A stretch of DNA of 51,174 nucleotides from Ruminococcus sp. (GTDB taxonomy: Bacteria; Bacillota; Clostridia; Oscillospirales; Ruminococcaceae). A program made the position numbers and the translations under genes. The notes below the pieces were generated by a model. The model ran no database searches, was not told the DNA's origin, and saw only the letters and a program-made list of their open reading frames with translations. How positions within the stretch are numbered: the first letter of the stretch is position 1; each line of letters starts with the position of its first letter. Of the stretch, positions 1 through 51,174 are shown piece after piece. The stretch spans positions 1 through 51,174 of the forward strand of contig SVNP01000016.1 of assembly GCA_015066805.1 (NCBI GenBank). The letters are read 5' to 3'.

Positions 1-25
1 CGCCTGTTGAATACCGTCTCTCAAC

Positions 26-72
26 TGCTGCATAATGCAGCAAAGCGACCAAGCCTGCCGCTTAATCGCTTT
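26..72. other. Two adjacent hairpins at the window edge
   Basis: Positions 26-42 form a perfect palindrome (TGCTGCAT-A-ATGCAGCA). Positions 42-72 form a second stem in which AAAGCGA pairs with TCGCTTT around an inner AAGC/GCTT pair. No T-run follows on either strand, so terminator function is doubtful. They lie beyond the 3' end of scpB. Nothing else is visible in positions 1-146, and the gene to the left is outside the window. Confidence 0.35.
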
Positions 73-146
73 GCACAATGTTTTCTATTATTCTTTGTCT
101 AACTTTTGGGTGTCAGTTCATTCGGTCAAGGGCGGGTTTTTTATGC

Positions 147-776
147 TTATTCCTGCTCCTGCTCCTGCTCCACCGTTTCCAGATTGTCTTCTTCGGGGGG
201 CAGGGTGTCGGTTTCATCCTGAGCGGAAAGCTCATCGGGGTCAAGATCAAACATGGTAGGCTCCTGTGCATTGGGCAGGGGCGGCAGATCAGCCAGAGAG
301 CGCAGCCCAAAGCAGCGCAGAAAATGTGCGGTGGTACGGTAGGTCACAGGTTTGCCGGGAATCTCAATGCGTCCGGCTTCCTCCAGCAGACCGCGTTCTG
401 TCAGGGTGTTTACCACGGAGCTGCTGTCTACGCCTCGCACACGCTCCACAAAGCCCTTGGTAACAGGCTGGTTGTAGGCGATAATGGTCAGGGTTTCCAG
501 CGCAGCATTGGAAAGGGGCGTATTGCGCTTCACTTCCAGTGCAGCACGGATGGGCTCAGCGTATTGAGCGCGTGTGGTAAGCTGCAGCGCACCATCCAGA
601 TGCATGAGCTGCAGACCACTGCTGCGTTTGTCGTATTGTTCGGTCAGCAGATCCGCCACACGGCGCAGGGTATCGGTGTCCATTTCCAAGGCCTCTGCCA
701 GACGGGAAAACTCCACAGGTTCACCGGAAGCGAATAAAACAGCCTCCAGAGCACCCAATGCTTGTTCGATTTGCAT
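147..776 (-). CDS. scpB: Segregation and condensation protein B (ScpB)
   Basis: This 209-residue protein is the winged-helix kleisin-associated subunit of the bacterial SMC condensin complex. It binds ScpA and helps the SMC ring organise and segregate the chromosome. The N-terminus (IEQALGALEAVLFASGEPV) and the central LETLTIIAYNQPVTK stretch are family hallmarks. The C-terminal 40 residues are acidic and low complexity, as is common in the family. The start ATG has an AAAGGA about 12 bases upstream. It lies 24 bp downstream of scpA on the same strand and is last in the M50-scpA-scpB operon. Confidence 0.95.
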   Translation of the reverse strand: MQIEQALGALEAVLFASGEPVEFSRLAEALEMDTDTLRRVADLLTEQYDKRSSGLQLMHLDGALQLTTRAQYAEPIRAALEVKRNTPLSNAALETLTIIAYNQPVTKGFVERVRGVDSSSVVNTLTERGLLEEAGRIEIPGKPVTYRTTAHFLRCFGLRSLADLPPLPNAQEPTMFDLDPDELSAQDETDTLPPEEDNLETVEQEQEQE

Positions 777-800
777 AGTGCAGTAACATCCTTTATCGTA

Positions 801-1547
801 TTATGCTTTGGCGGATTTCCGCAGCAATTGTCCGCGGTTCCGCATGGAAAGGGCAGTACCGTCATCGCTGATGAGAATACGCCCCGATTTGGTCAGCTCC
901 AGAATGGCAAGAAAAACCGCCACACGGTCGGTGCGCTCGGTGAGATCTTCAAATAATCCCGAAATGATAACGGTATCCGTAACAAAAAACTGCCGCAGAA
1001 TATACACCACCTTGGAAAACACACTGGTTACATGGTGGTGTGCCTGTACCATCTGCTGGATCTTCTCATCCAGGCGTTTGCCTTCCCCATTGCCTTGGGG
1101 CATCTTCCGCAGACCCATACCGCGGTAGACCTCCACCAGCAGGGAGGGAGAATGCTCTTTGCGATAGGTCATATCCACAGGCAGCTCCACAGGCTTGCGT
1201 ACAAACAGTACATCTCCCAGATATTGCTGTCGCAGCCGTTCGGCGGTGAGCTTGCACAGGGAGTATTCGATCAGCGCACCCTCCAGCTCTTTTTTGGCAG
1301 CCACGGCTTCTTCGGGGGCAGGCAGCAGAGATACTGTCTTCATCCAGATCAGTCTTGCAGCCATCTCCAGAAATTCGCCTGCCAGCTCATAGTCCTGTTC
1401 GGCACATTGCTGGATATAAATCAGGTACTGCTCCAGCAGCACAGAGATCTCAATATCGTGGATATTCAGCTTGTGCTTGGCGATCAGGTGCAGCAATAAG
1501 TCCATTGGCCCATCAAAAACGGGCAGATGAAACGATAATGCAGGCAT
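801..1547 (-). CDS. scpA: Segregation and condensation protein A (ScpA)
   Basis: ScpA is the kleisin subunit that bridges the SMC heads; it acts with ScpB in chromosome condensation. The N-terminal FHLPVFDGPMDLLLHLI motif and the C-terminal winged-helix segment (FLAILELTKSGRI) are diagnostic. I start it at the ATG at 1547 (248 residues), not at the upstream in-frame codons. The family begins at this FDGP region, and this ATG sits 4 bp past the M50 protease stop, which suggests translational coupling. No strong ribosome binding site precedes it, consistent with coupling. The scpA-scpB order is the usual one in Firmicutes. Confidence 0.95.
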   Translation of the reverse strand: MPALSFHLPVFDGPMDLLLHLIAKHKLNIHDIEISVLLEQYLIYIQQCAEQDYELAGEFLEMAARLIWMKTVSLLPAPEEAVAAKKELEGALIEYSLCKLTAERLRQQYLGDVLFVRKPVELPVDMTYRKEHSPSLLVEVYRGMGLRKMPQGNGEGKRLDEKIQQMVQAHHHVTSVFSKVVYILRQFFVTDTVIISGLFEDLTERTDRVAVFLAILELTKSGRILISDDGTALSMRNRGQLLRKSAKA

Positions 1548-1551
1548 GGCA

Positions 1552-2277
1552 TCAACCAAACAGCGGGGCAAACACAAGGGGTACCCAGGCGGTTGCAAGC
1601 TCCAGGCCATTCATGATAATGCTGCTGATAAAGCCCAGCGGCACACGAAGAATGCCCGTTGCCAGCAGGATGAGGAAAATAAAATGAACCAACTGTGCAT
1701 TCTGAATAAACCATCTGTCCACCTTGGCGCTGGTAAAATAGCCCAGTACCTTGGAGCCATCCAGCGGGGGAATGGGCAGCAGATTGAATACCGCCAGCCC
1801 CACATTGACGGATACGAAAATAAACAGGAAGTAGAAGATCATCATGGGGGTGTTGGAAAGGGTGAAATCAGCCTCGCCGCCTTCTTCAAAATAGCTGAGG
1901 AAATAGGGGGTGATCTTATAAATTTTAAGCAGGATCATACCGATAAAGGCGGCGATCAGGTTGCTGACAGGACCTGCAAGGGCAGTCATGGCAACACCAA
2001 AGCGGATGCTGTGCTTGCGGTTGAAGCGGGTGGGATCAATGGGTACAGGCTTTGCCCAGCCGAATCCGAACAGCAGCATGCACAGCGCACCCATGGGATC
2101 AATATGTGCCAAGGGGTTCAGGGTCATTCTGCCCTGATAGGAAGCAGTATCATCGCCCAGCTTATAAGCAGCCCATGCGTGGGCGTACTCATGCAAAGGC
2201 AGGATCATAAAGATGATGAACAGGTGCACCACCAGTTCCAGAATATCATATTGGGTAAAACTGAACAAACCGGACAT
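1552..2277 (-). CDS. Site-2 protease family (M50) membrane metalloprotease
   Basis: A polytopic membrane protein of 241 residues in the M50 family. The zinc motif HEYAH (residues 29-33) lies in a hydrophobic segment, and the distal NLLPIPPLDG motif supplies the third zinc ligand region. These features define YwhC/rhomboid-like S2P homologues, which commonly precede scpA in Clostridia. The physiological substrate cannot be told from sequence. The ATG at 2277 has AAAGGAG 10 bases upstream; the upstream in-frame ATG at 2304 lacks one. It is the first gene of an operon with scpA and scpB. Confidence 0.9.
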   Translation of the reverse strand: MSGLFSFTQYDILELVVHLFIIFMILPLHEYAHAWAAYKLGDDTASYQGRMTLNPLAHIDPMGALCMLLFGFGWAKPVPIDPTRFNRKHSIRFGVAMTALAGPVSNLIAAFIGMILLKIYKITPYFLSYFEEGGEADFTLSNTPMMIFYFLFIFVSVNVGLAVFNLLPIPPLDGSKVLGYFTSAKVDRWFIQNAQLVHFIFLILLATGILRVPLGFISSIIMNGLELATAWVPLVFAPLFG

Positions 2278-2324
2278 AACGGGAAAACTCCTTTCAGGGA
2301 TCAAAAAACAGAATCACACTATAC

Positions 2325-2353
2325 ATTATACAATAAATTGCGGCTGTTTTCAA
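2325..2353 (-). promoter_or_regulatory. Promoter of the M50-scpA-scpB operon
   Basis: Read on the minus strand: TTGAAA (2353-2348), a 17-bp spacer, then TATAAT (2330-2325). It lies 48 bp before the M50 start codon. It is divergent from the rpmB promoter. Confidence 0.8.
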
Positions 2354-2411
2354 GTCTGAAAGGCAATTTTTCGGTCAAATCTGATAAATTTTCGGAAATT
2401 TAAAAAAACGC

Positions 2412-2440
2412 TTGCAATTTTTTGCGGTATCTGCTATAAT
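2412..2440 (+). promoter_or_regulatory. Promoter of rpmB
   Basis: TTGCAA (2412-2417), 17-bp spacer, TATAAT (2435-2440). A perfect -10 box 37 bp before the rpmB start codon. Confidence 0.85.
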
Positions 2441-2477
2441 AGATACTGTTGACTAGTCTGTAAAGGAGGTGCCAGCT

Positions 2478-2669
2478 ATGGCAAAATGCGAAGTTTGCGG
2501 CAAGGGCGTCAGCTTTGGTATTAAGGTTTCTCACTCTCACCGTCGTACCAACCGCACCTGGAAGCCCAATGTCAAGCGCGTTAAGGCAATCGTGAAGGGT
2601 ACACCCTGCCACATTTATGTTTGCTCCAGATGTCTGCGCTCCGGTAAGGTAGAACGCGCGATCGGCTGA
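2478..2669 (+). CDS. rpmB: Ribosomal protein bL28
   Basis: A 63-residue basic protein of the 50S subunit. [10 protein letters not shown] at the N-terminus and the KPNVKRVKA segment are typical of bL28. Two CxxC pairs (CEVC and CSRC) suggest the zinc-binding form of the protein. The start at 2478 is fixed by AAAGGAGG at 2462-2469. It is monocistronic, with its own promoter and a terminator after the stop. It lies divergent from the M50-scpAB operon, a common chromosomal neighbourhood in Clostridia. Confidence 0.97.
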
Positions 2670-2719
2670 GCCAGTCATGGCTGTACCGATGTTCTGTGAT
2701 CCGGATAAGGTTTCTTAGT

Positions 2720-2763
2720 AACGGAGGATCTGCTGAAAAAGCGGATGCTCCGTTTCTTTTTTT
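2720..2763 (+). terminator. Intrinsic terminator of rpmB
   Basis: AACGGAG (2720-2726) plus ATCTGC pairs with GCGGAT plus CTCCGTT with one internal G-G mismatch and an AAAAA-type loop; a T-rich run follows. Confidence 0.85.
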
Positions 2764-2784
2764 ATGGGGATCTGCGCTGCCTAT

Positions 2785-2905
2785 GAGGTTACAATCAACT
2801 GAAATTTTACAGTTAAGCCGTGAAGGGGCCCCCCTTCCACTTCACCCCTCCTCTCTTATATTGCGTCGCCGCTGTGTTTTTTTCGGATAGCGCAATGAAG
2901 AGGGG
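2785..2905. repeat. Repeat-rich intergenic module with nested hairpins
   Basis: GTGAAG (about 2820) pairs with CTTCAC (about 2838) across a GC-rich centre. A second pair of arms, CTCTCTTATATTGCG near 2850 and CGCAATGAAGAGG near 2893, forms another imperfect hairpin. The right arm (2885-2905, complement CCCCTCTTCATTGCGCTATCC) recurs almost exactly at 14971-14990. No reading frame here looks coding. I read it as a dispersed non-coding repeat. Confidence 0.55.
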
Positions 2906-2910
2906 ATATC

Positions 2911-2955
2911 AAAAAAAACGGCCTTGAACGGATGACCGCTCAAAGCCGATTTTTG
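2911..2955 (-). terminator. Intrinsic terminator of the DUF2953-gerW-rluB operon
   Basis: On the minus strand a 13-bp stem (CGGCTTTGAGCGG with CCGTTCAAGGCCG, including G-U pairs) with a 4-base loop is followed by eight Ts. It starts right after the rluB stop codon. Confidence 0.85.
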
Positions 2956-2958
2956 TTA

Positions 2959-3693
2959 TCACTTTTCTTTTCCCATTGCGGTCCGCAATGCCCGCAGCTC
3001 CTCGGAAGTCAGATCCCGCCATGCACCGGGCTTCAGCATACCCAGCTTTACGGGACCAATGCTGATTCTCCGCAAACGAGCCACTTCCAGACCAACCGCA
3101 TCGCACATCCGTCGCACCTCACGCTTTTTGCCCTCATGGATGGTCACCAGCAGCACAACACGATTCTGCTCCTTTACCTGTGTTACAATATTGGCAGGCG
3201 AGGTCACAAAGCCATCATCCAGCTCTACGCCCACAGACATCCGTGCAAGCTGCTCCTCGGAAACAGGCGGACGCACCGTTACACGATACGTTTTGGTGAT
3301 CTCTCTGGAGGGATGCATAATACCATTGGCAAAAGCGCCGTCATTGGTAAACAGCAGCAAGCCCTCGGAGTTCTTATCCAATCTGCCCACAGGATAGACA
3401 CGTTCGGGGATATCCGTCAGCAGATCGGTCACACAACGTCTGCCCTGTTCATCGGCCAGAGTGGTGACATATCCGCGGGGCTTATTCATCATAATATAGC
3501 GGTAGACCTTCTTTTTGGGGATATACACCAACTCGCCGTCCACCGTAATGCGGTCACGGGCAGTAGCCTTATCGCCCAGCTTTACGGGTCTGCCGTTGAC
3601 CTGTACCCGTTTTGCTTCGATCAACGCTTCTGCCTTGCGTCGGGAACAATATCCGGAATCCGCCAGCAGCTTTTGCAGTCTGATTTTTTCCAT
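2959..3693 (-). CDS. rluB: RsuA/RluB-family rRNA pseudouridine synthase
   Basis: This 244-residue enzyme isomerises a uridine in ribosomal RNA. The N-terminus (residues 1-60) is an S4 RNA-binding domain, starting with IRLQKLLADSG and containing YCSRRKAE. The catalytic motif GRLDKNSEGLL carries the active aspartate at D106. The family assignment is secure. RluB (23S) is the usual Firmicute annotation, but the exact target base and the RsuA/RluB/RluE split are inferred. It follows gerW by 25 bp and ends the operon, directly before a strong terminator. Confidence 0.9.
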   Translation of the reverse strand: MEKIRLQKLLADSGYCSRRKAEALIEAKRVQVNGRPVKLGDKATARDRITVDGELVYIPKKKVYRYIMMNKPRGYVTTLADEQGRRCVTDLLTDIPERVYPVGRLDKNSEGLLLFTNDGAFANGIMHPSREITKTYRVTVRPPVSEEQLARMSVGVELDDGFVTSPANIVTQVKEQNRVVLLVTIHEGKKREVRRMCDAVGLEVARLRRISIGPVKLGMLKPGAWRDLTSEELRALRTAMGKEK

Positions 3694-3718
3694 CTGTCTG
3701 TTGCTCCAATCGTATCAT

Positions 3719-4147
3719 TCAAGAGGCAGAGGATTCGGGATCCGCAGCCTGCAGCATCCGGTCTTCCTGTTTTTTGGTCAGAAAAGCCGTCAGCTTGTCT
3801 ACCAGGTCGGGAACCATATTCACCACAGCATTGGTGGGATTTGCGTGAATGGAAAGCTGCATCAGCTTCACATCGGTGCCGCTGATGACCAGAAATCCCA
3901 CAGGGGTAACGGTCACACCTGCACCGCCGCCGCCGCCGAACATATCCTTGGCAACTTTTGTAGGCAGATCGGAGCCGCCCGAAGCAAAGCCGAAGGAAAT
4001 CTTGGAAACGGGAATGACCGTGGTGCCGCCATCGCAGGAGATGGGTGTACCGATAATGGTGTTGGCATCCACCATGCTGCGGATCTCTTCCATGGTGACC
4101 CGCATGGTTTCCTGCACAGGATGCTGTCCGTTCTGACGCTCGCTCAT
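3719..4147 (-). CDS. gerW: GerW/YtfJ family sporulation protein
   Basis: A 142-residue member of the YtfJ family, needed for spore germination with some nutrients in Bacillus. The conserved blocks are DANTIIGTPI, the GGTTVIPVSKISFGFASGG stretch, and the Gly-rich GGGGGAGVTVTPVGFLVI region. No signal peptide or membrane segment is visible. AGGAGG lies 8 bases before the ATG. It is between a DUF2953 gene and rluB; ytfI (DUF2953) and ytfJ are likewise neighbours in Bacillus. Presence of the gene does not prove that this strain sporulates. Confidence 0.9.
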   Translation of the reverse strand: MSERQNGQHPVQETMRVTMEEIRSMVDANTIIGTPISCDGGTTVIPVSKISFGFASGGSDLPTKVAKDMFGGGGGAGVTVTPVGFLVISGTDVKLMQLSIHANPTNAVVNMVPDLVDKLTAFLTKKQEDRMLQAADPESSAS

Positions 4148-4215
4148 AACTGAATCCTCCTGAAACTGTTTCTCATCTGTGGGGGCTGCCCACAGGGTTT
4201 ACAAAGCAAAACGAT

Positions 4216-5058
4216 TTATGCGGCAGGCAGCGGAGCCGATTCGGCATCCTCCAGCCGCTGTTGTTTTTCCTGCCGCCGTACCCGCCAAAGGGTGCGCCAC
4301 AGAAAAGGGATCACAATACCAAAGGCAAGCCCCAGGGCTGTCATTGGTGCGAGGCACAGCTCACCGCTGCATTGTGCGGTGCAGTAGGGATTGAAGAAAT
4401 CGGCCCGTACACGGATGGCCTCTGCCTTTACACTGATGTGGCATTGCAGTCTGCCCAGTGTGCGGTACAGGGTATTGCATACCAGCCCGTACAAAATGGC
4501 GGTCTTGGCAGGATCCTTGGTGCCTGTGGTGATTCCCACATTCAGCCTGCGGATGTAAAAATGCCGCAGCAAAAACCGCACAGGCGGGGAGACAGATGCC
4601 AGTGCATCGTCTATCAGCTCCAGCCACCCACCGATGCCCTTTGGCTTTACCCGCTCCAGCAGACCTTTCTTTTTGGGCTTTGGGTCATCCTCAGCCGGCT
4701 CCTTTGGGGAGGAGATATTCTCATCTTCCTCCGCAGCCTCGGGGAGCGCAGCTTTTTTTTGCTCCTTGCGGGAGTTTTTTGCGCCCTCGGTGGGTCTGCC
4801 GCTGTCCGCCGTCATAGGTGCGCCGTCACCGCTGCCTATAAACAGCAGATCCTCCTCGCTGACCATATCATCCTCAGGGGAAGGCTCGTCACACTCCTCG
4901 GCAGGATCGGGCTTACCCTTGGTAAACAGCGGAAAACAAGCGTAATATACCTTGATCTGCCACTGTTTTTTGCCATGCACGGCAAAGCGTACACGCACAG
5001 GCAGCAGCAAAAGGAAGCACAGCACGGCCAGTACAATAAAAAAGATCGTCCAACCCAT
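4216..5058 (-). CDS. DUF2953 membrane protein (YtfI-like)
   Basis: A 280-residue protein of unknown function. An N-terminal membrane helix (IFFIVLAVLCFLLLLPV) is followed by the DUF2953 start (VRVRFAVHGKKQW). Residues about 70-150 are a charged, low-complexity Glu/Lys/Ser insert. The conserved DUF2953 core (LRHFYIRRLNVGITTGTKDPA) and a hydrophobic C-terminal segment follow. I chose the ATG at 5058 because AAAGGA lies 8 bases upstream; the ATG nine bases earlier directly abuts that site. It is first in the operon with gerW and rluB, so a spore-related envelope role is plausible but unproven. Confidence 0.8.
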   Translation of the reverse strand: MGWTIFFIVLAVLCFLLLLPVRVRFAVHGKKQWQIKVYYACFPLFTKGKPDPAEECDEPSPEDDMVSEEDLLFIGSGDGAPMTADSGRPTEGAKNSRKEQKKAALPEAAEEDENISSPKEPAEDDPKPKKKGLLERVKPKGIGGWLELIDDALASVSPPVRFLLRHFYIRRLNVGITTGTKDPAKTAILYGLVCNTLYRTLGRLQCHISVKAEAIRVRADFFNPYCTAQCSGELCLAPMTALGLAFGIVIPFLWRTLWRVRRQEKQQRLEDAESAPLPAA

Positions 5059-5107
5059 GCCTTTCATCCTTTCACCCAAGATTCTCAACACTGACCCATT
5101 TTAGGAT

Positions 5108-5136
5108 AGTATACCACATTTTTCAAAAAAATGCAA
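5108..5136 (-). promoter_or_regulatory. Promoter of the DUF2953-gerW-rluB operon
   Basis: Minus strand TTGCAT (5136-5131), 17-bp spacer, TATACT (5113-5108), 50 bp before the start codon. It is sigma-A-like; no obvious sporulation-sigma element was seen. Confidence 0.75.
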
Positions 5137-5157
5137 GTGTTAGGGCGGTATATTCCC

Positions 5158-5187
5158 AAAAAAGCGGCCGGAGTATCCTCCGACCGC
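5158..5187 (-). terminator. Intrinsic terminator of the ABC exporter operon
   Basis: On the minus strand GCGGTCGGAG pairs with CTCCGGCCGC around a 4-base loop, followed by six Ts. Confidence 0.85.
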
Positions 5188-5196
5188 CTTCTGTTA

Positions 5197-7131
5197 TCAG
5201 GAAAGCTCAAACATACCGGTATAAAGCTGATAGTATTTGCCTTTCTGTGCAATCAGGGCATCGTGGTTGCCCCGTTCGATGATCTCGCCTTTTTCCAGCA
5301 CCATAATGGCCTGTGCATTGCGGATGGTAGACAATCTGTGGGCAATGACAAACACGGTTCTGCCCTCCATGAGCTGATCCATACCCTTTTCGATGAGTGC
5401 TTCGGTACGGGTATCAATGGAGCTGGTGGCTTCATCCAGAATCAGCACAGGGGGATCGGCAATGGCAGCACGGGCAATGGCAAGGAGCTGCCGCTGACCC
5501 TGACTCAGATTGGTACCGTCGGCGGTGAGCATGGTATCATAGCCCTTGGGCAGGTGGGTGATAAAATAATGGGCATTGGCACGCTTTGCCGCCGCAACGA
5601 TCTCCTCGTCGGTGGCATCCAGCCGTCCGTAGCGGATATTTTCCTTCACCGTGCCCGTAAACAGGTGGGTATCCTGCAGCACCATAGCCAGAGAACGCCG
5701 CAGGTCATCCTTTTTGATCTTGTTGATGTTGATGCCGTCGTAGCGGATCTTGCCGTCGGGCACATCATAAAAGCGGTTGATAAGATTGGTGATGGTGGTT
5801 TTTCCCGCACCCGTGGAGCCTACAAAGGCGATCTTCTCGCCATCGTTGGCGTACAGGGAAACATCGTTGAGCACTACTTTTTCGGGGGTATAGCCGAACA
5901 CCACATGGTCAAACTCCACATTGCCCTTTACGGGGGTATAGGTCAGGGTGCCATCCTTGTGGGGGTGCTTCCATGCCCAGAAGCCTGTGCGCTCCGCAGT
6001 TTCCTCAATGGAACCATCGGGGAGCTGCCGTGCATTGACCAGCGTGACATAGCCGTCATCCACTTCGGGAGCCTCATCCAGCATGGCAAAAATGCGCTCT
6101 GCACCTGCCAGTGCGGAAAGGATCGTACCGAACAACTGGGAGACCTGTGCAAAGGGACGGGAGAAATTGCGGCTGTATTCCAGAAAAGAGATCAGAGAGC
6201 CCAGTGTCAGTACGCCGTGAATGCCCATGACACCGCCTGCCATGGCAGTGACCGCATAGCAAATATGCGCCAGATTACCCATCACGGGCATGAGCATATT
6301 GGAGAAAGCGTTGGCTTCCGTAGCGGCATGGCAAAGACGTTCATTGCGCTTTGCAAAGCCTTCCTTGGTTTCATCCTCATGGCAGAAGACCTTGACTACC
6401 TTCTGTCCCTCGATCATTTCCTCGATGTAGCCGTTGACCGCACCGATTGCCTGCTGCTGCTCCTTGAAGAATTTACCGGAGCGGCCTGCCAGCATGGCGG
6501 CAATGAACATCTGCACACACAGGAAAGCGATGACCAGCAGCGTCAGCAGCCAACTGTAACGCACCATCATAATAAAGGTACCGATGATGGTCACCGCACC
6601 CACCAGCAGTTGGGAAAGGGTGTTGGAAAGCATCTCACGGAGGGTATCCACATCATTGGTGTAGTGGCTCATCAGCTCACCATGGGTGTGGGTATCAAAG
6701 TAGCGGATGGGCAGACGCTCCATGTGGGAGAACATCTGCTGCCGGATCTTGAACAGGGTGCTTGTGGAGACCTTCAGCAGCAAACGGGAATACACATAGG
6801 TACTGACCGCACCGCTGATATAAATACCTGCCATCATCAGCAGGGTGTGAACAAAGCCTGTCATCAGCTCCATATCCCACAGGCTGCTGACACCCCCTGC
6901 CTGATATTCCGCAAACATGGGCTCCAGATAATCATCCACAATGACCTGCAAAAAGGAAGTACCCACCACCTGCGCCAGCGTGGAAACAAAGATGAACACG
7001 GCAATCAGCAGCAGCAGCCACCGGAATTCGGAGAAATAGGAGAACAATCTGACGATGGTTTTTCCCATATTCTGCGGCTTTTTGCCCCGTGCAAAGTTTT
7101 GCGGGCCTTTTGAGCCAACCATTCTTGCCAT
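5197..7131 (-). CDS. ABC exporter half-transporter, catalytically consensus subunit
   Basis: A 644-residue type IV ABC exporter: six membrane helices (residues about 30-345), then a nucleotide-binding domain. Walker A is GSTGAGKTT (438-446). Walker B is LILDE with catalytic E567. The switch histidine is H598. The signature is LSQGQ, not LSGGQ. Residues 365-405 before the nucleotide-binding domain form an extra loop. The ATG shares one base with the stop of the partner gene (TAATG), which implies coupled translation. With the upstream subunit it should form a heterodimeric exporter of the BmrCD/TM287-288 kind. The substrate is unknown; drug or peptide export is the family norm. Confidence 0.92.
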   Translation of the reverse strand: MARMVGSKGPQNFARGKKPQNMGKTIVRLFSYFSEFRWLLLLIAVFIFVSTLAQVVGTSFLQVIVDDYLEPMFAEYQAGGVSSLWDMELMTGFVHTLLMMAGIYISGAVSTYVYSRLLLKVSTSTLFKIRQQMFSHMERLPIRYFDTHTHGELMSHYTNDVDTLREMLSNTLSQLLVGAVTIIGTFIMMVRYSWLLTLLVIAFLCVQMFIAAMLAGRSGKFFKEQQQAIGAVNGYIEEMIEGQKVVKVFCHEDETKEGFAKRNERLCHAATEANAFSNMLMPVMGNLAHICYAVTAMAGGVMGIHGVLTLGSLISFLEYSRNFSRPFAQVSQLFGTILSALAGAERIFAMLDEAPEVDDGYVTLVNARQLPDGSIEETAERTGFWAWKHPHKDGTLTYTPVKGNVEFDHVVFGYTPEKVVLNDVSLYANDGEKIAFVGSTGAGKTTITNLINRFYDVPDGKIRYDGININKIKKDDLRRSLAMVLQDTHLFTGTVKENIRYGRLDATDEEIVAAAKRANAHYFITHLPKGYDTMLTADGTNLSQGQRQLLAIARAAIADPPVLILDEATSSIDTRTEALIEKGMDQLMEGRTVFVIAHRLSTIRNAQAIMVLEKGEIIERGNHDALIAQKGKYYQLYTGMFELS

Positions 7132-8867
7132 TATTCTGCTCCTTTCTGCTGGCTTTCGTAAACCTCGCGGTAGATGGCATTTTCCCGCAGCAGGTTTTCG
7201 TGAGTATCAAAGGCATTGCATTTGCCCTCATCCATGACCAGAATACGGTCTGCCTCTGCCACAGAGGAAATACGCTGTGCAATGATGATCGTTGTGATAT
7301 CACTGTGATATTGCTGCAATGCATCCCGGATCTTGCTGTCCGTGGCGGTATCCACCGCACTGGTAGAGTCATCCAGGATCATGATTTTAGGCTTTTTCAG
7401 CAGCGCACGGGCAATACAAAGCCGCTGCTTCTGTCCGCCGGAAACATTGGTGCCGCCCTGCCCCAGCTCGGTATCGTAGCCATGGGGGAAGGACATGATA
7501 AAATCATGGGCTTGTGCAGCCTTGCAGGCTTCCACGATCTGTTCCTCGGTGGCATTGGGGTTGCCCCACAGCAGGTTTTCACGGATGGTACCGGAAAACA
7601 GCACATTCTTCTGCAGCACCATGGCAACCTGATCCCGCAGGACATTCAGCTTGTAGTCACGGACATCATGGCCGCCCACCAGTACAGAGCCTTCGGTCAC
7701 ATCGTACAAACGGGGGATGAGCTGTACCAGCGTACTTTTTGCGGAGCCGGTACCGCCGATGATGCCAATGGTCTCACCGCTGCGGATGGTAAGGTCGATC
7801 TCCTCCAGATTGGGGTTTTCGCTGTCCTTGTTGTAGGAAAAGCTCACATTGCGGAACACCACAGAGCCGTCTGCAAGGGTCAGGGTGGGGTCTGCGTGGT
7901 CATCGCTGATATCCACCGTTTCATCCAGTACCTCGCAGATACGGCGTACCGAAGCCATGGAGATGATCAGGCTGATGAAGATCATGGTGATCATCATCAG
8001 GGACATCAGGATCTGACCGATGTAGGAGATAAAGCCCGAAAGCTCACCGATATCAAAGGTACCCAGAATACTCATTCTGCCGCCGAACCAGAGAATGGCG
8101 AGAATGCAGCCGTACATACAAAGCTGCATCACAGGGGCATTCAGCAGCACGATCTTTTCGGCTGCGACCTGGGTTTTCCGCACTTCATCGGCACTGGCCT
8201 CAAACTTGTCGATCTCATGGCGTTCCCGCACAAAAGCCTTTACCACACGGATGGCAATGAGGTTTTCCTGCAGCGCAGCGTTCATTTTGTCGTAACGCTC
8301 CAGCATTTTGGTGAAACGGGGGTGGGCATTGGAAGCAATCAGCCCCAGTGCAATTGCCAGAATGGGAATGACCACCGCAAACACCACAGCCATCTTTGCA
8401 TTGATGGTAATGGCCATGATAAACGCACCGATGAGCATGGAAGGAGAGCGCACCAGCATACGGGTACACATCATAAAGGTATTCTGTACATTGGTCACGT
8501 CGGTGGTCAGGCGGGTGACCAGCGATGCGGTAGAGTAACGGTCCACATTGGCAAAGGAGAAATCCTGCACACGCTCAAACAGCTTTGCACGGATATTTTT
8601 GCCGAAGCCGATGCCTGCCTTGGCGGAAAATCTGCCGCCCAGAGCACCGCAGGCAAGAGAAAAGATGGATGCAACGATCATAATGATGCCGATTTTTACG
8701 GTATACTCGGTATTCTGTGCCTTTACGCCGTAGGTCAGCATTCTTGCCATGAGGAAGGGGATGAGGATCTCCATAGCAGCCTCACCCACCATGACCAGAG
8801 GGGTCAGAATGGCATATTTTTTGTACTCTCCCAGATAGGAAAGCAGTTGTTTGAATTTCTGAAGCAT
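7131..8867 (-). CDS. ABC exporter half-transporter, degenerate-site subunit
   Basis: A 578-residue half-transporter with six N-terminal membrane helices and a C-terminal nucleotide-binding domain. Walker A reads GGTGSAKST (371-379), with Ala for the usual Gly. Walker B ends in D500 where the catalytic Glu should be. The switch position is Q531, not His. Its signature NVSGGQ is consensus. These are the changes known for the inactive half of heterodimeric exporters, where one of the two ATP sites does not hydrolyse. It lies 10 bp downstream of the MarR regulator and overlaps its partner by one base. Confidence 0.92.
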   Translation of the reverse strand: MLQKFKQLLSYLGEYKKYAILTPLVMVGEAAMEILIPFLMARMLTYGVKAQNTEYTVKIGIIMIVASIFSLACGALGGRFSAKAGIGFGKNIRAKLFERVQDFSFANVDRYSTASLVTRLTTDVTNVQNTFMMCTRMLVRSPSMLIGAFIMAITINAKMAVVFAVVIPILAIALGLIASNAHPRFTKMLERYDKMNAALQENLIAIRVVKAFVRERHEIDKFEASADEVRKTQVAAEKIVLLNAPVMQLCMYGCILAILWFGGRMSILGTFDIGELSGFISYIGQILMSLMMITMIFISLIISMASVRRICEVLDETVDISDDHADPTLTLADGSVVFRNVSFSYNKDSENPNLEEIDLTIRSGETIGIIGGTGSAKSTLVQLIPRLYDVTEGSVLVGGHDVRDYKLNVLRDQVAMVLQKNVLFSGTIRENLLWGNPNATEEQIVEACKAAQAHDFIMSFPHGYDTELGQGGTNVSGGQKQRLCIARALLKKPKIMILDDSTSAVDTATDSKIRDALQQYHSDITTIIIAQRISSVAEADRILVMDEGKCNAFDTHENLLRENAIYREVYESQQKGAE

Positions 8868-8877
8868 AGGTTCCTCC

Positions 8878-9417
8878 TTATTTCCGGTTTCGGGCAGCTT
8901 CGGCGCAGGCGATCTCCTTGACTAAGGTCTTCAGGTCATCCGGCTCCACACCGATGGGCTCTCTGCCCAGAGCAAGCTCCATATTCCGTCCCATGCGGTT
9001 GGTAAACTCTGCCAGTAATTGCATTTCTTTTTGGGAAAACCCCTCAAAGACGGAAGCATCAAAGGCATCCATGATTTTGCAGCCGCTTTCCAGGGCAGCC
9101 TCGCCCTTTGGGGTGATGACAAGCTGCTTGCAGCGTTGGTTTTCCGGGCAGATGGCGGCGGTGAGATATTCCATCTGCTTCAGGGATTTGACTGTCATTG
9201 CCACGGCAGCGGGGGAGATGCTCAGTGCCTCCGCCACATCCATCTGCGGGCAGCCCTTATGCTCACGGATGTATTCCAGCAGATGCACCTGGGTGCAGTT
9301 CAGCCCGTTGTTCATTTCGGCCTTCCGGATATAAATGCGCCGCAGCAATTGTATTTTTGCAAACCGCCCGAACATTTTTCGCCGCATGGCAACGGCTTCG
9401 GGGGACATATCCTGCAT
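8878..9417 (-). CDS. MarR-family transcriptional regulator
   Basis: A 179-residue winged-helix regulator. The core is NCTQVHLLEYIREHKGCPQ, then MDVAEALSISPAAVAMTVKSL (helix-turn-helix) and a wing around QRCKQLVITPKGE. The start at 9417 is set by GAAGGAGG 5 bases upstream; an in-frame codon at 9450 lies inside the operator region. It is first in an operon with the two ABC exporter genes, so it most likely represses that exporter and itself until a ligand releases it. The ligand is unknown. An N-terminal RRKMFGRFAKIQ helix and a C-terminal tail extend the MarR core slightly. Confidence 0.92.
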   Translation of the reverse strand: MQDMSPEAVAMRRKMFGRFAKIQLLRRIYIRKAEMNNGLNCTQVHLLEYIREHKGCPQMDVAEALSISPAAVAMTVKSLKQMEYLTAAICPENQRCKQLVITPKGEAALESGCKIMDAFDASVFEGFSQKEMQLLAEFTNRMGRNMELALGREPIGVEPDDLKTLVKEIACAEAARNRK

Positions 9418-9443
9418 AACGGCCTCCTTCGTTATTTTTCTGC

Positions 9444-9493
9444 TTAACAATTAACCGCTTAACTATTATACTCCCGTTTCCCGTAAAAGTCAA
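9444..9493 (-). promoter_or_regulatory. MarR-ABC promoter with candidate operator
   Basis: Minus strand TTGACT (9493-9488), 17-bp spacer, TATAAT (9470-9465): near-consensus. Directly downstream of the -10 are three TTAA cores (9462-9459, 9454-9451, 9447-9444) set 7-8 bp apart, with GTTAA on the first and third. Placement across the transcription start fits repressor binding by the MarR product; the binding itself is inferred. Confidence 0.75.
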
Positions 9494-9560
9494 GGTTTTC
9501 TTTGTAGATGCTGCACAATTCACAACTTATATTTTTGGTGATATCGCCCAACTCGGCCGC

Positions 9561-9599
9561 AAAAAAGCACACCCTCTCCTGCAACAAGAAAGGGTGTGC
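9561..9599 (-). terminator. Intrinsic terminator after citrate synthase
   Basis: GCACACCCTTTC pairs with GAGAGGGTGTGC on the minus strand (12-bp stem, one mismatch), followed by six Ts. It lies 13 bp past the gltA stop. Confidence 0.9.
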
Positions 9600-9612
9600 A
9601 AGGCACTCTGTA

Positions 9613-10983
9613 TTAACGCTTGCTAATGGGCACATAGGGCTGATCGTCCTTCACCGAGCGATATGCGGGGCGGATGATCTTGTTGCCGTTGAGCAGCTCT
9701 TCCAGCCGATGAGCCGACCAGCCTGCAATGCGGGCCATGGCAAACAGCGGGGTAAACAGCTCATTGGGCAGATTCAGCAGGCGGTACACCAGACCGGAGT
9801 AGAAATCCACATTGGCGCAAACGCCCTTGTAAATGCGGCGTTCCTCGGCGATGACCTGCGGTGCCAGCCGTTCGATCATGGCATAGAGGGCGTATTCCTT
9901 CATGCACTGTTTTTCCTCGGCAAGCTGCTCCACAAAGCCGCGCAGCACAGTGGCTCTGGGGTCGCTTTGAGAGTATACCGCATGGCCCATGCCGTAGATC
10001 AGACCGGAGTGGTCAAAGGCATCCTTGTGCAGAATACGCCGCAGATAGTTGGCAACCTCTTCTTCATCCGTCCAGTCGTGTACGCTTTCCTTGATGTCAT
10101 CGAACATCTGCACCACCTTGATGTTGGCACCGCCGTGCTTGGGACCCTTCAGGGAACCGAGGGCAGCCGCCATGGTGGAGTAGGTATCCGTACCGGAGGA
10201 GGACACAACGTGTACGGTAAAGCTGGAGTTGTTGCCGCCGCCGTGCTCGGCGTGCAGCACCAGTGCCAGATCTAAGATCTTTGCTTCCAGTGCGGTAAAT
10301 TTACGGTCTGCACGGAGCATACTCAGCAGGTTTTCCGCAGCGGAAAGGGAAGGATCGGGCTGATGCAGGAACAGGCTCTTATCGTTTTTGTAGTAGCGGT
10401 AGGCCTGGTAGCCGTACACCGCAATGGAGGGAAACTGTGCAATGAGCTGGATGCACTGCCGCAGCACATTGGGCACAGAGGTATCATTGGGGTTGGGGTC
10501 GTAGGCGTACAGGGTCAGCACGCTTCTTGCCAGGGTGTTCATCATATCCTCGCTGGGGGATTTCATGATGACATCTCTGGTAAAGGAGGCAGGCAGCGTG
10601 CGGCAGCTCCGCAGCAGGGTGCAGAATTCCTCAAGCTGTGCCTGTGTGGGCAGCTCGCCGAACAGCAGCAGATACACCGTTTCTTCAAAGCCGAAGCGGT
10701 TGTCATCCACAAAGCCCTGCACCAGATCTTCGATATTGTACCCACGGAAGAACAACTGACCCTCACCGGGGGTGGTACCGTCGGGGCTTTCCGGACCGGG
10801 CACGATCTTGCTGACATTGGTCAGGCCGGCGCAGACACCCTTGCCGTTGATATCACGCAGACCACGTTTGACATCATATTGTGCATAAAACGAGGGGTCG
10901 ATTTGATAGTTCTTTTCGCACAGCGCAGAAAGCTTTTCGATTTTGGTCTGCATGGCGAATTTGTTCAGGATCTCTTTTTCCAT
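9613..10983 (-). CDS. gltA: Citrate synthase
   Basis: A 456-residue enzyme condensing acetyl-CoA with oxaloacetate; in this setting it probably feeds an oxidative branch to 2-oxoglutarate and glutamate. Active-site regions are visible: LHAEHGGGNNSSF (His), GMGHAVYSQSDPRA (His) and NVDFYSGLVY (Asp). The KHGGANIKVV loop is typical of the type I family. AAAGGAG lies 9 bases before the ATG. It begins 44 bp after pheT with no visible promoter between, so it may be co-transcribed with pheST. A 2-methylcitrate synthase activity cannot be excluded from sequence alone. Confidence 0.95.
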   Translation of the reverse strand: MEKEILNKFAMQTKIEKLSALCEKNYQIDPSFYAQYDVKRGLRDINGKGVCAGLTNVSKIVPGPESPDGTTPGEGQLFFRGYNIEDLVQGFVDDNRFGFEETVYLLLFGELPTQAQLEEFCTLLRSCRTLPASFTRDVIMKSPSEDMMNTLARSVLTLYAYDPNPNDTSVPNVLRQCIQLIAQFPSIAVYGYQAYRYYKNDKSLFLHQPDPSLSAAENLLSMLRADRKFTALEAKILDLALVLHAEHGGGNNSSFTVHVVSSSGTDTYSTMAAALGSLKGPKHGGANIKVVQMFDDIKESVHDWTDEEEVANYLRRILHKDAFDHSGLIYGMGHAVYSQSDPRATVLRGFVEQLAEEKQCMKEYALYAMIERLAPQVIAEERRIYKGVCANVDFYSGLVYRLLNLPNELFTPLFAMARIAGWSAHRLEELLNGNKIIRPAYRSVKDDQPYVPISKR

Positions 10984-11027
10984 TTCAATCGGCTCCTTTC
11001 GGGTATAGTAGTAGAAAATAAGAGGGT

Positions 11028-13457
11028 TTATCGCCGGGTGATCTCAAACTGCTTGCCCAGCTTCTTCAGCACGGTGGCCACAAACTTGTCGATCTCGTCA
11101 TCGGAGAAGGCGTGGTCATCGGGGGTAAAGGTAAGGGTAAAGGCCATGGACTGCTTGCCCTTTTCGATCTGCTCGCCCTTGTACACATCAAACAGCTTTA
11201 CATCGGTGAGCTTTGCACAGGCGTTCTTCATGGCATTTTCCAGGTCGCCGCAGATCACCGTATCCTCCACCAGCAGTGCCAGATCCCGACGGACAACGGG
11301 GAACTTGGGCAGGGGGGTAAAGTGATGGTCGGAAGAAAGCATGGGCATCAGCAGCTCCAGAGAAAGCTCGCACAGGCAGGCGGTATGCTCGGGGATCAGG
11401 CTGTCGCAGAGATCGTGTGCCAGCATACCCACAAAGCCCAGCTTCACATCGCCCACAAAGACCTCGGCGGTCATGCCGGGGTGCAGGAAGGGGTACTCGG
11501 CGGCGTTTTCCGGCTTTTTGTAGGTAAAATGCAGGCGGAAGCTGTCAGCCAGAGCCTCCAGCACGGCCTTGCCGTCAAAGAAGCCGGTTTTGCTGCCGAA
11601 CAGTGCAATGGCAAGGGCTTCCTTCTCCTTGGGCGGAGCCGTGGGGGGAATGGTATCGGAGATAAAGGTTTTGGCAACCTCAAACAATCTGCCGCAGTCA
11701 TTGCCTCTGCGGATATTCCGCACCACCGCATTGACCATGGAGGGCGTGAGCATGGTACGCATCACGGAAAGATCCTCGCTGATGGGGTTGCGGATCCGGA
11801 TGGCCTTACGCTCCGGCGCATCCTCGGGCAGGCGGATGAGGTCAAAATCCCTGGGGGAGCAGAAGGAATAGTGGATGGTCTCATAGCAGCCCTGTGCACA
11901 GAGAGATTCCTTCAGCTTCAGCAGATTGCGCTGCTGCTCGTTTCTGCCGCCGGCAGTGACCTGTGCGGCAGCCAGGAAGGTAGGCCGGATATGGCAGTAG
12001 CCGTACATACGGATGAGTTCCTCGGCGATATCGGGGGCATTTTCGATGTCCTCACGATAGGGGGGAACCTGTACGGTCAGGGTATCGCCGTCGATCTCGG
12101 GCATAAAATCCAGATTGGTCATGATGCGAAGGATATCCTCATCGGGGATGGTAATACCCAGCAGGGCATTCATGGAAGCAATGCTGACGCTTAAGGCTCT
12201 GCGCTCAGTGGAATTGCCTGCGGAGACTTCAAAATGAGAGGAAGTCACGGTACCGCAGCCCAGCTCCTCAATGAGATGCAGCGCACGCTGCATACCAAGC
12301 TGTGTGGTGTACTCATCCAGACCCTTTTCAAAGCGGGAGCTGCTGTCGGAGTGCTGACCCAAAGCTCTTGCGGTACGGCGCACATTATCTCTTGCAAACT
12401 TGGCGGCTTCAAAGACCACATCGGCGGTATCGGGCTTGATCTCGGAGTTTAAGCCCCCCATAATACCTGCCAGAGCCACAGGCTTTACGCCATCGCAGAT
12501 GACCAGATTGGCGGGCGTGAGCTGAAACTCCTTTTCATCCAGCGTCACAATGGGCTCACCTGCATGGGCACGGCGGACACAAATGGCATTGCCCTCCAGA
12601 TTCCGCAGATCAAAGGCGTGCATGGGCTGACCGAATTCCTTCAGCACATAGTTTGTGATATCCACGATATTGGAGATGGAACGGATGCCTACCAGAGCCA
12701 GTCTGCGGCGCATCCAGGCAGGGGACTGCCCTATTCTGATATCCCTGACATAATGGGCGATATAGCGGGGGCAAAGCTCGGGGGCTTCCACGGTCACGGA
12801 GAAAGGCTCCAGCACAGAGCTGTCTGCGGTATAATCCAGTGCAGGCATCTTCAGGGGCTGACCCAGAGCGGCAGCCACTTCTCTTGCAATACCCAGCACC
12901 GACTGACAATCGGGGCGGTTGGCGGTAATGCTGATGTCATACATCCAGTCGTCAAGCCCTACGATGGGCTTGACATCGGCACCGTTTTCGGCATCCTGTG
13001 GCAGCACCAGCAGACCGCAGTAATCGGCACCGGGGTACAGATCTTCATTCAGACCGATCTCCACGCCGGAGCAGAGCATACCAAAGGACTCAATGCCTCT
13101 GAGCTTGCCCTTTTTGATCTTCATAACACCCTCAATGGTGACATGATCCTTGGCGGTGGCGTAAACGGTGGCACCCACCATAGCCACGGGGTACTTTCCG
13201 CCTGTCTGTACATTATCGGCACCGCAACAGATCTGGAAGGTACCGTGGGGGCCGCAATCCACCTGACAGACGTGCAAATGGGTATCGGGCACAGGCTCGC
13301 ATTCTTTCACTTCACCCACCACAACGCCGGAGATATCGGCACCCAGCTCGGTGAGAGTTTCTACTTCAAAGCCGCAGTCGAACAGCTTATCCTGCAATTC
13401 CTGCGGAGTTACATGGATATCCACATAATCTTTCAGCCAACTAAGGGGAATCAGCAT
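11028..13457 (-). CDS. pheT: Phenylalanyl-tRNA synthetase beta subunit
   Basis: An 809-residue subunit of the alpha2-beta2 synthetase that charges tRNA-Phe. Domains run in the usual order: EMAP-like tRNA-binding domain (about 39-150), B3/4 editing domain (about 215-390), B5 domain (about 405-475), the catalytic-like core, and a C-terminal ferredoxin-fold anticodon-binding domain (about 716-808, from FPVVRRDLALLVED). The start MLIPLSWLKDYVD is the standard N-terminus. A GGAAAGGA lies unusually far (about 14 bases) before the ATG. It follows pheS by 37 bp and precedes gltA. Confidence 0.97.
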   Translation of the reverse strand: MLIPLSWLKDYVDIHVTPQELQDKLFDCGFEVETLTELGADISGVVVGEVKECEPVPDTHLHVCQVDCGPHGTFQICCGADNVQTGGKYPVAMVGATVYATAKDHVTIEGVMKIKKGKLRGIESFGMLCSGVEIGLNEDLYPGADYCGLLVLPQDAENGADVKPIVGLDDWMYDISITANRPDCQSVLGIAREVAAALGQPLKMPALDYTADSSVLEPFSVTVEAPELCPRYIAHYVRDIRIGQSPAWMRRRLALVGIRSISNIVDITNYVLKEFGQPMHAFDLRNLEGNAICVRRAHAGEPIVTLDEKEFQLTPANLVICDGVKPVALAGIMGGLNSEIKPDTADVVFEAAKFARDNVRRTARALGQHSDSSSRFEKGLDEYTTQLGMQRALHLIEELGCGTVTSSHFEVSAGNSTERRALSVSIASMNALLGITIPDEDILRIMTNLDFMPEIDGDTLTVQVPPYREDIENAPDIAEELIRMYGYCHIRPTFLAAAQVTAGGRNEQQRNLLKLKESLCAQGCYETIHYSFCSPRDFDLIRLPEDAPERKAIRIRNPISEDLSVMRTMLTPSMVNAVVRNIRRGNDCGRLFEVAKTFISDTIPPTAPPKEKEALAIALFGSKTGFFDGKAVLEALADSFRLHFTYKKPENAAEYPFLHPGMTAEVFVGDVKLGFVGMLAHDLCDSLIPEHTACLCELSLELLMPMLSSDHHFTPLPKFPVVRRDLALLVEDTVICGDLENAMKNACAKLTDVKLFDVYKGEQIEKGKQSMAFTLTFTPDDHAFSDDEIDKFVATVLKKLGKQFEITRR

Positions 13458-13494
13458 GATATACTACACAATCCTTTCCAAAATAATACAGCGA

Positions 13495-14520
13495 TCAGTC
13501 GCGGAACTGTTCCAGCACTCTGACATCCGATTCAAACAGCAGCTTGATGTTGTTGATGCCGTATTTCAGCATGGCGATACGCTCCACACCCATACCGAAA
13601 GCGAAGCCGGTGTAAACATCGGGGTCAACGCCGCAGTTTTCCAGTACATGGCGGTTGACCATGCCTGCGCCCAGCACTTCGATCCAGCCGGTATCCTTGC
13701 ACAGACGGCAGCCCTTGCCGCCGCAGGCAAAGCAGCTTACATCCACCTCAACGGAAGGCTCGGTAAAGGGGAAATAGGAAGGCCGCAGACGGGTCCTGAC
13801 CTGCTCACCGAAGATACGCTGTGCAAACACATCCAGCATACCCTGCAGATCGCAGAGGGTAATGCCCTTATCCACCACAAGGCCTTCCATCTGGGAGAAC
13901 ATAGGGGAGTGGGTAGCATCGTCATCGGAACGGAACACCTTACCGGGGGAGAGGATCTTAATGGGGGGCTGTGCGTTTTCCATGACACGGATCTGACCGG
14001 CAGAGGTCTGGGTACGCAGCAGCAGCTCCTCGGTGATGTAGAAGGTATCCTGCATATCACGGGCGGGGTGATCGGCAGGGGTATTGAGTGCGGTGAAGTT
14101 GTAGTAATCGTTCTCGATCTCGGGGCCTTCAAAGATGGTAAAGCCCATGCCTGCAAAAATGTCGATGAGCTCATTGACAATGAGGGTATCGGGATGCAAA
14201 GCACCCTTGCAGGCGCAGGGAGCGGGCATGGTTACGTCGATCTGTTCGGCAGCGTTTTTCTTTGCCAGCTCCTCGGCCTTCAGGCGGGCATCCTGTTCGG
14301 TAAAGAAATCCAGCGCCCACTGCTTCAGCTCGTTGACGATCTTACCGAAAGCAGGGCGGTCTTCCGGAGCCAGATCCCGCATATTCTTCATCAGTGCGGA
14401 GATCTTTCCGGTTTTATTATCGAGATATTGCTTCCGCAGCAGGTACATCTCTTTTGAATCGGTAATGGAGGCAGCAGCTTCTTCGATTTCCTGCTGCATC
14501 CGGCGCATTTGCTCATCCAT
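13495..14520 (-). CDS. pheS: Phenylalanyl-tRNA synthetase alpha subunit
   Basis: The 341-residue class II catalytic subunit. An N-terminal coiled coil ([15 protein letters not shown]...) binds tRNA. Motif 2 ([19 protein letters not shown]) and motif 3 ([18 protein letters not shown]) are intact. A four-Cys cluster, [12 protein letters not shown], lies just before motif 3 and could bind zinc. I start at 14520, where GAGAGGAAGG precedes the ATG; the in-frame codon at 14553 is close to the transcription start. It is first in the pheS-pheT(-gltA) operon. Confidence 0.96.
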
Positions 14521-14577
14521 AGGTAAAGATACCTTCCTCTCATGAAAAATCAAAAGGAAACAAAAATCCTATCTTCC

Positions 14578-14606
14578 AGTATACTCCAAATTCGGGAGAA
14601 TGTCAA
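14578..14606 (-). promoter_or_regulatory. Promoter of pheST
   Basis: Minus strand TTGACA (14606-14601), 17-bp spacer, TATACT (14583-14578). Only about 50 nt of leader separate it from the pheS start codon, too short for the T-box element that often controls this operon. Confidence 0.85.
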
Positions 14607-14622
14607 GTAAAAGTTGGGGGGG

Positions 14623-14662
14623 TTACAAGTAACCTCTGTGGGTGTAAATCAGAGAGGATGAG
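14623..14662. repeat. 40-bp direct repeat, copy 1
   Basis: Begins TTACAAGTAACCTCTG and ends CAGAGAGGATGAG. It matches copy 2 at 15023-15062 at 38 of 40 positions. Each copy contains CTCTG and CAGAG arms able to form a small hairpin. Confidence 0.85.
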
Positions 14663-14762
14663 GATAAGGAAGGGGATCGGAAGGGGGAAACTCAAGGAGA
14701 AGGGGAGATGTGAGTGTGCTAACACGAACACTTCCCTTCGCCTTGTGGTTCCCCCTTGCACT

Positions 14763-14838
14763 TACGGCTCAACCGTAAAAGTATGGATTGGCTGTAAATG
14801 ATGGGTTGACTGCAAAAACATGGTTTGACTGTAACAAC
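14763..14838. repeat. Degenerate 18-19 bp tandem repeats beside a small palindrome
   Basis: TTACGG-CTCAA-CCGTAA near 14763-14779 is a hairpin. It is followed by three head-to-tail units at 14783, 14801 and 14820 that share ATGGnTTGrCTGyAA. No gene covers this stretch. Confidence 0.6.
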
Positions 14839-14871
14839 GTGACTTGCTATCAATCTCATAGGTAACGCAGG

Positions 14872-14949
14872 TAAGGGGGGAACCCGACAGGAAAGGGGGG
14901 AGCGCAGCAAGCTGCTAATTCCCCCCTCTCCTTACGGGTTCCCCCCTTA
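14872..14949. repeat. 78-bp nested palindrome
   Basis: The outer arms TAAGGGGGGAACCCG (14872-14886) and its exact complement (14935-14949) pair over 15 bp. An inner 13-bp pair (AGGAAAGGGGGGA with TCCCCCCTCTCCT, one mismatch) and a central GCAGCAAGCTGC continue the stem. No T-run follows. Confidence 0.85.
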
Positions 14950-15022
14950 GACCCCCCTCCGCTTACCTCTCCCCTCTTAATTGCGCTATTCCAAGTGAAG
15001 CGGTGGGGGGATTTTTTTAGAT

Positions 15023-15062
15023 TTACAAGTAACCTCTGCGAGTGTAAATCAGAGAGGATGAG
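15023..15062. repeat. 40-bp direct repeat, copy 2
   Basis: It starts exactly 400 bp after copy 1 and differs at two positions. It ends 5 bp before the left inverted repeat of the ATPase element. Confidence 0.85.
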
Positions 15063-15067
15063 CAAGA

Positions 15068-15142
15068 ATGCCAAGAGTGCCACTTTTCACAGGGAGAAAA
15101 AGTGGCACCCTTGGCACCCTTGGCACCCTTGGCACCCTTGGC
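15068..15142. repeat. Left inverted repeat of the ATPase element, with 9-bp tandem units
   Basis: The first 63 bp (15068-15130, starting ATGCCAAGAGTGCCAC) recur inverted at 16306-16368 with one difference. Within the repeat, GCCAAGAGTGCCACTTTT can pair with AAAAGTGGCACCCTTGGC to form a long hairpin. The tail is four tandem copies of the 9-mer GGCACCCTT, then GGCCCC. Confidence 0.9.
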
Positions 15143-15183
15143 CCCCCCCAAAAAAATCCCTGCTGCCCATGATCGCTCAATAT

Positions 15184-15237
15184 ATTACAATTCGGTTACA
15201 AATTTGCAGCCTCTGCACGAAAACGTACAAGTTTTCC
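15184..15237 (+). promoter_or_regulatory. Candidate promoter of the ATPase gene with 11-bp tandem box
   Basis: Tandem boxes ATTACAATTCG and GTTACAAATTTG (15184-15206) overlap a -35-like TTTGCA. A 17-bp spacer and a -10-like TACAAG follow, embedded in AAAACGTACAAGTTTTCC (15220-15237). The same layout recurs before the phage remnant at 33575-33627. GAAAAC-N6-GTTTTC is also an inverted repeat and could be an operator. Confidence 0.55.
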
Positions 15238-15311
15238 CTTGTTTCTCCCTATGGTAAGGAGCTGTTTTTCATGCTCCCCCCATATGGTCAGACGTTGAAA
15301 GGAGTTTTATC

Positions 15312-16307
15312 ATGGATATTTCCAATCAGCAGCAGCCCGTTTCCGCAGGCTCCGTCATTTTCATGGATTCCGTACAGCCGCAGGAGGTCAGATGGCTTTG
15401 GTACCCCTACATCCCTCTGGGAAAAATCACCATACTGATGGGTGACCCCGGTGAGGGAAAATCTACCCTTGCACTGAATATTGCCGCAGCGGTTTCACGG
15501 GGGTTGGATTTCCCCGATCTGCATACTGTCCGTACACCGCCCCAGTTTGTATGCTATCAGAATGCCGAGGATGGTCTTGCTGATACCATCCGCCCAAGAC
15601 TGGATAAAGCAGGGGCAGATGCAAGCATGGTTCTTTGCCTGAATGAGGATACACAGGATGTATCTGTCATCAGCCATGGGTTAAAGGAGGTGATTGAAAA
15701 GCTGAAGCCCCGATTGGTGATTCTTGACCCTTTACAGGCATATCTGGGTGCAGATGTGGATATGCACCGTGCCAATGAGATCCGACCGGTGATGCATTAT
15801 CTGAGCAATCTTGCGGAGCAGCACGGCTGTGCCATTCTGCTCATCGGACATATGAACAAACGTTCTGATATGAAATCCTCTTACCGAGCTTTAGGCAGTA
15901 TTGATCTGACAGCAGCGGCACGTTCGGTACTGATCGTTGCACGGGATCCGCAGGCACCGGAGCATCGTGTGATCGCCCAGGTAAAGAATTCTCTTGCACC
16001 GGAGGGAGAACTGGTATCCTTTACCATTGATGAGGAAGGACATTTCCGGTTTGAGGGACCCTATGACATCACCGTAGACAAGCTTTTACAGGGCAGTGAA
16101 AATACCCGTCCCCGCAACCGTGCCTGTGAGCTGCTGCAGGAGTGGCTCACACAGCACGGCAGACTTTCCGTGGAAGAGATCATGGAGCTTGCAGATAGTG
16201 AGGGGATCAGCAAGCGAACGCTTAAGCGTGCGAAGTCGCAGCTTCCCATACAATCTGTGCGCAGCGGCGAAAAATGGTATTGGGAGCTATGCTCTCCCAT
16301 AACCTAA
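15312..16307 (+). CDS. RepA/AAA_25-type ATPase with C-terminal winged helix
   Basis: A 331-residue RecA-fold ATPase of the RepA/AAA_25 kind, related to plasmid and phage replicative helicases. Walker A is GDPGEGKST (44-52). Walker B is LVILDPL (135-141, D139), followed by a sensor segment ILLIGHMNK near 176-183. Residues about 265-320 look like a helix-turn-helix (LSVEEIMELADSEGISKRTLKRA). No primase or other replication gene is adjacent. AAAGGAG lies 7 bases before the ATG. The gene stands alone between near-perfect inverted repeats. It could be a relic or cargo of a mobile element, or a host-adapted DNA-binding ATPase; its activity is unknown. Confidence 0.85.
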   Translation: MDISNQQQPVSAGSVIFMDSVQPQEVRWLWYPYIPLGKITILMGDPGEGKSTLALNIAAAVSRGLDFPDLHTVRTPPQFVCYQNAEDGLADTIRPRLDKAGADASMVLCLNEDTQDVSVISHGLKEVIEKLKPRLVILDPLQAYLGADVDMHRANEIRPVMHYLSNLAEQHGCAILLIGHMNKRSDMKSSYRALGSIDLTAAARSVLIVARDPQAPEHRVIAQVKNSLAPEGELVSFTIDEEGHFRFEGPYDITVDKLLQGSENTRPRNRACELLQEWLTQHGRLSVEEIMELADSEGISKRTLKRAKSQLPIQSVRSGEKWYWELCSPIT

Positions 16308-16368
16308 GGGTGCCAAGGGTGCCAAGGGTGCCACTTTTTCTCCCTATGAAAAGTGGCACTCTTGGCAT
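16306..16368. repeat. Right inverted repeat of the ATPase element
   Basis: Inverted copy of 15068-15130, identical at 62 of 63 positions, with three 9-bp units against four on the left. It shares its first two bases with the ATPase stop codon (TAA). The internal hairpin may also end the ATPase transcript, though no T-run follows. Positions 16369-16431 show nothing further. Confidence 0.9.
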
Positions 16369-16431
16369 CCCCCCGAAAAAAACAGCACAGAGAACCCGAA
16401 CATTCCCTGCGCTGCCCCTCGAAATTCTGTT

Positions 16432-17325
16432 TTATTGTGTATCCCGTACCACCAATGCACGGCTGCCCATATCGGCGTATCGCTGCTCTACCAGCTCTCT
16501 GGACCACGATACCACCGTGCTGTTCTGCATGGGATCATTGAAATAATACTTCTCCGCATCATATCCCACCAGCACCAGACAATGCTCACGGGCAGGCCAG
16601 AAATACCATTCATCGGTCTGATTGCCCTCTGCATCCAGCAGATTCCAGCCGATGGCCTCATAGGTTTCCTTCATATACATAGTCGCCCAGACCATCACAG
16701 GGTCACCGTTTGGCAGATTGCTTTCCGCCAGCTCTGCCAGAGATTCCCCCTCCAGCGGAACCGCCGTTTTGCCTGCGGGGAGAAAATGATTCATCATCTT
16801 GCTCATCACAGGCGGAAAACATCCGAAGCTGGTTTCATCATAAGGGCTGCCGATAAAGGCATCATTGGGGTGATGTCCGTAGTTCTTGCCATCCGCCATG
16901 TAGGTGTATTTGGCATAGGTGTTGTCAATGATATCCGCAAGGGAGGGCTTGACCCCGTAATAATCCAGCACCATGCGTGCGCTGAACAGCTCACAGCCTG
17001 TGGGCAGTACGCCGTTCTGGGAATAATACGGCACCTCCAGCATCACGGAATCGGGTGGTGCGGCAGGCGTGGTGGTGGCAGTCGTAGTGGTGGTGGAGCT
17101 GTTTTCCGTCACAGACCCGTTGATATCGGCAGAAGTGGCTGCCGTTGTGGTCGTTGTTGTTGTAGATGTAGTTGTAGTGGTATGCTCTGCAACGGAATCC
17201 GCAGGGGGCTGATTCCCTGCACGGCTTACCGCCAGACCAATGCCCACCGCCAGCAGACAAACAGTCAGCAGCCCTACCGCAGCACCGGCAGAAAGGGGAA
17301 TGCGCTTTGCTTTGGAACGTTTCAT
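16432..17325 (-). CDS. Exported C39-family (peptidase_C39_2) cysteine peptidase
   Basis: A 297-residue membrane-anchored or secreted protein. A basic start (MKRSKAKR) and hydrophobic helix (residues 12-33) are followed by a Thr-rich linker (about 48-90) of the kind common in ruminococcal exported proteins. The papain-like C39_2 domain follows, with Cys in LPTGCELFS (C111), His in REHCLVLVGYD (H248) and Asp in NDP (D264). The substrate is unknown; the fold is used for cell-wall or bacteriocin-type cleavage. The ATG at 17325 has GGAGG 6 bases upstream; the in-frame TTG two codons earlier is too close to it. Confidence 0.85.
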   Translation of the reverse strand: MKRSKAKRIPLSAGAAVGLLTVCLLAVGIGLAVSRAGNQPPADSVAEHTTTTTSTTTTTTTAATSADINGSVTENSSTTTTTATTTPAAPPDSVMLEVPYYSQNGVLPTGCELFSARMVLDYYGVKPSLADIIDNTYAKYTYMADGKNYGHHPNDAFIGSPYDETSFGCFPPVMSKMMNHFLPAGKTAVPLEGESLAELAESNLPNGDPVMVWATMYMKETYEAIGWNLLDAEGNQTDEWYFWPAREHCLVLVGYDAEKYYFNDPMQNSTVVSWSRELVEQRYADMGSRALVVRDTQ

Positions 17326-17372
17326 AATCAACCTCCGCAGATGATGGACAGGTTTTTCATGCGTACCGTATC

Positions 17373-17401
17373 ATTGTACCCTATTTTCGCCGCAGAATCA
17401 A
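17373..17401 (-). promoter_or_regulatory. Promoter of the C39-like peptidase gene
   Basis: Minus strand TTGATT (17401-17396), 17-bp spacer, TACAAT (17378-17373). In the rest of the divergent gap (17402-17600) I see only a 9-bp inverted repeat, AAATCCGCA (17423-17431) with TGCGGATTT (17451-17459), and no gene. Confidence 0.7.
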
Positions 17402-17600
17402 GTCCTTTGCCAAAGATTTACGAAATCCGCACAAATATCCCTCCATTCTCTGCGGATTTCCCATACAAAACCCCATATATCCATGGGTATTCTGCACAAT
17501 GGGCAGGCAGGGGATTTGTATATTTCGCCGAAATCTCCCCCACCACAGAGAGAATCCCCCCTTTGCAGCGTCTATGATATGAAACCGCAGGGAAACAGGC

Positions 17601-17630
17601 TTGACAATCTGCCTGCGGATATGGTACCAT
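17601..17630 (+). promoter_or_regulatory. Promoter of the dockerin protein gene
   Basis: TTGACA (17601-17606), 18-bp spacer, TACCAT (17625-17630), 40 bp before the start codon. Confidence 0.65.
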
Positions 17631-17670
17631 GAAACCGATAAGCCTATCATTGATAAAGGAGGAATGAACC

Positions 17671-19584
17671 ATGCGTACAAACAGAATCCTTGCCGCCCTG
17701 ATGTCTGCGGCCATGCTGACCGCTGCGGCTGCTGCCATGCCCGTGCAGGCAGAATCTTCTGCCGCCCTGTATGGCCGTGAGGAAAGCTATCCGTCCGGTT
17801 TTTATCTCCAGAACATAAAAAACACCCTGTACCGGCAGGTGGATGCCTATATTGCCGATGGGGAAGTGCTTGCGGCTCTGGAGGGCTTTCGAGGGGAATC
17901 CGCCATGCTGTACTGTACGGAGGACACCCCCGATTACGGGTATTGGCTGCCCAATAACAAACGGATCCCCCTGACGGAGGTTTTTGTGGTGGATCAGCTT
18001 GGCAGCAGCGTTACTGCCGTCATCGGTGACTGTTACGGTGCGGATTTTTCCGTGGAGGCCATACAGGCTGTTGCCGAAGCCTGCTTTGATGACAGCTATC
18101 GGATCACCATAACCGAAAATGCGGAGAACGGGCAGATCACCTGTAAGGTGTGGGATGTGCAGTGCCGTGAGGAAATGATTGCTGCGGGTCAGTCCTTTTA
18201 TGAGGCACTGACGGCGGAATACACCCTGTATACCTGTGAATATCTGCTTTCCAGTCTGCGGATACATCGTATCTTCTGTGCGGGAGCCTTTTATGCTCTT
18301 GAGCAGTACCCCGATGCCAAGGCAGAGCTGGAAGCCTTTGCGGCAGCCTATGCCCCCGATTGGTATGTGGCGGAGTATGAAGGCTTTGTGCAGCTCACCC
18401 CCACCGATCATACCGTTGATAATGCGGGGCATCTTGCCATGGCAGCCGCCGTCCATGAGCAGCTCGGCTATGAAATGTACATCGAATCCCGCAACCGTTA
18501 TTACGGGTATAGCCTGCGTGATTCCAATACTTTGATTCATTACATCACCGAAAATGTGCAGCCCACAGAGCTTTCTGCCATGACCCTTTCGGATTATACC
18601 CTTTGGCAGGGCGATGACGCATTCCTCATCCGCCCCCAGGGTGCGGAAAATGTCCCCCTCTATGTCACCGATGCCTATATTGAAAAATTGGACGGCTCCA
18701 TGTATTCTTCCGCCAATCTGGTGGCAGGTGCCCCCACAGAGCATATCATCTCCAACGGCTGCATGACATATGCAGGTACCCCCTATGAGTCAGACAGCGT
18801 GACCATGAAAAGAATAGAGGACATCGCCCGTTCTATCTTTGATGATACCTATATCATCGAAAATGAAGCCGCTGGAGTGATCCCGCTTTGCAATCATCTG
18901 GTCATCCGTGACCCCCTGATGCGGGATGATATCACAGAAAAGGCCATGGCGCTGTGTAAGGCTCTGGCACAGGAGCATAATTTCCGCAGCATGACCTGCT
19001 GGGAGGGTGTCTTTTCTGTCACGGGGCTGCAGCCCTCTCAGGAAACCTGCCTGCCCGATTCCTTTGCGTCCTATCGCTACGAGGCCTTCCCCGATGCAGC
19101 GGAAGCCCTGACCGCCTTTGCGGAAGCCTACGCCCCCGATTGGTATGTGCGTGAGCTGACAGCACAGGATGCTTCCGGCGCATTGGTACCTGTGGGAGCC
19201 TATCTCTGCCCCAAAACCACCGATGCTCTGCGTCCCTACGGTACGGTATCGCAGCAGCTTGATATGGCACAGCTTGTGTATGAAACACTGGGCTATCGGG
19301 TAGCTGCCGTGGCAGGCCGCAACACTCCCTACTTGGAAGAAGCCGCCCACGATATTTCAGGTACCGTTGAGCGTACCTACGCAGGGGATGCGGATCTCAG
19401 CGGCAAGGTGGATACCACCGATGCCATCTCCGCCCTGCAATCCTATGTGGATGTGGACCTGCTGGGGAATGCCGGTGAACTGACCCAGCTCCGTCGGAAG
19501 TTGGTGGACTGCAACGGTGACGGTACCGTTACCCCCGAAGATGTTATAGATATTCTGAGGATCTACACGGCCGGGTTGGGCTGA
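17671..19584 (+). CDS. Secreted dockerin protein with a duplicated unknown module
   Basis: A 637-residue exported protein. The signal peptide is residues 1-27 (cleavage after PVQA). Two related modules follow, about 40-300 and 300-560; the segment DAKAELEAFAAAYAPDWYV near residue 214 matches DAAEALTAFAEAYAPDWYV near 475. FDDSYRITI is matched by FDDTYIIEN. The C-terminus (572-637) is a type I dockerin with two calcium loops (GDADLSGKVDTTDA and DCNGDGTVTPEDV). The dockerin should dock it to a cohesin scaffold on the cell surface. I recognise no catalytic domain. AAAGGAGG lies 7 bases before the ATG. Confidence 0.85.
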   Translation: MRTNRILAALMSAAMLTAAAAAMPVQAESSAALYGREESYPSGFYLQNIKNTLYRQVDAYIADGEVLAALEGFRGESAMLYCTEDTPDYGYWLPNNKRIPLTEVFVVDQLGSSVTAVIGDCYGADFSVEAIQAVAEACFDDSYRITITENAENGQITCKVWDVQCREEMIAAGQSFYEALTAEYTLYTCEYLLSSLRIHRIFCAGAFYALEQYPDAKAELEAFAAAYAPDWYVAEYEGFVQLTPTDHTVDNAGHLAMAAAVHEQLGYEMYIESRNRYYGYSLRDSNTLIHYITENVQPTELSAMTLSDYTLWQGDDAFLIRPQGAENVPLYVTDAYIEKLDGSMYSSANLVAGAPTEHIISNGCMTYAGTPYESDSVTMKRIEDIARSIFDDTYIIENEAAGVIPLCNHLVIRDPLMRDDITEKAMALCKALAQEHNFRSMTCWEGVFSVTGLQPSQETCLPDSFASYRYEAFPDAAEALTAFAEAYAPDWYVRELTAQDASGALVPVGAYLCPKTTDALRPYGTVSQQLDMAQLVYETLGYRVAAVAGRNTPYLEEAAHDISGTVERTYAGDADLSGKVDTTDAISALQSYVDVDLLGNAGELTQLRRKLVDCNGDGTVTPEDVIDILRIYTAGLG

Positions 19585-19598
19585 CGGCGATCCTTCTG

Positions 19599-19628
19599 CC
19601 GCCCCTGTATCTGCAGGGGCGGTTTTTC
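19599..19628 (+). terminator. Intrinsic terminator after the dockerin gene
   Basis: CCGCCCCTG pairs perfectly with CAGGGGCGG around a 6-base loop; TTTTTC follows. Confidence 0.95.
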
Positions 19629-19672
19629 TTTGCAGAAAAGCCTCATACCGCAGAACTTTCGTTCTGAAAGGC

Positions 19673-19701
19673 TTTACTTTTTGAATTTCCTGTGGTATAA
19701 T
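19673..19701 (+). promoter_or_regulatory. Promoter of the YfhO-NUDIX genes
   Basis: TTTACT (19673-19678), 17-bp spacer, TATAAT (19696-19701), 69 bp before the YfhO start. Confidence 0.7.
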
Positions 19702-19770
19702 AGATGTGATTATGCTGAGGCAGTGTTTGTATTTGCTGTCTTACCCAAACCCCATGGAGGCCGTTTTCCT

Positions 19771-22269
19771 ATGAAGCTGAAGAATCCATTTTCCCCGTGC
19801 CGTCTGGCAGATGACCGACGGGAGCCCTATCTGCAGATCTTTCTGCTGAGCTTCGGCATCCTGTTTCTGAGCATTCTGCCCATTATGATTTTTACAGGCG
19901 GCTACTTTATATATTACGGTGATTTCAATTCCCAGCAGATCCCCTTTTACAATCTTGCCCACAATGCAGCGCAAAACGGAGCCTTCGGCTGGAACTGGCA
20001 TACCGATCTGGGAGCAAACTTCATCGGCTCGTATTCGTTCTACCTGCTGGGCAGCCCCTTTTTCTGGGTCACGCTGTTGTTCCCCACAGGAGCAGTCAGC
20101 TATCTCATGCCCTATCTTCTGGCACTGAAGCACGCTGTTGCCGCCCTGACAGGCTATGCCTTCATCCGCCGCTTTGTGCGGGACAGACAAGCATCCTTCA
20201 TCGGCGCGCTGCTGTATGCCTATTCGGGCTTCCAGCTGTTCAACATTTTCTTCAATCATTTTCAGGATGTAACAGCCTTTTTTCCGCTGCTGCTCATTGC
20301 CCTGGAGGAGAGAGTCAACAATGACCGCCGCGGTCTGTTTGCCGTAACCGCAGGCTTTATGGCTGTGCTGAATTATTATTTCTTCACAGGCCAGGTGGTC
20401 TTTGTGCTGCTGTATTTCATCCTGCGCTGCCCCTGCAAGGATTTCCATGTAGATCTGCGGAAATTCTTCAGCATCGCCCTGGAATCCGTCATCGGCGTGC
20501 TGCTGGCGGGCTTTATGCTGCTGCCCTCTGCGCTGGCGATTTTGACCAACAACCGTGTGGATACCCGCCTGTACGGCATGGATATGGTCGCCTACAGTGA
20601 CCGTACCCGTGTGCTGCGTATCATCCAGAGCTTTTTCATGATCCCCGATGTACCCGCACGCCCCAATCTCATGCCCACGGAATACGCAAAATGGGCATCC
20701 ATCGGCGGATATCTGCCGCTGTTCTCCATGACAGGCGTGCTGTCCTTCATGGCATCCAAGAGAAAGCACTGGGCAACACGGCTGACAGCCGTCTGCATGA
20801 TCTGCGCCATGTTCCCGATTCTGAACAGTGCGTTCTATACGTTTAACAGCTCCTATTATGCCCGCTGGTACTATATGCCCGTTCTCATTATGGCCATGAT
20901 GACCGCCTATGTGCTGGATAACCCCACCATCCGTACCAAGGGCAGTGTCATTGTCTGCGGATGGGTGCTGGCAGGCTGCGGTGTCATTGCCTGCCTGCCC
21001 ACCAAGAACAAGGAAGGCGATACCGAGTGGTTTTCCTTCCCCGAATATCCCTGGTACTTCTGGCTGGTGCTGCTGCTGTGCGTCATGATGCTTGTGGGTG
21101 CGGCATTGCTGCTGCGCCGCCGTGAAAAAGGCAGGCCCTTCATGAATACAGCCCTGTGGGCATCGGTGGTATCCTGCGTGGTATGTACCGTTACGGTGAT
21201 CTATTTTGGCGTGGGGCTTGGCATTTACCCCAGCTATTATGTGAATTACGCCATCAAGGGCGGCAAGGAGATCCATCTGGAGGAGGAGGAAAACCAGTTC
21301 TTCCGTGTGGATATCTCCGAGAATTACGATAATTACCCCATGCTGTGGGGATATCCCTCCATGCGCTGCTTCCACAGCATCGTGCCCACCTCCGTCATGG
21401 ATTTTTACAGTGCCGTGGGCATTACCCGAGATGTTGCCTCCCGTGCGGAAACAAGCAGCTTCCCCCTGCGTGCCCTGTTTAACGTAAAGTATTATTTTGA
21501 TAAGGTCTACACCGACGAAGCCGACACCTATACCTATGAATCCGAGCTGCCCGGCTTTGAATATCTGGAAAAGCAGAACGGCTTTTACGTCTACGAGAAC
21601 AAGTATTATGTCCCCATGGGCGTTGCCTATGATTACTGCATCGACGAAGCAGACCTGAACAAAACCACCGCCCTTACCCGCCAGAAGATCATGCTGAAGG
21701 CACTGGGTATGGATTTCACTCAGATGTACAAGTACAGAGATGTGCTGACAGAGATCCCCGAAACGGAAAAATACAGCATGGATGAAGCGGAATACCTTGC
21801 CACCTGCGAAAAAATGGCAGGGCAGTCCTGTGACAGCTTCACCTATGATTCCTACGGCTTTACCGCCACCATTTCACTGGATTCCCCCAAACTGGTGTTC
21901 TTCAGCGTGCCCTATGAGGACGGCTGGAGCGCAACGGTCAACGGCAAGCCCGTGGATGTGGAAAAGGTCAACTACGGCTTTATGGCAGTGCTGTGCCAGG
22001 CAGGGGACAACGTCATCCAATTTGATTATGAAACCCCCGGTCTGGCATACGGCTTCCGCATGACCATCAGCGGCCTGCTGCTGCTGGCAGTGTATCTGCT
22101 GTGGGCAAATTGGAAATTCCGCGGCATGCGCCCCAAGACCTGCCGCCATACCCACTGCTACGATTATGCTTCCGTTCATCCCATGCCGGAGCATCGGCTG
22201 TATCTGGAATACGCAGCCCACCGTCACGATGCGGCGGAAGAAGCCCCAAAACAACCAACAAAGGAGTGA
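19771..22269 (+). CDS. YfhO-family polytopic membrane protein
   Basis: An 832-residue membrane protein of the YfhO family, which has a GT-C-like fold. Some members glycosylate lipoteichoic acid with a lipid-linked sugar. About a dozen membrane helices fill residues 20-520. An extracellular beta-rich domain (about 520-760) and a last helix near 770 follow. The early loop QQIPFYNLAHNAAQNG and the WHTDLGANFIGSYSF stretch fit the family. The C-terminal tail is His-rich (CRHTHCYDY, AAHRHD). The ATG at 19771 has GGAGG 10 bases upstream. The sugar donor and acceptor here are unknown. Confidence 0.88.
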   Translation: MKLKNPFSPCRLADDRREPYLQIFLLSFGILFLSILPIMIFTGGYFIYYGDFNSQQIPFYNLAHNAAQNGAFGWNWHTDLGANFIGSYSFYLLGSPFFWVTLLFPTGAVSYLMPYLLALKHAVAALTGYAFIRRFVRDRQASFIGALLYAYSGFQLFNIFFNHFQDVTAFFPLLLIALEERVNNDRRGLFAVTAGFMAVLNYYFFTGQVVFVLLYFILRCPCKDFHVDLRKFFSIALESVIGVLLAGFMLLPSALAILTNNRVDTRLYGMDMVAYSDRTRVLRIIQSFFMIPDVPARPNLMPTEYAKWASIGGYLPLFSMTGVLSFMASKRKHWATRLTAVCMICAMFPILNSAFYTFNSSYYARWYYMPVLIMAMMTAYVLDNPTIRTKGSVIVCGWVLAGCGVIACLPTKNKEGDTEWFSFPEYPWYFWLVLLLCVMMLVGAALLLRRREKGRPFMNTALWASVVSCVVCTVTVIYFGVGLGIYPSYYVNYAIKGGKEIHLEEEENQFFRVDISENYDNYPMLWGYPSMRCFHSIVPTSVMDFYSAVGITRDVASRAETSSFPLRALFNVKYYFDKVYTDEADTYTYESELPGFEYLEKQNGFYVYENKYYVPMGVAYDYCIDEADLNKTTALTRQKIMLKALGMDFTQMYKYRDVLTEIPETEKYSMDEAEYLATCEKMAGQSCDSFTYDSYGFTATISLDSPKLVFFSVPYEDGWSATVNGKPVDVEKVNYGFMAVLCQAGDNVIQFDYETPGLAYGFRMTISGLLLLAVYLLWANWKFRGMRPKTCRHTHCYDYASVHPMPEHRLYLEYAAHRHDAAEEAPKQPTKE

Positions 22270-22275
22270 CCCCCC

Positions 22276-22899
22276 ATGGAACATATTCACGATTGTACAA
22301 GCTGTACCGGCAATTGCCATAGCTGCGGCGGCTGCGGTGAGCCTGCACAAAACGCAGGCCATCTGCAGGAAACACAGCTTGCTACCGAAACCATCTATGA
22401 CGGCCGTATTCTGCGTGTGACCAACGATACGGTGCGGCTGGAAAACGGCAAGACCGCCCCCCGTGAGGTCATCCATCATCCGGGGGGAGCCTGCATCGTC
22501 CCCCTGACCGATTCCCTGGAGGTGCTGATGGTGCGGCAGTTCCGCTACCCTCATAACGAGATCACGCTGGAGATCCCCGCAGGCAAGCTGGAATACGGTG
22601 AGGACCCCAAGACCTGCGCCATCCGTGAGCTGAAGGAGGAGGTAGGTGCCACCGCCGCACAGGTGTATTCTCTGGGCTGCCTGTACCCCACCCCCGCCTA
22701 CGATAAGGAAGTCATCCATATGTATCTGGCAACAGGGCTGCAGTTTGCAGAGCAGACCCCCGATGAGGATGAGTTCCTGGATGTGGTAAAGCTGCCGCTG
22801 GCAAAGGTCGTTGATATGATCATGGACAATAAGCTGCCCGATGCCAAAACCCAGATCGCATTGCTGAAAACCGTGCAGATGATGTCCACAAGCGGTTGA
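22276..22899 (+). CDS. NUDIX hydrolase (ADP-ribose pyrophosphatase type) with Cys-rich N-terminus
   Basis: A 207-residue NUDIX enzyme, probably cleaving ADP-ribose or a similar nucleotide sugar. The NUDIX box is complete at residues 103-125: G103, E109, R117, E118, E121, E122 and G124. The preceding REVIHHPGGACIVPL and the FRYPHNEITLEIPAGK stretch match ADP-ribose pyrophosphatases. The first 21 residues are an extra Cys-rich segment (C7, C10, C14, C17, C20) that could bind a metal or cluster. It starts 6 bp after the YfhO stop, so the two are probably co-transcribed. AAGGAG overlaps the end of YfhO. Confidence 0.92.
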   Translation: MEHIHDCTSCTGNCHSCGGCGEPAQNAGHLQETQLATETIYDGRILRVTNDTVRLENGKTAPREVIHHPGGACIVPLTDSLEVLMVRQFRYPHNEITLEIPAGKLEYGEDPKTCAIRELKEEVGATAAQVYSLGCLYPTPAYDKEVIHMYLATGLQFAEQTPDEDEFLDVVKLPLAKVVDMIMDNKLPDAKTQIALLKTVQMMSTSG

Positions 22900-22916
22900 A
22901 AAAGCCCCGTGCAGAC

Positions 22917-22949
22917 AAAAAAACGCCCGAAGAAACAAGCCTTCGGGCG
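22917..22949 (-). terminator. Intrinsic terminator of spoVG
   Basis: On the minus strand CGCCCGAAG pairs perfectly with CTTCGGGCG around an 8-base loop, followed by seven Ts. Its stem may also stop the convergent NUDIX transcript. Confidence 0.92.
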
Positions 22950-22971
22950 GAGAATATGATTCAAAAGCCGC

Positions 22972-23277
22972 TTACAGAGCCGGCTCCTGTGCCACAGGCA
23001 GCTCGTCCTCCAGAGCCTGCAGCGCAAGCTGCTTTTCGTAAGCCTCCAGAATGCGGCTTTCCAGAAAATGCCGTGCTTCGGGAGAAATGGGATGTACCAC
23101 ATCACGAAATACACCGGATTCATCCTTGCGGCTGGGCATTGCCACAAACAAACGCTCCTCGCCCTGCACCACCTTGATGTCGTGGATGGCGACCATCTGG
23201 TCCAGTGTGATGGAAACGATGGCCCGCAGACGGCCCTCACTCATCATTTTGCGAATTTTCAGATCTGTGATTTCCAT
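22972..23277 (-). CDS. spoVG: SpoVG regulatory protein
   Basis: A 101-residue SpoVG, a small nucleic-acid-binding regulator; in Bacillus it affects septation and sporulation, and in other Firmicutes virulence and cell-wall genes. MEITDLKIRKM, VSITLDQMVAIHDIKVV and FRDVVHPISPEAR are diagnostic. The start is the ATG at 23277, with AAAGGAAG 10 bases upstream; the longer in-frame extension has no family similarity. It is monocistronic with a strong terminator, and divergent from murC. I found no convincing promoter in the 233-bp gap. Confidence 0.96.
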   Translation of the reverse strand: MEITDLKIRKMMSEGRLRAIVSITLDQMVAIHDIKVVQGEERLFVAMPSRKDESGVFRDVVHPISPEARHFLESRILEAYEKQLALQALEDELPVAQEPAL

Positions 23278-23510
23278 AAAACATACGCTTCCTTTCCCTG
23301 TTGCGTGCGTCAGGCAGTTTTGGAATGCTGCCTTGCTGCTTATTTGCCGTATCATCGGCATATACTACCATTATGACCCGAAGCCTTCGGGAATATACCC
23401 TGCGGAATCAAGAGCCGCGCACTCCGCTTCCCTTATGGTATCAGAGGGGATTATAACACGGGATTGTGTTCGTTTTGTGAAGATTGCAAGACAGAAAGGG
23501 AACTTATTTT

Positions 23511-24932
23511 ATGAAGAATTTCTTAAGAGAAGGTATGCGTATCCACATGATCGGCATCGGCGGTTCGGGTATGTATCCGCTGGCGCAGGTGCTGCACGCC
23601 AAGGGCTACCGCCTGTCAGGCTCCGATAACAACGAAACCGACACCCTTGCAGCGGTGCGTGCCATGGGGATCCCCGTGGTGCTGGGGCAAAAGGCGGAAA
23701 ACATCGAGGGCGCAGAGCTGGTGGTGTATTCCGCAGCCATTTCGCCCCAAAATCCGGAGCGTGCCGCCGCAGAAGCCGCAGGGGTACCCATGATGGAGCG
23801 CAGCGAGCTGCTGGGCATTGTTTCCGCATGGTACCGGGATGCGGTCTGCATTGCAGGTACCCACGGCAAAACCACCACCACCTCCATGTTGGCACAGATC
23901 CTCTTTACCGCCGGCATTGATCTTTCCGCCGTCATCGGCGGCAAGCTGCCCTGTCTGGGCGGCAGCGGCAGAGCAGGCAGCAGCGAGGTTTTCGTCTGTG
24001 AGGCCTGCGAGTATGTGGACACCTTCCTGAAGCTGGAGCCGGATATGGCTGTGATCTTAAACATCGACGAGGATCACATGGAGTACTTCAAAACCCTGGA
24101 GAATCTCAAAGCATCCTTCATCCGCTTTGCACAGAAGTCCTCCCGCACCGTGCTGTATAACGGCGATGACCCCAATACCTGCGATGCCATGCGGCAGGTC
24201 AGCGGCAAGGAGATGATCACCTACGGTACCGCAGAGGGCTGTGACTGGCGTGCTGCGGATATTGTGCATACCGAGAACCAGCAGACCCTGTTTACCGTGT
24301 TCCACGGCGAGGAAAAGCTGGGCACCCTGACCTTGCAGGTGCCCGGTGCCCATAATGTGCTCAATGCCCTTTGTGCAGCGGCAGCCGCCCATATGCTGGG
24401 TCTGGATTTTGCACAGGTGCAGGCAGGTCTTCTTGCTTTCCATGGGGCAAAACGCCGCTTTGAGATCGTGGCGGAGACAAACGGCATTACCGTTGCCGAT
24501 GACTACGCCCATCACCCTGCGGAAATTGCCGCAACCCTGCAGGCTGCAAAGGCCATGCCCTTTTCCCGTGTGATCGCTGTGCATCAGCCCTTTACCTATA
24601 CCCGCACCCAACGCCTGCTGGAGGAGTTCGCAGCGGCACTTTCCATTGCGGATATCGTTGCCCTGACGGATATCATGGGCGGCAGAGAGCAGAATACCCT
24701 TGGGGTATTCACACGGCATCTGGCGGAAAAGATCACCGATACCCCCTGCATCTGGTTTGCACAGGATGAAAGCGAGCCGGAAAACAATACCCGCAAATAC
24801 CGTAACTTTGATGATGTCTGCAATGCCGTCTGCCAAGAGGCAAAGGCGGGCGATCTCATCATCACGCTGGGCTGCGGCGATGTGAACAAGCTGGCGGCAC
24901 AGATCGCCGCAGCTTTGAAGGAAAGAACATAA
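23511..24932 (+). CDS. murC: UDP-N-acetylmuramate--L-alanine ligase
   Basis: A 473-residue Mur ligase adding L-alanine to UDP-MurNAc, the first peptide step of peptidoglycan synthesis, in the cytoplasm. The UDP-binding start (MIGIGGSGMYPLAQVL, with SGSD) is followed by the ATP loop GTHGKTTTT (116-124), the NIDEDHMEYF segment, HNVLNALCA, and the C-terminal DDYAHHPAEI. I start at 23511, where AAAGGG lies 10 bases upstream. It is first of a same-strand run reaching the PHP gene. AACAC-N6-GTGTT at 23455-23470 is a possible operator. Confidence 0.97.
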   Translation: MKNFLREGMRIHMIGIGGSGMYPLAQVLHAKGYRLSGSDNNETDTLAAVRAMGIPVVLGQKAENIEGAELVVYSAAISPQNPERAAAEAAGVPMMERSELLGIVSAWYRDAVCIAGTHGKTTTTSMLAQILFTAGIDLSAVIGGKLPCLGGSGRAGSSEVFVCEACEYVDTFLKLEPDMAVILNIDEDHMEYFKTLENLKASFIRFAQKSSRTVLYNGDDPNTCDAMRQVSGKEMITYGTAEGCDWRAADIVHTENQQTLFTVFHGEEKLGTLTLQVPGAHNVLNALCAAAAAHMLGLDFAQVQAGLLAFHGAKRRFEIVAETNGITVADDYAHHPAEIAATLQAAKAMPFSRVIAVHQPFTYTRTQRLLEEFAAALSIADIVALTDIMGGREQNTLGVFTRHLAEKITDTPCIWFAQDESEPENNTRKYRNFDDVCNAVCQEAKAGDLIITLGCGDVNKLAAQIAAALKERT

Positions 24933-24970
24933 CCACAGGCAGAATATCAGCCGAAAGGAAGGGAAACCAT

Positions 24971-25558
24971 ATGCTGAACGATACCGCAAGAGCCGTTTAC
25001 AGCTATATCTGTCAGCGGATCGACGAAGGCTACCCCCCCACCATCCGTGAGATCTGCAGCGCATTGGGCATTCGCTCCACCTCCACGGTGCATCGGTATA
25101 TCAACCGCCTTGCGGAAGAAGGCTACCTGGAGAAAATGGATAACCAGAACCGTGCCATCCGCTTAAAGGGCCGTTCCTCGGTCAATGTGCCGCTCATCGG
25201 CACCGTAACGGCGGGACTGCCCATAACAGCCATCGAAAACATTACCGAATACCTGCCCTATGTACCCCATCGGCACTTCAGCGGTGAGCTGTTTGCCCTG
25301 AAGGTGCGGGGCGAAAGCATGATCAATGCCGGTATTTTTGACGGCGATGTGGTCATCGTGGAACGGCAGCAGGTTGCCGAAAACGGTGATATCATCGTGG
25401 CACTGGTCAATGAAGAGGAAGCAACCGTCAAGCGGTTTTATAAGGAAAACGGCGGCTACCGCCTGCAGCCCGAAAACGACACCATGGAGCCCATTTTTGT
25501 GGATGAGGTTGCGGTGCTGGGCAAGGTGGTCGCACTGCTTCGCTACTTTGAACAATAA
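24971..25558 (+). CDS. lexA: LexA SOS repressor
   Basis: A 195-residue LexA. The N-terminal winged helix (YPPTIREICSALGIRSTSTVHRYINRL) binds SOS boxes. The self-cleavage site is A81-G82 (TVTAGLPI), with the catalytic dyad S116 (RGESM) and K154 (ATVKRF). RecA filaments trigger cleavage after DNA damage. AAAGGAAGG precedes the ATG. It lies 38 bp after murC and 41 bp before zapA. I saw no LexA-type GAAC-N4-GTTC box in the short gap upstream, so autoregulation from here is not shown. Confidence 0.96.
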   Translation: MLNDTARAVYSYICQRIDEGYPPTIREICSALGIRSTSTVHRYINRLAEEGYLEKMDNQNRAIRLKGRSSVNVPLIGTVTAGLPITAIENITEYLPYVPHRHFSGELFALKVRGESMINAGIFDGDVVIVERQQVAENGDIIVALVNEEEATVKRFYKENGGYRLQPENDTMEPIFVDEVAVLGKVVALLRYFEQ

Positions 25559-25599
25559 ACGGAAAACAGATCGTAACTGCGAAAGGATGGAACAAAGCT

Positions 25600-26052
25600 A
25601 TGATGAGTCGAGTAAAGGTCGTGCTGTGCGGCAAGGAGTATGTGCTGCAGACCGAGGAAGCCCCCAGCTATGTGTATCAGCTTGCAAAGACACTGGAAAA
25701 ACGCATCTCGGATATTACCGAGAAAAGCCCCCGTATCTCCGCACATTCCGCTGTGATGATGGTTGCCCTTTCCACCATGGATGAGCTGACAAAGGCCAAC
25801 GCCAGCGTGGAGGTCATCCGCTCTCAGGTGAAGGAGTATGTGGATGAGGCAGGCAAGGCTCGCATGGAGCGGGATGCCGCTTTGCGTGAGATCGACGTAT
25901 GCAAGGCAAAGATCGAGCAGCTTGAAAATCTGCTGAAGCTGAAATCTCTGAAGGAGAGCATTGATGCCGACCAGGCAGCCGCTGCTGCGGCAGCTCCCGC
26001 AGAGGAGCAGCTTACTCTGGTTGAAAACGAGCCTGCTGCGGAAGAAGCATGA
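25600..26052 (+). CDS. zapA: Cell division protein ZapA
   Basis: A 150-residue ZapA-like protein that bundles FtsZ at the division site. The N-terminal ZapA domain (RVKVVLCGKEYVLQTEEAPSY) leads into a long coiled coil (about 60-120) rich in Lys/Glu/Leu. An Ala/Glu-rich tail of about 25 residues makes it longer than a typical ZapA. The start is ATGATG at 25600/25603 after AAAGGATGG. Its stop overlaps the ATG of the U32 peptidase by 4 bases (ATGA), implying coupled translation. Confidence 0.9.
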   Translation: MMSRVKVVLCGKEYVLQTEEAPSYVYQLAKTLEKRISDITEKSPRISAHSAVMMVALSTMDELTKANASVEVIRSQVKEYVDEAGKARMERDAALREIDVCKAKIEQLENLLKLKSLKESIDADQAAAAAAAPAEEQLTLVENEPAAEEA

Positions 26053-28157
26053 AATCAACCGTAACACCCGAGCTGCTGGCACCTGCCGGCGGCAGAGAGG
26101 CTTTGTGTGCTGCGGTGCGCTGCGGCGCAGATGCCGTTTATATGGGCGCACAGCAGTTTTCCGCAAGGCATTCGGCGGAGAATTTTTCTCCCGAAGCCCT
26201 TTCGGAAGCCGCCGCACTGTGTCATTGCTCGGGGGTAAAGCTGTATCTGGCGGTAAATACGCTGCTGACTGCACGGGAGTTTCCCACGCTGGATACGCTG
26301 GCGGAGCAGGCTGCCGCCGCAGGCATTGACGGCTGTATCGTGCAGGATCTCGGTGTGGCGGCTTACCTAAAGCAAAAGCTGCCGCAGCTTCCTTTGCACG
26401 CTTCCACCCAGATGACCGTACATACGGCGGAGGGCATTGCCGCCGCCGGGGAGATGGGTCTGTGCCGTGTGGTGCTTGCCCGTGAGCTTTCCCAAAAACA
26501 AATCGGCGCACTGACTGCCGCTGCCCATGCCATGGGTATGGAAACAGAGGTTTTCGTACACGGTGCCCATTGTATGTCCGTTTCGGGGCAGTGCTGGCTT
26601 TCTGCGGCTATGGGCGGCAGAAGTGCCAACCGCGGCAGATGCGCTCAGCCCTGCCGTCTGCCTTTTTCCGCTGACGGTGACCCCGAAGCCTGTGCCCTTT
26701 CCCTGAAGGATATGTGCCTGCTGGCTCACACCAAGCAGCTTGCGGAGATGGGCGTGGATTCCTTGAAGATCGAGGGGCGCATGAAGCGTCCCGAGTATGT
26801 TGCCGCTGCTGTTTCCGCCTACAGAGAAGCTTTGGACGGCGGCACGCCCGATGTGGATACGCTGCGTGCGGTGTTTTCTCGCAGCGGCTTTACCGATGGC
26901 TATTTTACCGGTCGTCGTGTGCAGATGTTCGGTACACGGCGCAAGGAGGATGTTCTGGCGGCAGAGCCTGTACTGGCAAAGCTGCGGGAAACCTATCGCA
27001 AGCCCCGTAAGATTACCGATCTGCACGGGCATTTTACCTTGCGGATGGGAGCTGACTCGCTGCTGACTGTTACCGACGGTGACGGAAATACGGCTACGGT
27101 CACAGGTGAAATGCCGCAGCAGGCGTTGCGGCGGCCTGCCGATGTGGAATCCTTGCGGCGGCAGATGGAAAAGCTGGGCGATACGATCTATCGGTGCGGT
27201 GATGTAACTGCCGAGATCCATGGCGATGTAATGCTGCCTGCGGCGGCTGTGAACGGGCTGCGGCGCAGGGCGGTCGAAGCTCTGGATGCGGTACGCATCC
27301 GTGCCAATACGCCCGTTTATACACAAAATACTTTGCCTCTGCCTGCTGCCGATCCTATAAAGCCATGGCCTGTGCAGGAGCGTTGGATCATGGTGCGGCG
27401 GCTGAGCCAATTGGAAGGCTTGAAGGATGCTTTGCGTCCCACGGACCGTCTGTTGCTGCCCTTGCATTTGGCTAAGGGATATTTGGCGGCACCGCTGCTG
27501 CCCTTGGAACGCTGTATTCTGCTGCCGCCCCGCTGGTGTGAGGATCCTGCCCATACCCGCAGGCAGTTGGAGGAGGCTTGTGCGTCGGGCTTTACCCATG
27601 TGGGCTGCGGCCATGTGGGTGATGTACAGATGGGACGCTCGCTGGGCTATACGCTGCATGGCACGGTGGGTCTGCATATTACCAATCCTTATGCCGCAGC
27701 CATGCTGAAAACACTGGGGCTTGCAGATGGTCTGCTTTCACCGGAAATACCGCCGCAGCACAGCATGCAGACGGAAAACGGTCTGCCGCTGGGCGTGTTT
27801 GTCTATGGCAGGCTGCCCCTGATGCTCACCAGAAACTGCCCTGTACAGACACAGGTGGGCTGCAAGCATTGCAGACATCTGCTGACAGACCGCAAGGGAC
27901 AGGCTTTGTATACCGATTGCGTGCGGGATACGGATACTCCCGATTATGCGGAGCTGTTCAACAGTGCGGTGGTGTGGCTGGCAGATAAGCCTGCGCTGTA
28001 CCGCAATGCACGCTATCTGCTGTTTGCCTTTACCGATGAATCCGCAGAACGCATAGGGGCGGTGCTGAGGGCTTACGGCGATGAGGGTGATAAAAATCCG
28101 CCTGCACGCTTTACCAGAGGGCTGCGCTGTGAGGAGCTGCTGCCCAAGAAAGGATGA
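26049..28157 (+). CDS. U32-family peptidase/RNA-modification protein with DUF3656
   Basis: A 702-residue U32 protein. The start PELLAPAGGREALCAAVRCGADAVY is the U32 signature. Conserved Cys residues in the HGAHCMSVSGQC and RGRCAQPCR segments match U32 proteins such as RlhA/TrhP, in which such Cys residues hold an iron-sulfur cluster for 5-hydroxylation of RNA. The C-terminal half fits the DUF3656 collagenase-like extension. Cys pairs recur near NCPVQTQVGCKHC. So RNA hydroxylation is at least as likely as proteolysis. It overlaps zapA by 4 bases, and GAAGAAG is the only purine stretch before the ATG. Confidence 0.88.
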   Translation: MKSTVTPELLAPAGGREALCAAVRCGADAVYMGAQQFSARHSAENFSPEALSEAAALCHCSGVKLYLAVNTLLTAREFPTLDTLAEQAAAAGIDGCIVQDLGVAAYLKQKLPQLPLHASTQMTVHTAEGIAAAGEMGLCRVVLARELSQKQIGALTAAAHAMGMETEVFVHGAHCMSVSGQCWLSAAMGGRSANRGRCAQPCRLPFSADGDPEACALSLKDMCLLAHTKQLAEMGVDSLKIEGRMKRPEYVAAAVSAYREALDGGTPDVDTLRAVFSRSGFTDGYFTGRRVQMFGTRRKEDVLAAEPVLAKLRETYRKPRKITDLHGHFTLRMGADSLLTVTDGDGNTATVTGEMPQQALRRPADVESLRRQMEKLGDTIYRCGDVTAEIHGDVMLPAAAVNGLRRRAVEALDAVRIRANTPVYTQNTLPLPAADPIKPWPVQERWIMVRRLSQLEGLKDALRPTDRLLLPLHLAKGYLAAPLLPLERCILLPPRWCEDPAHTRRQLEEACASGFTHVGCGHVGDVQMGRSLGYTLHGTVGLHITNPYAAAMLKTLGLADGLLSPEIPPQHSMQTENGLPLGVFVYGRLPLMLTRNCPVQTQVGCKHCRHLLTDRKGQALYTDCVRDTDTPDYAELFNSAVVWLADKPALYRNARYLLFAFTDESAERIGAVLRAYGDEGDKNPPARFTRGLRCEELLPKKG

Positions 28158-28165
28158 CCGGAAGT

Positions 28166-28606
28166 ATGAAGCTGTTTTTTCGCAAATGCCGCCCGGATGC
28201 GGTGATCCCACAGCGTGCCACACCCGACAGTGCCGGTATGGATCTGACTGCCTGTGTGGATGCACCTGTGACCATCGAGCCGGGAAAACGTGCGCTGATC
28301 CCTACGGGATTGTGCGCTGCCCCCGAAACCAATGATGTGGTTCTGCTGATCTACGGGCGTTCGGGGCTGGCTGTGAAGCATGGCATCACCCCGGCAAATG
28401 CTGTAGGCGTGGTGGATGCGGACTATCGGGGGGAGATCTGTGTGCCCCTCATCAATCTGGGCGAGGAGCCCTTTACTGTAGAAAAAGGTATGCGGATCGC
28501 ACAACTGGTGGTAAGCCCTGTGCTGCTGCCGGAATGTGTGGCTGCCGATACGCTGCCCGATACCATCAGAGGGGCAGGGGGCTTTGGCTCTACCGGCGTA
28601 TCCTGA
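28166..28606 (+). CDS. dut: Deoxyuridine 5'-triphosphate nucleotidohydrolase
   Basis: A 146-residue trimeric dUTPase that converts dUTP to dUMP and keeps uracil out of DNA. All conserved motifs are present: DSAGMDL (21-27), GRSGLA (64-69), GVVDADYRGEI (81-91), the GMRIAQLV segment and the closing GAGGFGSTG (136-144). I use the ATG at 28166, 11 bases after AAAGGA, rather than the ATG at 28154, which directly abuts that site and overlaps the U32 stop. It is part of the murC-to-PHP gene run. Confidence 0.95.
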   Translation: MKLFFRKCRPDAVIPQRATPDSAGMDLTACVDAPVTIEPGKRALIPTGLCAAPETNDVVLLIYGRSGLAVKHGITPANAVGVVDADYRGEICVPLINLGEEPFTVEKGMRIAQLVVSPVLLPECVAADTLPDTIRGAGGFGSTGVS

Positions 28607-28635
28607 TCGTGTGAAAATCGGAAAGGAAGTAAATC

Positions 28636-28899
28636 ATGAAGAACAAAATCGTATTTGTAGTAACCCTGATCTTTTTTATCATCCTGGGTACTTTTCTGGG
28701 TACCATCTGCGACAACACGCCCTATCTGGAGTGGCTGGGCAAGGATTTCACCTTCAGCACAGGTGTGTATGACCTGAATCTGCATATTATGCAGATCACA
28801 CTGGGCCTGAGTGTTTCCATCAATCTGGCACAGGGCCTGATGATGCTGCTGGCTTTGTATGTGGCCCCCAAGCTGGCTGCAAAGATCCAGCTTGGCTGA
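28636..28899 (+). CDS. DUF4321 small membrane protein
   Basis: An 87-residue protein with two membrane helices: residues 5-24 (IVFVVTLIFFIILGTFLGTI) and about 51-80. Between them lies a short loop with ITL and IN features seen in the DUF4321 family of Clostridia. Function is unknown. GAAAGGAAG precedes the ATG. It sits 29 bp after dut and 20 bp before the PHP gene, so it is probably in the same transcript. I assign the family from overall pattern only. Confidence 0.75.
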   Translation: MKNKIVFVVTLIFFIILGTFLGTICDNTPYLEWLGKDFTFSTGVYDLNLHIMQITLGLSVSINLAQGLMMLLALYVAPKLAAKIQLG

Positions 28900-28919
28900 T
28901 AAAGGAGTTGACTGTTCCC

Positions 28920-29618
28920 ATGAAGGACCTGATGCGTTGGGAAACACACGCACATACCGCAGAGGGCAGCGACTGCTCCTCCGCACCTGCCGCCGAAATG
29001 GCGAAAAACTGCAAGGCCGCAGGCTATGACGGCATTTTCATTACCGATCACTTTTATCACGGCAATACGGCGGTTCCCAGAGAGCTGCCGTGGAGCGAAT
29101 GGGTGGAACGGTTCAGTCTGGGGTATCATCACGCAAAAGAGGTGGGCGATACCATCGGCTTGCAGGTGTGCTTTGGCTGGGAGTATAGCTGGAACGGCAA
29201 TGATTTTCTCACCTACGGTCTTTCTCCTGAGTGGCTGCTGGCGCATCCCGAAACCACCACGCTGCCCCCTTATGAGTATCTGAAGCTGGTACGGGAGGCA
29301 GGAGGCTGCATCGTACACGCACATCCCTTCCGGCAGGAATGGTATGTGCAGTGCATCCGTCTGGTGCCTGAGCTGGTGGATGCGGTAGAGGTCTACAACG
29401 GCGGCAACCGGGAAGAAAGCTACAACCGGCGTGCCGAGTGGTATGCCGAAAGCTTCGGGCTGCCAAAGGTTTCCGGCTCCGATACCCACTGGAGCGAGGT
29501 GTTTACAGGCGGGATTCTGACCCGTATGCCGATGGTGACCGCTGCCGATTACAAAAAAGTCATCGAAGCAGGCGGCATTTGCGGCATTGTACGATGCGGT
29601 GAAGATTGTCTGTTCTGA
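28920..29618 (+). CDS. PHP-domain metal-dependent phosphoesterase
   Basis: A 232-residue PHP protein. The metal-binding motifs are in order: ETHAHTAEGSDCS (HxH), FITDHFYHG, the FGWEYSW segment, VHAHPFRQ and the late SGSDTHWSE (DxH). Members hydrolyse phosphoesters such as histidinol phosphate, nucleotide 3',5'-bisphosphates or oligonucleotides; the substrate here is unknown. The ATG at 28920 is preferred although AAAGGAG is 12 bases upstream, because the in-frame TTG at 28908 directly abuts that site. It is the last gene of the murC-led run unless the lipoprotein gene also belongs. Confidence 0.88.
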   Translation: MKDLMRWETHAHTAEGSDCSSAPAAEMAKNCKAAGYDGIFITDHFYHGNTAVPRELPWSEWVERFSLGYHHAKEVGDTIGLQVCFGWEYSWNGNDFLTYGLSPEWLLAHPETTTLPPYEYLKLVREAGGCIVHAHPFRQEWYVQCIRLVPELVDAVEVYNGGNREESYNRRAEWYAESFGLPKVSGSDTHWSEVFTGGILTRMPMVTAADYKKVIEAGGICGIVRCGEDCLF

Positions 29619-29657
29619 TCCCTTTGTTTCAGCCATTGCTACGGAGGTGGGTGATTT

Positions 29658-30824
29658 ATGAAAAAAATCCTTTGTTTGCTTGCGGCAGGCGCTATGTCGG
29701 TACTGACTTCTTGCCAACCAAAAGAACAGACAGTGGAATACAATATACAGGATCTGCCTATGGCCTGCTTTGAGATACAGTATCGTGAGGACGCTGCCTT
29801 GCCTTTTACCATGCAGACGATGACGCTTCCCGCACTCAACGGCGGTGTGCCGCGTACCAATCTGGTGGATGGCGAGCAACTGTATTTCGCTGTGGATTAC
29901 GAGGAATATGCGATCAGCTCCAATGATATTGCGCTGTTTCACTATAACGCAGAAACAGGCAGCCTGACAGAGCTGTTTCATCATACCGATGATACGCTGA
30001 CGATGCGGTTTGCCGAAATGGTGCTGCTGGATGAATTTTTGTATCTGATTGCCTACACCGAAACGCCAAGGGATGATAACGGTGACCGTGAATCCGATTG
30101 TGCGGTGTGGCAGCTCAATACCCAAACCTTCGAGATCCGTATTCTTGAAACCATTCATGTGGACAAGTCATCGTCTCTGCGGCGTGCGCTTTTTCCCGTG
30201 GACGGGGAAATCTGCTTTGCCTATGAGCTGTCTTCCGATGCCGCAGACACCGCAAGTGTCACCGAAAAGGTGTATCATACCGAAACCGACAACTGGGAAA
30301 TCATCCGTCGGATGGAACTGACCCAAGAGGATCCACCGTATGTGGCTGATCGGGATGAAAATTTCACCTGTGACGAAAGCGGTGCGGCTGCAATCCTCAC
30401 CTACGAGGGCAGCTACCGGCTGGTGACCCATACCCCCAACGCACTGTATGTGGACGGTACTGCATCCTATGTGAACTGGGCGGAGAAGATCACCGAGGGT
30501 GATACAAGCTTTTATTACTATTATCACTTTGATGCGGAAACAAAGCAGCTTTACCGCACCAAAACCGATACGCTGGGCTATGACATCTATTCGGCAGGTG
30601 ACTATGTTCTGCTCTGGAGAGACTCCGCAGACAAAACCATTCCGGGACAGACCATGTGGTGTCTGATGCCCGAAACGGGTACGCTTACCCGATGCGGACC
30701 GACAGGTTATACTGCTGCCGCCATTGAAGATGACAGTGACAATCTCTCCATTGTGTTTCGCGACAAGCGGGATATGGGTGACGGCTCCGCAATCATTGGC
30801 TTTATCACCGATTGGAGAAGCTGA
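29658..30824 (+). CDS. Predicted lipoprotein, function unknown
   Basis: A 388-residue exported lipoprotein. The signal peptide ends in lipobox LTSC (C19). The rest has repeated short beta-strand patterns with aromatic residues (for example GEQLYFAVDYE, GEICFAYELS, GDYVLLWRD) spaced about 45-60 residues apart, which suggests a beta-propeller-like fold. I recognise no catalytic motif and no named family. GGAGG lies before the ATG. It is 40 bp after the PHP gene, with no terminator seen between, and is followed by the fhs promoter. Confidence 0.7.
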   Translation: MKKILCLLAAGAMSVLTSCQPKEQTVEYNIQDLPMACFEIQYREDAALPFTMQTMTLPALNGGVPRTNLVDGEQLYFAVDYEEYAISSNDIALFHYNAETGSLTELFHHTDDTLTMRFAEMVLLDEFLYLIAYTETPRDDNGDRESDCAVWQLNTQTFEIRILETIHVDKSSSLRRALFPVDGEICFAYELSSDAADTASVTEKVYHTETDNWEIIRRMELTQEDPPYVADRDENFTCDESGAAAILTYEGSYRLVTHTPNALYVDGTASYVNWAEKITEGDTSFYYYYHFDAETKQLYRTKTDTLGYDIYSAGDYVLLWRDSADKTIPGQTMWCLMPETGTLTRCGPTGYTAAAIEDDSDNLSIVFRDKRDMGDGSAIIGFITDWRS

Positions 30825-30833
30825 AAAAAACAG

Positions 30834-30862
30834 TTGGCAAAAGTGAAAATCTGTGCTATACT
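30834..30862 (+). promoter_or_regulatory. Promoter of fhs
   Basis: TTGGCA (30834-30839), 17-bp spacer, TATACT (30857-30862), 51 bp before the start codon. The leader is too short for a riboswitch. Confidence 0.8.
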
Positions 30863-30912
30863 GTGTATAGCAACCCTTACACCAAGGATTTTATGAACAG
30901 GAGGAACCTCAA

Positions 30913-32583
30913 ATGTTAACCGATATTGAGATCGCCCAGCAGGCGAATATGCTGAAGATCACCGAGATTGCCGCACAGCTCGGCATTGGTGAGGAGGATC
31001 TGGAGCCCTATGGTCACTACAAGGCCAAGCTCTCCGAATCTCTCATTGCTAAGACCGCTTCCAATCCCGATGGCAAGCTGATTCTGGTGACTGCCATCAA
31101 CCCCACCCCCGCAGGTGAAGGCAAGACTACGGTTTCCGTAGGTCTGGCACAGGCTATGGCGAAAATCGGCAAAAAGGCCGTGCTTGCTTTGCGTGAGCCT
31201 TCTCTGGGGCCTGTGTTCGGCATTAAGGGCGGTGCCGCAGGCGGCGGCTATGCACAGGTGGTCCCCATGGAGGACATCAACCTGCATTTTACCGGCGATA
31301 TGCACGCCATTACCGTTGCAAACAATCTGCTTTGTGCGCTGCTGGATAACCACATCCAACAGGGCAATGTGCTGGGCATTGACCCCCGCCGTGTGGTCAT
31401 TGACCGCTGCCTGGATATGAACGACCGTGTGCTGCGTAACATCGTAGTGGGTATGGGTGCCAAAAAGGATGGCGTGCCCCGTCAGGACAGCTTCCGTATT
31501 ACCGTTGCTTCCGAGGTCATGGCGATTTTGTGCCTTGCCAAGGATCTGGCTGATCTCAAGGAGCGGCTGGGCAGTATTCTGGTGGCATATACCTATGATG
31601 AAAAGCCCGTTTATGCCCGTGATCTTAACGCACAGGGCTCCATGACCGCTTTGCTGAAGGATGCGCTGAAGCCTAATCTGGTGCAGACCCTGGAGAATAC
31701 CCCTGTCATTATGCACGGCGGCCCCTTTGCCAATATCGCCCACGGCTGCAACTCTGTGCGTGCGACTAAGCTGGCCCTGAAGCTGGGCGATTACTGCGTG
31801 ACCGAAGCCGGCTTCGGTGCGGATCTGGGCGCAGAAAAGTTTATGGATATCAAGTGCCGTTTTGCCGGTCTGAAGCCTTCCTGCGTGGTGCTGGTGGCAA
31901 CGGTGCGTGCGCTGAAGTACAACGGCGGCGTGGCAAAGGCCGAGCTGCAGGCGGAGAATGTGGAGGCCTTGCAGAAGGGTATCGTCAATTTGCAGGCACA
32001 CATTGAGAACCTGCGGAAGTTCGGTGTGCCTGTGGTGGTGGCTATGAACCGCTTCCATACCGATACCGAGGCCGAGCTGGCTGTGATCCATGATTTCTGC
32101 GAGAAGATGGGCGTGCCGGTATCTCTGGCGGAGATCTTTGCAAAGGGCGGCGCAGGCGGTACCGATCTGGCAGAAAAGGTTTGTGCAGTCATTGAAAAGA
32201 ATGAGGCGGATTTCAAGCCCCTGTATGATATCAGCCTGAGCATTAAGGAAAAGCTGAATGTGGTGGCAAAGGAGATCTACCGTGCCGATGGCGTGACCTT
32301 CACCGCACAGGCGGAAAAGTCTATTGCGGAGATCGAAGGGCTGGGCTACGGCAATGTGCCGATCTGCGTGGCAAAGACCCAGTATTCCCTTTCCGATGAC
32401 CCCAAAAAGCTGGGTAAGCCCGAAGGCTTTACCATTACCGTGCGGGATGTGAGGCTTTCCGCAGGCGCAGGCTTTGCAGTCTGCCTGACCGGTGACATCA
32501 TGGTTATGCCCGGTCTGCCCAAGGTACCTGCCGCATTCAACATCGACTGCGACAATGAGGGCAATATTTCCGGTTTGTTCTGA
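30913..32583 (+). CDS. fhs: Formate--tetrahydrofolate ligase
   Basis: A 556-residue enzyme making 10-formyl-THF from formate, THF and ATP. It supplies one-carbon units for purines and initiator tRNA formylation. The P-loop TPAGEGKTT lies at 65-73. The [24 protein letters not shown] segment, NRFHTDT and the late PGLPKVPAA are highly conserved. The length matches the family. AACAGGAGGAAC precedes the ATG. It is monocistronic, between its own promoter and a strong bidirectional terminator. No other Wood-Ljungdahl genes are nearby, so an acetogenic role is not implied. Confidence 0.97.
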
Positions 32584-32604
32584 AGCCGGATACAAAAGAT
32601 CTGT

Positions 32605-32637
32605 AAAAAACGGTCGGGTATGCGCCCGACCGTTTTT
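32605..32637. terminator. Bidirectional terminator between fhs and the phage remnant
   Basis: AAAAAA, then CGGTCGGG paired with CCCGACCG around a 6-base loop, then TTTTT. It serves converging transcripts from both sides. Confidence 0.95.
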
Positions 32638-32645
32638 GTGTGCGG

Positions 32646-33038
32646 TCACATGACCGAAAGTTCTTCTTCGACTGCGGTGGTGACTGTGGTATTGGGAAGC
32701 AGCACCGTGGTGTTCAGCTCATACCAGTTGCCCCATGTCATAACGCCGTCAATGGGTCTGCCGCAGCGGATGGTGCAATGGGGTACATGCTGATTATAGC
32801 TGCCCCAGGTCAGCCGCTGCACCACCGAAGGATACCCCGCCGAATAAAAGACCTCCAAAGCAAAACCGTGACCGCTTACACCTGCGGGAGTATTCTGCAT
32901 AGAGGCGGTAGAGGTCTTGTTATCGGAGAGATATACGCCGGGGGTGACCATATGGTTCAGATCGGTGTTCATGGGGATGGTGCGGTGGGCAAATCCGCTG
33001 CCCATGGCGGATGCCAGCAGAATATCATGCAGACTCAT
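32646..33038 (-). CDS. Phage-tail-type protein with pyocin-knob domain
   Basis: A 130-residue protein resembling the knob region of phage tail fibres and pyocins. The pattern is TPGVYLSDN, then NTPAGVSGHGFALEVF, VVQRLTW and GVMTWGNWYEL, as in pyocin_knob domains. Such domains sit at fibre tips and help receptor binding. The start at 33038 overlaps the stop of the upstream gene by 4 bases (ATGA), with GGGGG 7 bases before it. The C-terminus is Thr-rich (NTTVTTAVEEE). No tail assembly genes are present, so this is an isolated remnant or a reused adhesin. Confidence 0.7.
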   Translation of the reverse strand: MSLHDILLASAMGSGFAHRTIPMNTDLNHMVTPGVYLSDNKTSTASMQNTPAGVSGHGFALEVFYSAGYPSVVQRLTWGSYNQHVPHCTIRCGRPIDGVMTWGNWYELNTTVLLPNTTVTTAVEEELSVM

Positions 33039-33232
33039 TTCCATTCCCCCTGAAGATTCAGTACACGCAGACTGTGGGTGTCTGCGATCAGTGCAATGCT
33101 CATGGGTGCCAGATGCAGTGTGCTTGCCACGGGCAGATCGGCTTCCGTATCGCAAAGCAGCTCACCGCAAAGCAGCTCGTTTCCCTCCGTATCCACGGAG
33201 CAGACCTCGCTGCGGATCAGTTTCCATGCCAT
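33035..33232 (-). CDS. Small phage-tail-associated-type protein
   Basis: A 65-residue protein of unknown function. Its end, SIALIADTHSLRVLNLQGEWK, resembles a short beta-hairpin segment found in small proteins next to phage tail fibre genes; this is pattern recognition and not a firm family call. AGGAGG lies 6 bases before the ATG. It is the middle gene of a three-gene operon: 14 bp after the holin-like gene, and overlapping the knob gene by 4 bases. Confidence 0.6.
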   Translation of the reverse strand: MAWKLIRSEVCSVDTEGNELLCGELLCDTEADLPVASTLHLAPMSIALIADTHSLRVLNLQGEWK

Positions 33233-33246
33233 AAAATACCTCCTGT

Positions 33247-33477
33247 TTATCGTTGTTCCTTGTGGTAGGCCTGCAAGGCTGCCACGGCATGGTGCAGATG
33301 ACGGATCTGCTCCTGCATGACGGGGATCAGCCTGCCAAAGCCGTTGTGTTCATCTACTTTTTGCTCCAATCGGTGCAGCCGATAGTTGGTCAGCTTAGAG
33401 GAAACCAGTACGCCGCCCAGACTGCCGCCGATGGTTCCCAGCAGAGAAAGCAGCGCAACGACAATGCTTTCGCTCAT
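33247..33477 (-). CDS. Holin/XhlA-like small membrane protein
   Basis: A 76-residue protein with one N-terminal membrane helix (IVVALLSLLGTIGGSLGGVLV) followed by an amphipathic coiled coil (RLHRLEQKVDEHNGFGRL, then IRHLHHAVAALQ). This architecture matches XhlA/holin-like proteins near phage lysis and tail genes. I start at 33477, with AAAGGAGG 9 bases upstream, not at the longer in-frame codon. It is first of the three-gene phage-type operon. No endolysin gene is present beside it. Confidence 0.7.
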   Translation of the reverse strand: MSESIVVALLSLLGTIGGSLGGVLVSSKLTNYRLHRLEQKVDEHNGFGRLIPVMQEQIRHLHHAVAALQAYHKEQR

Positions 33478-33574
33478 GGGGGATCGCCTCCTTTCGTGGA
33501 CCGACAAATCTGCCCTGTATACCCTGTGTATCTTGCCGAGCGTCTGACACCGCTCATACAGGGGCGGTTTTGGA

Positions 33575-33627
33575 GGAAAACTTGTACGTTTTTCCGGATC
33601 TGCTCCAAATGTTCACAGAATGTTTAC
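33575..33627 (-). promoter_or_regulatory. Candidate promoter of the phage-remnant operon
   Basis: Read on the minus strand: 11-bp tandem boxes GTAAACATTCT and GTGAACATTTG (33627-33606), overlapping -35-like TTTGGA, 17-bp spacer, -10-like TACAAG within AAAACGTACAAGTTTTCC (33592-33575). The 18-bp core is identical to the one before the ATPase gene at 15220-15237 and has the same orientation to its gene. Confidence 0.55.
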
Positions 33628-33693
33628 AATTAGAGGGCGTGGGACGGTCTGTTTGTCCTTCCGGCTGCATAGGCTGATACAGGGGGTGATGGT

Positions 33694-34230
33694 TTGGATT
33701 TCATCCGAAAAGCAGTATTGCCTGTGGGCATTCCCGTTTCCGGCTTGCTGCTGCTGGGCAGTGCCGCCATTGCCACGGCACAGGATCTTTCCCCTGTGAT
33801 GTATCGGGTATGCGGTGCGTTTTCCCTCATGGCAGGGAGCTTTCTGGCAGGGCTGTGGGATGGCAGACGGCGGAGACACAAGGGCATCTGGGGCGGCTTG
33901 CTTTGCGGGCTGGCAGTTACGGCCTTCTGGGGCGGTGCGGCATGGATCATCAATGGGGGCATGGGTTGTTCTCTTGTGGGATTGTGGGCTGTGCTGGGCG
34001 GCATTTGCGGTGGGGTATGGGGGGTGAATCTCCCTGCACCTGTAAGCAGGGGCAAAAGTCACCGCGGGCTGCATCTGCGGCAGAAATGGCAGACAGCGGC
34101 AGATCTGCGGCAGAAAAGGAAATATCGCCGCCCGTGGAAGGAACTTGAAAAATCCACAAGGGATACTGGAAATACAGATTTGCGATTGTGCAAAATGTGC
34201 AAAAATCGAAAAAAAGGGAAAAATGCTTGA
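33694..34230 (+). CDS. TIGR04086-family membrane protein with basic tail
   Basis: A 178-residue protein. Residues 1-115 form four membrane helices with a loop of Arg/Lys (WDGRRRRHKGIWGG) after the second and a final GGICGGVWGVNLP, as in the TIGR04086 family of Clostridia. Residues about 117-178 are a highly basic tail (RQKRKYRRPWKELEK, KMCKNRKKGKNA) not usual for the family. Initiation is at TTG (33694), supported by AGGGGGT 6 bases upstream. Family members are often found close to SCIFF genes, and here scfA follows. Function is unknown. Confidence 0.7.
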   Translation: MDFIRKAVLPVGIPVSGLLLLGSAAIATAQDLSPVMYRVCGAFSLMAGSFLAGLWDGRRRRHKGIWGGLLCGLAVTAFWGGAAWIINGGMGCSLVGLWAVLGGICGGVWGVNLPAPVSRGKSHRGLHLRQKWQTAADLRQKRKYRRPWKELEKSTRDTGNTDLRLCKMCKNRKKGKNA

Positions 34231-34255
34231 AAAGAATCGGGTTTTATGCTATACT
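34227..34255 (+). promoter_or_regulatory. Promoter of scfA-scfB
   Basis: TTGAAA (34227-34232), 17-bp spacer, TATACT (34250-34255). It overlaps the stop codon of the upstream membrane protein gene. Two TGTGCAAAA copies lie just upstream (about 34185-34204). Confidence 0.8.
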
Positions 34256-34291
34256 GAAGCTATACTTTTACGCATGAATGGAGGGTATACC

Positions 34292-34432
34292 ATGAAGCAT
34301 ATCAAGACCATTAACAAGGCACAGTTGGCTGCTACCGCCAAGAAGGGCGGCTGCGGTAAGTGCCAGGCTTCCTGCCAGTCTGCATGCAAGACCTCTTGCA
34401 CTGTCGCAAACCAGAAGTGCGAGCGCGACTGA
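34292..34432 (+). CDS. scfA: SCIFF precursor peptide (six cysteines in forty-five residues)
   Basis: A 46-residue ribosomal peptide with six Cys (C21, C24, C28, C32, C36, C43) after a leader MKHIKTINKAQL. This is the SCIFF precursor, nearly universal in Clostridia. The partner radical SAM enzyme ScfB forms a thioether bond from a Cys to a Thr; in this peptide T34, between C32 and C36, fits that position. GGAGG lies 8 bases before the ATG at 34292. It is followed by a hairpin and then scfB. The biological role of the mature product is not known. Confidence 0.95.
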   Translation: MKHIKTINKAQLAATAKKGGCGKCQASCQSACKTSCTVANQKCERD

Positions 34433-34465
34433 TCGCAGAAGCGGTTTTACACAAGCCATCAATGC

Positions 34466-34492
34466 AAAAGGGACAAATCACTTGTCCCTTTT
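34466..34492 (+). terminator. Hairpin between scfA and scfB (attenuating terminator)
   Basis: AAAAGGGACAA pairs perfectly with TTGTCCCTTTT around ATCAC. The short T-run is part of the stem, so partial readthrough into scfB is likely. It would give more peptide message than maturase message. Confidence 0.75.
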
Positions 34493-34527
34493 GTGCGTTT
34501 ATACGCATATAGAAAGGAAAAGATACC

Positions 34528-35901
34528 ATGATCCATAAATATCAACTGGGCGGCTTTTACATTGTTCTGGATGTGAACAGCGGCGGTGTGCATCTGGTGG
34601 ATGAACTGACTTACGCTATTCTGGATGCTGTACAGGCGCCCTTCCCCGCAGAATGTCCCGCAGCGGTCACAGAGGCTCTTTCCGCAAAGTTTGACAAGGA
34701 GGAGATCCTTGCCTGCTATGCCGAGATTCTGGAGCTTGCGGCAGCCGGCGTGCTGGATTCCGAGGACACCTTTACCCAGTACGGTGCGGTTTCCGTGCCT
34801 TCTCCCATCAAGGCTTTGTGCCTGCACGTTTCCCATGACTGCAACCTGCGCTGCGCTTACTGCTTTGCCGCCACCGGCGATTTTGGCGTGGGCAGAAAGC
34901 TCATGGATGCCGAGACCGGTAAAAAAGCCATTGATTTCCTGGTTGCCAACTCCGGTGACCGTGTGAATCTGGAGGTGGATTTCTTCGGCGGCGAGCCTTT
35001 GATGAGCTGGAATGCCGTCAAGGAGATCGTGACCTATGCAAGAGGGCTGGAAAAGCAGATCGGCAAGCGGTTCCGCTTTACCATGACCACCAACGGTATG
35101 CTGCTGGATGACGACAAGATCGACTACCTGAACGAGGAAATGAGCAATGTGGTGCTTTCCATTGACGGCCGTAAGGAAGTCCATGACCGTGTGCGCCCCT
35201 GCCCCAACGGCAGCGGCTCCTATGAGCGCATTCTGCCCATGTTCCGCAAGCTGGTTGCTCAGCGCGGCCCCAAGGATTACTATGTGAGAGGCACCTTCAC
35301 CAAGTATAATCTGGATTTCTCCGAGGATGTATGGCATCTGTATGAGCAGGGCTTTGACCAGATCTCTGTGGAGCCTGTGGTGGCTCCTGCCGATATGCCC
35401 TATGCGCTGACCGAGGCAGAACTGGATACCATCGCTGCCGAGTACGAAAAGCTGGCACAGCGTATGCTGGAAAATGAGAAGAAGGGCGGCAAGTTCAACT
35501 TCTTCCATTTCTCCATTGATCTGAACAACGGCCCCTGCGCCATTAAGCGTCTGCGTGGCTGCGGCAGCGGCAATGATTACGTTGCCATTACCCCCGAAGG
35601 CGACATCTACCCCTGCCACCAGTTTGTGGGCATTGAGGATTATCGCATGGGCAGTATTCATGATGGCAGCTTCAATGCTGATCTGAAGGCGAAATTTGCG
35701 GCAGCTCATGTGGGCAATAAGCCCGAATGCCGTGAGTGCTGGGCGAAGTTCTATTGCAGCGGCGGCTGCAATGCCAATAACTATCTGTATGAGGGTGATA
35801 TTCTCAAGCCCCATAAGATCTCCTGCAAGCTGCAGCAGAAGCGTCTGGAGTGCGCTATTATGATGCAGGCTGCAAGATACGCCGCAAAGGAATCCGAATA
35901 A
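34528..35901 (+). CDS. scfB: SCIFF maturase, radical SAM/SPASM enzyme
   Basis: A 457-residue radical SAM enzyme that installs the thioether bridge in ScfA. Residues 1-90 form a RiPP-recognition-like region (IHKYQLGGFYIVLDVNSGG). The SAM-cluster motif is C105-x3-C109-x2-C112 (CNLRCAYC). The C-terminus is a SPASM domain with Cys-rich blocks around NGPCAIKRLRGCGSG, YPCHQF, CRECWAKFYCSGGCNANN and KISCKLQQ, for two auxiliary iron-sulfur clusters. AGAAAGGAAAAG precedes the ATG. It is 95 bp after scfA, with a hairpin between, and ends in a terminator. Confidence 0.96.
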   Translation: MIHKYQLGGFYIVLDVNSGGVHLVDELTYAILDAVQAPFPAECPAAVTEALSAKFDKEEILACYAEILELAAAGVLDSEDTFTQYGAVSVPSPIKALCLHVSHDCNLRCAYCFAATGDFGVGRKLMDAETGKKAIDFLVANSGDRVNLEVDFFGGEPLMSWNAVKEIVTYARGLEKQIGKRFRFTMTTNGMLLDDDKIDYLNEEMSNVVLSIDGRKEVHDRVRPCPNGSGSYERILPMFRKLVAQRGPKDYYVRGTFTKYNLDFSEDVWHLYEQGFDQISVEPVVAPADMPYALTEAELDTIAAEYEKLAQRMLENEKKGGKFNFFHFSIDLNNGPCAIKRLRGCGSGNDYVAITPEGDIYPCHQFVGIEDYRMGSIHDGSFNADLKAKFAAAHVGNKPECRECWAKFYCSGGCNANNYLYEGDILKPHKISCKLQQKRLECAIMMQAARYAAKESE

Positions 35902-35906
35902 GCATG

Positions 35907-35936
35907 ATCGCCCCTGTAACATACGGGGGCGATTTT
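35907..35936 (+). terminator. Intrinsic terminator of the SCIFF locus
   Basis: ATCGCCCC pairs with GGGGCGAT (loop about 11-12 bases), followed by TTTTT. Confidence 0.88.
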
Positions 35937-35993
35937 TGCATCTTGCTGTATTTGGAGTATATTGCTCAACTGCCGAAAACGGTCGGAATTTGC

Positions 35994-36135
35994 GACAAAA
36001 AGCAGCACTTTTGTGCGATTTTGTTAAGCGTTAACAAAATACGGCTTAGTTTCGAGGTTTTAGCGTGGTAAAATCATGCTGCCGTATTTGTGCAAACGCA
36101 CAAAACAGTTATACTCTCCGTTTTATTTTTGTGCC
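35994..36135. promoter_or_regulatory. Cluster of inverted repeats and TTTTGTGC motifs
   Basis: Three inverted repeats lie in this gene-free stretch: ACAAAAAG/CTTTTGT (about 35994-36014), a perfect 10-bp ATTTTGTTAA-GCG-TTAACAAAAT (36018-36040), and TTTGTGC-AAAC-GCACAAA (about 36087-36104). TTTTGTGC-like words recur at about 36009, 36088, 36104 (inverted) and 36125. They precede the promoter at 36161 and may be regulator sites. No gene is visible between 35937 and 36258. Confidence 0.55.
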
Positions 36136-36160
36136 CGAAGTAGAAATTGTAGAATTCCTC

Positions 36161-36189
36161 TTGCGGAGATTCCTGAAATATGATATAAT
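36161..36189 (+). promoter_or_regulatory. Promoter of the 33-codon gene
   Basis: TTGCGG (36161-36166), 17-bp spacer, TATAAT (36184-36189), 69 bp before the start codon. Confidence 0.8.
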
Positions 36190-36258
36190 GTTGCTAAAGA
36201 GAAAGGTGCACGGGAACCGATCTCAAAAGGAATGGGAAAACCGGAAGGAGGAATCCTT

Positions 36259-36360
36259 ATGAAAAAGAACGATAAGATTCCGGGCTATCAGTTGCAGGCT
36301 TTGGCCTGGGGCGCATTGGCAGTGCTGTCCGCTGTGGGTATGTTCACCCAATTGCTGTGA
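36259..36360 (+). CDS. 33-residue hydrophobic peptide
   Basis: A short gene with a charged start (MKKNDKIPG) and one membrane-length helix from about residue 13 to the end (ALAWGALAVLSAVGMF inside it). It has every mark of a real gene: AAGGAGG 8 bases before the ATG, a canonical promoter and a dedicated terminator. I recognise no family. It could be a small membrane-protein regulator, a toxin-like peptide or a signalling peptide; nothing in the sequence decides this. The operator-like repeats upstream suggest it is tightly controlled. Confidence 0.75.
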   Translation: MKKNDKIPGYQLQALAWGALAVLSAVGMFTQLL

Positions 36361-36379
36361 ATGCATCATAAAAAGGTAC

Positions 36380-36405
36380 AAACCGTCGCATATGCGGCGG
36401 TTTTT
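36380..36405 (+). terminator. Intrinsic terminator of the 33-codon gene
   Basis: AACCGTCGCATATGCGGCGGTT folds on itself with one T-G pair, followed by TTTTT. Confidence 0.88.
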
Positions 36406-36492
36406 ATTGTTATGGCTGCTGTGATATTCCATAGCCTTTGCACGGTGGGGGGATTCTTTTTTTGTTGTATGATACAAAACCGCCTGTGGTGC

Positions 36493-36521
36493 TTGCTTTT
36501 TTTGCCGTTTTTTGGTATACT
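36493..36521 (+). promoter_or_regulatory. Promoter of the M42-GNAT-lyase operon
   Basis: TTGCTT (36493-36498), 17-bp T-rich spacer, TATACT (36516-36521), 44 bp before the first M42 start codon. Confidence 0.7.
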
Positions 36522-36565
36522 ATATGCTGTATGATTATGATTTGCCGAAAGGATGTGCCCGCCCC

Positions 36566-37603
36566 ATGAGTACCCAATGGATCAACCGCATTATGGAAAC
36601 GGCCGCTTTGCGTGGCGTTTCGGGCAGAGAACATCAGGCCGCAAAAGCTCTTTGCGAGCAACTGAAACAGTTTGCCCCCGATGCCGTCTGCCGTGACGGC
36701 TCTGTGATCGGTCATATCGGCGCAGGGGAGGGGAAGCCCCGTCTGATGCTTTGTGCCCATCTGGACCAGGTTGGCTTTTTTGTTACGGATATCACCAAGG
36801 AAGGCTTTTTACGCATCGGTGCAGTGGGCGGTGTGGATCGTCGGCTGCTGCCGGGACAGCCTGTTGCGGTCATGGGCCGCAATGGGGAGCTGTTTGGTGT
36901 GATCTCTATACTGCCGCCCCATCTGACAAAGGGAGATGAGGCGGTGCCCGATACAGAACAGCTTTGTGTGGATCTGGGCTTTGCCGATGCCGATGCCGTA
37001 AAAGCACAGGTCGCTTTGGGGGATGCCGTGTATTTTGCGCCAAAGCCTATGCAGTTGCTGGGCGGCAGAGTAACGGCTCCCGCATTGGATGATCGCTGCG
37101 GTGTGGCGGCTGTTATGGGGGCTGCGGAGCAGATCGCAGCACTGCCCGAGGACGCACTGCCCTGTGCGGTGACCATTGTGTTCAGTGCCCAGGAGGAACG
37201 GGGCAGCAGAGGTGCACGCCTTGCCGCCTTGGAGGAGCATCCCGATATTGCCATTGCTGTGGATGTGACCTTTGCCATGTCCTACGGGGAAAAGCCCTAT
37301 GGCTGTATGGAGCTGGGCAAAGGCCCTGCCATCGGTATTTCCTCCACGCTGGATGAAGCGCTTTCTCAGGCGTTGATCTGTACTGCTGCGGCGGCAGGGA
37401 TCCCTTATCAGAAAGAAATCATGCCCGATGGGACAGGCACGGATGCCGACTGGCTGGCTTTGGCTCCCGGAGGTGCTGCGGCAGCAACGGTTTCCGTTCC
37501 GCTGCAATATATGCACACCCCCGTGGAGGTCGTTGACTGCGGAGATGTGGAACAGACTGCCGCTTTGCTGGCGGCATTTGCCGGGAGGTGCAGAGATCTG
37601 TGA
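36566..37603 (+). CDS. M42-family metallo-aminopeptidase, first of a pair
   Basis: A 345-residue M42 (TET-type) peptidase that trims peptides in the cytoplasm as a large dodecamer. Conserved elements: GVSGREHQAA, LCAHLDQVGFFV (metal His and catalytic Asp), ALDDRCGVAAVM (bridging Asp), SAQEERGSRGA (catalytic and metal Glu pair), AVDVTFA (Asp) and YMHTPVEVVD (His). AAAGGATG lies upstream of the ATG at 36566. The GTG of the second M42 gene overlaps its stop (GTGA). Confidence 0.92.
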   Translation: MSTQWINRIMETAALRGVSGREHQAAKALCEQLKQFAPDAVCRDGSVIGHIGAGEGKPRLMLCAHLDQVGFFVTDITKEGFLRIGAVGGVDRRLLPGQPVAVMGRNGELFGVISILPPHLTKGDEAVPDTEQLCVDLGFADADAVKAQVALGDAVYFAPKPMQLLGGRVTAPALDDRCGVAAVMGAAEQIAALPEDALPCAVTIVFSAQEERGSRGARLAALEEHPDIAIAVDVTFAMSYGEKPYGCMELGKGPAIGISSTLDEALSQALICTAAAAGIPYQKEIMPDGTGTDADWLALAPGGAAAATVSVPLQYMHTPVEVVDCGDVEQTAALLAAFAGRCRDL

Positions 37604-38637
37604 ATCTGACCGAACTGAAAGAACTTTGTATGCTCCCGGGGGCTTCCGGCAGAGAAAGTGCTGTGCGGAATTACCTTCTGAAGGAGCTGGAAAAGCTCCC
37701 CCTGCCCGATTGTCTGGTGCAGGTGGATCGTCTGGGAAACCTCATTGTGCAGAAGCAGGGTCGTTGTTCCGATGTGCCCCGTATCATGGTGGCTGCCCAT
37801 ATGGATGAAGTAGCCATGATGGTCACTGACATCACCGCAGAAGGCGCACTGCGCTTTGGTGCGGTGGGCGGTATTGATCCCGTGGCAATGATCGGGCGGC
37901 AGGTGCGTGTGGGTGCGGATCAGCTCCCCGGTGTGATCGGTGCCTGCCCCATTCATCGGCTCAGTGCGGAGCAGCGCAAGCACCCACCGAAAACCGATGA
38001 GCTGGCTGTGGATATCGGTGCAGGCAGCCGTGAGGAGGCTGAAAAATACGTTTCTCTCGGTGATGTGATCACCTTTGCGCCGGAGTTCCATGCCTTCGGC
38101 GACGGAAAGATCGCTGCAAAGGCTCTGGATGACCGCTACGGCTGCAGCTTGCTGCTTTCTCTGCTGCGGGAGGAGCTGCCCTGTGATCTGACTGTGGTAT
38201 TTACCGTGCAGGAGGAAGTGGGCCTGCGTGGGGCGGCTGTGGCTGCCAATGCCATAAAGCCGCACATTGCCGTTGTGCTGGAAACCACCACCGCAGCGGA
38301 TCTGCCCGACAGCGAAAACCCTGTGTGCAGGCTGGGCGGCGGTGCTGTGATCTCCTATATGGATGGCAGAACCGTGTACGATGCGGCTTTGTACCGTCTG
38401 GCGGTGGAGTTGTGTGAAGCAAGGGGGATCCCGTGGCAGACCAAAACCAAGATCGCAGGCGGCAATGATGCGGGTGCCATCCAGAACAGCGGTGCCCGTG
38501 TGCTGGCTGTCAGTGTGCCCTGCCGATATCTCCATTCGCCCCTTTGTGTGATGCAGGAATCCGATGCCGATGCCTGTAATGCTCTGCTGCACGCCTTGCT
38601 GGAGCATCTGGCTGAAAACGGAGCACCTGCCCTATGA
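37600..38637 (+). CDS. M42-family metallo-aminopeptidase, second of a pair
   Basis: Also 345 residues and clearly paralogous to the gene before it. It keeps MVAAHMDEVAMMV, KALDDRYGCSLL, TVQEEVGLRGAA, VLETTTAADLP and YLHSPLCVM, so metal and catalytic residues are intact. The start codon is GTG at 37600 in a GTGA overlap with the upstream stop; GGAGG lies 11 bases before it. Its own stop overlaps the GNAT start (ATGA). Equal length and tight coupling suggest a mixed oligomer of the two subunits, which is inference. Confidence 0.92.
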   Translation: MNLTELKELCMLPGASGRESAVRNYLLKELEKLPLPDCLVQVDRLGNLIVQKQGRCSDVPRIMVAAHMDEVAMMVTDITAEGALRFGAVGGIDPVAMIGRQVRVGADQLPGVIGACPIHRLSAEQRKHPPKTDELAVDIGAGSREEAEKYVSLGDVITFAPEFHAFGDGKIAAKALDDRYGCSLLLSLLREELPCDLTVVFTVQEEVGLRGAAVAANAIKPHIAVVLETTTAADLPDSENPVCRLGGGAVISYMDGRTVYDAALYRLAVELCEARGIPWQTKTKIAGGNDAGAIQNSGARVLAVSVPCRYLHSPLCVMQESDADACNALLHALLEHLAENGAPAL

Positions 38638-39434
38638 TCCGCCAGTTAAATGATGACCGTACCGTAAACAAGGCTTGGCTTTCGGTGTGCCATTACGGCA
38701 GAAAAATGCTCACCTGCCTTGCCGCCTACGGTACCCAATACGATTTCTGCCGCTTTTTTGAGCTGGAAAGCGGCGGCAGACACGCATGGATGATGCTGCA
38801 GAACAGCACCCTGATCATCAGTGCGGTGGATGATTTCTTCCACGACCGCACTGCCCATGAGGAGCTGGCTATGTTCGTATCCATGCACCGTCCCTTCCGT
38901 GTGGAGGGCTGCCAGACCTTGGTGAGCCGGATTCTGCCGGCGGGCTATATGCCCCTGCGCCGTTCCGTGTTCCGTCTGGTGCCCGGCGCACTTTCCGAGG
39001 GCTTTGATCCTTCTCTGGTCAATGAAAATCCTCGTCTGGATGATGTATACAGCATTCTCACGGAGGGCTTTCCCAATCTGACCGAATACGGCATGTGGCT
39101 GACAGATACCTCCCATATGGTGCGGAGAGGCCTGCGCCGCTGCTATACATACGGCAATATGACTGCCGCAACTGCCGTTTATGATTACGAAAACCGTGTG
39201 CTCATCGGGCAGGTGGCGACCAGAGCCGCTTACCGCGGGCAGGGCTATGCCAGAGATCTTCTGCGGTATCTGGCGGCCAAAATGGAGGAGGAGGGCAAAG
39301 TGGCCATCCTCTATGCACTGGACCTTCGGGCGAGCTTTTACAGCGAGCTGGGCTTTCATCTGCTGCAGACAGAGCAGGTGCTGGAACGGCTGGAAAATGC
39401 AGAGCCCGATGCACTGAAGAAGGAGGCTCTTTGA
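38634..39434 (+). CDS. GNAT-family N-acetyltransferase
   Basis: A 266-residue protein whose C-terminal half is a GNAT domain. The acetyl-CoA loop is in VATRAAYRGQGYARDLLRYLA, preceded by a beta-strand (MTAATAVYDYENRVLIG) and followed by ALDLRASFYSELGF. The N-terminal 130 residues do not match a family I know, so the substrate is unknown. It overlaps the second M42 gene by 4 bases (ATGA) and precedes the lyase gene by only 3 bp, so all four genes form one tightly coupled operon. Confidence 0.85.
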   Translation: MIRQLNDDRTVNKAWLSVCHYGRKMLTCLAAYGTQYDFCRFFELESGGRHAWMMLQNSTLIISAVDDFFHDRTAHEELAMFVSMHRPFRVEGCQTLVSRILPAGYMPLRRSVFRLVPGALSEGFDPSLVNENPRLDDVYSILTEGFPNLTEYGMWLTDTSHMVRRGLRRCYTYGNMTAATAVYDYENRVLIGQVATRAAYRGQGYARDLLRYLAAKMEEEGKVAILYALDLRASFYSELGFHLLQTEQVLERLENAEPDALKKEAL

Positions 39435-39437
39435 GTT

Positions 39438-40715
39438 TTGAATACACAGCAGAACCCTTTTGAGATCGACCCCCGCCTGATGGCTGCGGCAGAAACGGCA
39501 CAGACGGCGGCAAAGCCCCGTTTCGGCATCATCGAGGAGATCGCCGAGTTTAACGGTATCAAGGTATTAAAAGCATTTCGTGACCATCATGTGAGTGCCG
39601 CCTGCTTTAACGGCTCCAGCGGCTATGGCTACGATGATATGGGCAGAGATCGTCTGGATGCGGTCTGGGCACAGGTTTTCGGTGCGGAGGATGCGCTGGT
39701 ACGGCATCATTTTGTATCCGGTACCCATGCGCTTTCCACCGCATTGTTCGGTGTACTGCGTACCGGTGACCGCATTGTCAGCGTGACCGGTGCCCCCTAT
39801 GATACACTGGAGGAGGTCATCGGCATCCGCGGGGAGAAGGGCAACGGCTCCCTGAAGGATTACGGCGTGACCTACGGACAGTGTGATCTTACCGAGGAGG
39901 GCAGACCCGATTACGCTGCCATCCCCGAGGCGGTAAAGGGTGCAAAGGTGGTATACATCCAGCGTTCCAGAGGTTATTCTCTCCGCCCTGCACTGACCGT
40001 TGCGGATATTGCAGACATCGTAAAGGCGGCACGCAGCACCAACCCCGAGGCCGTCATCATGGTGGATAACTGCTACGGCGAATTTGTGGAAAAACAAGAA
40101 CCCACCGAAGTTGGTGCCGATCTGATCATCGGCTCGCTCATAAAAAATGCAGGCGGCGGTATTGCCCGCACAGGCGGATATATCGCAGGCAAAAAGCATT
40201 TGGTGGAGCTGTGTGCCTATCGGCTGACCTGTGTGGGCATGGGCAAGGAGGTAGGCTGCTCTTTGGAGCAGAACCGTGAGATGTATCTGGGGCTGTTTAT
40301 GGCTCCCGAGGTGGTGGCGGCCGCCCGCAAAACAGGCGTGTTTGCTGCCGAGCTGTTTACCTCTCTGGGCTATGCCTGCCTGCCTACTGCCGAAATGCCT
40401 GCCGGTGATATCATCACCGTGCTGCAGCTTGGCTCCGCCGAGGCACTGACTGCCTTCTGCTGCGGCATTCAGGCGGGTTCTCCGGTGGATTCCTATGTGG
40501 CACCCGAGGCATGGGATATGCCCGGTTACGACAGTCAGGTGATCATGGCGGCAGGTACCTTTACCGGCGGTGCTTCCATTGAGCTTTCCGCCGATGCACC
40601 CATCCGTGCGCCCTTTGCAGCCTATCTGCAGGGCGGACTGACCTACCCCACAGGCAAGTATGGCGTGCTGACCGCTGCACAGAAAATGCTGGAAGCAGGC
40701 CTGCTCTCTTTGTAA
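39438..40715 (+). CDS. YnbB-like PLP enzyme (methionine gamma-lyase-like, 'aluminium resistance' family)
   Basis: A 425-residue pyridoxal-phosphate enzyme of the Cys/Met metabolism fold. The sequence FNGSSGYGYDDMGRDRLDAV, then VRHHFVSGTHALSTALFG, IMVDNCYGEF and GSLIKNAGGGIARTGGYIAG (PLP-binding Lys) is characteristic of the YnbB family. Its physiological reaction is unsettled; gamma-elimination is inferred from the fold. The start codon is TTG at 39438, with AGGAGG 11 bases upstream inside the GNAT gene. It is the last gene of the M42-led operon; no clear terminator follows. Confidence 0.88.
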   Translation: MNTQQNPFEIDPRLMAAAETAQTAAKPRFGIIEEIAEFNGIKVLKAFRDHHVSAACFNGSSGYGYDDMGRDRLDAVWAQVFGAEDALVRHHFVSGTHALSTALFGVLRTGDRIVSVTGAPYDTLEEVIGIRGEKGNGSLKDYGVTYGQCDLTEEGRPDYAAIPEAVKGAKVVYIQRSRGYSLRPALTVADIADIVKAARSTNPEAVIMVDNCYGEFVEKQEPTEVGADLIIGSLIKNAGGGIARTGGYIAGKKHLVELCAYRLTCVGMGKEVGCSLEQNREMYLGLFMAPEVVAAARKTGVFAAELFTSLGYACLPTAEMPAGDIITVLQLGSAEALTAFCCGIQAGSPVDSYVAPEAWDMPGYDSQVIMAAGTFTGGASIELSADAPIRAPFAAYLQGGLTYPTGKYGVLTAAQKMLEAGLLSL

Positions 40716-40771
40716 GATCGTTGGTATACACCCGAAAAACTACGGAATACTAGGAAAAGGAAGGATATCAT

Positions 40772-41581
40772 ATGGCAGATCAGAGAAGCTATGAAGAACA
40801 GGAAGCAATGGATGCGTATTTCAATGGTGAGGATTTTGACATTCCCATTGACAGTGCGCCCGTAACAAAGCCCGTCAGCCATGCGGTTAAAAACCGTACG
40901 CCCAGCGGCAAGCGCAGCCGTCAGGCGGCACTGGGCAGAAGGATTCTTGCCACCCTTTGCGTCATCACCGTCATCGGTCTGGTGGGAGGCATTGCCATTT
41001 ATATCAGCGTCAGCCGCAATGACGGCGCAAAGCACGCCGAGAAGCTCTCCATGTCCATGGGTGCATCGGTCAGCGATGCCCAGAAGGTCAGTAAGATCGA
41101 GCTGCTGGATGGCTCCAAGCACTCTTTGCTCAATCAACTGATGCAGCCCGTGGGCGGTGTGTACGAAAGCACCAAATCCGCAGAGGTGCAGGGCGTGACC
41201 TTGCCTGAGTGGATCATTCACTGCGATGTGGATGATGCAACCCTGGGCGAGATCCGCTATTACAACTTTGAGCTGCTGGAGAAAAACGCCTACGGTACCG
41301 AGCGCAAGACCTATCTGGATCCTGCCTCCCTGACGGCAGGCTGTACCGTTGAACAGGCAGAGAGCATTCTGGGGCTGGAACCCTATGCGGTGATCTACCA
41401 CACCGACCGTACCGAGACCCGTGAGTACCGCTACTGCTACGAGGACGGCGAAACCGGCAACCTGACCGCATACATCATCACCACCCGCTGGAGTGCCGAG
41501 GGCGGCATGATCTCTGCGGAGGATGTGAGAGTGGACTTTTTGTCGCAGATTCTCGGACTTGGACAACAAATTGTAGAGTGA
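40772..41581 (+). CDS. Single-pass membrane protein, function unknown
   Basis: A 269-residue protein. The first 50 residues are polar and basic near the membrane (KNRTPSGKRSRQAALGRR), then one helix (ILATLCVITVIGLVGGIAIYI, about 57-77). The rest is an extracellular domain with two Cys (in WIIHCDVDDATL and LTAGCTVEQA). I recognise no family. AAAGGAAGG precedes the ATG. It sits between the lyase gene and the pseudokinase, another bitopic protein with a cytoplasmic N-terminus, so a shared envelope role is possible but not shown. Confidence 0.7.
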   Translation: MADQRSYEEQEAMDAYFNGEDFDIPIDSAPVTKPVSHAVKNRTPSGKRSRQAALGRRILATLCVITVIGLVGGIAIYISVSRNDGAKHAEKLSMSMGASVSDAQKVSKIELLDGSKHSLLNQLMQPVGGVYESTKSAEVQGVTLPEWIIHCDVDDATLGEIRYYNFELLEKNAYGTERKTYLDPASLTAGCTVEQAESILGLEPYAVIYHTDRTETREYRYCYEDGETGNLTAYIITTRWSAEGGMISAEDVRVDFLSQILGLGQQIVE

Positions 41582-41612
41582 ACCCAAATTGCGACAAACA
41601 GTATAACCGTAC

Positions 41613-41634
41613 GTTACAATTCGGTTACAATTCG
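41613..41634 (+). promoter_or_regulatory. 11-bp tandem box upstream of the pseudokinase promoter
   Basis: Two exact copies of GTTACAATTCG in tandem. The 17-mer TTACAATTCGGTTACAA (41614-41630) also occurs at 15185-15201. TTACA-N6-TTACA resembles the direct-repeat boxes bound by OmpR/PhoB-type response regulators. It ends 21 bp before the -35 box. Confidence 0.6.
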
Positions 41635-41655
41635 ATATCAAAGTCTTTAAAATGA

Positions 41656-41684
41656 TTGACAGCGCACCATTTTCCTGATACAAT
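41656..41684 (+). promoter_or_regulatory. Promoter of the pseudokinase gene
   Basis: TTGACA (41656-41661), 17-bp spacer, TACAAT (41679-41684). About 100 nt of leader follow before the start codon at 41787. Confidence 0.8.
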
Positions 41685-41786
41685 GAGGATGAAGAAGTAA
41701 CAGGAAGATACAATACGGTGCGCTGTCAGCTATCCTGTAAGAAAGACAGCGATGGGATGCCGTTTGTGCGATAGAAGGAGTATGTT

Positions 41787-43724
41787 ATGTCTGATTGGAA
41801 TCTGTGTTACGGCTGTATGGAAAGTAAGAGCGCAGACAAGATCTGTCCTCACTGCGGCTATCAGGAGGGCAGCACGGTTCTGGCTGCACATCTGAAGCCC
41901 GGTACCATGCTGCGGGAACGCTATCTGGTGGGTAAGGCACTCTCCCAGAACGGTGAGGGCATTACCTATATGGCGTATGACTGCAATATCGGCTGCAAGG
42001 TGCTCATCCGTGAGTATATGCCCGAGCAGCTTTGTTCCCGTGTGCCCGACAGTACCCTGATCAATGTGAACTATAATCACCTTGCCCAGTATAAGGCCCT
42101 GATGGCCGAGTATACCGAGCTGAACAAGTCCCTTGCACGGCTGAGAAGCATCAGCCACCTGGATCCCGCACTGGATCTGTTTGCGGAAAACAACACCACC
42201 TATGCCGTGTTTGAATGTCCTGAGGGGCAGTCTTTGCTCTCTTATCTGAAGGCGAATGCCGGCGAGCTGAGCTGGAATACCGTCAGCAAGATGTTCCCTC
42301 CGCTGTTTACTACCCTGAGCCTGCTGCATAATGCAGGTGTGCTGCATCGGGGTATCAGCCCGGAAACCATTTTTGTGACCGATAAGGGGACCCTGAAGCT
42401 GGGCGGATTCTGCATCTCCGCTGCCCGTACCAATGATACGGAGCTGGATGCGGAGCTGTATGACGGCTATGCCGCTCCCGAACAGTATTTTGCCGATCGG
42501 CAGCAGGGCACATGGACAGACGTTTACGGCATTTGTGCCGTGCTGTACCGTATTCTTACGGGCTGCCGTGCCACCGATGCCAACACCCGTCAGGATTTTG
42601 ACAATCTGGTGCCCCCCGCAGAGCTGAACAGCCGCATTCCCACCCATGTTTCCGACGGTATTATGCGCGGTCTTGCGCTGGATGCCGCCGACCGTGTGCA
42701 TAATGTGACTGATCTGGTGACGCTGCTGTTTGATGAAATGCCTGCCGAGACCGAGCCGGAGGCTCCTGTGCTGCCTGCACAGCCCGCAGGCTCTACCACG
42801 GTGTTCAATCCTGCTGCTGCCGCTGCCCAGGCACAGCAAATGGCTGCAAACGGTGAGCGTCGTCGGCAGAATCCCCAGCACCACGACCGTGAGGTGGTTT
42901 CTCATACCAAGAAGAATCCTCGCCGTGCTCCCGAGAAGGTCAGCATTTTTGAGCGCATCCGTGTTCCGCTGATCATCGGATTGCTGCTGCTGGGCATTAT
43001 CGTCATCGTAGTGGTGTTCTTCCAGCAGGCCTTCGGCAAGCACGAGGACAGCTCGGTGCCTACCGCAAGCTCCTCTGTCAGCGATAATATCATTGAGGTC
43101 TCCAAGCCCGATACCACCAACATCCCCCGCTATGACAGCGTAATGCCTAAGCTGGTGGGTCAGTACTATCAGATTAAGAAGACCGAAATGGCAGGCTGGC
43201 TGGAGATGGAAGCCGAGTATGTCTATAACGAGGATTACGCAAACGGTATTATCATCTGGCAGGAGCTGGAGGAGGGAGCCGACTTTATGAGCGGCAGTAC
43301 CATCAAGGTGCAGGTCAGCCTGGGTACCTCCAAAAAGGCATTGCCCGATTTCACGGGTTATACCCTCTCCGCTTATGTGGCAAAGCTGCAGGAGCTGGGC
43401 TTCGTCATCAACAGCGAAGAACAGAACAACGGTGAGGAAAATGAGGAAGCACCGGTTCAGAAGATGATCTACAAGACCAAGACAGATTATGAATATCCCA
43501 ATGGCCATGTTTGCGGTGTGGAGCCTGCTGTGGGTACGCTGATCGACCTGCTGGATGACTATAAGATCGTGATCTGGTATGCAGATAACCCTGAGATCAC
43601 CACAACCACCACCGAGACGACGCAGCCCGAGGAAACCGTAGGCAGCAGCTCTTCGGAGGAGGTATCTTCCACTACAACAACAGTCACCACAACTGCGCCT
43701 CCCACACAGCCGGAGGAAGGCTGA
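41787..43724 (+). CDS. Zinc-ribbon, PASTA-domain pseudokinase
   Basis: A 645-residue bitopic protein. A zinc ribbon (C7, C10, C20, C23) is followed by a Ser/Thr-kinase fold (about 40-310). The catalytic residues are replaced: the VAIK Lys is R75 (VLIREYMP), HRD is HRG (G189), the following Asn is T194, and DFG is GFC (G207-C209). So ATP-dependent phosphotransfer is unlikely. The APE-like AAPEQYF and DVYGICAVLYRILTG remain. One membrane helix (about 392-413) leads to an extracellular region with two PASTA-like repeats (about 445-605) and a Thr-rich tail. PASTA domains bind muropeptides or peptidoglycan. It lies just before mreC-mreD. Confidence 0.88.
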   Translation: MSDWNLCYGCMESKSADKICPHCGYQEGSTVLAAHLKPGTMLRERYLVGKALSQNGEGITYMAYDCNIGCKVLIREYMPEQLCSRVPDSTLINVNYNHLAQYKALMAEYTELNKSLARLRSISHLDPALDLFAENNTTYAVFECPEGQSLLSYLKANAGELSWNTVSKMFPPLFTTLSLLHNAGVLHRGISPETIFVTDKGTLKLGGFCISAARTNDTELDAELYDGYAAPEQYFADRQQGTWTDVYGICAVLYRILTGCRATDANTRQDFDNLVPPAELNSRIPTHVSDGIMRGLALDAADRVHNVTDLVTLLFDEMPAETEPEAPVLPAQPAGSTTVFNPAAAAAQAQQMAANGERRRQNPQHHDREVVSHTKKNPRRAPEKVSIFERIRVPLIIGLLLLGIIVIVVVFFQQAFGKHEDSSVPTASSSVSDNIIEVSKPDTTNIPRYDSVMPKLVGQYYQIKKTEMAGWLEMEAEYVYNEDYANGIIIWQELEEGADFMSGSTIKVQVSLGTSKKALPDFTGYTLSAYVAKLQELGFVINSEEQNNGEENEEAPVQKMIYKTKTDYEYPNGHVCGVEPAVGTLIDLLDDYKIVIWYADNPEITTTTTETTQPEETVGSSSSEEVSSTTTTVTTTAPPTQPEEG

Positions 43725-43745
43725 CCGGATAAGTAAGTGATGCAG

Positions 43746-43781
43746 GTGGCACGGCGGCACGTTCGCTGTGCCACGCTTTTT
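43746..43781 (+). terminator. Terminator between the pseudokinase and mreC
   Basis: GTGGCAC (43746-43752) plus GCG pairs with CGC plus GTGCCAC (43768-43774) with opposed single mismatches; GCTTTTT follows. Confidence 0.75.
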
Positions 43782-43810
43782 GTGAAGAAAGAGAAAGGAG
43801 TCCGTCAGGT

Positions 43811-44671
43811 ATGCGTTTTCGGGAATTTTTACGCAGCAAGACCTTTCGTGTGATGCTTTGCGTGATCGCGCTGCTTACGGGTGTTATGCTGTATTCCATC
43901 AAACAGGGCGGCAAAACGGATCTGCTGACCGGTGCGCTGCAGACGGTGACTTATCCCGTGCGGCGGTTTTCCGCAGGGATTTCCAATCGGGTCAACGATC
44001 AGTTGGATACCTACTACAACGCCAAGGCATATCGTGAGGAAAATGCGCTTCTGCGGGAGCAGATTGCCATGCTGAACAAAAAGCTCATCGGCTATGATGA
44101 GGCAGTTGCGGAGCTGGAGGCTCTGCGGGAGCAGCTTGGCATTCAGGAAGCCCACGATGATTATGTTATGAGCCCCCCTGCAACGGTGCTGCTGCCCTTG
44201 GCCAATGATCTCACCGATGGTTTTCTGATTAACATCGGCAGCGAGGACGGCGTGGTACTCAATGCACCTGTGATCTGCAAGGAAGGGCTGGTAGGTGTGA
44301 TCACCGAAGTCAGTGCCCATTATGCCACGGTGACCACCATTCTCTCCGATGAGATCTCGGTGGGTGCTTTGGTGCCCGAAACAGGCGACAGCGGCATCAT
44401 TGAGGGCAATTTGCGGTTTGCTGCCGAGGAACACACCAAAATGATCTACCTGGATGAGCATAATACCATTGAACAGGGTGATCTGGTGGTGACGGCAGGT
44501 GCTACGGGGCTGTTTCCGTATGGTCTGCCCATTGGCAATGTAACGGAGATCGACATGGAGGAAACGGGACTGACCGCTTATGCAAAGGTCAAGCCCGCTG
44601 TGGATTTCTCTGTGCTGGAATCGGTTACGGTGCTGCTGGATTTTGAAGGGAAAGGGGAGAACCCTTCATGA
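43811..44671 (+). CDS. mreC: Rod shape-determining protein MreC
   Basis: A 286-residue MreC, the bitopic scaffold of the elongasome that activates cell-wall synthases. An N-terminal membrane helix (VMLCVIALLTGVMLYSI), a coiled coil (about 75-110; ENALLREQIAMLNKKL) and the two beta-barrels are present, with INIGSEDGV, GLVGVITEVS and DLVVTAGATGLFPYGLPIG conserved. AAAGGAG lies upstream of the ATG. The mreD start overlaps its stop by 4 bases. No mreB gene is in this window, so the operon lacks its usual first member here. Confidence 0.93.
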   Translation: MRFREFLRSKTFRVMLCVIALLTGVMLYSIKQGGKTDLLTGALQTVTYPVRRFSAGISNRVNDQLDTYYNAKAYREENALLREQIAMLNKKLIGYDEAVAELEALREQLGIQEAHDDYVMSPPATVLLPLANDLTDGFLINIGSEDGVVLNAPVICKEGLVGVITEVSAHYATVTTILSDEISVGALVPETGDSGIIEGNLRFAAEEHTKMIYLDEHNTIEQGDLVVTAGATGLFPYGLPIGNVTEIDMEETGLTAYAKVKPAVDFSVLESVTVLLDFEGKGENPS

Positions 44672-45237
44672 AAACTGCCCGAATGGGACGTACCGTTGCG
44701 GAAAAACGAACAGGCAGACGGAATGTGCTTCGCAAGGTGCTGGGTATGCTTCTTCTGCTGCTTTCGGTTGTGCCCATGCTGGGGGGCGGCGTTTGTGCGT
44801 TGTGGACGATCCCTGCGGCTATGTGCATCTGTATGTATGAAAAGCCGGAATTCTGTATGGCGGCAGGTGTCATAGGCGGCCTTGCCGTGGATTTCGCCTG
44901 CGGGTACCCGTTAGGTGCCAATGCCATTTATATGGTATGCTTCTGTACGGTGGCATCCTTGCTGTTTGCCCATCTGCTTACCCCGGGATTCCTGCATTAT
45001 CTGTTTGTAACAGCGGTATGCACGCTGCTACGCAGCGGGATCCATTACGGATTTTCCGCTTATTTTTTCCATCCCGGTGAGGGAAATGTGTTGTGGACAG
45101 CGGTTTTATGGCCTTCCGCCAAAAAAACAATGCTGGCTGCCTTTGTGATTTATCTGCTGTATCTGCCCGTTGCCAAGCTGCTGAACCGTCGTGTGCACTC
45201 CATGGATGCGGCAGCAGTGCAGCGGCCGACCCTTTGA
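44668..45237 (+). CDS. mreD: Rod shape-determining protein MreD
   Basis: A 189-residue polytopic membrane protein with about five helices, placed directly after mreC with an ATGA overlap. The length, topology and the GLAVDFACGYPLGANAIYMV segment fit MreD, which is poorly conserved in sequence; position is the stronger evidence. The basic N-terminus (KTARMGRTVAEKRTGRR) is about 20 residues longer than common. Its stop codon lies inside the stem of an intrinsic terminator. Confidence 0.85.
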   Translation: MKTARMGRTVAEKRTGRRNVLRKVLGMLLLLLSVVPMLGGGVCALWTIPAAMCICMYEKPEFCMAAGVIGGLAVDFACGYPLGANAIYMVCFCTVASLLFAHLLTPGFLHYLFVTAVCTLLRSGIHYGFSAYFFHPGEGNVLWTAVLWPSAKKTMLAAFVIYLLYLPVAKLLNRRVHSMDAAAVQRPTL

Positions 45238-45255
45238 ATGCTCAAAGGGTCTTTT
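45228..45255 (+). terminator. Terminator overlapping the mreD stop codon
   Basis: GACCCTTTGA pairs perfectly with TCAAAGGGTC around ATGC, followed by TTTT. The TGA stop of mreD (45235-45237) is part of the left arm. Confidence 0.85.
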
Positions 45256-45285
45256 GTCTGTGATATCAAAAAGAGGAGAAAACAG

Positions 45286-46458
45286 ATGGTTTCCTTTGTG
45301 CTGGTTATGATTTATGTGGCGTTTATCGGGCTGGGGCTGCCTGACCCTTTGCTGGGGGCGGCATGGCCCGTTATGCATAACGATCTGCAGGTGCCCCTTT
45401 CCTATATGGGTATTCTGAGTATGGTGATCACCATGGGTACGGTGATCTCCAGCCTGTTTACAGGTGCCTTGGCCCGCAGAATGGGTACCGGTCTGCTGAC
45501 TGCCATCAGTGTTGCAATGACTGCTGTGGGTCTGTTGGGATTTGGCGTATCCCGCAGCTTTTTGGCGCTGTGTATGTGGGCGATCCCCTATGGTCTGGGG
45601 GCAGGTGCTGTGGATGCGGCGTTGAATCATTATGTAGCGGTGCATTATGCCGCACGGCATATGAGCTGGCTGCACTGCTTCTGGGGTGTGGGAACTGTGG
45701 CAAGTCCTTACATCATGGGGGCTGTGCTGACAGACGGCGCAGGCTGGCAGAAGGGATATCTCACCGTGGCGGTGGTGCAGGCCATTATTGCAGGCTTGCT
45801 GTTTGTCAGTATTCCCAAATGGGTAAAGCCTCGGGCGGATGAGGAGGAAAAGCAATCCGGCAAGGGGTTTGCGGTAAAAGAGCTGCTGCGGACTCCTGTT
45901 GTGCCCTTGCTGCTTATGATCTTCTTCTGCTATTGTGCCATGGAAGCCACTGCGGGTTTATGGGCAAGCAGCTATCTGTGCGAATATAAGGGTGTCAATG
46001 AGCAGCAGGCGGCATCCTATGCGGCGTTGTTCTATATGGGCATTACCCTTGGCAGATTGCTCGGCGGATTTATCACGGATAAAGCAGGCGACCGCAGGCT
46101 CATTGTGGCGGGCATGAGTATTTTTTCAGCGGCAATTGTGATGATGGCGGCTGACAGAAGCGGTTATGGAATGACACTGGCAGGCCTGTTCCTGACGGGA
46201 TTGGGCTGTGCACCCATCTATCCTTCCATGCTGCATATGACACCTGCGTTTGTGGGCAAGGAAAAATCCCTGTATCTGGTGGGTATCCAGATGGCAAGTG
46301 CTTATCTGGGCATCAATTTTATGCCTACGCTGTTCGGTGTGCTGCATGATCATGTATGGAACGGATTGTTCCCGTTTTATCTGTTGATTTTTGCTGTGCT
46401 GATGATCGTTGCCTTCCGTATGCTCTGCCGCAGAGCAAGAAAAGAAGAATCTGCATGA
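45286..46458 (+). CDS. Major facilitator superfamily transporter
   Basis: A 390-residue transporter with twelve predicted helices. VAFIGLGLPDPLLGAAWPV is reminiscent of the FucP-like sugar permease branch, and the loop between helices 2 and 3 (GALARRMGTG) is MFS-like. A charged central loop (PRADEEEKQSG) separates the two halves. The substrate is unknown. The start at 45286 has AGAGGAG 7 bases upstream; the in-frame ATG at 45238 lies in the terminator loop and has no such site. It has its own terminator downstream. Confidence 0.88.
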   Translation: MVSFVLVMIYVAFIGLGLPDPLLGAAWPVMHNDLQVPLSYMGILSMVITMGTVISSLFTGALARRMGTGLLTAISVAMTAVGLLGFGVSRSFLALCMWAIPYGLGAGAVDAALNHYVAVHYAARHMSWLHCFWGVGTVASPYIMGAVLTDGAGWQKGYLTVAVVQAIIAGLLFVSIPKWVKPRADEEEKQSGKGFAVKELLRTPVVPLLLMIFFCYCAMEATAGLWASSYLCEYKGVNEQQAASYAALFYMGITLGRLLGGFITDKAGDRRLIVAGMSIFSAAIVMMAADRSGYGMTLAGLFLTGLGCAPIYPSMLHMTPAFVGKEKSLYLVGIQMASAYLGINFMPTLFGVLHDHVWNGLFPFYLLIFAVLMIVAFRMLCRRARKEESA

Positions 46459-46465
46459 AAAAAAT

Positions 46466-46496
46466 CGTCTGTGAGAGGGATCACAGGCGGTTTTTT
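46466..46496 (+). terminator. Intrinsic terminator of the MFS gene
   Basis: CGTCTGTGA pairs with TCACAGGCG (one T-G pair) around GAGGGA, followed by GTTTTTT. Confidence 0.9.
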
Positions 46497-46507
46497 GTCG
46501 GGAATAC

Positions 46508-46536
46508 TTGCAATTGCGGGCTTACTGTGTTATAAT
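46508..46536 (+). promoter_or_regulatory. Promoter of the giant membrane protein gene
   Basis: TTGCAA (46508-46513), 17-bp spacer, TATAAT (46531-46536), 41 bp before the start codon. Confidence 0.85.
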
Positions 46537-46577
46537 GTGAATCAGTAAACATTCTGCAAGAAAGGAGAAGCATACCT

Positions 46578-49500
46578 ATGGAAGCATTCCTTACTGTGAT
46601 CGTGGTGCTGTATTTGCTGATCTCGCCCTTTGTGCTGTGGTATTTGCATCGTGGCCGGAGCGAGGCCAGAAGAGAAAACGAAAAACACCGGCATTTGCTG
46701 TCACGGTTACTGTCAGAGAGAAGAATTACCCCCAGAGAGGTTTTACAGGAAAATTTAGAGGTGCCGCCTTTCCGTGCCTATTCGCAGCCTTCCGCCGATG
46801 GCGGACAGCCGCAGGGCAGCTATGCTGCGGGCGTTGGTGCGCGCACAGAGCAGTCTGTAGCTGCCCCGCCTGCGCCTTCAGAGCAGGAGCTGATTCAGTT
46901 GGAGCTGAAAAAGCTGCGTGCGCTGAATGCCAACGGCGTGATCACCGATGACGAATTTGCGGCTCAGAAAGCAAAGCTTTTGGGGCAGGTACCCCAGGCT
47001 GCACCGCCTGTGCAGCAGCCCGTGGCACCTGCCGCACCGATCCGACCGGTGCCCCCTGTGCCGCAGATACAGCCCGTACAGAACATACAGCAGCCTGACA
47101 AACCGCTGCCGCCCAAGGAGCCTGTACAGCCTGAGAAATCGGTGCAGCCTGCCGCAGCAAAGCCTGTGGCGGTGCCGCCTGCTCCCAAGACTGTACCTGC
47201 ACCCGCACCTGCTCCTGCACCCATTCCTGTGCGGAAACAGAAAAACACTACCTCTGCCATTAGCGTGATGCTGGGCGTGGGTGTAGTGCTGATCATTCTG
47301 GCAGGATTGCTGTTTGTGCGTACCACATGGAACGCTATGGCGGATTTCGGCAAGCTGATGACACTGGCCGCAGGCAGTCTGCTGTTTTTCGGCACCTCTG
47401 CCCTTGCCTATAAAGTATGGCATCTCAAACGCACGGGAATGGCATTTTTCTCGTTGGGTGCAACCTTTTTGCCCATCTCCGTATGGGCGGCGGGATACCT
47501 CTCCCTGCTGGGTGAGCATTTATCCGGCGGCTCCAATCCATGGCTGCTTTGCATTGCGGCCGCTGCCTTTACAGGGGCATCGGCGGTGGGTGTGAAGATC
47601 AGCCGCATGAAAGCCTGGGGTCTGGCTTTTCTGATCGGATTTTCCGCAACCTATCTTGCAGGTATGTGGGGGCTGATGCCCTCTTACGGTGCATGGACGC
47701 TGGCTGCTGCTGCCTTTGCGCTGCTGTTGACGTTCTTTGCAAAGCCCCTTGCCCTGCGGCTGCCAAGCTGTATCGGCGAGGTACTGGGGTATTTCTCCAT
47801 GGTTTATACCCTTTGTGCGGCGGTGCCTATGTTTATCCCTATGAACGGCAACACTGCATGGTATGGATTTGCCGCATTTGCCGCTGCACTGGCATTTTTG
47901 GCTCCTGCTATGACCTTCCGCCTGAAGCAAGGCTCTGCTGTGATCATGTCTTGGCTGACCGTATACGGCTTTGCCAGAGTCATGGCACCTCTGATGGAAC
48001 AGGATTCTCTGCATCTGAGCGGTATGATGTACACCGCTTTGGTCTTTATGGTCACTGCAATGCTGCTGCTGATCTTCCTTTCCACCAATCTTCTGCCCGA
48101 AGAAACAGGCGAGGGCTTCCACTGGATGTTCCGTGTGATGTCTGCTGTGGCCTTGGTGATTCTGCTGGGGCAGGGCATCAGCGGTGCGGATTGGAATTGG
48201 CTGATGCTGGGCGGTCTGGCTTTGTTGGCGGTCACTACACTGATCTCTGTGCTGCGTAACGGCAATATCTGGCTGCGGAGCTACTTTGCCGCTGAGCTGC
48301 TGGTACTGACGCTCGGTTTCTCCAATACCCTGCTGCATTCGGCAGATATGGCTTTGGTGCTGGCTTCCGCTTTGTGCTTTGGCTGCGCTGTGCTGTTCCT
48401 TTGTGTACGCAGGCTGCGGAGCGTGTTCTCGGATTTCTTATTCCCTGTTGCCATGAGCTGCTGCGCTGCGGCTGTTGTATCTGATTACAGCGGTCCACTG
48501 CACTGGACTGCTGCGGCAGCGGTGATTCTGCTGTGTGTGGCAGCGTTCCATTGCCTGTTTATGGCCTTGGAGCATGGAATGCAGACACCTGCCCAATACG
48601 GCTTCAGCGGATTGTTCTTTGTGCTGCTGGCGTTGTTCAGCTCCGCTGCGGGTGAGATCCTGCTGCCTAAGCTGGGAGATGGTATCTTCCTGCTGTGGAC
48701 AGTGCTTTCCGCAGGGATTGGTCTGGGCTTGTATTATGCCACCAAACGTGGCTTTGCGGGTGTGCGGCATTGTATTTTCTGCTTATGCACCTATGCGCCG
48801 CTGTTTGTGGGAATGTTCGCCTTTGGGTGCAGTGGTATCTGGCCGCTGCTGCTGGCACTGGCCAATGCCGTGATCGGCTGGTGGCTGTATCGGATCTATG
48901 CAGGTCATGGCAGGCGTGTGCTTGCATCGGCAGGATTTGCTGCGGCCTTGTATATGCTGGTGCAGGGTGTGTATTTCATCACCCAATACGGTCTGGATGT
49001 TTCCTATGACATCAAGATCTGTGCCGCATCTTCGGCTGTGGCGGTTATTTTCCTCCTGCTGGGGGCTGCTGTGTTTGTGATGCTGCGGAAGAAGCTGCGC
49101 TTTGTAGGCGATTATGCCGTGCTTTCCGTTGCTGCATGGGTCTTGCCCTGTGTAACCGTGCTGTACGGTATTCTTTCCGCATCTGCGGGCAGTGATTCCG
49201 TCTGGCAGGTGATCCTTTCCCTGATCGCTGCGGGACTGGCTTTGCTGCTGTTTGCTGCCTATGCATGGCAGGAGAAGCGGTATTTCACCATTGCGGCATT
49301 CGGAGCCTTTTTGGTCTTTGTAACAGAAGCCTGCTGCTGTGCGGGATATCTGTTCCTGTTCCCCAAGGCAAGATCGCCATTGTACGGCATTCTGATGATC
49401 GCCTTTGGTATTTTGCTGCTGCTTTCCCTGGTGATGTATGCCATCCGTCGGAAAAAGCTGTCCTTCCGCGGCGATTATGCCGTCACCGCGGTGGCAGGAT

Positions 49501-51174
49501 TGGCTCTCCCTTGGAATGTATTTGCATATGCAGTGCTGTCTCTTGTTTTTGTGGAAAACCCCTTGTGGCAGATCCTGCTGGCACTGGTAACAGGTACCAT
49601 TGCTCTGGTGCTGTTTGCCGATTATGCCCGTCGGGACAAGCGTGCGCTGACAGTCATCTCTTTTGCTGCGGTGCTGGTATTTGTGCTGCAGGCTGTGTAT
49701 TGCAGCGGTTACGATTACCTGTTCAAGAACTTGCGCTATACCGCAAGAGAAAGCGGCAGTATGCTGATCTGCTGCGGTGTGATCGTGCTGCTGGGTGTGA
49801 TCTCCCTGTGCATTACAGGGAAAAAGCTCCGCTTTATGGGCGCTGATGCGGTACATATGGTGGCACAATGGGTGCAGCCCGCTGCCGCTGTCTGCTGCGG
49901 TGTGTATGCCGTGTCCGTTTCCGGCCATAGTCCGTGGCAGATCTTGGTTGCACTGACCGGTGCATTGCTTGGGATTCTGCTGTTTGCCGATTATGCCCGT
50001 CGGGAGCGCACGGCAGGTGCTGTTGCCTCCTTCAGCGGTGCGTTGTGGCTGACGATGCAGGGTGTGTTCCAGTTGGGCTATGATGTTATATTCCAAGACC
50101 AAAGCTATGCTTCCCTGATGCTTTCCTTTGCTGTGCTTCTGCTGCTTGCAGGCTTTGTGATGCTGCTGCAGCGCAATGTGATCGGCTTTTTCAAGGGCAG
50201 CCGTGCCATAGAGCTGACAACACAGTTTGCGCTGCCGGGCGGTGCGCTCTTCTTTGCAGTGGCAATGCTGGCCATGGGCACTTCCGCCTGGCATGGATTC
50301 TACTATATCTTCGGCTTGCTGCTGTGTCTGGCGGCATGGTTCGTTTCCGATGCCCGCAGTTATGTGGGTTCCGGTGTGGCTGTGTGCAGCTTTATTCTTG
50401 CCACCGAGGCATTGCGGCAGCACATCCCTTGGAGCGGCAACGGCTTTGTGGCTGCTATGCTGGCAGGATATATTCTGTTGTTTGTGCTGTTCTGCTATCT
50501 GGGCGCAGTGCTGCGTGGGGATGGCGCTCCGCACGGATGGGTACTGACCGTTGCAGGTGGTGTGATTCCCTTGTGGCTGCTGATGGCTGCCATAGACAGC
50601 GGTTACAGTGCATCTCAGGTTGCATGGATGCGTTTTTGCGTGCCTGTTCTGGCGGCGGCATATGTGTTCTATCTGGGGCGCAGCGCATTGCCGGAACGGT
50701 TCCGCAGAGGATGCGATACCACCGCAGCAGCTATGTGTACCATTGCTTTGTGGATGCAGCCCATGTTTGATTTTACAGGCACCTATCTGGAAGGAAAATA
50801 TCATCTGCTGCCGCTGATCGCCTTTGGCTTTGCGCTGCGGAAGCTCTACGGTAAGGATACAGGCGGCAATTTGCTGTTTGTGTTCAGTGTGTATGCGGTG
50901 ATCCGTCTGGCAGTACAGGCTTTGATGCACGAACGCCCCGCCGACCTGCTGACAGTGCTGATCTGCGGCTTGGTGATCTTCATTCTGGCATATTATATCA
51001 AGCAGAAAAAATGGTTTTTGCTGGGCGGCATTACGCTGTGCGGCGTTGCCGTAAGGCTTTCTCCCGGCTTGCAGTGGTGGATGTATCTGCTGCTGGCGGG
51101 CGTGCTGCTCATTGTGATCGCTGCTGTAAACGAAATGGCCAAGCAGAAGGGTGAATCCCTGAAGGATAAGGTCG
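46578..51174 (+). CDS. Giant repeat-built membrane protein with SHOCT-like segment (partial, runs off the window)
   Basis: At least 1532 codons, open to the last base. An N-terminal helix (FLTVIVVLYLLISPFVLWYL) is followed by a SHOCT-like segment near residues 103-136 (KLRALNANGVITDDEFAAQK) and a Pro/Gln-rich linker to about residue 220. The rest is dozens of membrane helices. Repeats are visible from about residue 755 on: KKL(R/S)F-x-G starts units at about residues 838, 959 and 1082, each with WQ(I/V)L, LLFADYARR-like and GY(D) landmarks. Large proteins of this sort are sometimes annotated as SCO7613-type; I cannot confirm that. AAAGGAG precedes the ATG. Function is unknown. Confidence 0.85.
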   Translation, partial: MEAFLTVIVVLYLLISPFVLWYLHRGRSEARRENEKHRHLLSRLLSERRITPREVLQENLEVPPFRAYSQPSADGGQPQGSYAAGVGARTEQSVAAPPAPSEQELIQLELKKLRALNANGVITDDEFAAQKAKLLGQVPQAAPPVQQPVAPAAPIRPVPPVPQIQPVQNIQQPDKPLPPKEPVQPEKSVQPAAAKPVAVPPAPKTVPAPAPAPAPIPVRKQKNTTSAISVMLGVGVVLIILAGLLFVRTTWNAMADFGKLMTLAAGSLLFFGTSALAYKVWHLKRTGMAFFSLGATFLPISVWAAGYLSLLGEHLSGGSNPWLLCIAAAAFTGASAVGVKISRMKAWGLAFLIGFSATYLAGMWGLMPSYGAWTLAAAAFALLLTFFAKPLALRLPSCIGEVLGYFSMVYTLCAAVPMFIPMNGNTAWYGFAAFAAALAFLAPAMTFRLKQGSAVIMSWLTVYGFARVMAPLMEQDSLHLSGMMYTALVFMVTAMLLLIFLSTNLLPEETGEGFHWMFRVMSAVALVILLGQGISGADWNWLMLGGLALLAVTTLISVLRNGNIWLRSYFAAELLVLTLGFSNTLLHSADMALVLASALCFGCAVLFLCVRRLRSVFSDFLFPVAMSCCAAAVVSDYSGPLHWTAAAAVILLCVAAFHCLFMALEHGMQTPAQYGFSGLFFVLLALFSSAAGEILLPKLGDGIFLLWTVLSAGIGLGLYYATKRGFAGVRHCIFCLCTYAPLFVGMFAFGCSGIWPLLLALANAVIGWWLYRIYAGHGRRVLASAGFAAALYMLVQGVYFITQYGLDVSYDIKICAASSAVAVIFLLLGAAVFVMLRKKLRFVGDYAVLSVAAWVLPCVTVLYGILSASAGSDSVWQVILSLIAAGLALLLFAAYAWQEKRYFTIAAFGAFLVFVTEACCCAGYLFLFPKARSPLYGILMIAFGILLLLSLVMYAIRRKKLSFRGDYAVTAVAGLALPWNVFAYAVLSLVFVENPLWQILLALVTGTIALVLFADYARRDKRALTVISFAAVLVFVLQAVYCSGYDYLFKNLRYTARESGSMLICCGVIVLLGVISLCITGKKLRFMGADAVHMVAQWVQPAAAVCCGVYAVSVSGHSPWQILVALTGALLGILLFADYARRERTAGAVASFSGALWLTMQGVFQLGYDVIFQDQSYASLMLSFAVLLLLAGFVMLLQRNVIGFFKGSRAIELTTQFALPGGALFFAVAMLAMGTSAWHGFYYIFGLLLCLAAWFVSDARSYVGSGVAVCSFILATEALRQHIPWSGNGFVAAMLAGYILLFVLFCYLGAVLRGDGAPHGWVLTVAGGVIPLWLLMAAIDSGYSASQVAWMRFCVPVLAAAYVFYLGRSALPERFRRGCDTTAAAMCTIALWMQPMFDFTGTYLEGKYHLLPLIAFGFALRKLYGKDTGGNLLFVFSVYAVIRLAVQALMHERPADLLTVLICGLVIFILAYYIKQKKWFLLGGITLCGVAVRLSPGLQWWMYLLLAGVLLIVIAAVNEMAKQKGESLKDKV

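Follow-up and report, generated by a model that had tools for sequence, protein, structure and literature searches.

A lone RecA-fold ATPase gene between inverted hairpin ends in Ruminococcus sp. and a possibly mobile family of such units

The ATPase unit and its hairpin ends

The window, that is the whole stretch of 51,174 nucleotides analysed here, is contig C10 of the genome of a Ruminococcus sp. (G000; 2.07 Mb, 39 contigs, about 80% complete). It carries a one-gene unit bounded by two arms of 63 nt each (15068-15130 and 16306-16368), which are complementary at 62 of 63 positions (98%) with a spacing of 1175 nt and reach a gapped inverted-repeat score of 121 against a maximum of 26 among 30 shuffles. 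The gene between the arms (15312-16307, forward strand) encodes a RepA/RadA-like AAA_25 ATPase of 331 aa (E 1.8e-32) with a RecA-like core and a C-terminal region that may be a winged helix. It is preceded by a ribosome-binding site AAAGGAG recognised by eye (15298-15304, forward strand) and ends in the TAA codon at 16305-16307, within which the right arm starts. The closest match of the protein in a PDB profile search was RadA (E 1.2e-7), and RepA of RSF1010 (1g8y) matched weakly (E 0.009). The remaining ORFs of at least 60 aa between the arms are short and overlap the ATPase gene (at most 79 aa if fully inside), and no transposase, nuclease or recombinase, integrase, relaxase, primase or initiator was seen among the ORFs of the unit.

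The left end (15063-15146) consists of a hairpin CAAGAATGCCAAGAGTGCCACTTTT..AAAAGTGGCACCCTTGG and four gene-facing 9-bp units of CACCCTTGG, and the arm at 15068-15130 that matches the right end forms part of it. The right end (16306-16368) is an inverted copy of the left end in which three gene-facing 9-bp units of AAGGGTGCC are followed by the hairpin, the units of both tails having been read from the sequence. Folded as DNA, the hairpins gave z -3.4 at the left end (3 of 200 shuffles as good) and z -5.7 at the right end (0 of 200). The preliminary description of this DNA, which had reported the near-perfect arms, the single ATPase gene, a hairpin and a tandem tail in each repeat, the right repeat beginning at the stop codon and the lack of a transposase or recombinase, was thus borne out in its anatomy. 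Between the left end and the gene lies a leader dyad TCTGCACGAAAACGTACAAG (15212-15231; motif GTTGYACGNNNRCGTRCAA with 2 mismatches), which is likely an operator or part of a promoter.

Outside the left end is a noncoding repeat block (14623-15062), parts of which occur in or beside hairpin pairs on other contigs. It contains 40-bp repeats (14623-14662 and 15023-15062) and two GC-rich hairpins (14681-14757 and 14872-14949) whose arms are conserved and whose loops vary, and parts of these hairpins recur on C9, C19, C21, C28 and C29, partly without the hairpin of the unit. Pieces of the block lie within the hairpin pairs of C29 and C19, beside the hairpin of C28, and without any such hairpin on C9 and at two places on C21. 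As the similarity to other copies in G000 extends left to about 14623, position 15068 is not necessarily the true left edge of the repeat. Elsewhere in the window, the ORF at 17671-19584 ends in a C-terminal repeat which, by eye, we take to resemble a dockerin domain.

The unit was also weighed as a settled host gene whose hairpins serve as terminators or insulators, since the right hairpin begins at the stop codon and both hairpins coincide in part with terminator-like matches. This is very improbable, as there were 3 terminator-like matches against a shuffle mean of 1.9, there is no strong T-run downstream of the right hairpin, the position of the unit differs between species and noncoding hairpin pairs are dispersed. 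A known RNA motif was likewise rejected: within 14500-16500 of the window the 70 Rfam matches were all under the gathering scores and mostly to microRNA families, and across 110,782 bases of 16 loci two tRNAs alone reached the gathering score. For a defence system, PADLOC gave only weak matches (mad8, TRIP13) over short stretches.

Hairpin copies and related ATPase loci

A pattern built from the two hairpin arms had seven copies in G000, one of 30 genus genomes, and none in the 29 others. By BLAST, the hairpins of G000 (present on C19, C21, C28 and C29 besides the window) form four inverted pairs (C10, C19, C29 and C21) and one single hairpin (C28), and what the pairs enclose is the ATPase gene, a copy of that gene with a deletion, or noncoding DNA. 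The hairpins of C19 lie about 400 nt apart and those of C29 about 650 nt apart, both around noncoding DNA, and C21 is the window unit minus about 746 bp (15290-16035, most of the gene), with both ends kept and the second hairpin degraded. Internal deletion with the ends retained is a common origin of MITEs. Within G000 the hairpin did not behave as a common genome-wide repeat unlinked to the gene, a possibility raised in the preliminary description. A scan of a wider genome contig collection gave at least 113 stretches with the hairpin pattern, and those listed came from many Bacteroidales and scattered taxa, carried one hairpin each and were taken as unrelated to the window hairpin. Six stretches in viral contigs matched the pattern, one of them with two hairpins 230 nt apart.

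An ATPase match was present in 41 of 61 genomes, G000 included, and in 69 of 396 genomes of a wider family search. The window and 20 loci picked from the listed matches, which do not cover all of them, were sorted by their neighbours into 11 lone-gene loci (window included) and 10 loci in other settings. Around seven of the lone loci the tested neighbours were housekeeping genes (guaA, pyruvate/ferredoxin oxidoreductase, lepA, threonyl/alanyl-type tRNA synthetase, radical SAM, ftsK, two aminotransferases, hypD and a short-chain dehydrogenase). The lone status of the window, with pheS as its neighbour, and of L214, L215 and L226 was judged by eye from the ORFs, and because of contig ends the flanks of L212 and L226 are visible on one side only. 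Inverted ends clear of the shuffles were found at 8 of the 21 loci, which divide into 8/11 lone and 0/10 other-setting loci; among the remaining lone loci, L212 is borderline, L211 is lone and without an inverted pair, and L226 has less than 300 bp of upstream sequence. Testing of 28 and then 20 further loci added G429 (genus g44), with two units whose inverted ends are clear and whose neighbours, judged by eye, are housekeeping genes. In this count L300 and L339 are one locus, L310 stayed under the flag threshold (score 28, shuffle maximum 24) and L340, though flagged by the script, was dropped because its 16-bp match, which on either side lies over 500 bp away from the gene, was taken as chance.

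The ATPase lies within clear inverted ends in 7 genus genomes (and is lone in 9) and in G429, despite differing end sequences, and these units stand at differing places across species and not at one conserved locus, an outcome that would have spoken against the preliminary description. A tree built from 46 selected ATPases placed the proteins from inverted-end loci (ten clear, together with the borderline L212) and those of L211 and L226 in one group of 13, whose support of 92/91 is just under the mark of the tree for firm branches. The leader dyad, with at most 2 mismatches, was present at 10 of the 11 lone genus loci, at 0/10 other-setting loci and at 0/2 loci of G429. Motifs such as GDPGEGKS were invariant across seven proteins from six genomes. 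As a separate observation, a stretch of about 7.1-7.5 kb with a family ATPase is identical or 99.9% alike at four places near contig ends in G227 (L327-L330); it may be a multicopy element at which the assembly was interrupted.

Six other-setting loci were tested for neighbour families, and Mob_Pre relaxase was found in 3, MobA/MobL with TraG in 1 and a serine recombinase in 1, the neighbours of L225 giving no family match. These neighbours speak for a remnant of mobilizable elements, in which the ATPase and a hairpin origin would be a chromosomal replication module, now immobile, whose hairpins were spread by other means; according to PMC5704250, some integrative and mobilizable elements (IMEs) have RepA-type genes, by which their excised form could be maintained. 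We consider this origin improbable, as the lone units group in the tree, have their own leader dyad within the genus, keep two ends that match each other and conserve the ATPase. The 3' hairpin was also weighed as an oriT of Mob_Pre because its CACTTT..AAAGTG superficially resembles the oriT repeat of pMV158 (PMC5863519), an idea weakened by the distance of 0.75-1.4 kb between the ATPase stop and Mob_Pre in the five loci checked. It is weakened also in that two of these loci (L218 and L220) have a separate hairpin of the TCAGTAGTGGATG..CCACTACTGA type about 95 nt before Mob_Pre, which is a candidate oriT; L213 has a weaker hairpin 134 nt before Mob_Pre, and none was listed near Mob_Pre in L219 and L221.

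Empty sites, other cargo and the design of the ends

The pheS flank of the window had a listed match in 26 of 29 relatives, and on none of the 26 contigs was there an ATPase match, so that the window site looks specific to G000, a reading weakened by short contigs. The right flank of the unit had no match outside G000 among the matches listed, and an exact empty site for the window unit was not found among the relatives, whose likeness in the protein genes compared reaches about 82% at most. Of the empty sites that the preliminary description had asked for, none was found for the window unit and one was found for a sister unit. This sister unit, of about 1.36 kb, lies in G025 with a small ORF on one side and hypD on the other, and both G020 and G024 lack it. 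Its two flanks, of about 1.25 kb each, are 79.5% and 80.3% alike to G020 and stand 16 bases apart there; at some 80% identity the edges can be placed only to within some tens of bases. G024 shows the same empty arrangement. With two relatives, both of them empty, the comparison would fit either an insertion or a deletion. At a second site, a noncoding hairpin pair in G024 corresponds to a single hairpin in G020 between flanks that are 94.7% and 96.2% alike, and this single hairpin is composed of the outer arms of the two G024 ends. The two sites lie about 1.3 kb apart in G020 (contig C24, about 316.8 and 318.1 kb, locus L403), and the region is perhaps a local hot spot. The sites of the ATPase units on G024:C89 and G004:C28 had no close match in the approximately 1.58 Mb of G020 that the search covered. 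No target-site duplication was recognised by eye at the pairs viewed or at the G025 empty site.

Similar ends were also found around another gene, and together with the noncoding pairs of C19 and C29 this agrees with the earlier proposal that the repeats might occur with other cargo or with none. In G020 (L347, C15) and G024 (L348, C19), inverted ends of 99 and 80 nt enclose one gene for a membrane protein of 288 aa, and at the orthologous place in G004 (L351, C86) ends in the code of G004 enclose a homologue of 297 aa. The protein is 43% identical though the DNA flanks are 88-92% identical, and the locus is a fast-changing cassette site. Of 30 genus genomes, 4 had the membrane-protein gene. 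A distant homologue in G027 lacks ends of this kind, and the protein matched no Pfam family above the cut-off.

Since this unrelated gene sits within similar ends, such ends do not belong to the ATPase exclusively. G020 has the inverted-end cassette and the single hairpin, yet lacks any ATPase match, which indicates that the ends persist, and may spread, independently and which slightly favours a passive cassette resembling mobile insertion cassettes, with ends owned by a transposase or recombinase encoded elsewhere and with the ATPase and the membrane-protein gene as cargo. The like ends around a different gene and around noncoding DNA fit such a cassette, as does the lack of a visible cutting enzyme in the window unit. 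We nevertheless regard it as unlikely, since the ATPase recurs within the clear inverted ends of the 7 genus genomes and G429 in spite of their differing sequences, and since the 3' hairpin is frequent at ATPases outside the lone lineage too. A known mover of hairpin ends, the Y1 transposase of the IS200/RAYT type, is rejected here: PF01797 matched in 3 of 30 genus genomes (G001, G014 and G022), none of them with an inverted-end unit among the loci tested, and the 7 genus genomes that have clear inverted-end units all lacked a match.

The frequency of the 3' hairpin was assessed with a hairpin score of at least 9 at the ATPase stop codon, reached at 31 of 60 family loci compared with 7 of 235 control stretches drawn from those loci themselves and 0 of 60 shuffles; the 60 loci include several near-copies, so their independence is overstated. 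This commonness in the wider family suggests that the gene is more than a chance passenger. In the first set of loci the score was reached, over the stretch tested, at 2 of 10 other-setting and 4 of 11 lone loci, and in view of these low numbers and of the near-copies we infer, rather than observe, that one hairpin came with the gene and that the lone lineage gained the inverted partner.

The end sequences are unrelated between most species, while the two ends match within each unit. By eye they share a design of a hairpin or tandem tail with units of 7-9 bp, often starting with CAAG, and tails directed inward, so that the ends of most units read CAAG..CTTG. G002 and G027 depart from this in that their outer matching arms are AGGAGG or CT-rich tracts and not CAAG hairpins, and tracts of this type recur in several of the genomes. 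The two units of G429 have differing hairpins and the same inner segment. In G002, two otherwise similar noncoding copies of one module (downstream of L216, and L273 on C88) swap ATTG/CAAT for ATCT/AGAT throughout their CAAG and CTTG units, with one CAAGATTT unit in common. Inverted doublets occur beyond G000 in G004, G024 and G010, in small numbers for which there was no random model, and the hairpins of G024:C85 match the end of the G024 ATPase unit over 62 nt (92%) and 73 nt (79%). In a CAAG-triplet scan of 22 genomes, the matches listed numbered 6-31 in the ten genomes with a lone ATPase and 0-19 in the other twelve; these ranges overlap, the matches are mostly coding or other repeats, and only inverted pairs were used. 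Two further repeats were noted, namely CT-rich tandem tracts of the CTCCTCACTCCTAACT type, of which at least dozens are dispersed in G027 and fewer in G002, G009 and G010, and a GC-rich repeat found many times across several genus genomes including G004, G024 and G025.

A possible mechanism and comparison with known systems

We lean, with modest confidence, towards an ATPase-hairpin element that is mobile or was so until recently and that has a RAYT/REPIN-like layout in which a RecA-fold ATPase replaces the transposase. The element would comprise the ATPase gene, its 3' hairpin and a second, inverted copy of the hairpin 5' of the gene; noncoding hairpin pairs would be MITE-like derivatives, and similar ends could enclose other single genes. 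A RepA/RadA-type motor, hexameric by analogy, may act on the single-stranded hairpins and either drive exchange between the ends or load at them. As each end is nearly palindromic, the inverted ends double as near-direct repeats, which makes recombination or template switching between them possible. An exchange between the ends might release the interior and leave one hairpin, or run in reverse, with cutting and joining presumably supplied by the host or a helper element. Such exchanges would account for the loss of the interior to one hairpin, for internal-deletion copies, for change of cargo and for matched ends. Three pairs of G000 were compared in this orientation, and their ends agree at no more than 75-83% over 45-60 nt, which would make them a poor substrate for RecA recombination and counts against this explanation. 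Also weighing against it are the lack of a visible nuclease or recombinase in the unit and of a recognised target-site duplication, the ends of G020 beside no ATPase match, the missing inverted pair at the lone L211, the departing arms of G002 and G027, the low hairpin scores in the first set of loci, the overlapping ranges of the CAAG-triplet scan and the unsharp left edge of the window unit. The preliminary description had weighed a small element mobilised in trans or a gene kept between paired structured ends; its small one-gene unit with structured ends is supported, and mobilisation in trans would be a supposition.

A bolder version, possible and rather doubtful, is a transposon-like family that moves with the RecA-fold ATPase as its sole protein and uses a short hairpin 'code' as its address. 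One code of 4-5 nt, repeated through tandem units and hairpin arms alike, would then be common to both ends of a unit, and a switch would replace the entire code (compare the two module copies of G002). The ends could be rewritten in concert at each cycle through ATPase-driven fold-back or strand-exchange copying.

The nearest known layout is that of RAYT genes, which are always flanked by two inverted REPs according to PMC2817692, while REPINs are inverted doublets of such repeats (PMC3116915). Both systems place one gene between two inverted palindromic repeats and disperse the repeats as inverted doublets whose sequence varies by genome (PMC2817692, PMC3116915). They differ in that the gene of the window type encodes a RecA-fold AAA_25 ATPase and not a Y1 nuclease, in that the ends of the ATPase units are 7-9-bp tandem units, often CAAG/CTTG, whereas RAYT repeats have a GT(A/G)G head, which was not seen by eye on the repeats of the ATPase units, and in that the hairpin copies here are few, with pairs roughly 0.4-1.6 kb apart. 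The RSF1010 replicon likewise has a RepA-like ATPase and one initiation hairpin (ssiA/ssiB) per strand (PMC4434180). Unlike it, the ATPase unit is chromosomal, has no primase or initiator gene in sight and matches the RepA profile weakly (E 0.009). With IMEs (PMC5704250) the units share related ATPases, some of which have a 3' hairpin. The lone units differ from IMEs in having neither integrase nor relaxase, and 0 of 10 other-setting loci have inverted ends around the ATPase.

Like the present units, MITEs and mobile insertion cassettes are bounded by short inverted ends, between which lies either noncoding DNA or a passenger gene. C21 and G024:C85 share their ends with a gene-bearing unit in the manner of MITEs, C21 by internal deletion. 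In contrast to MITEs and cassettes, there is no known parent transposase, and it is the ATPase that recurs as the sole gene, with ends that vary. Among the literature listings searched, no account of a lone ATPase flanked by inverted hairpins was recognised, and the lone ATPase-hairpin unit would be new in kind provided that no transposase acting in trans owns its ends. The small mobile elements known so far have their ends cut by a nuclease, either their own or a borrowed one, while the gene that recurs here between changing hairpin ends encodes a motor ATPase. If the ATPase moves DNA, a minimal mobile element would have been made in a new way; if its role is limited to loading on the hairpins, the unit would offer a simple system for the recognition of hairpin start sites by helicases and would also show how paired ends stay matched despite sequence change. 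Such units would account for part of the dispersed hairpin repeats in these bacteria.
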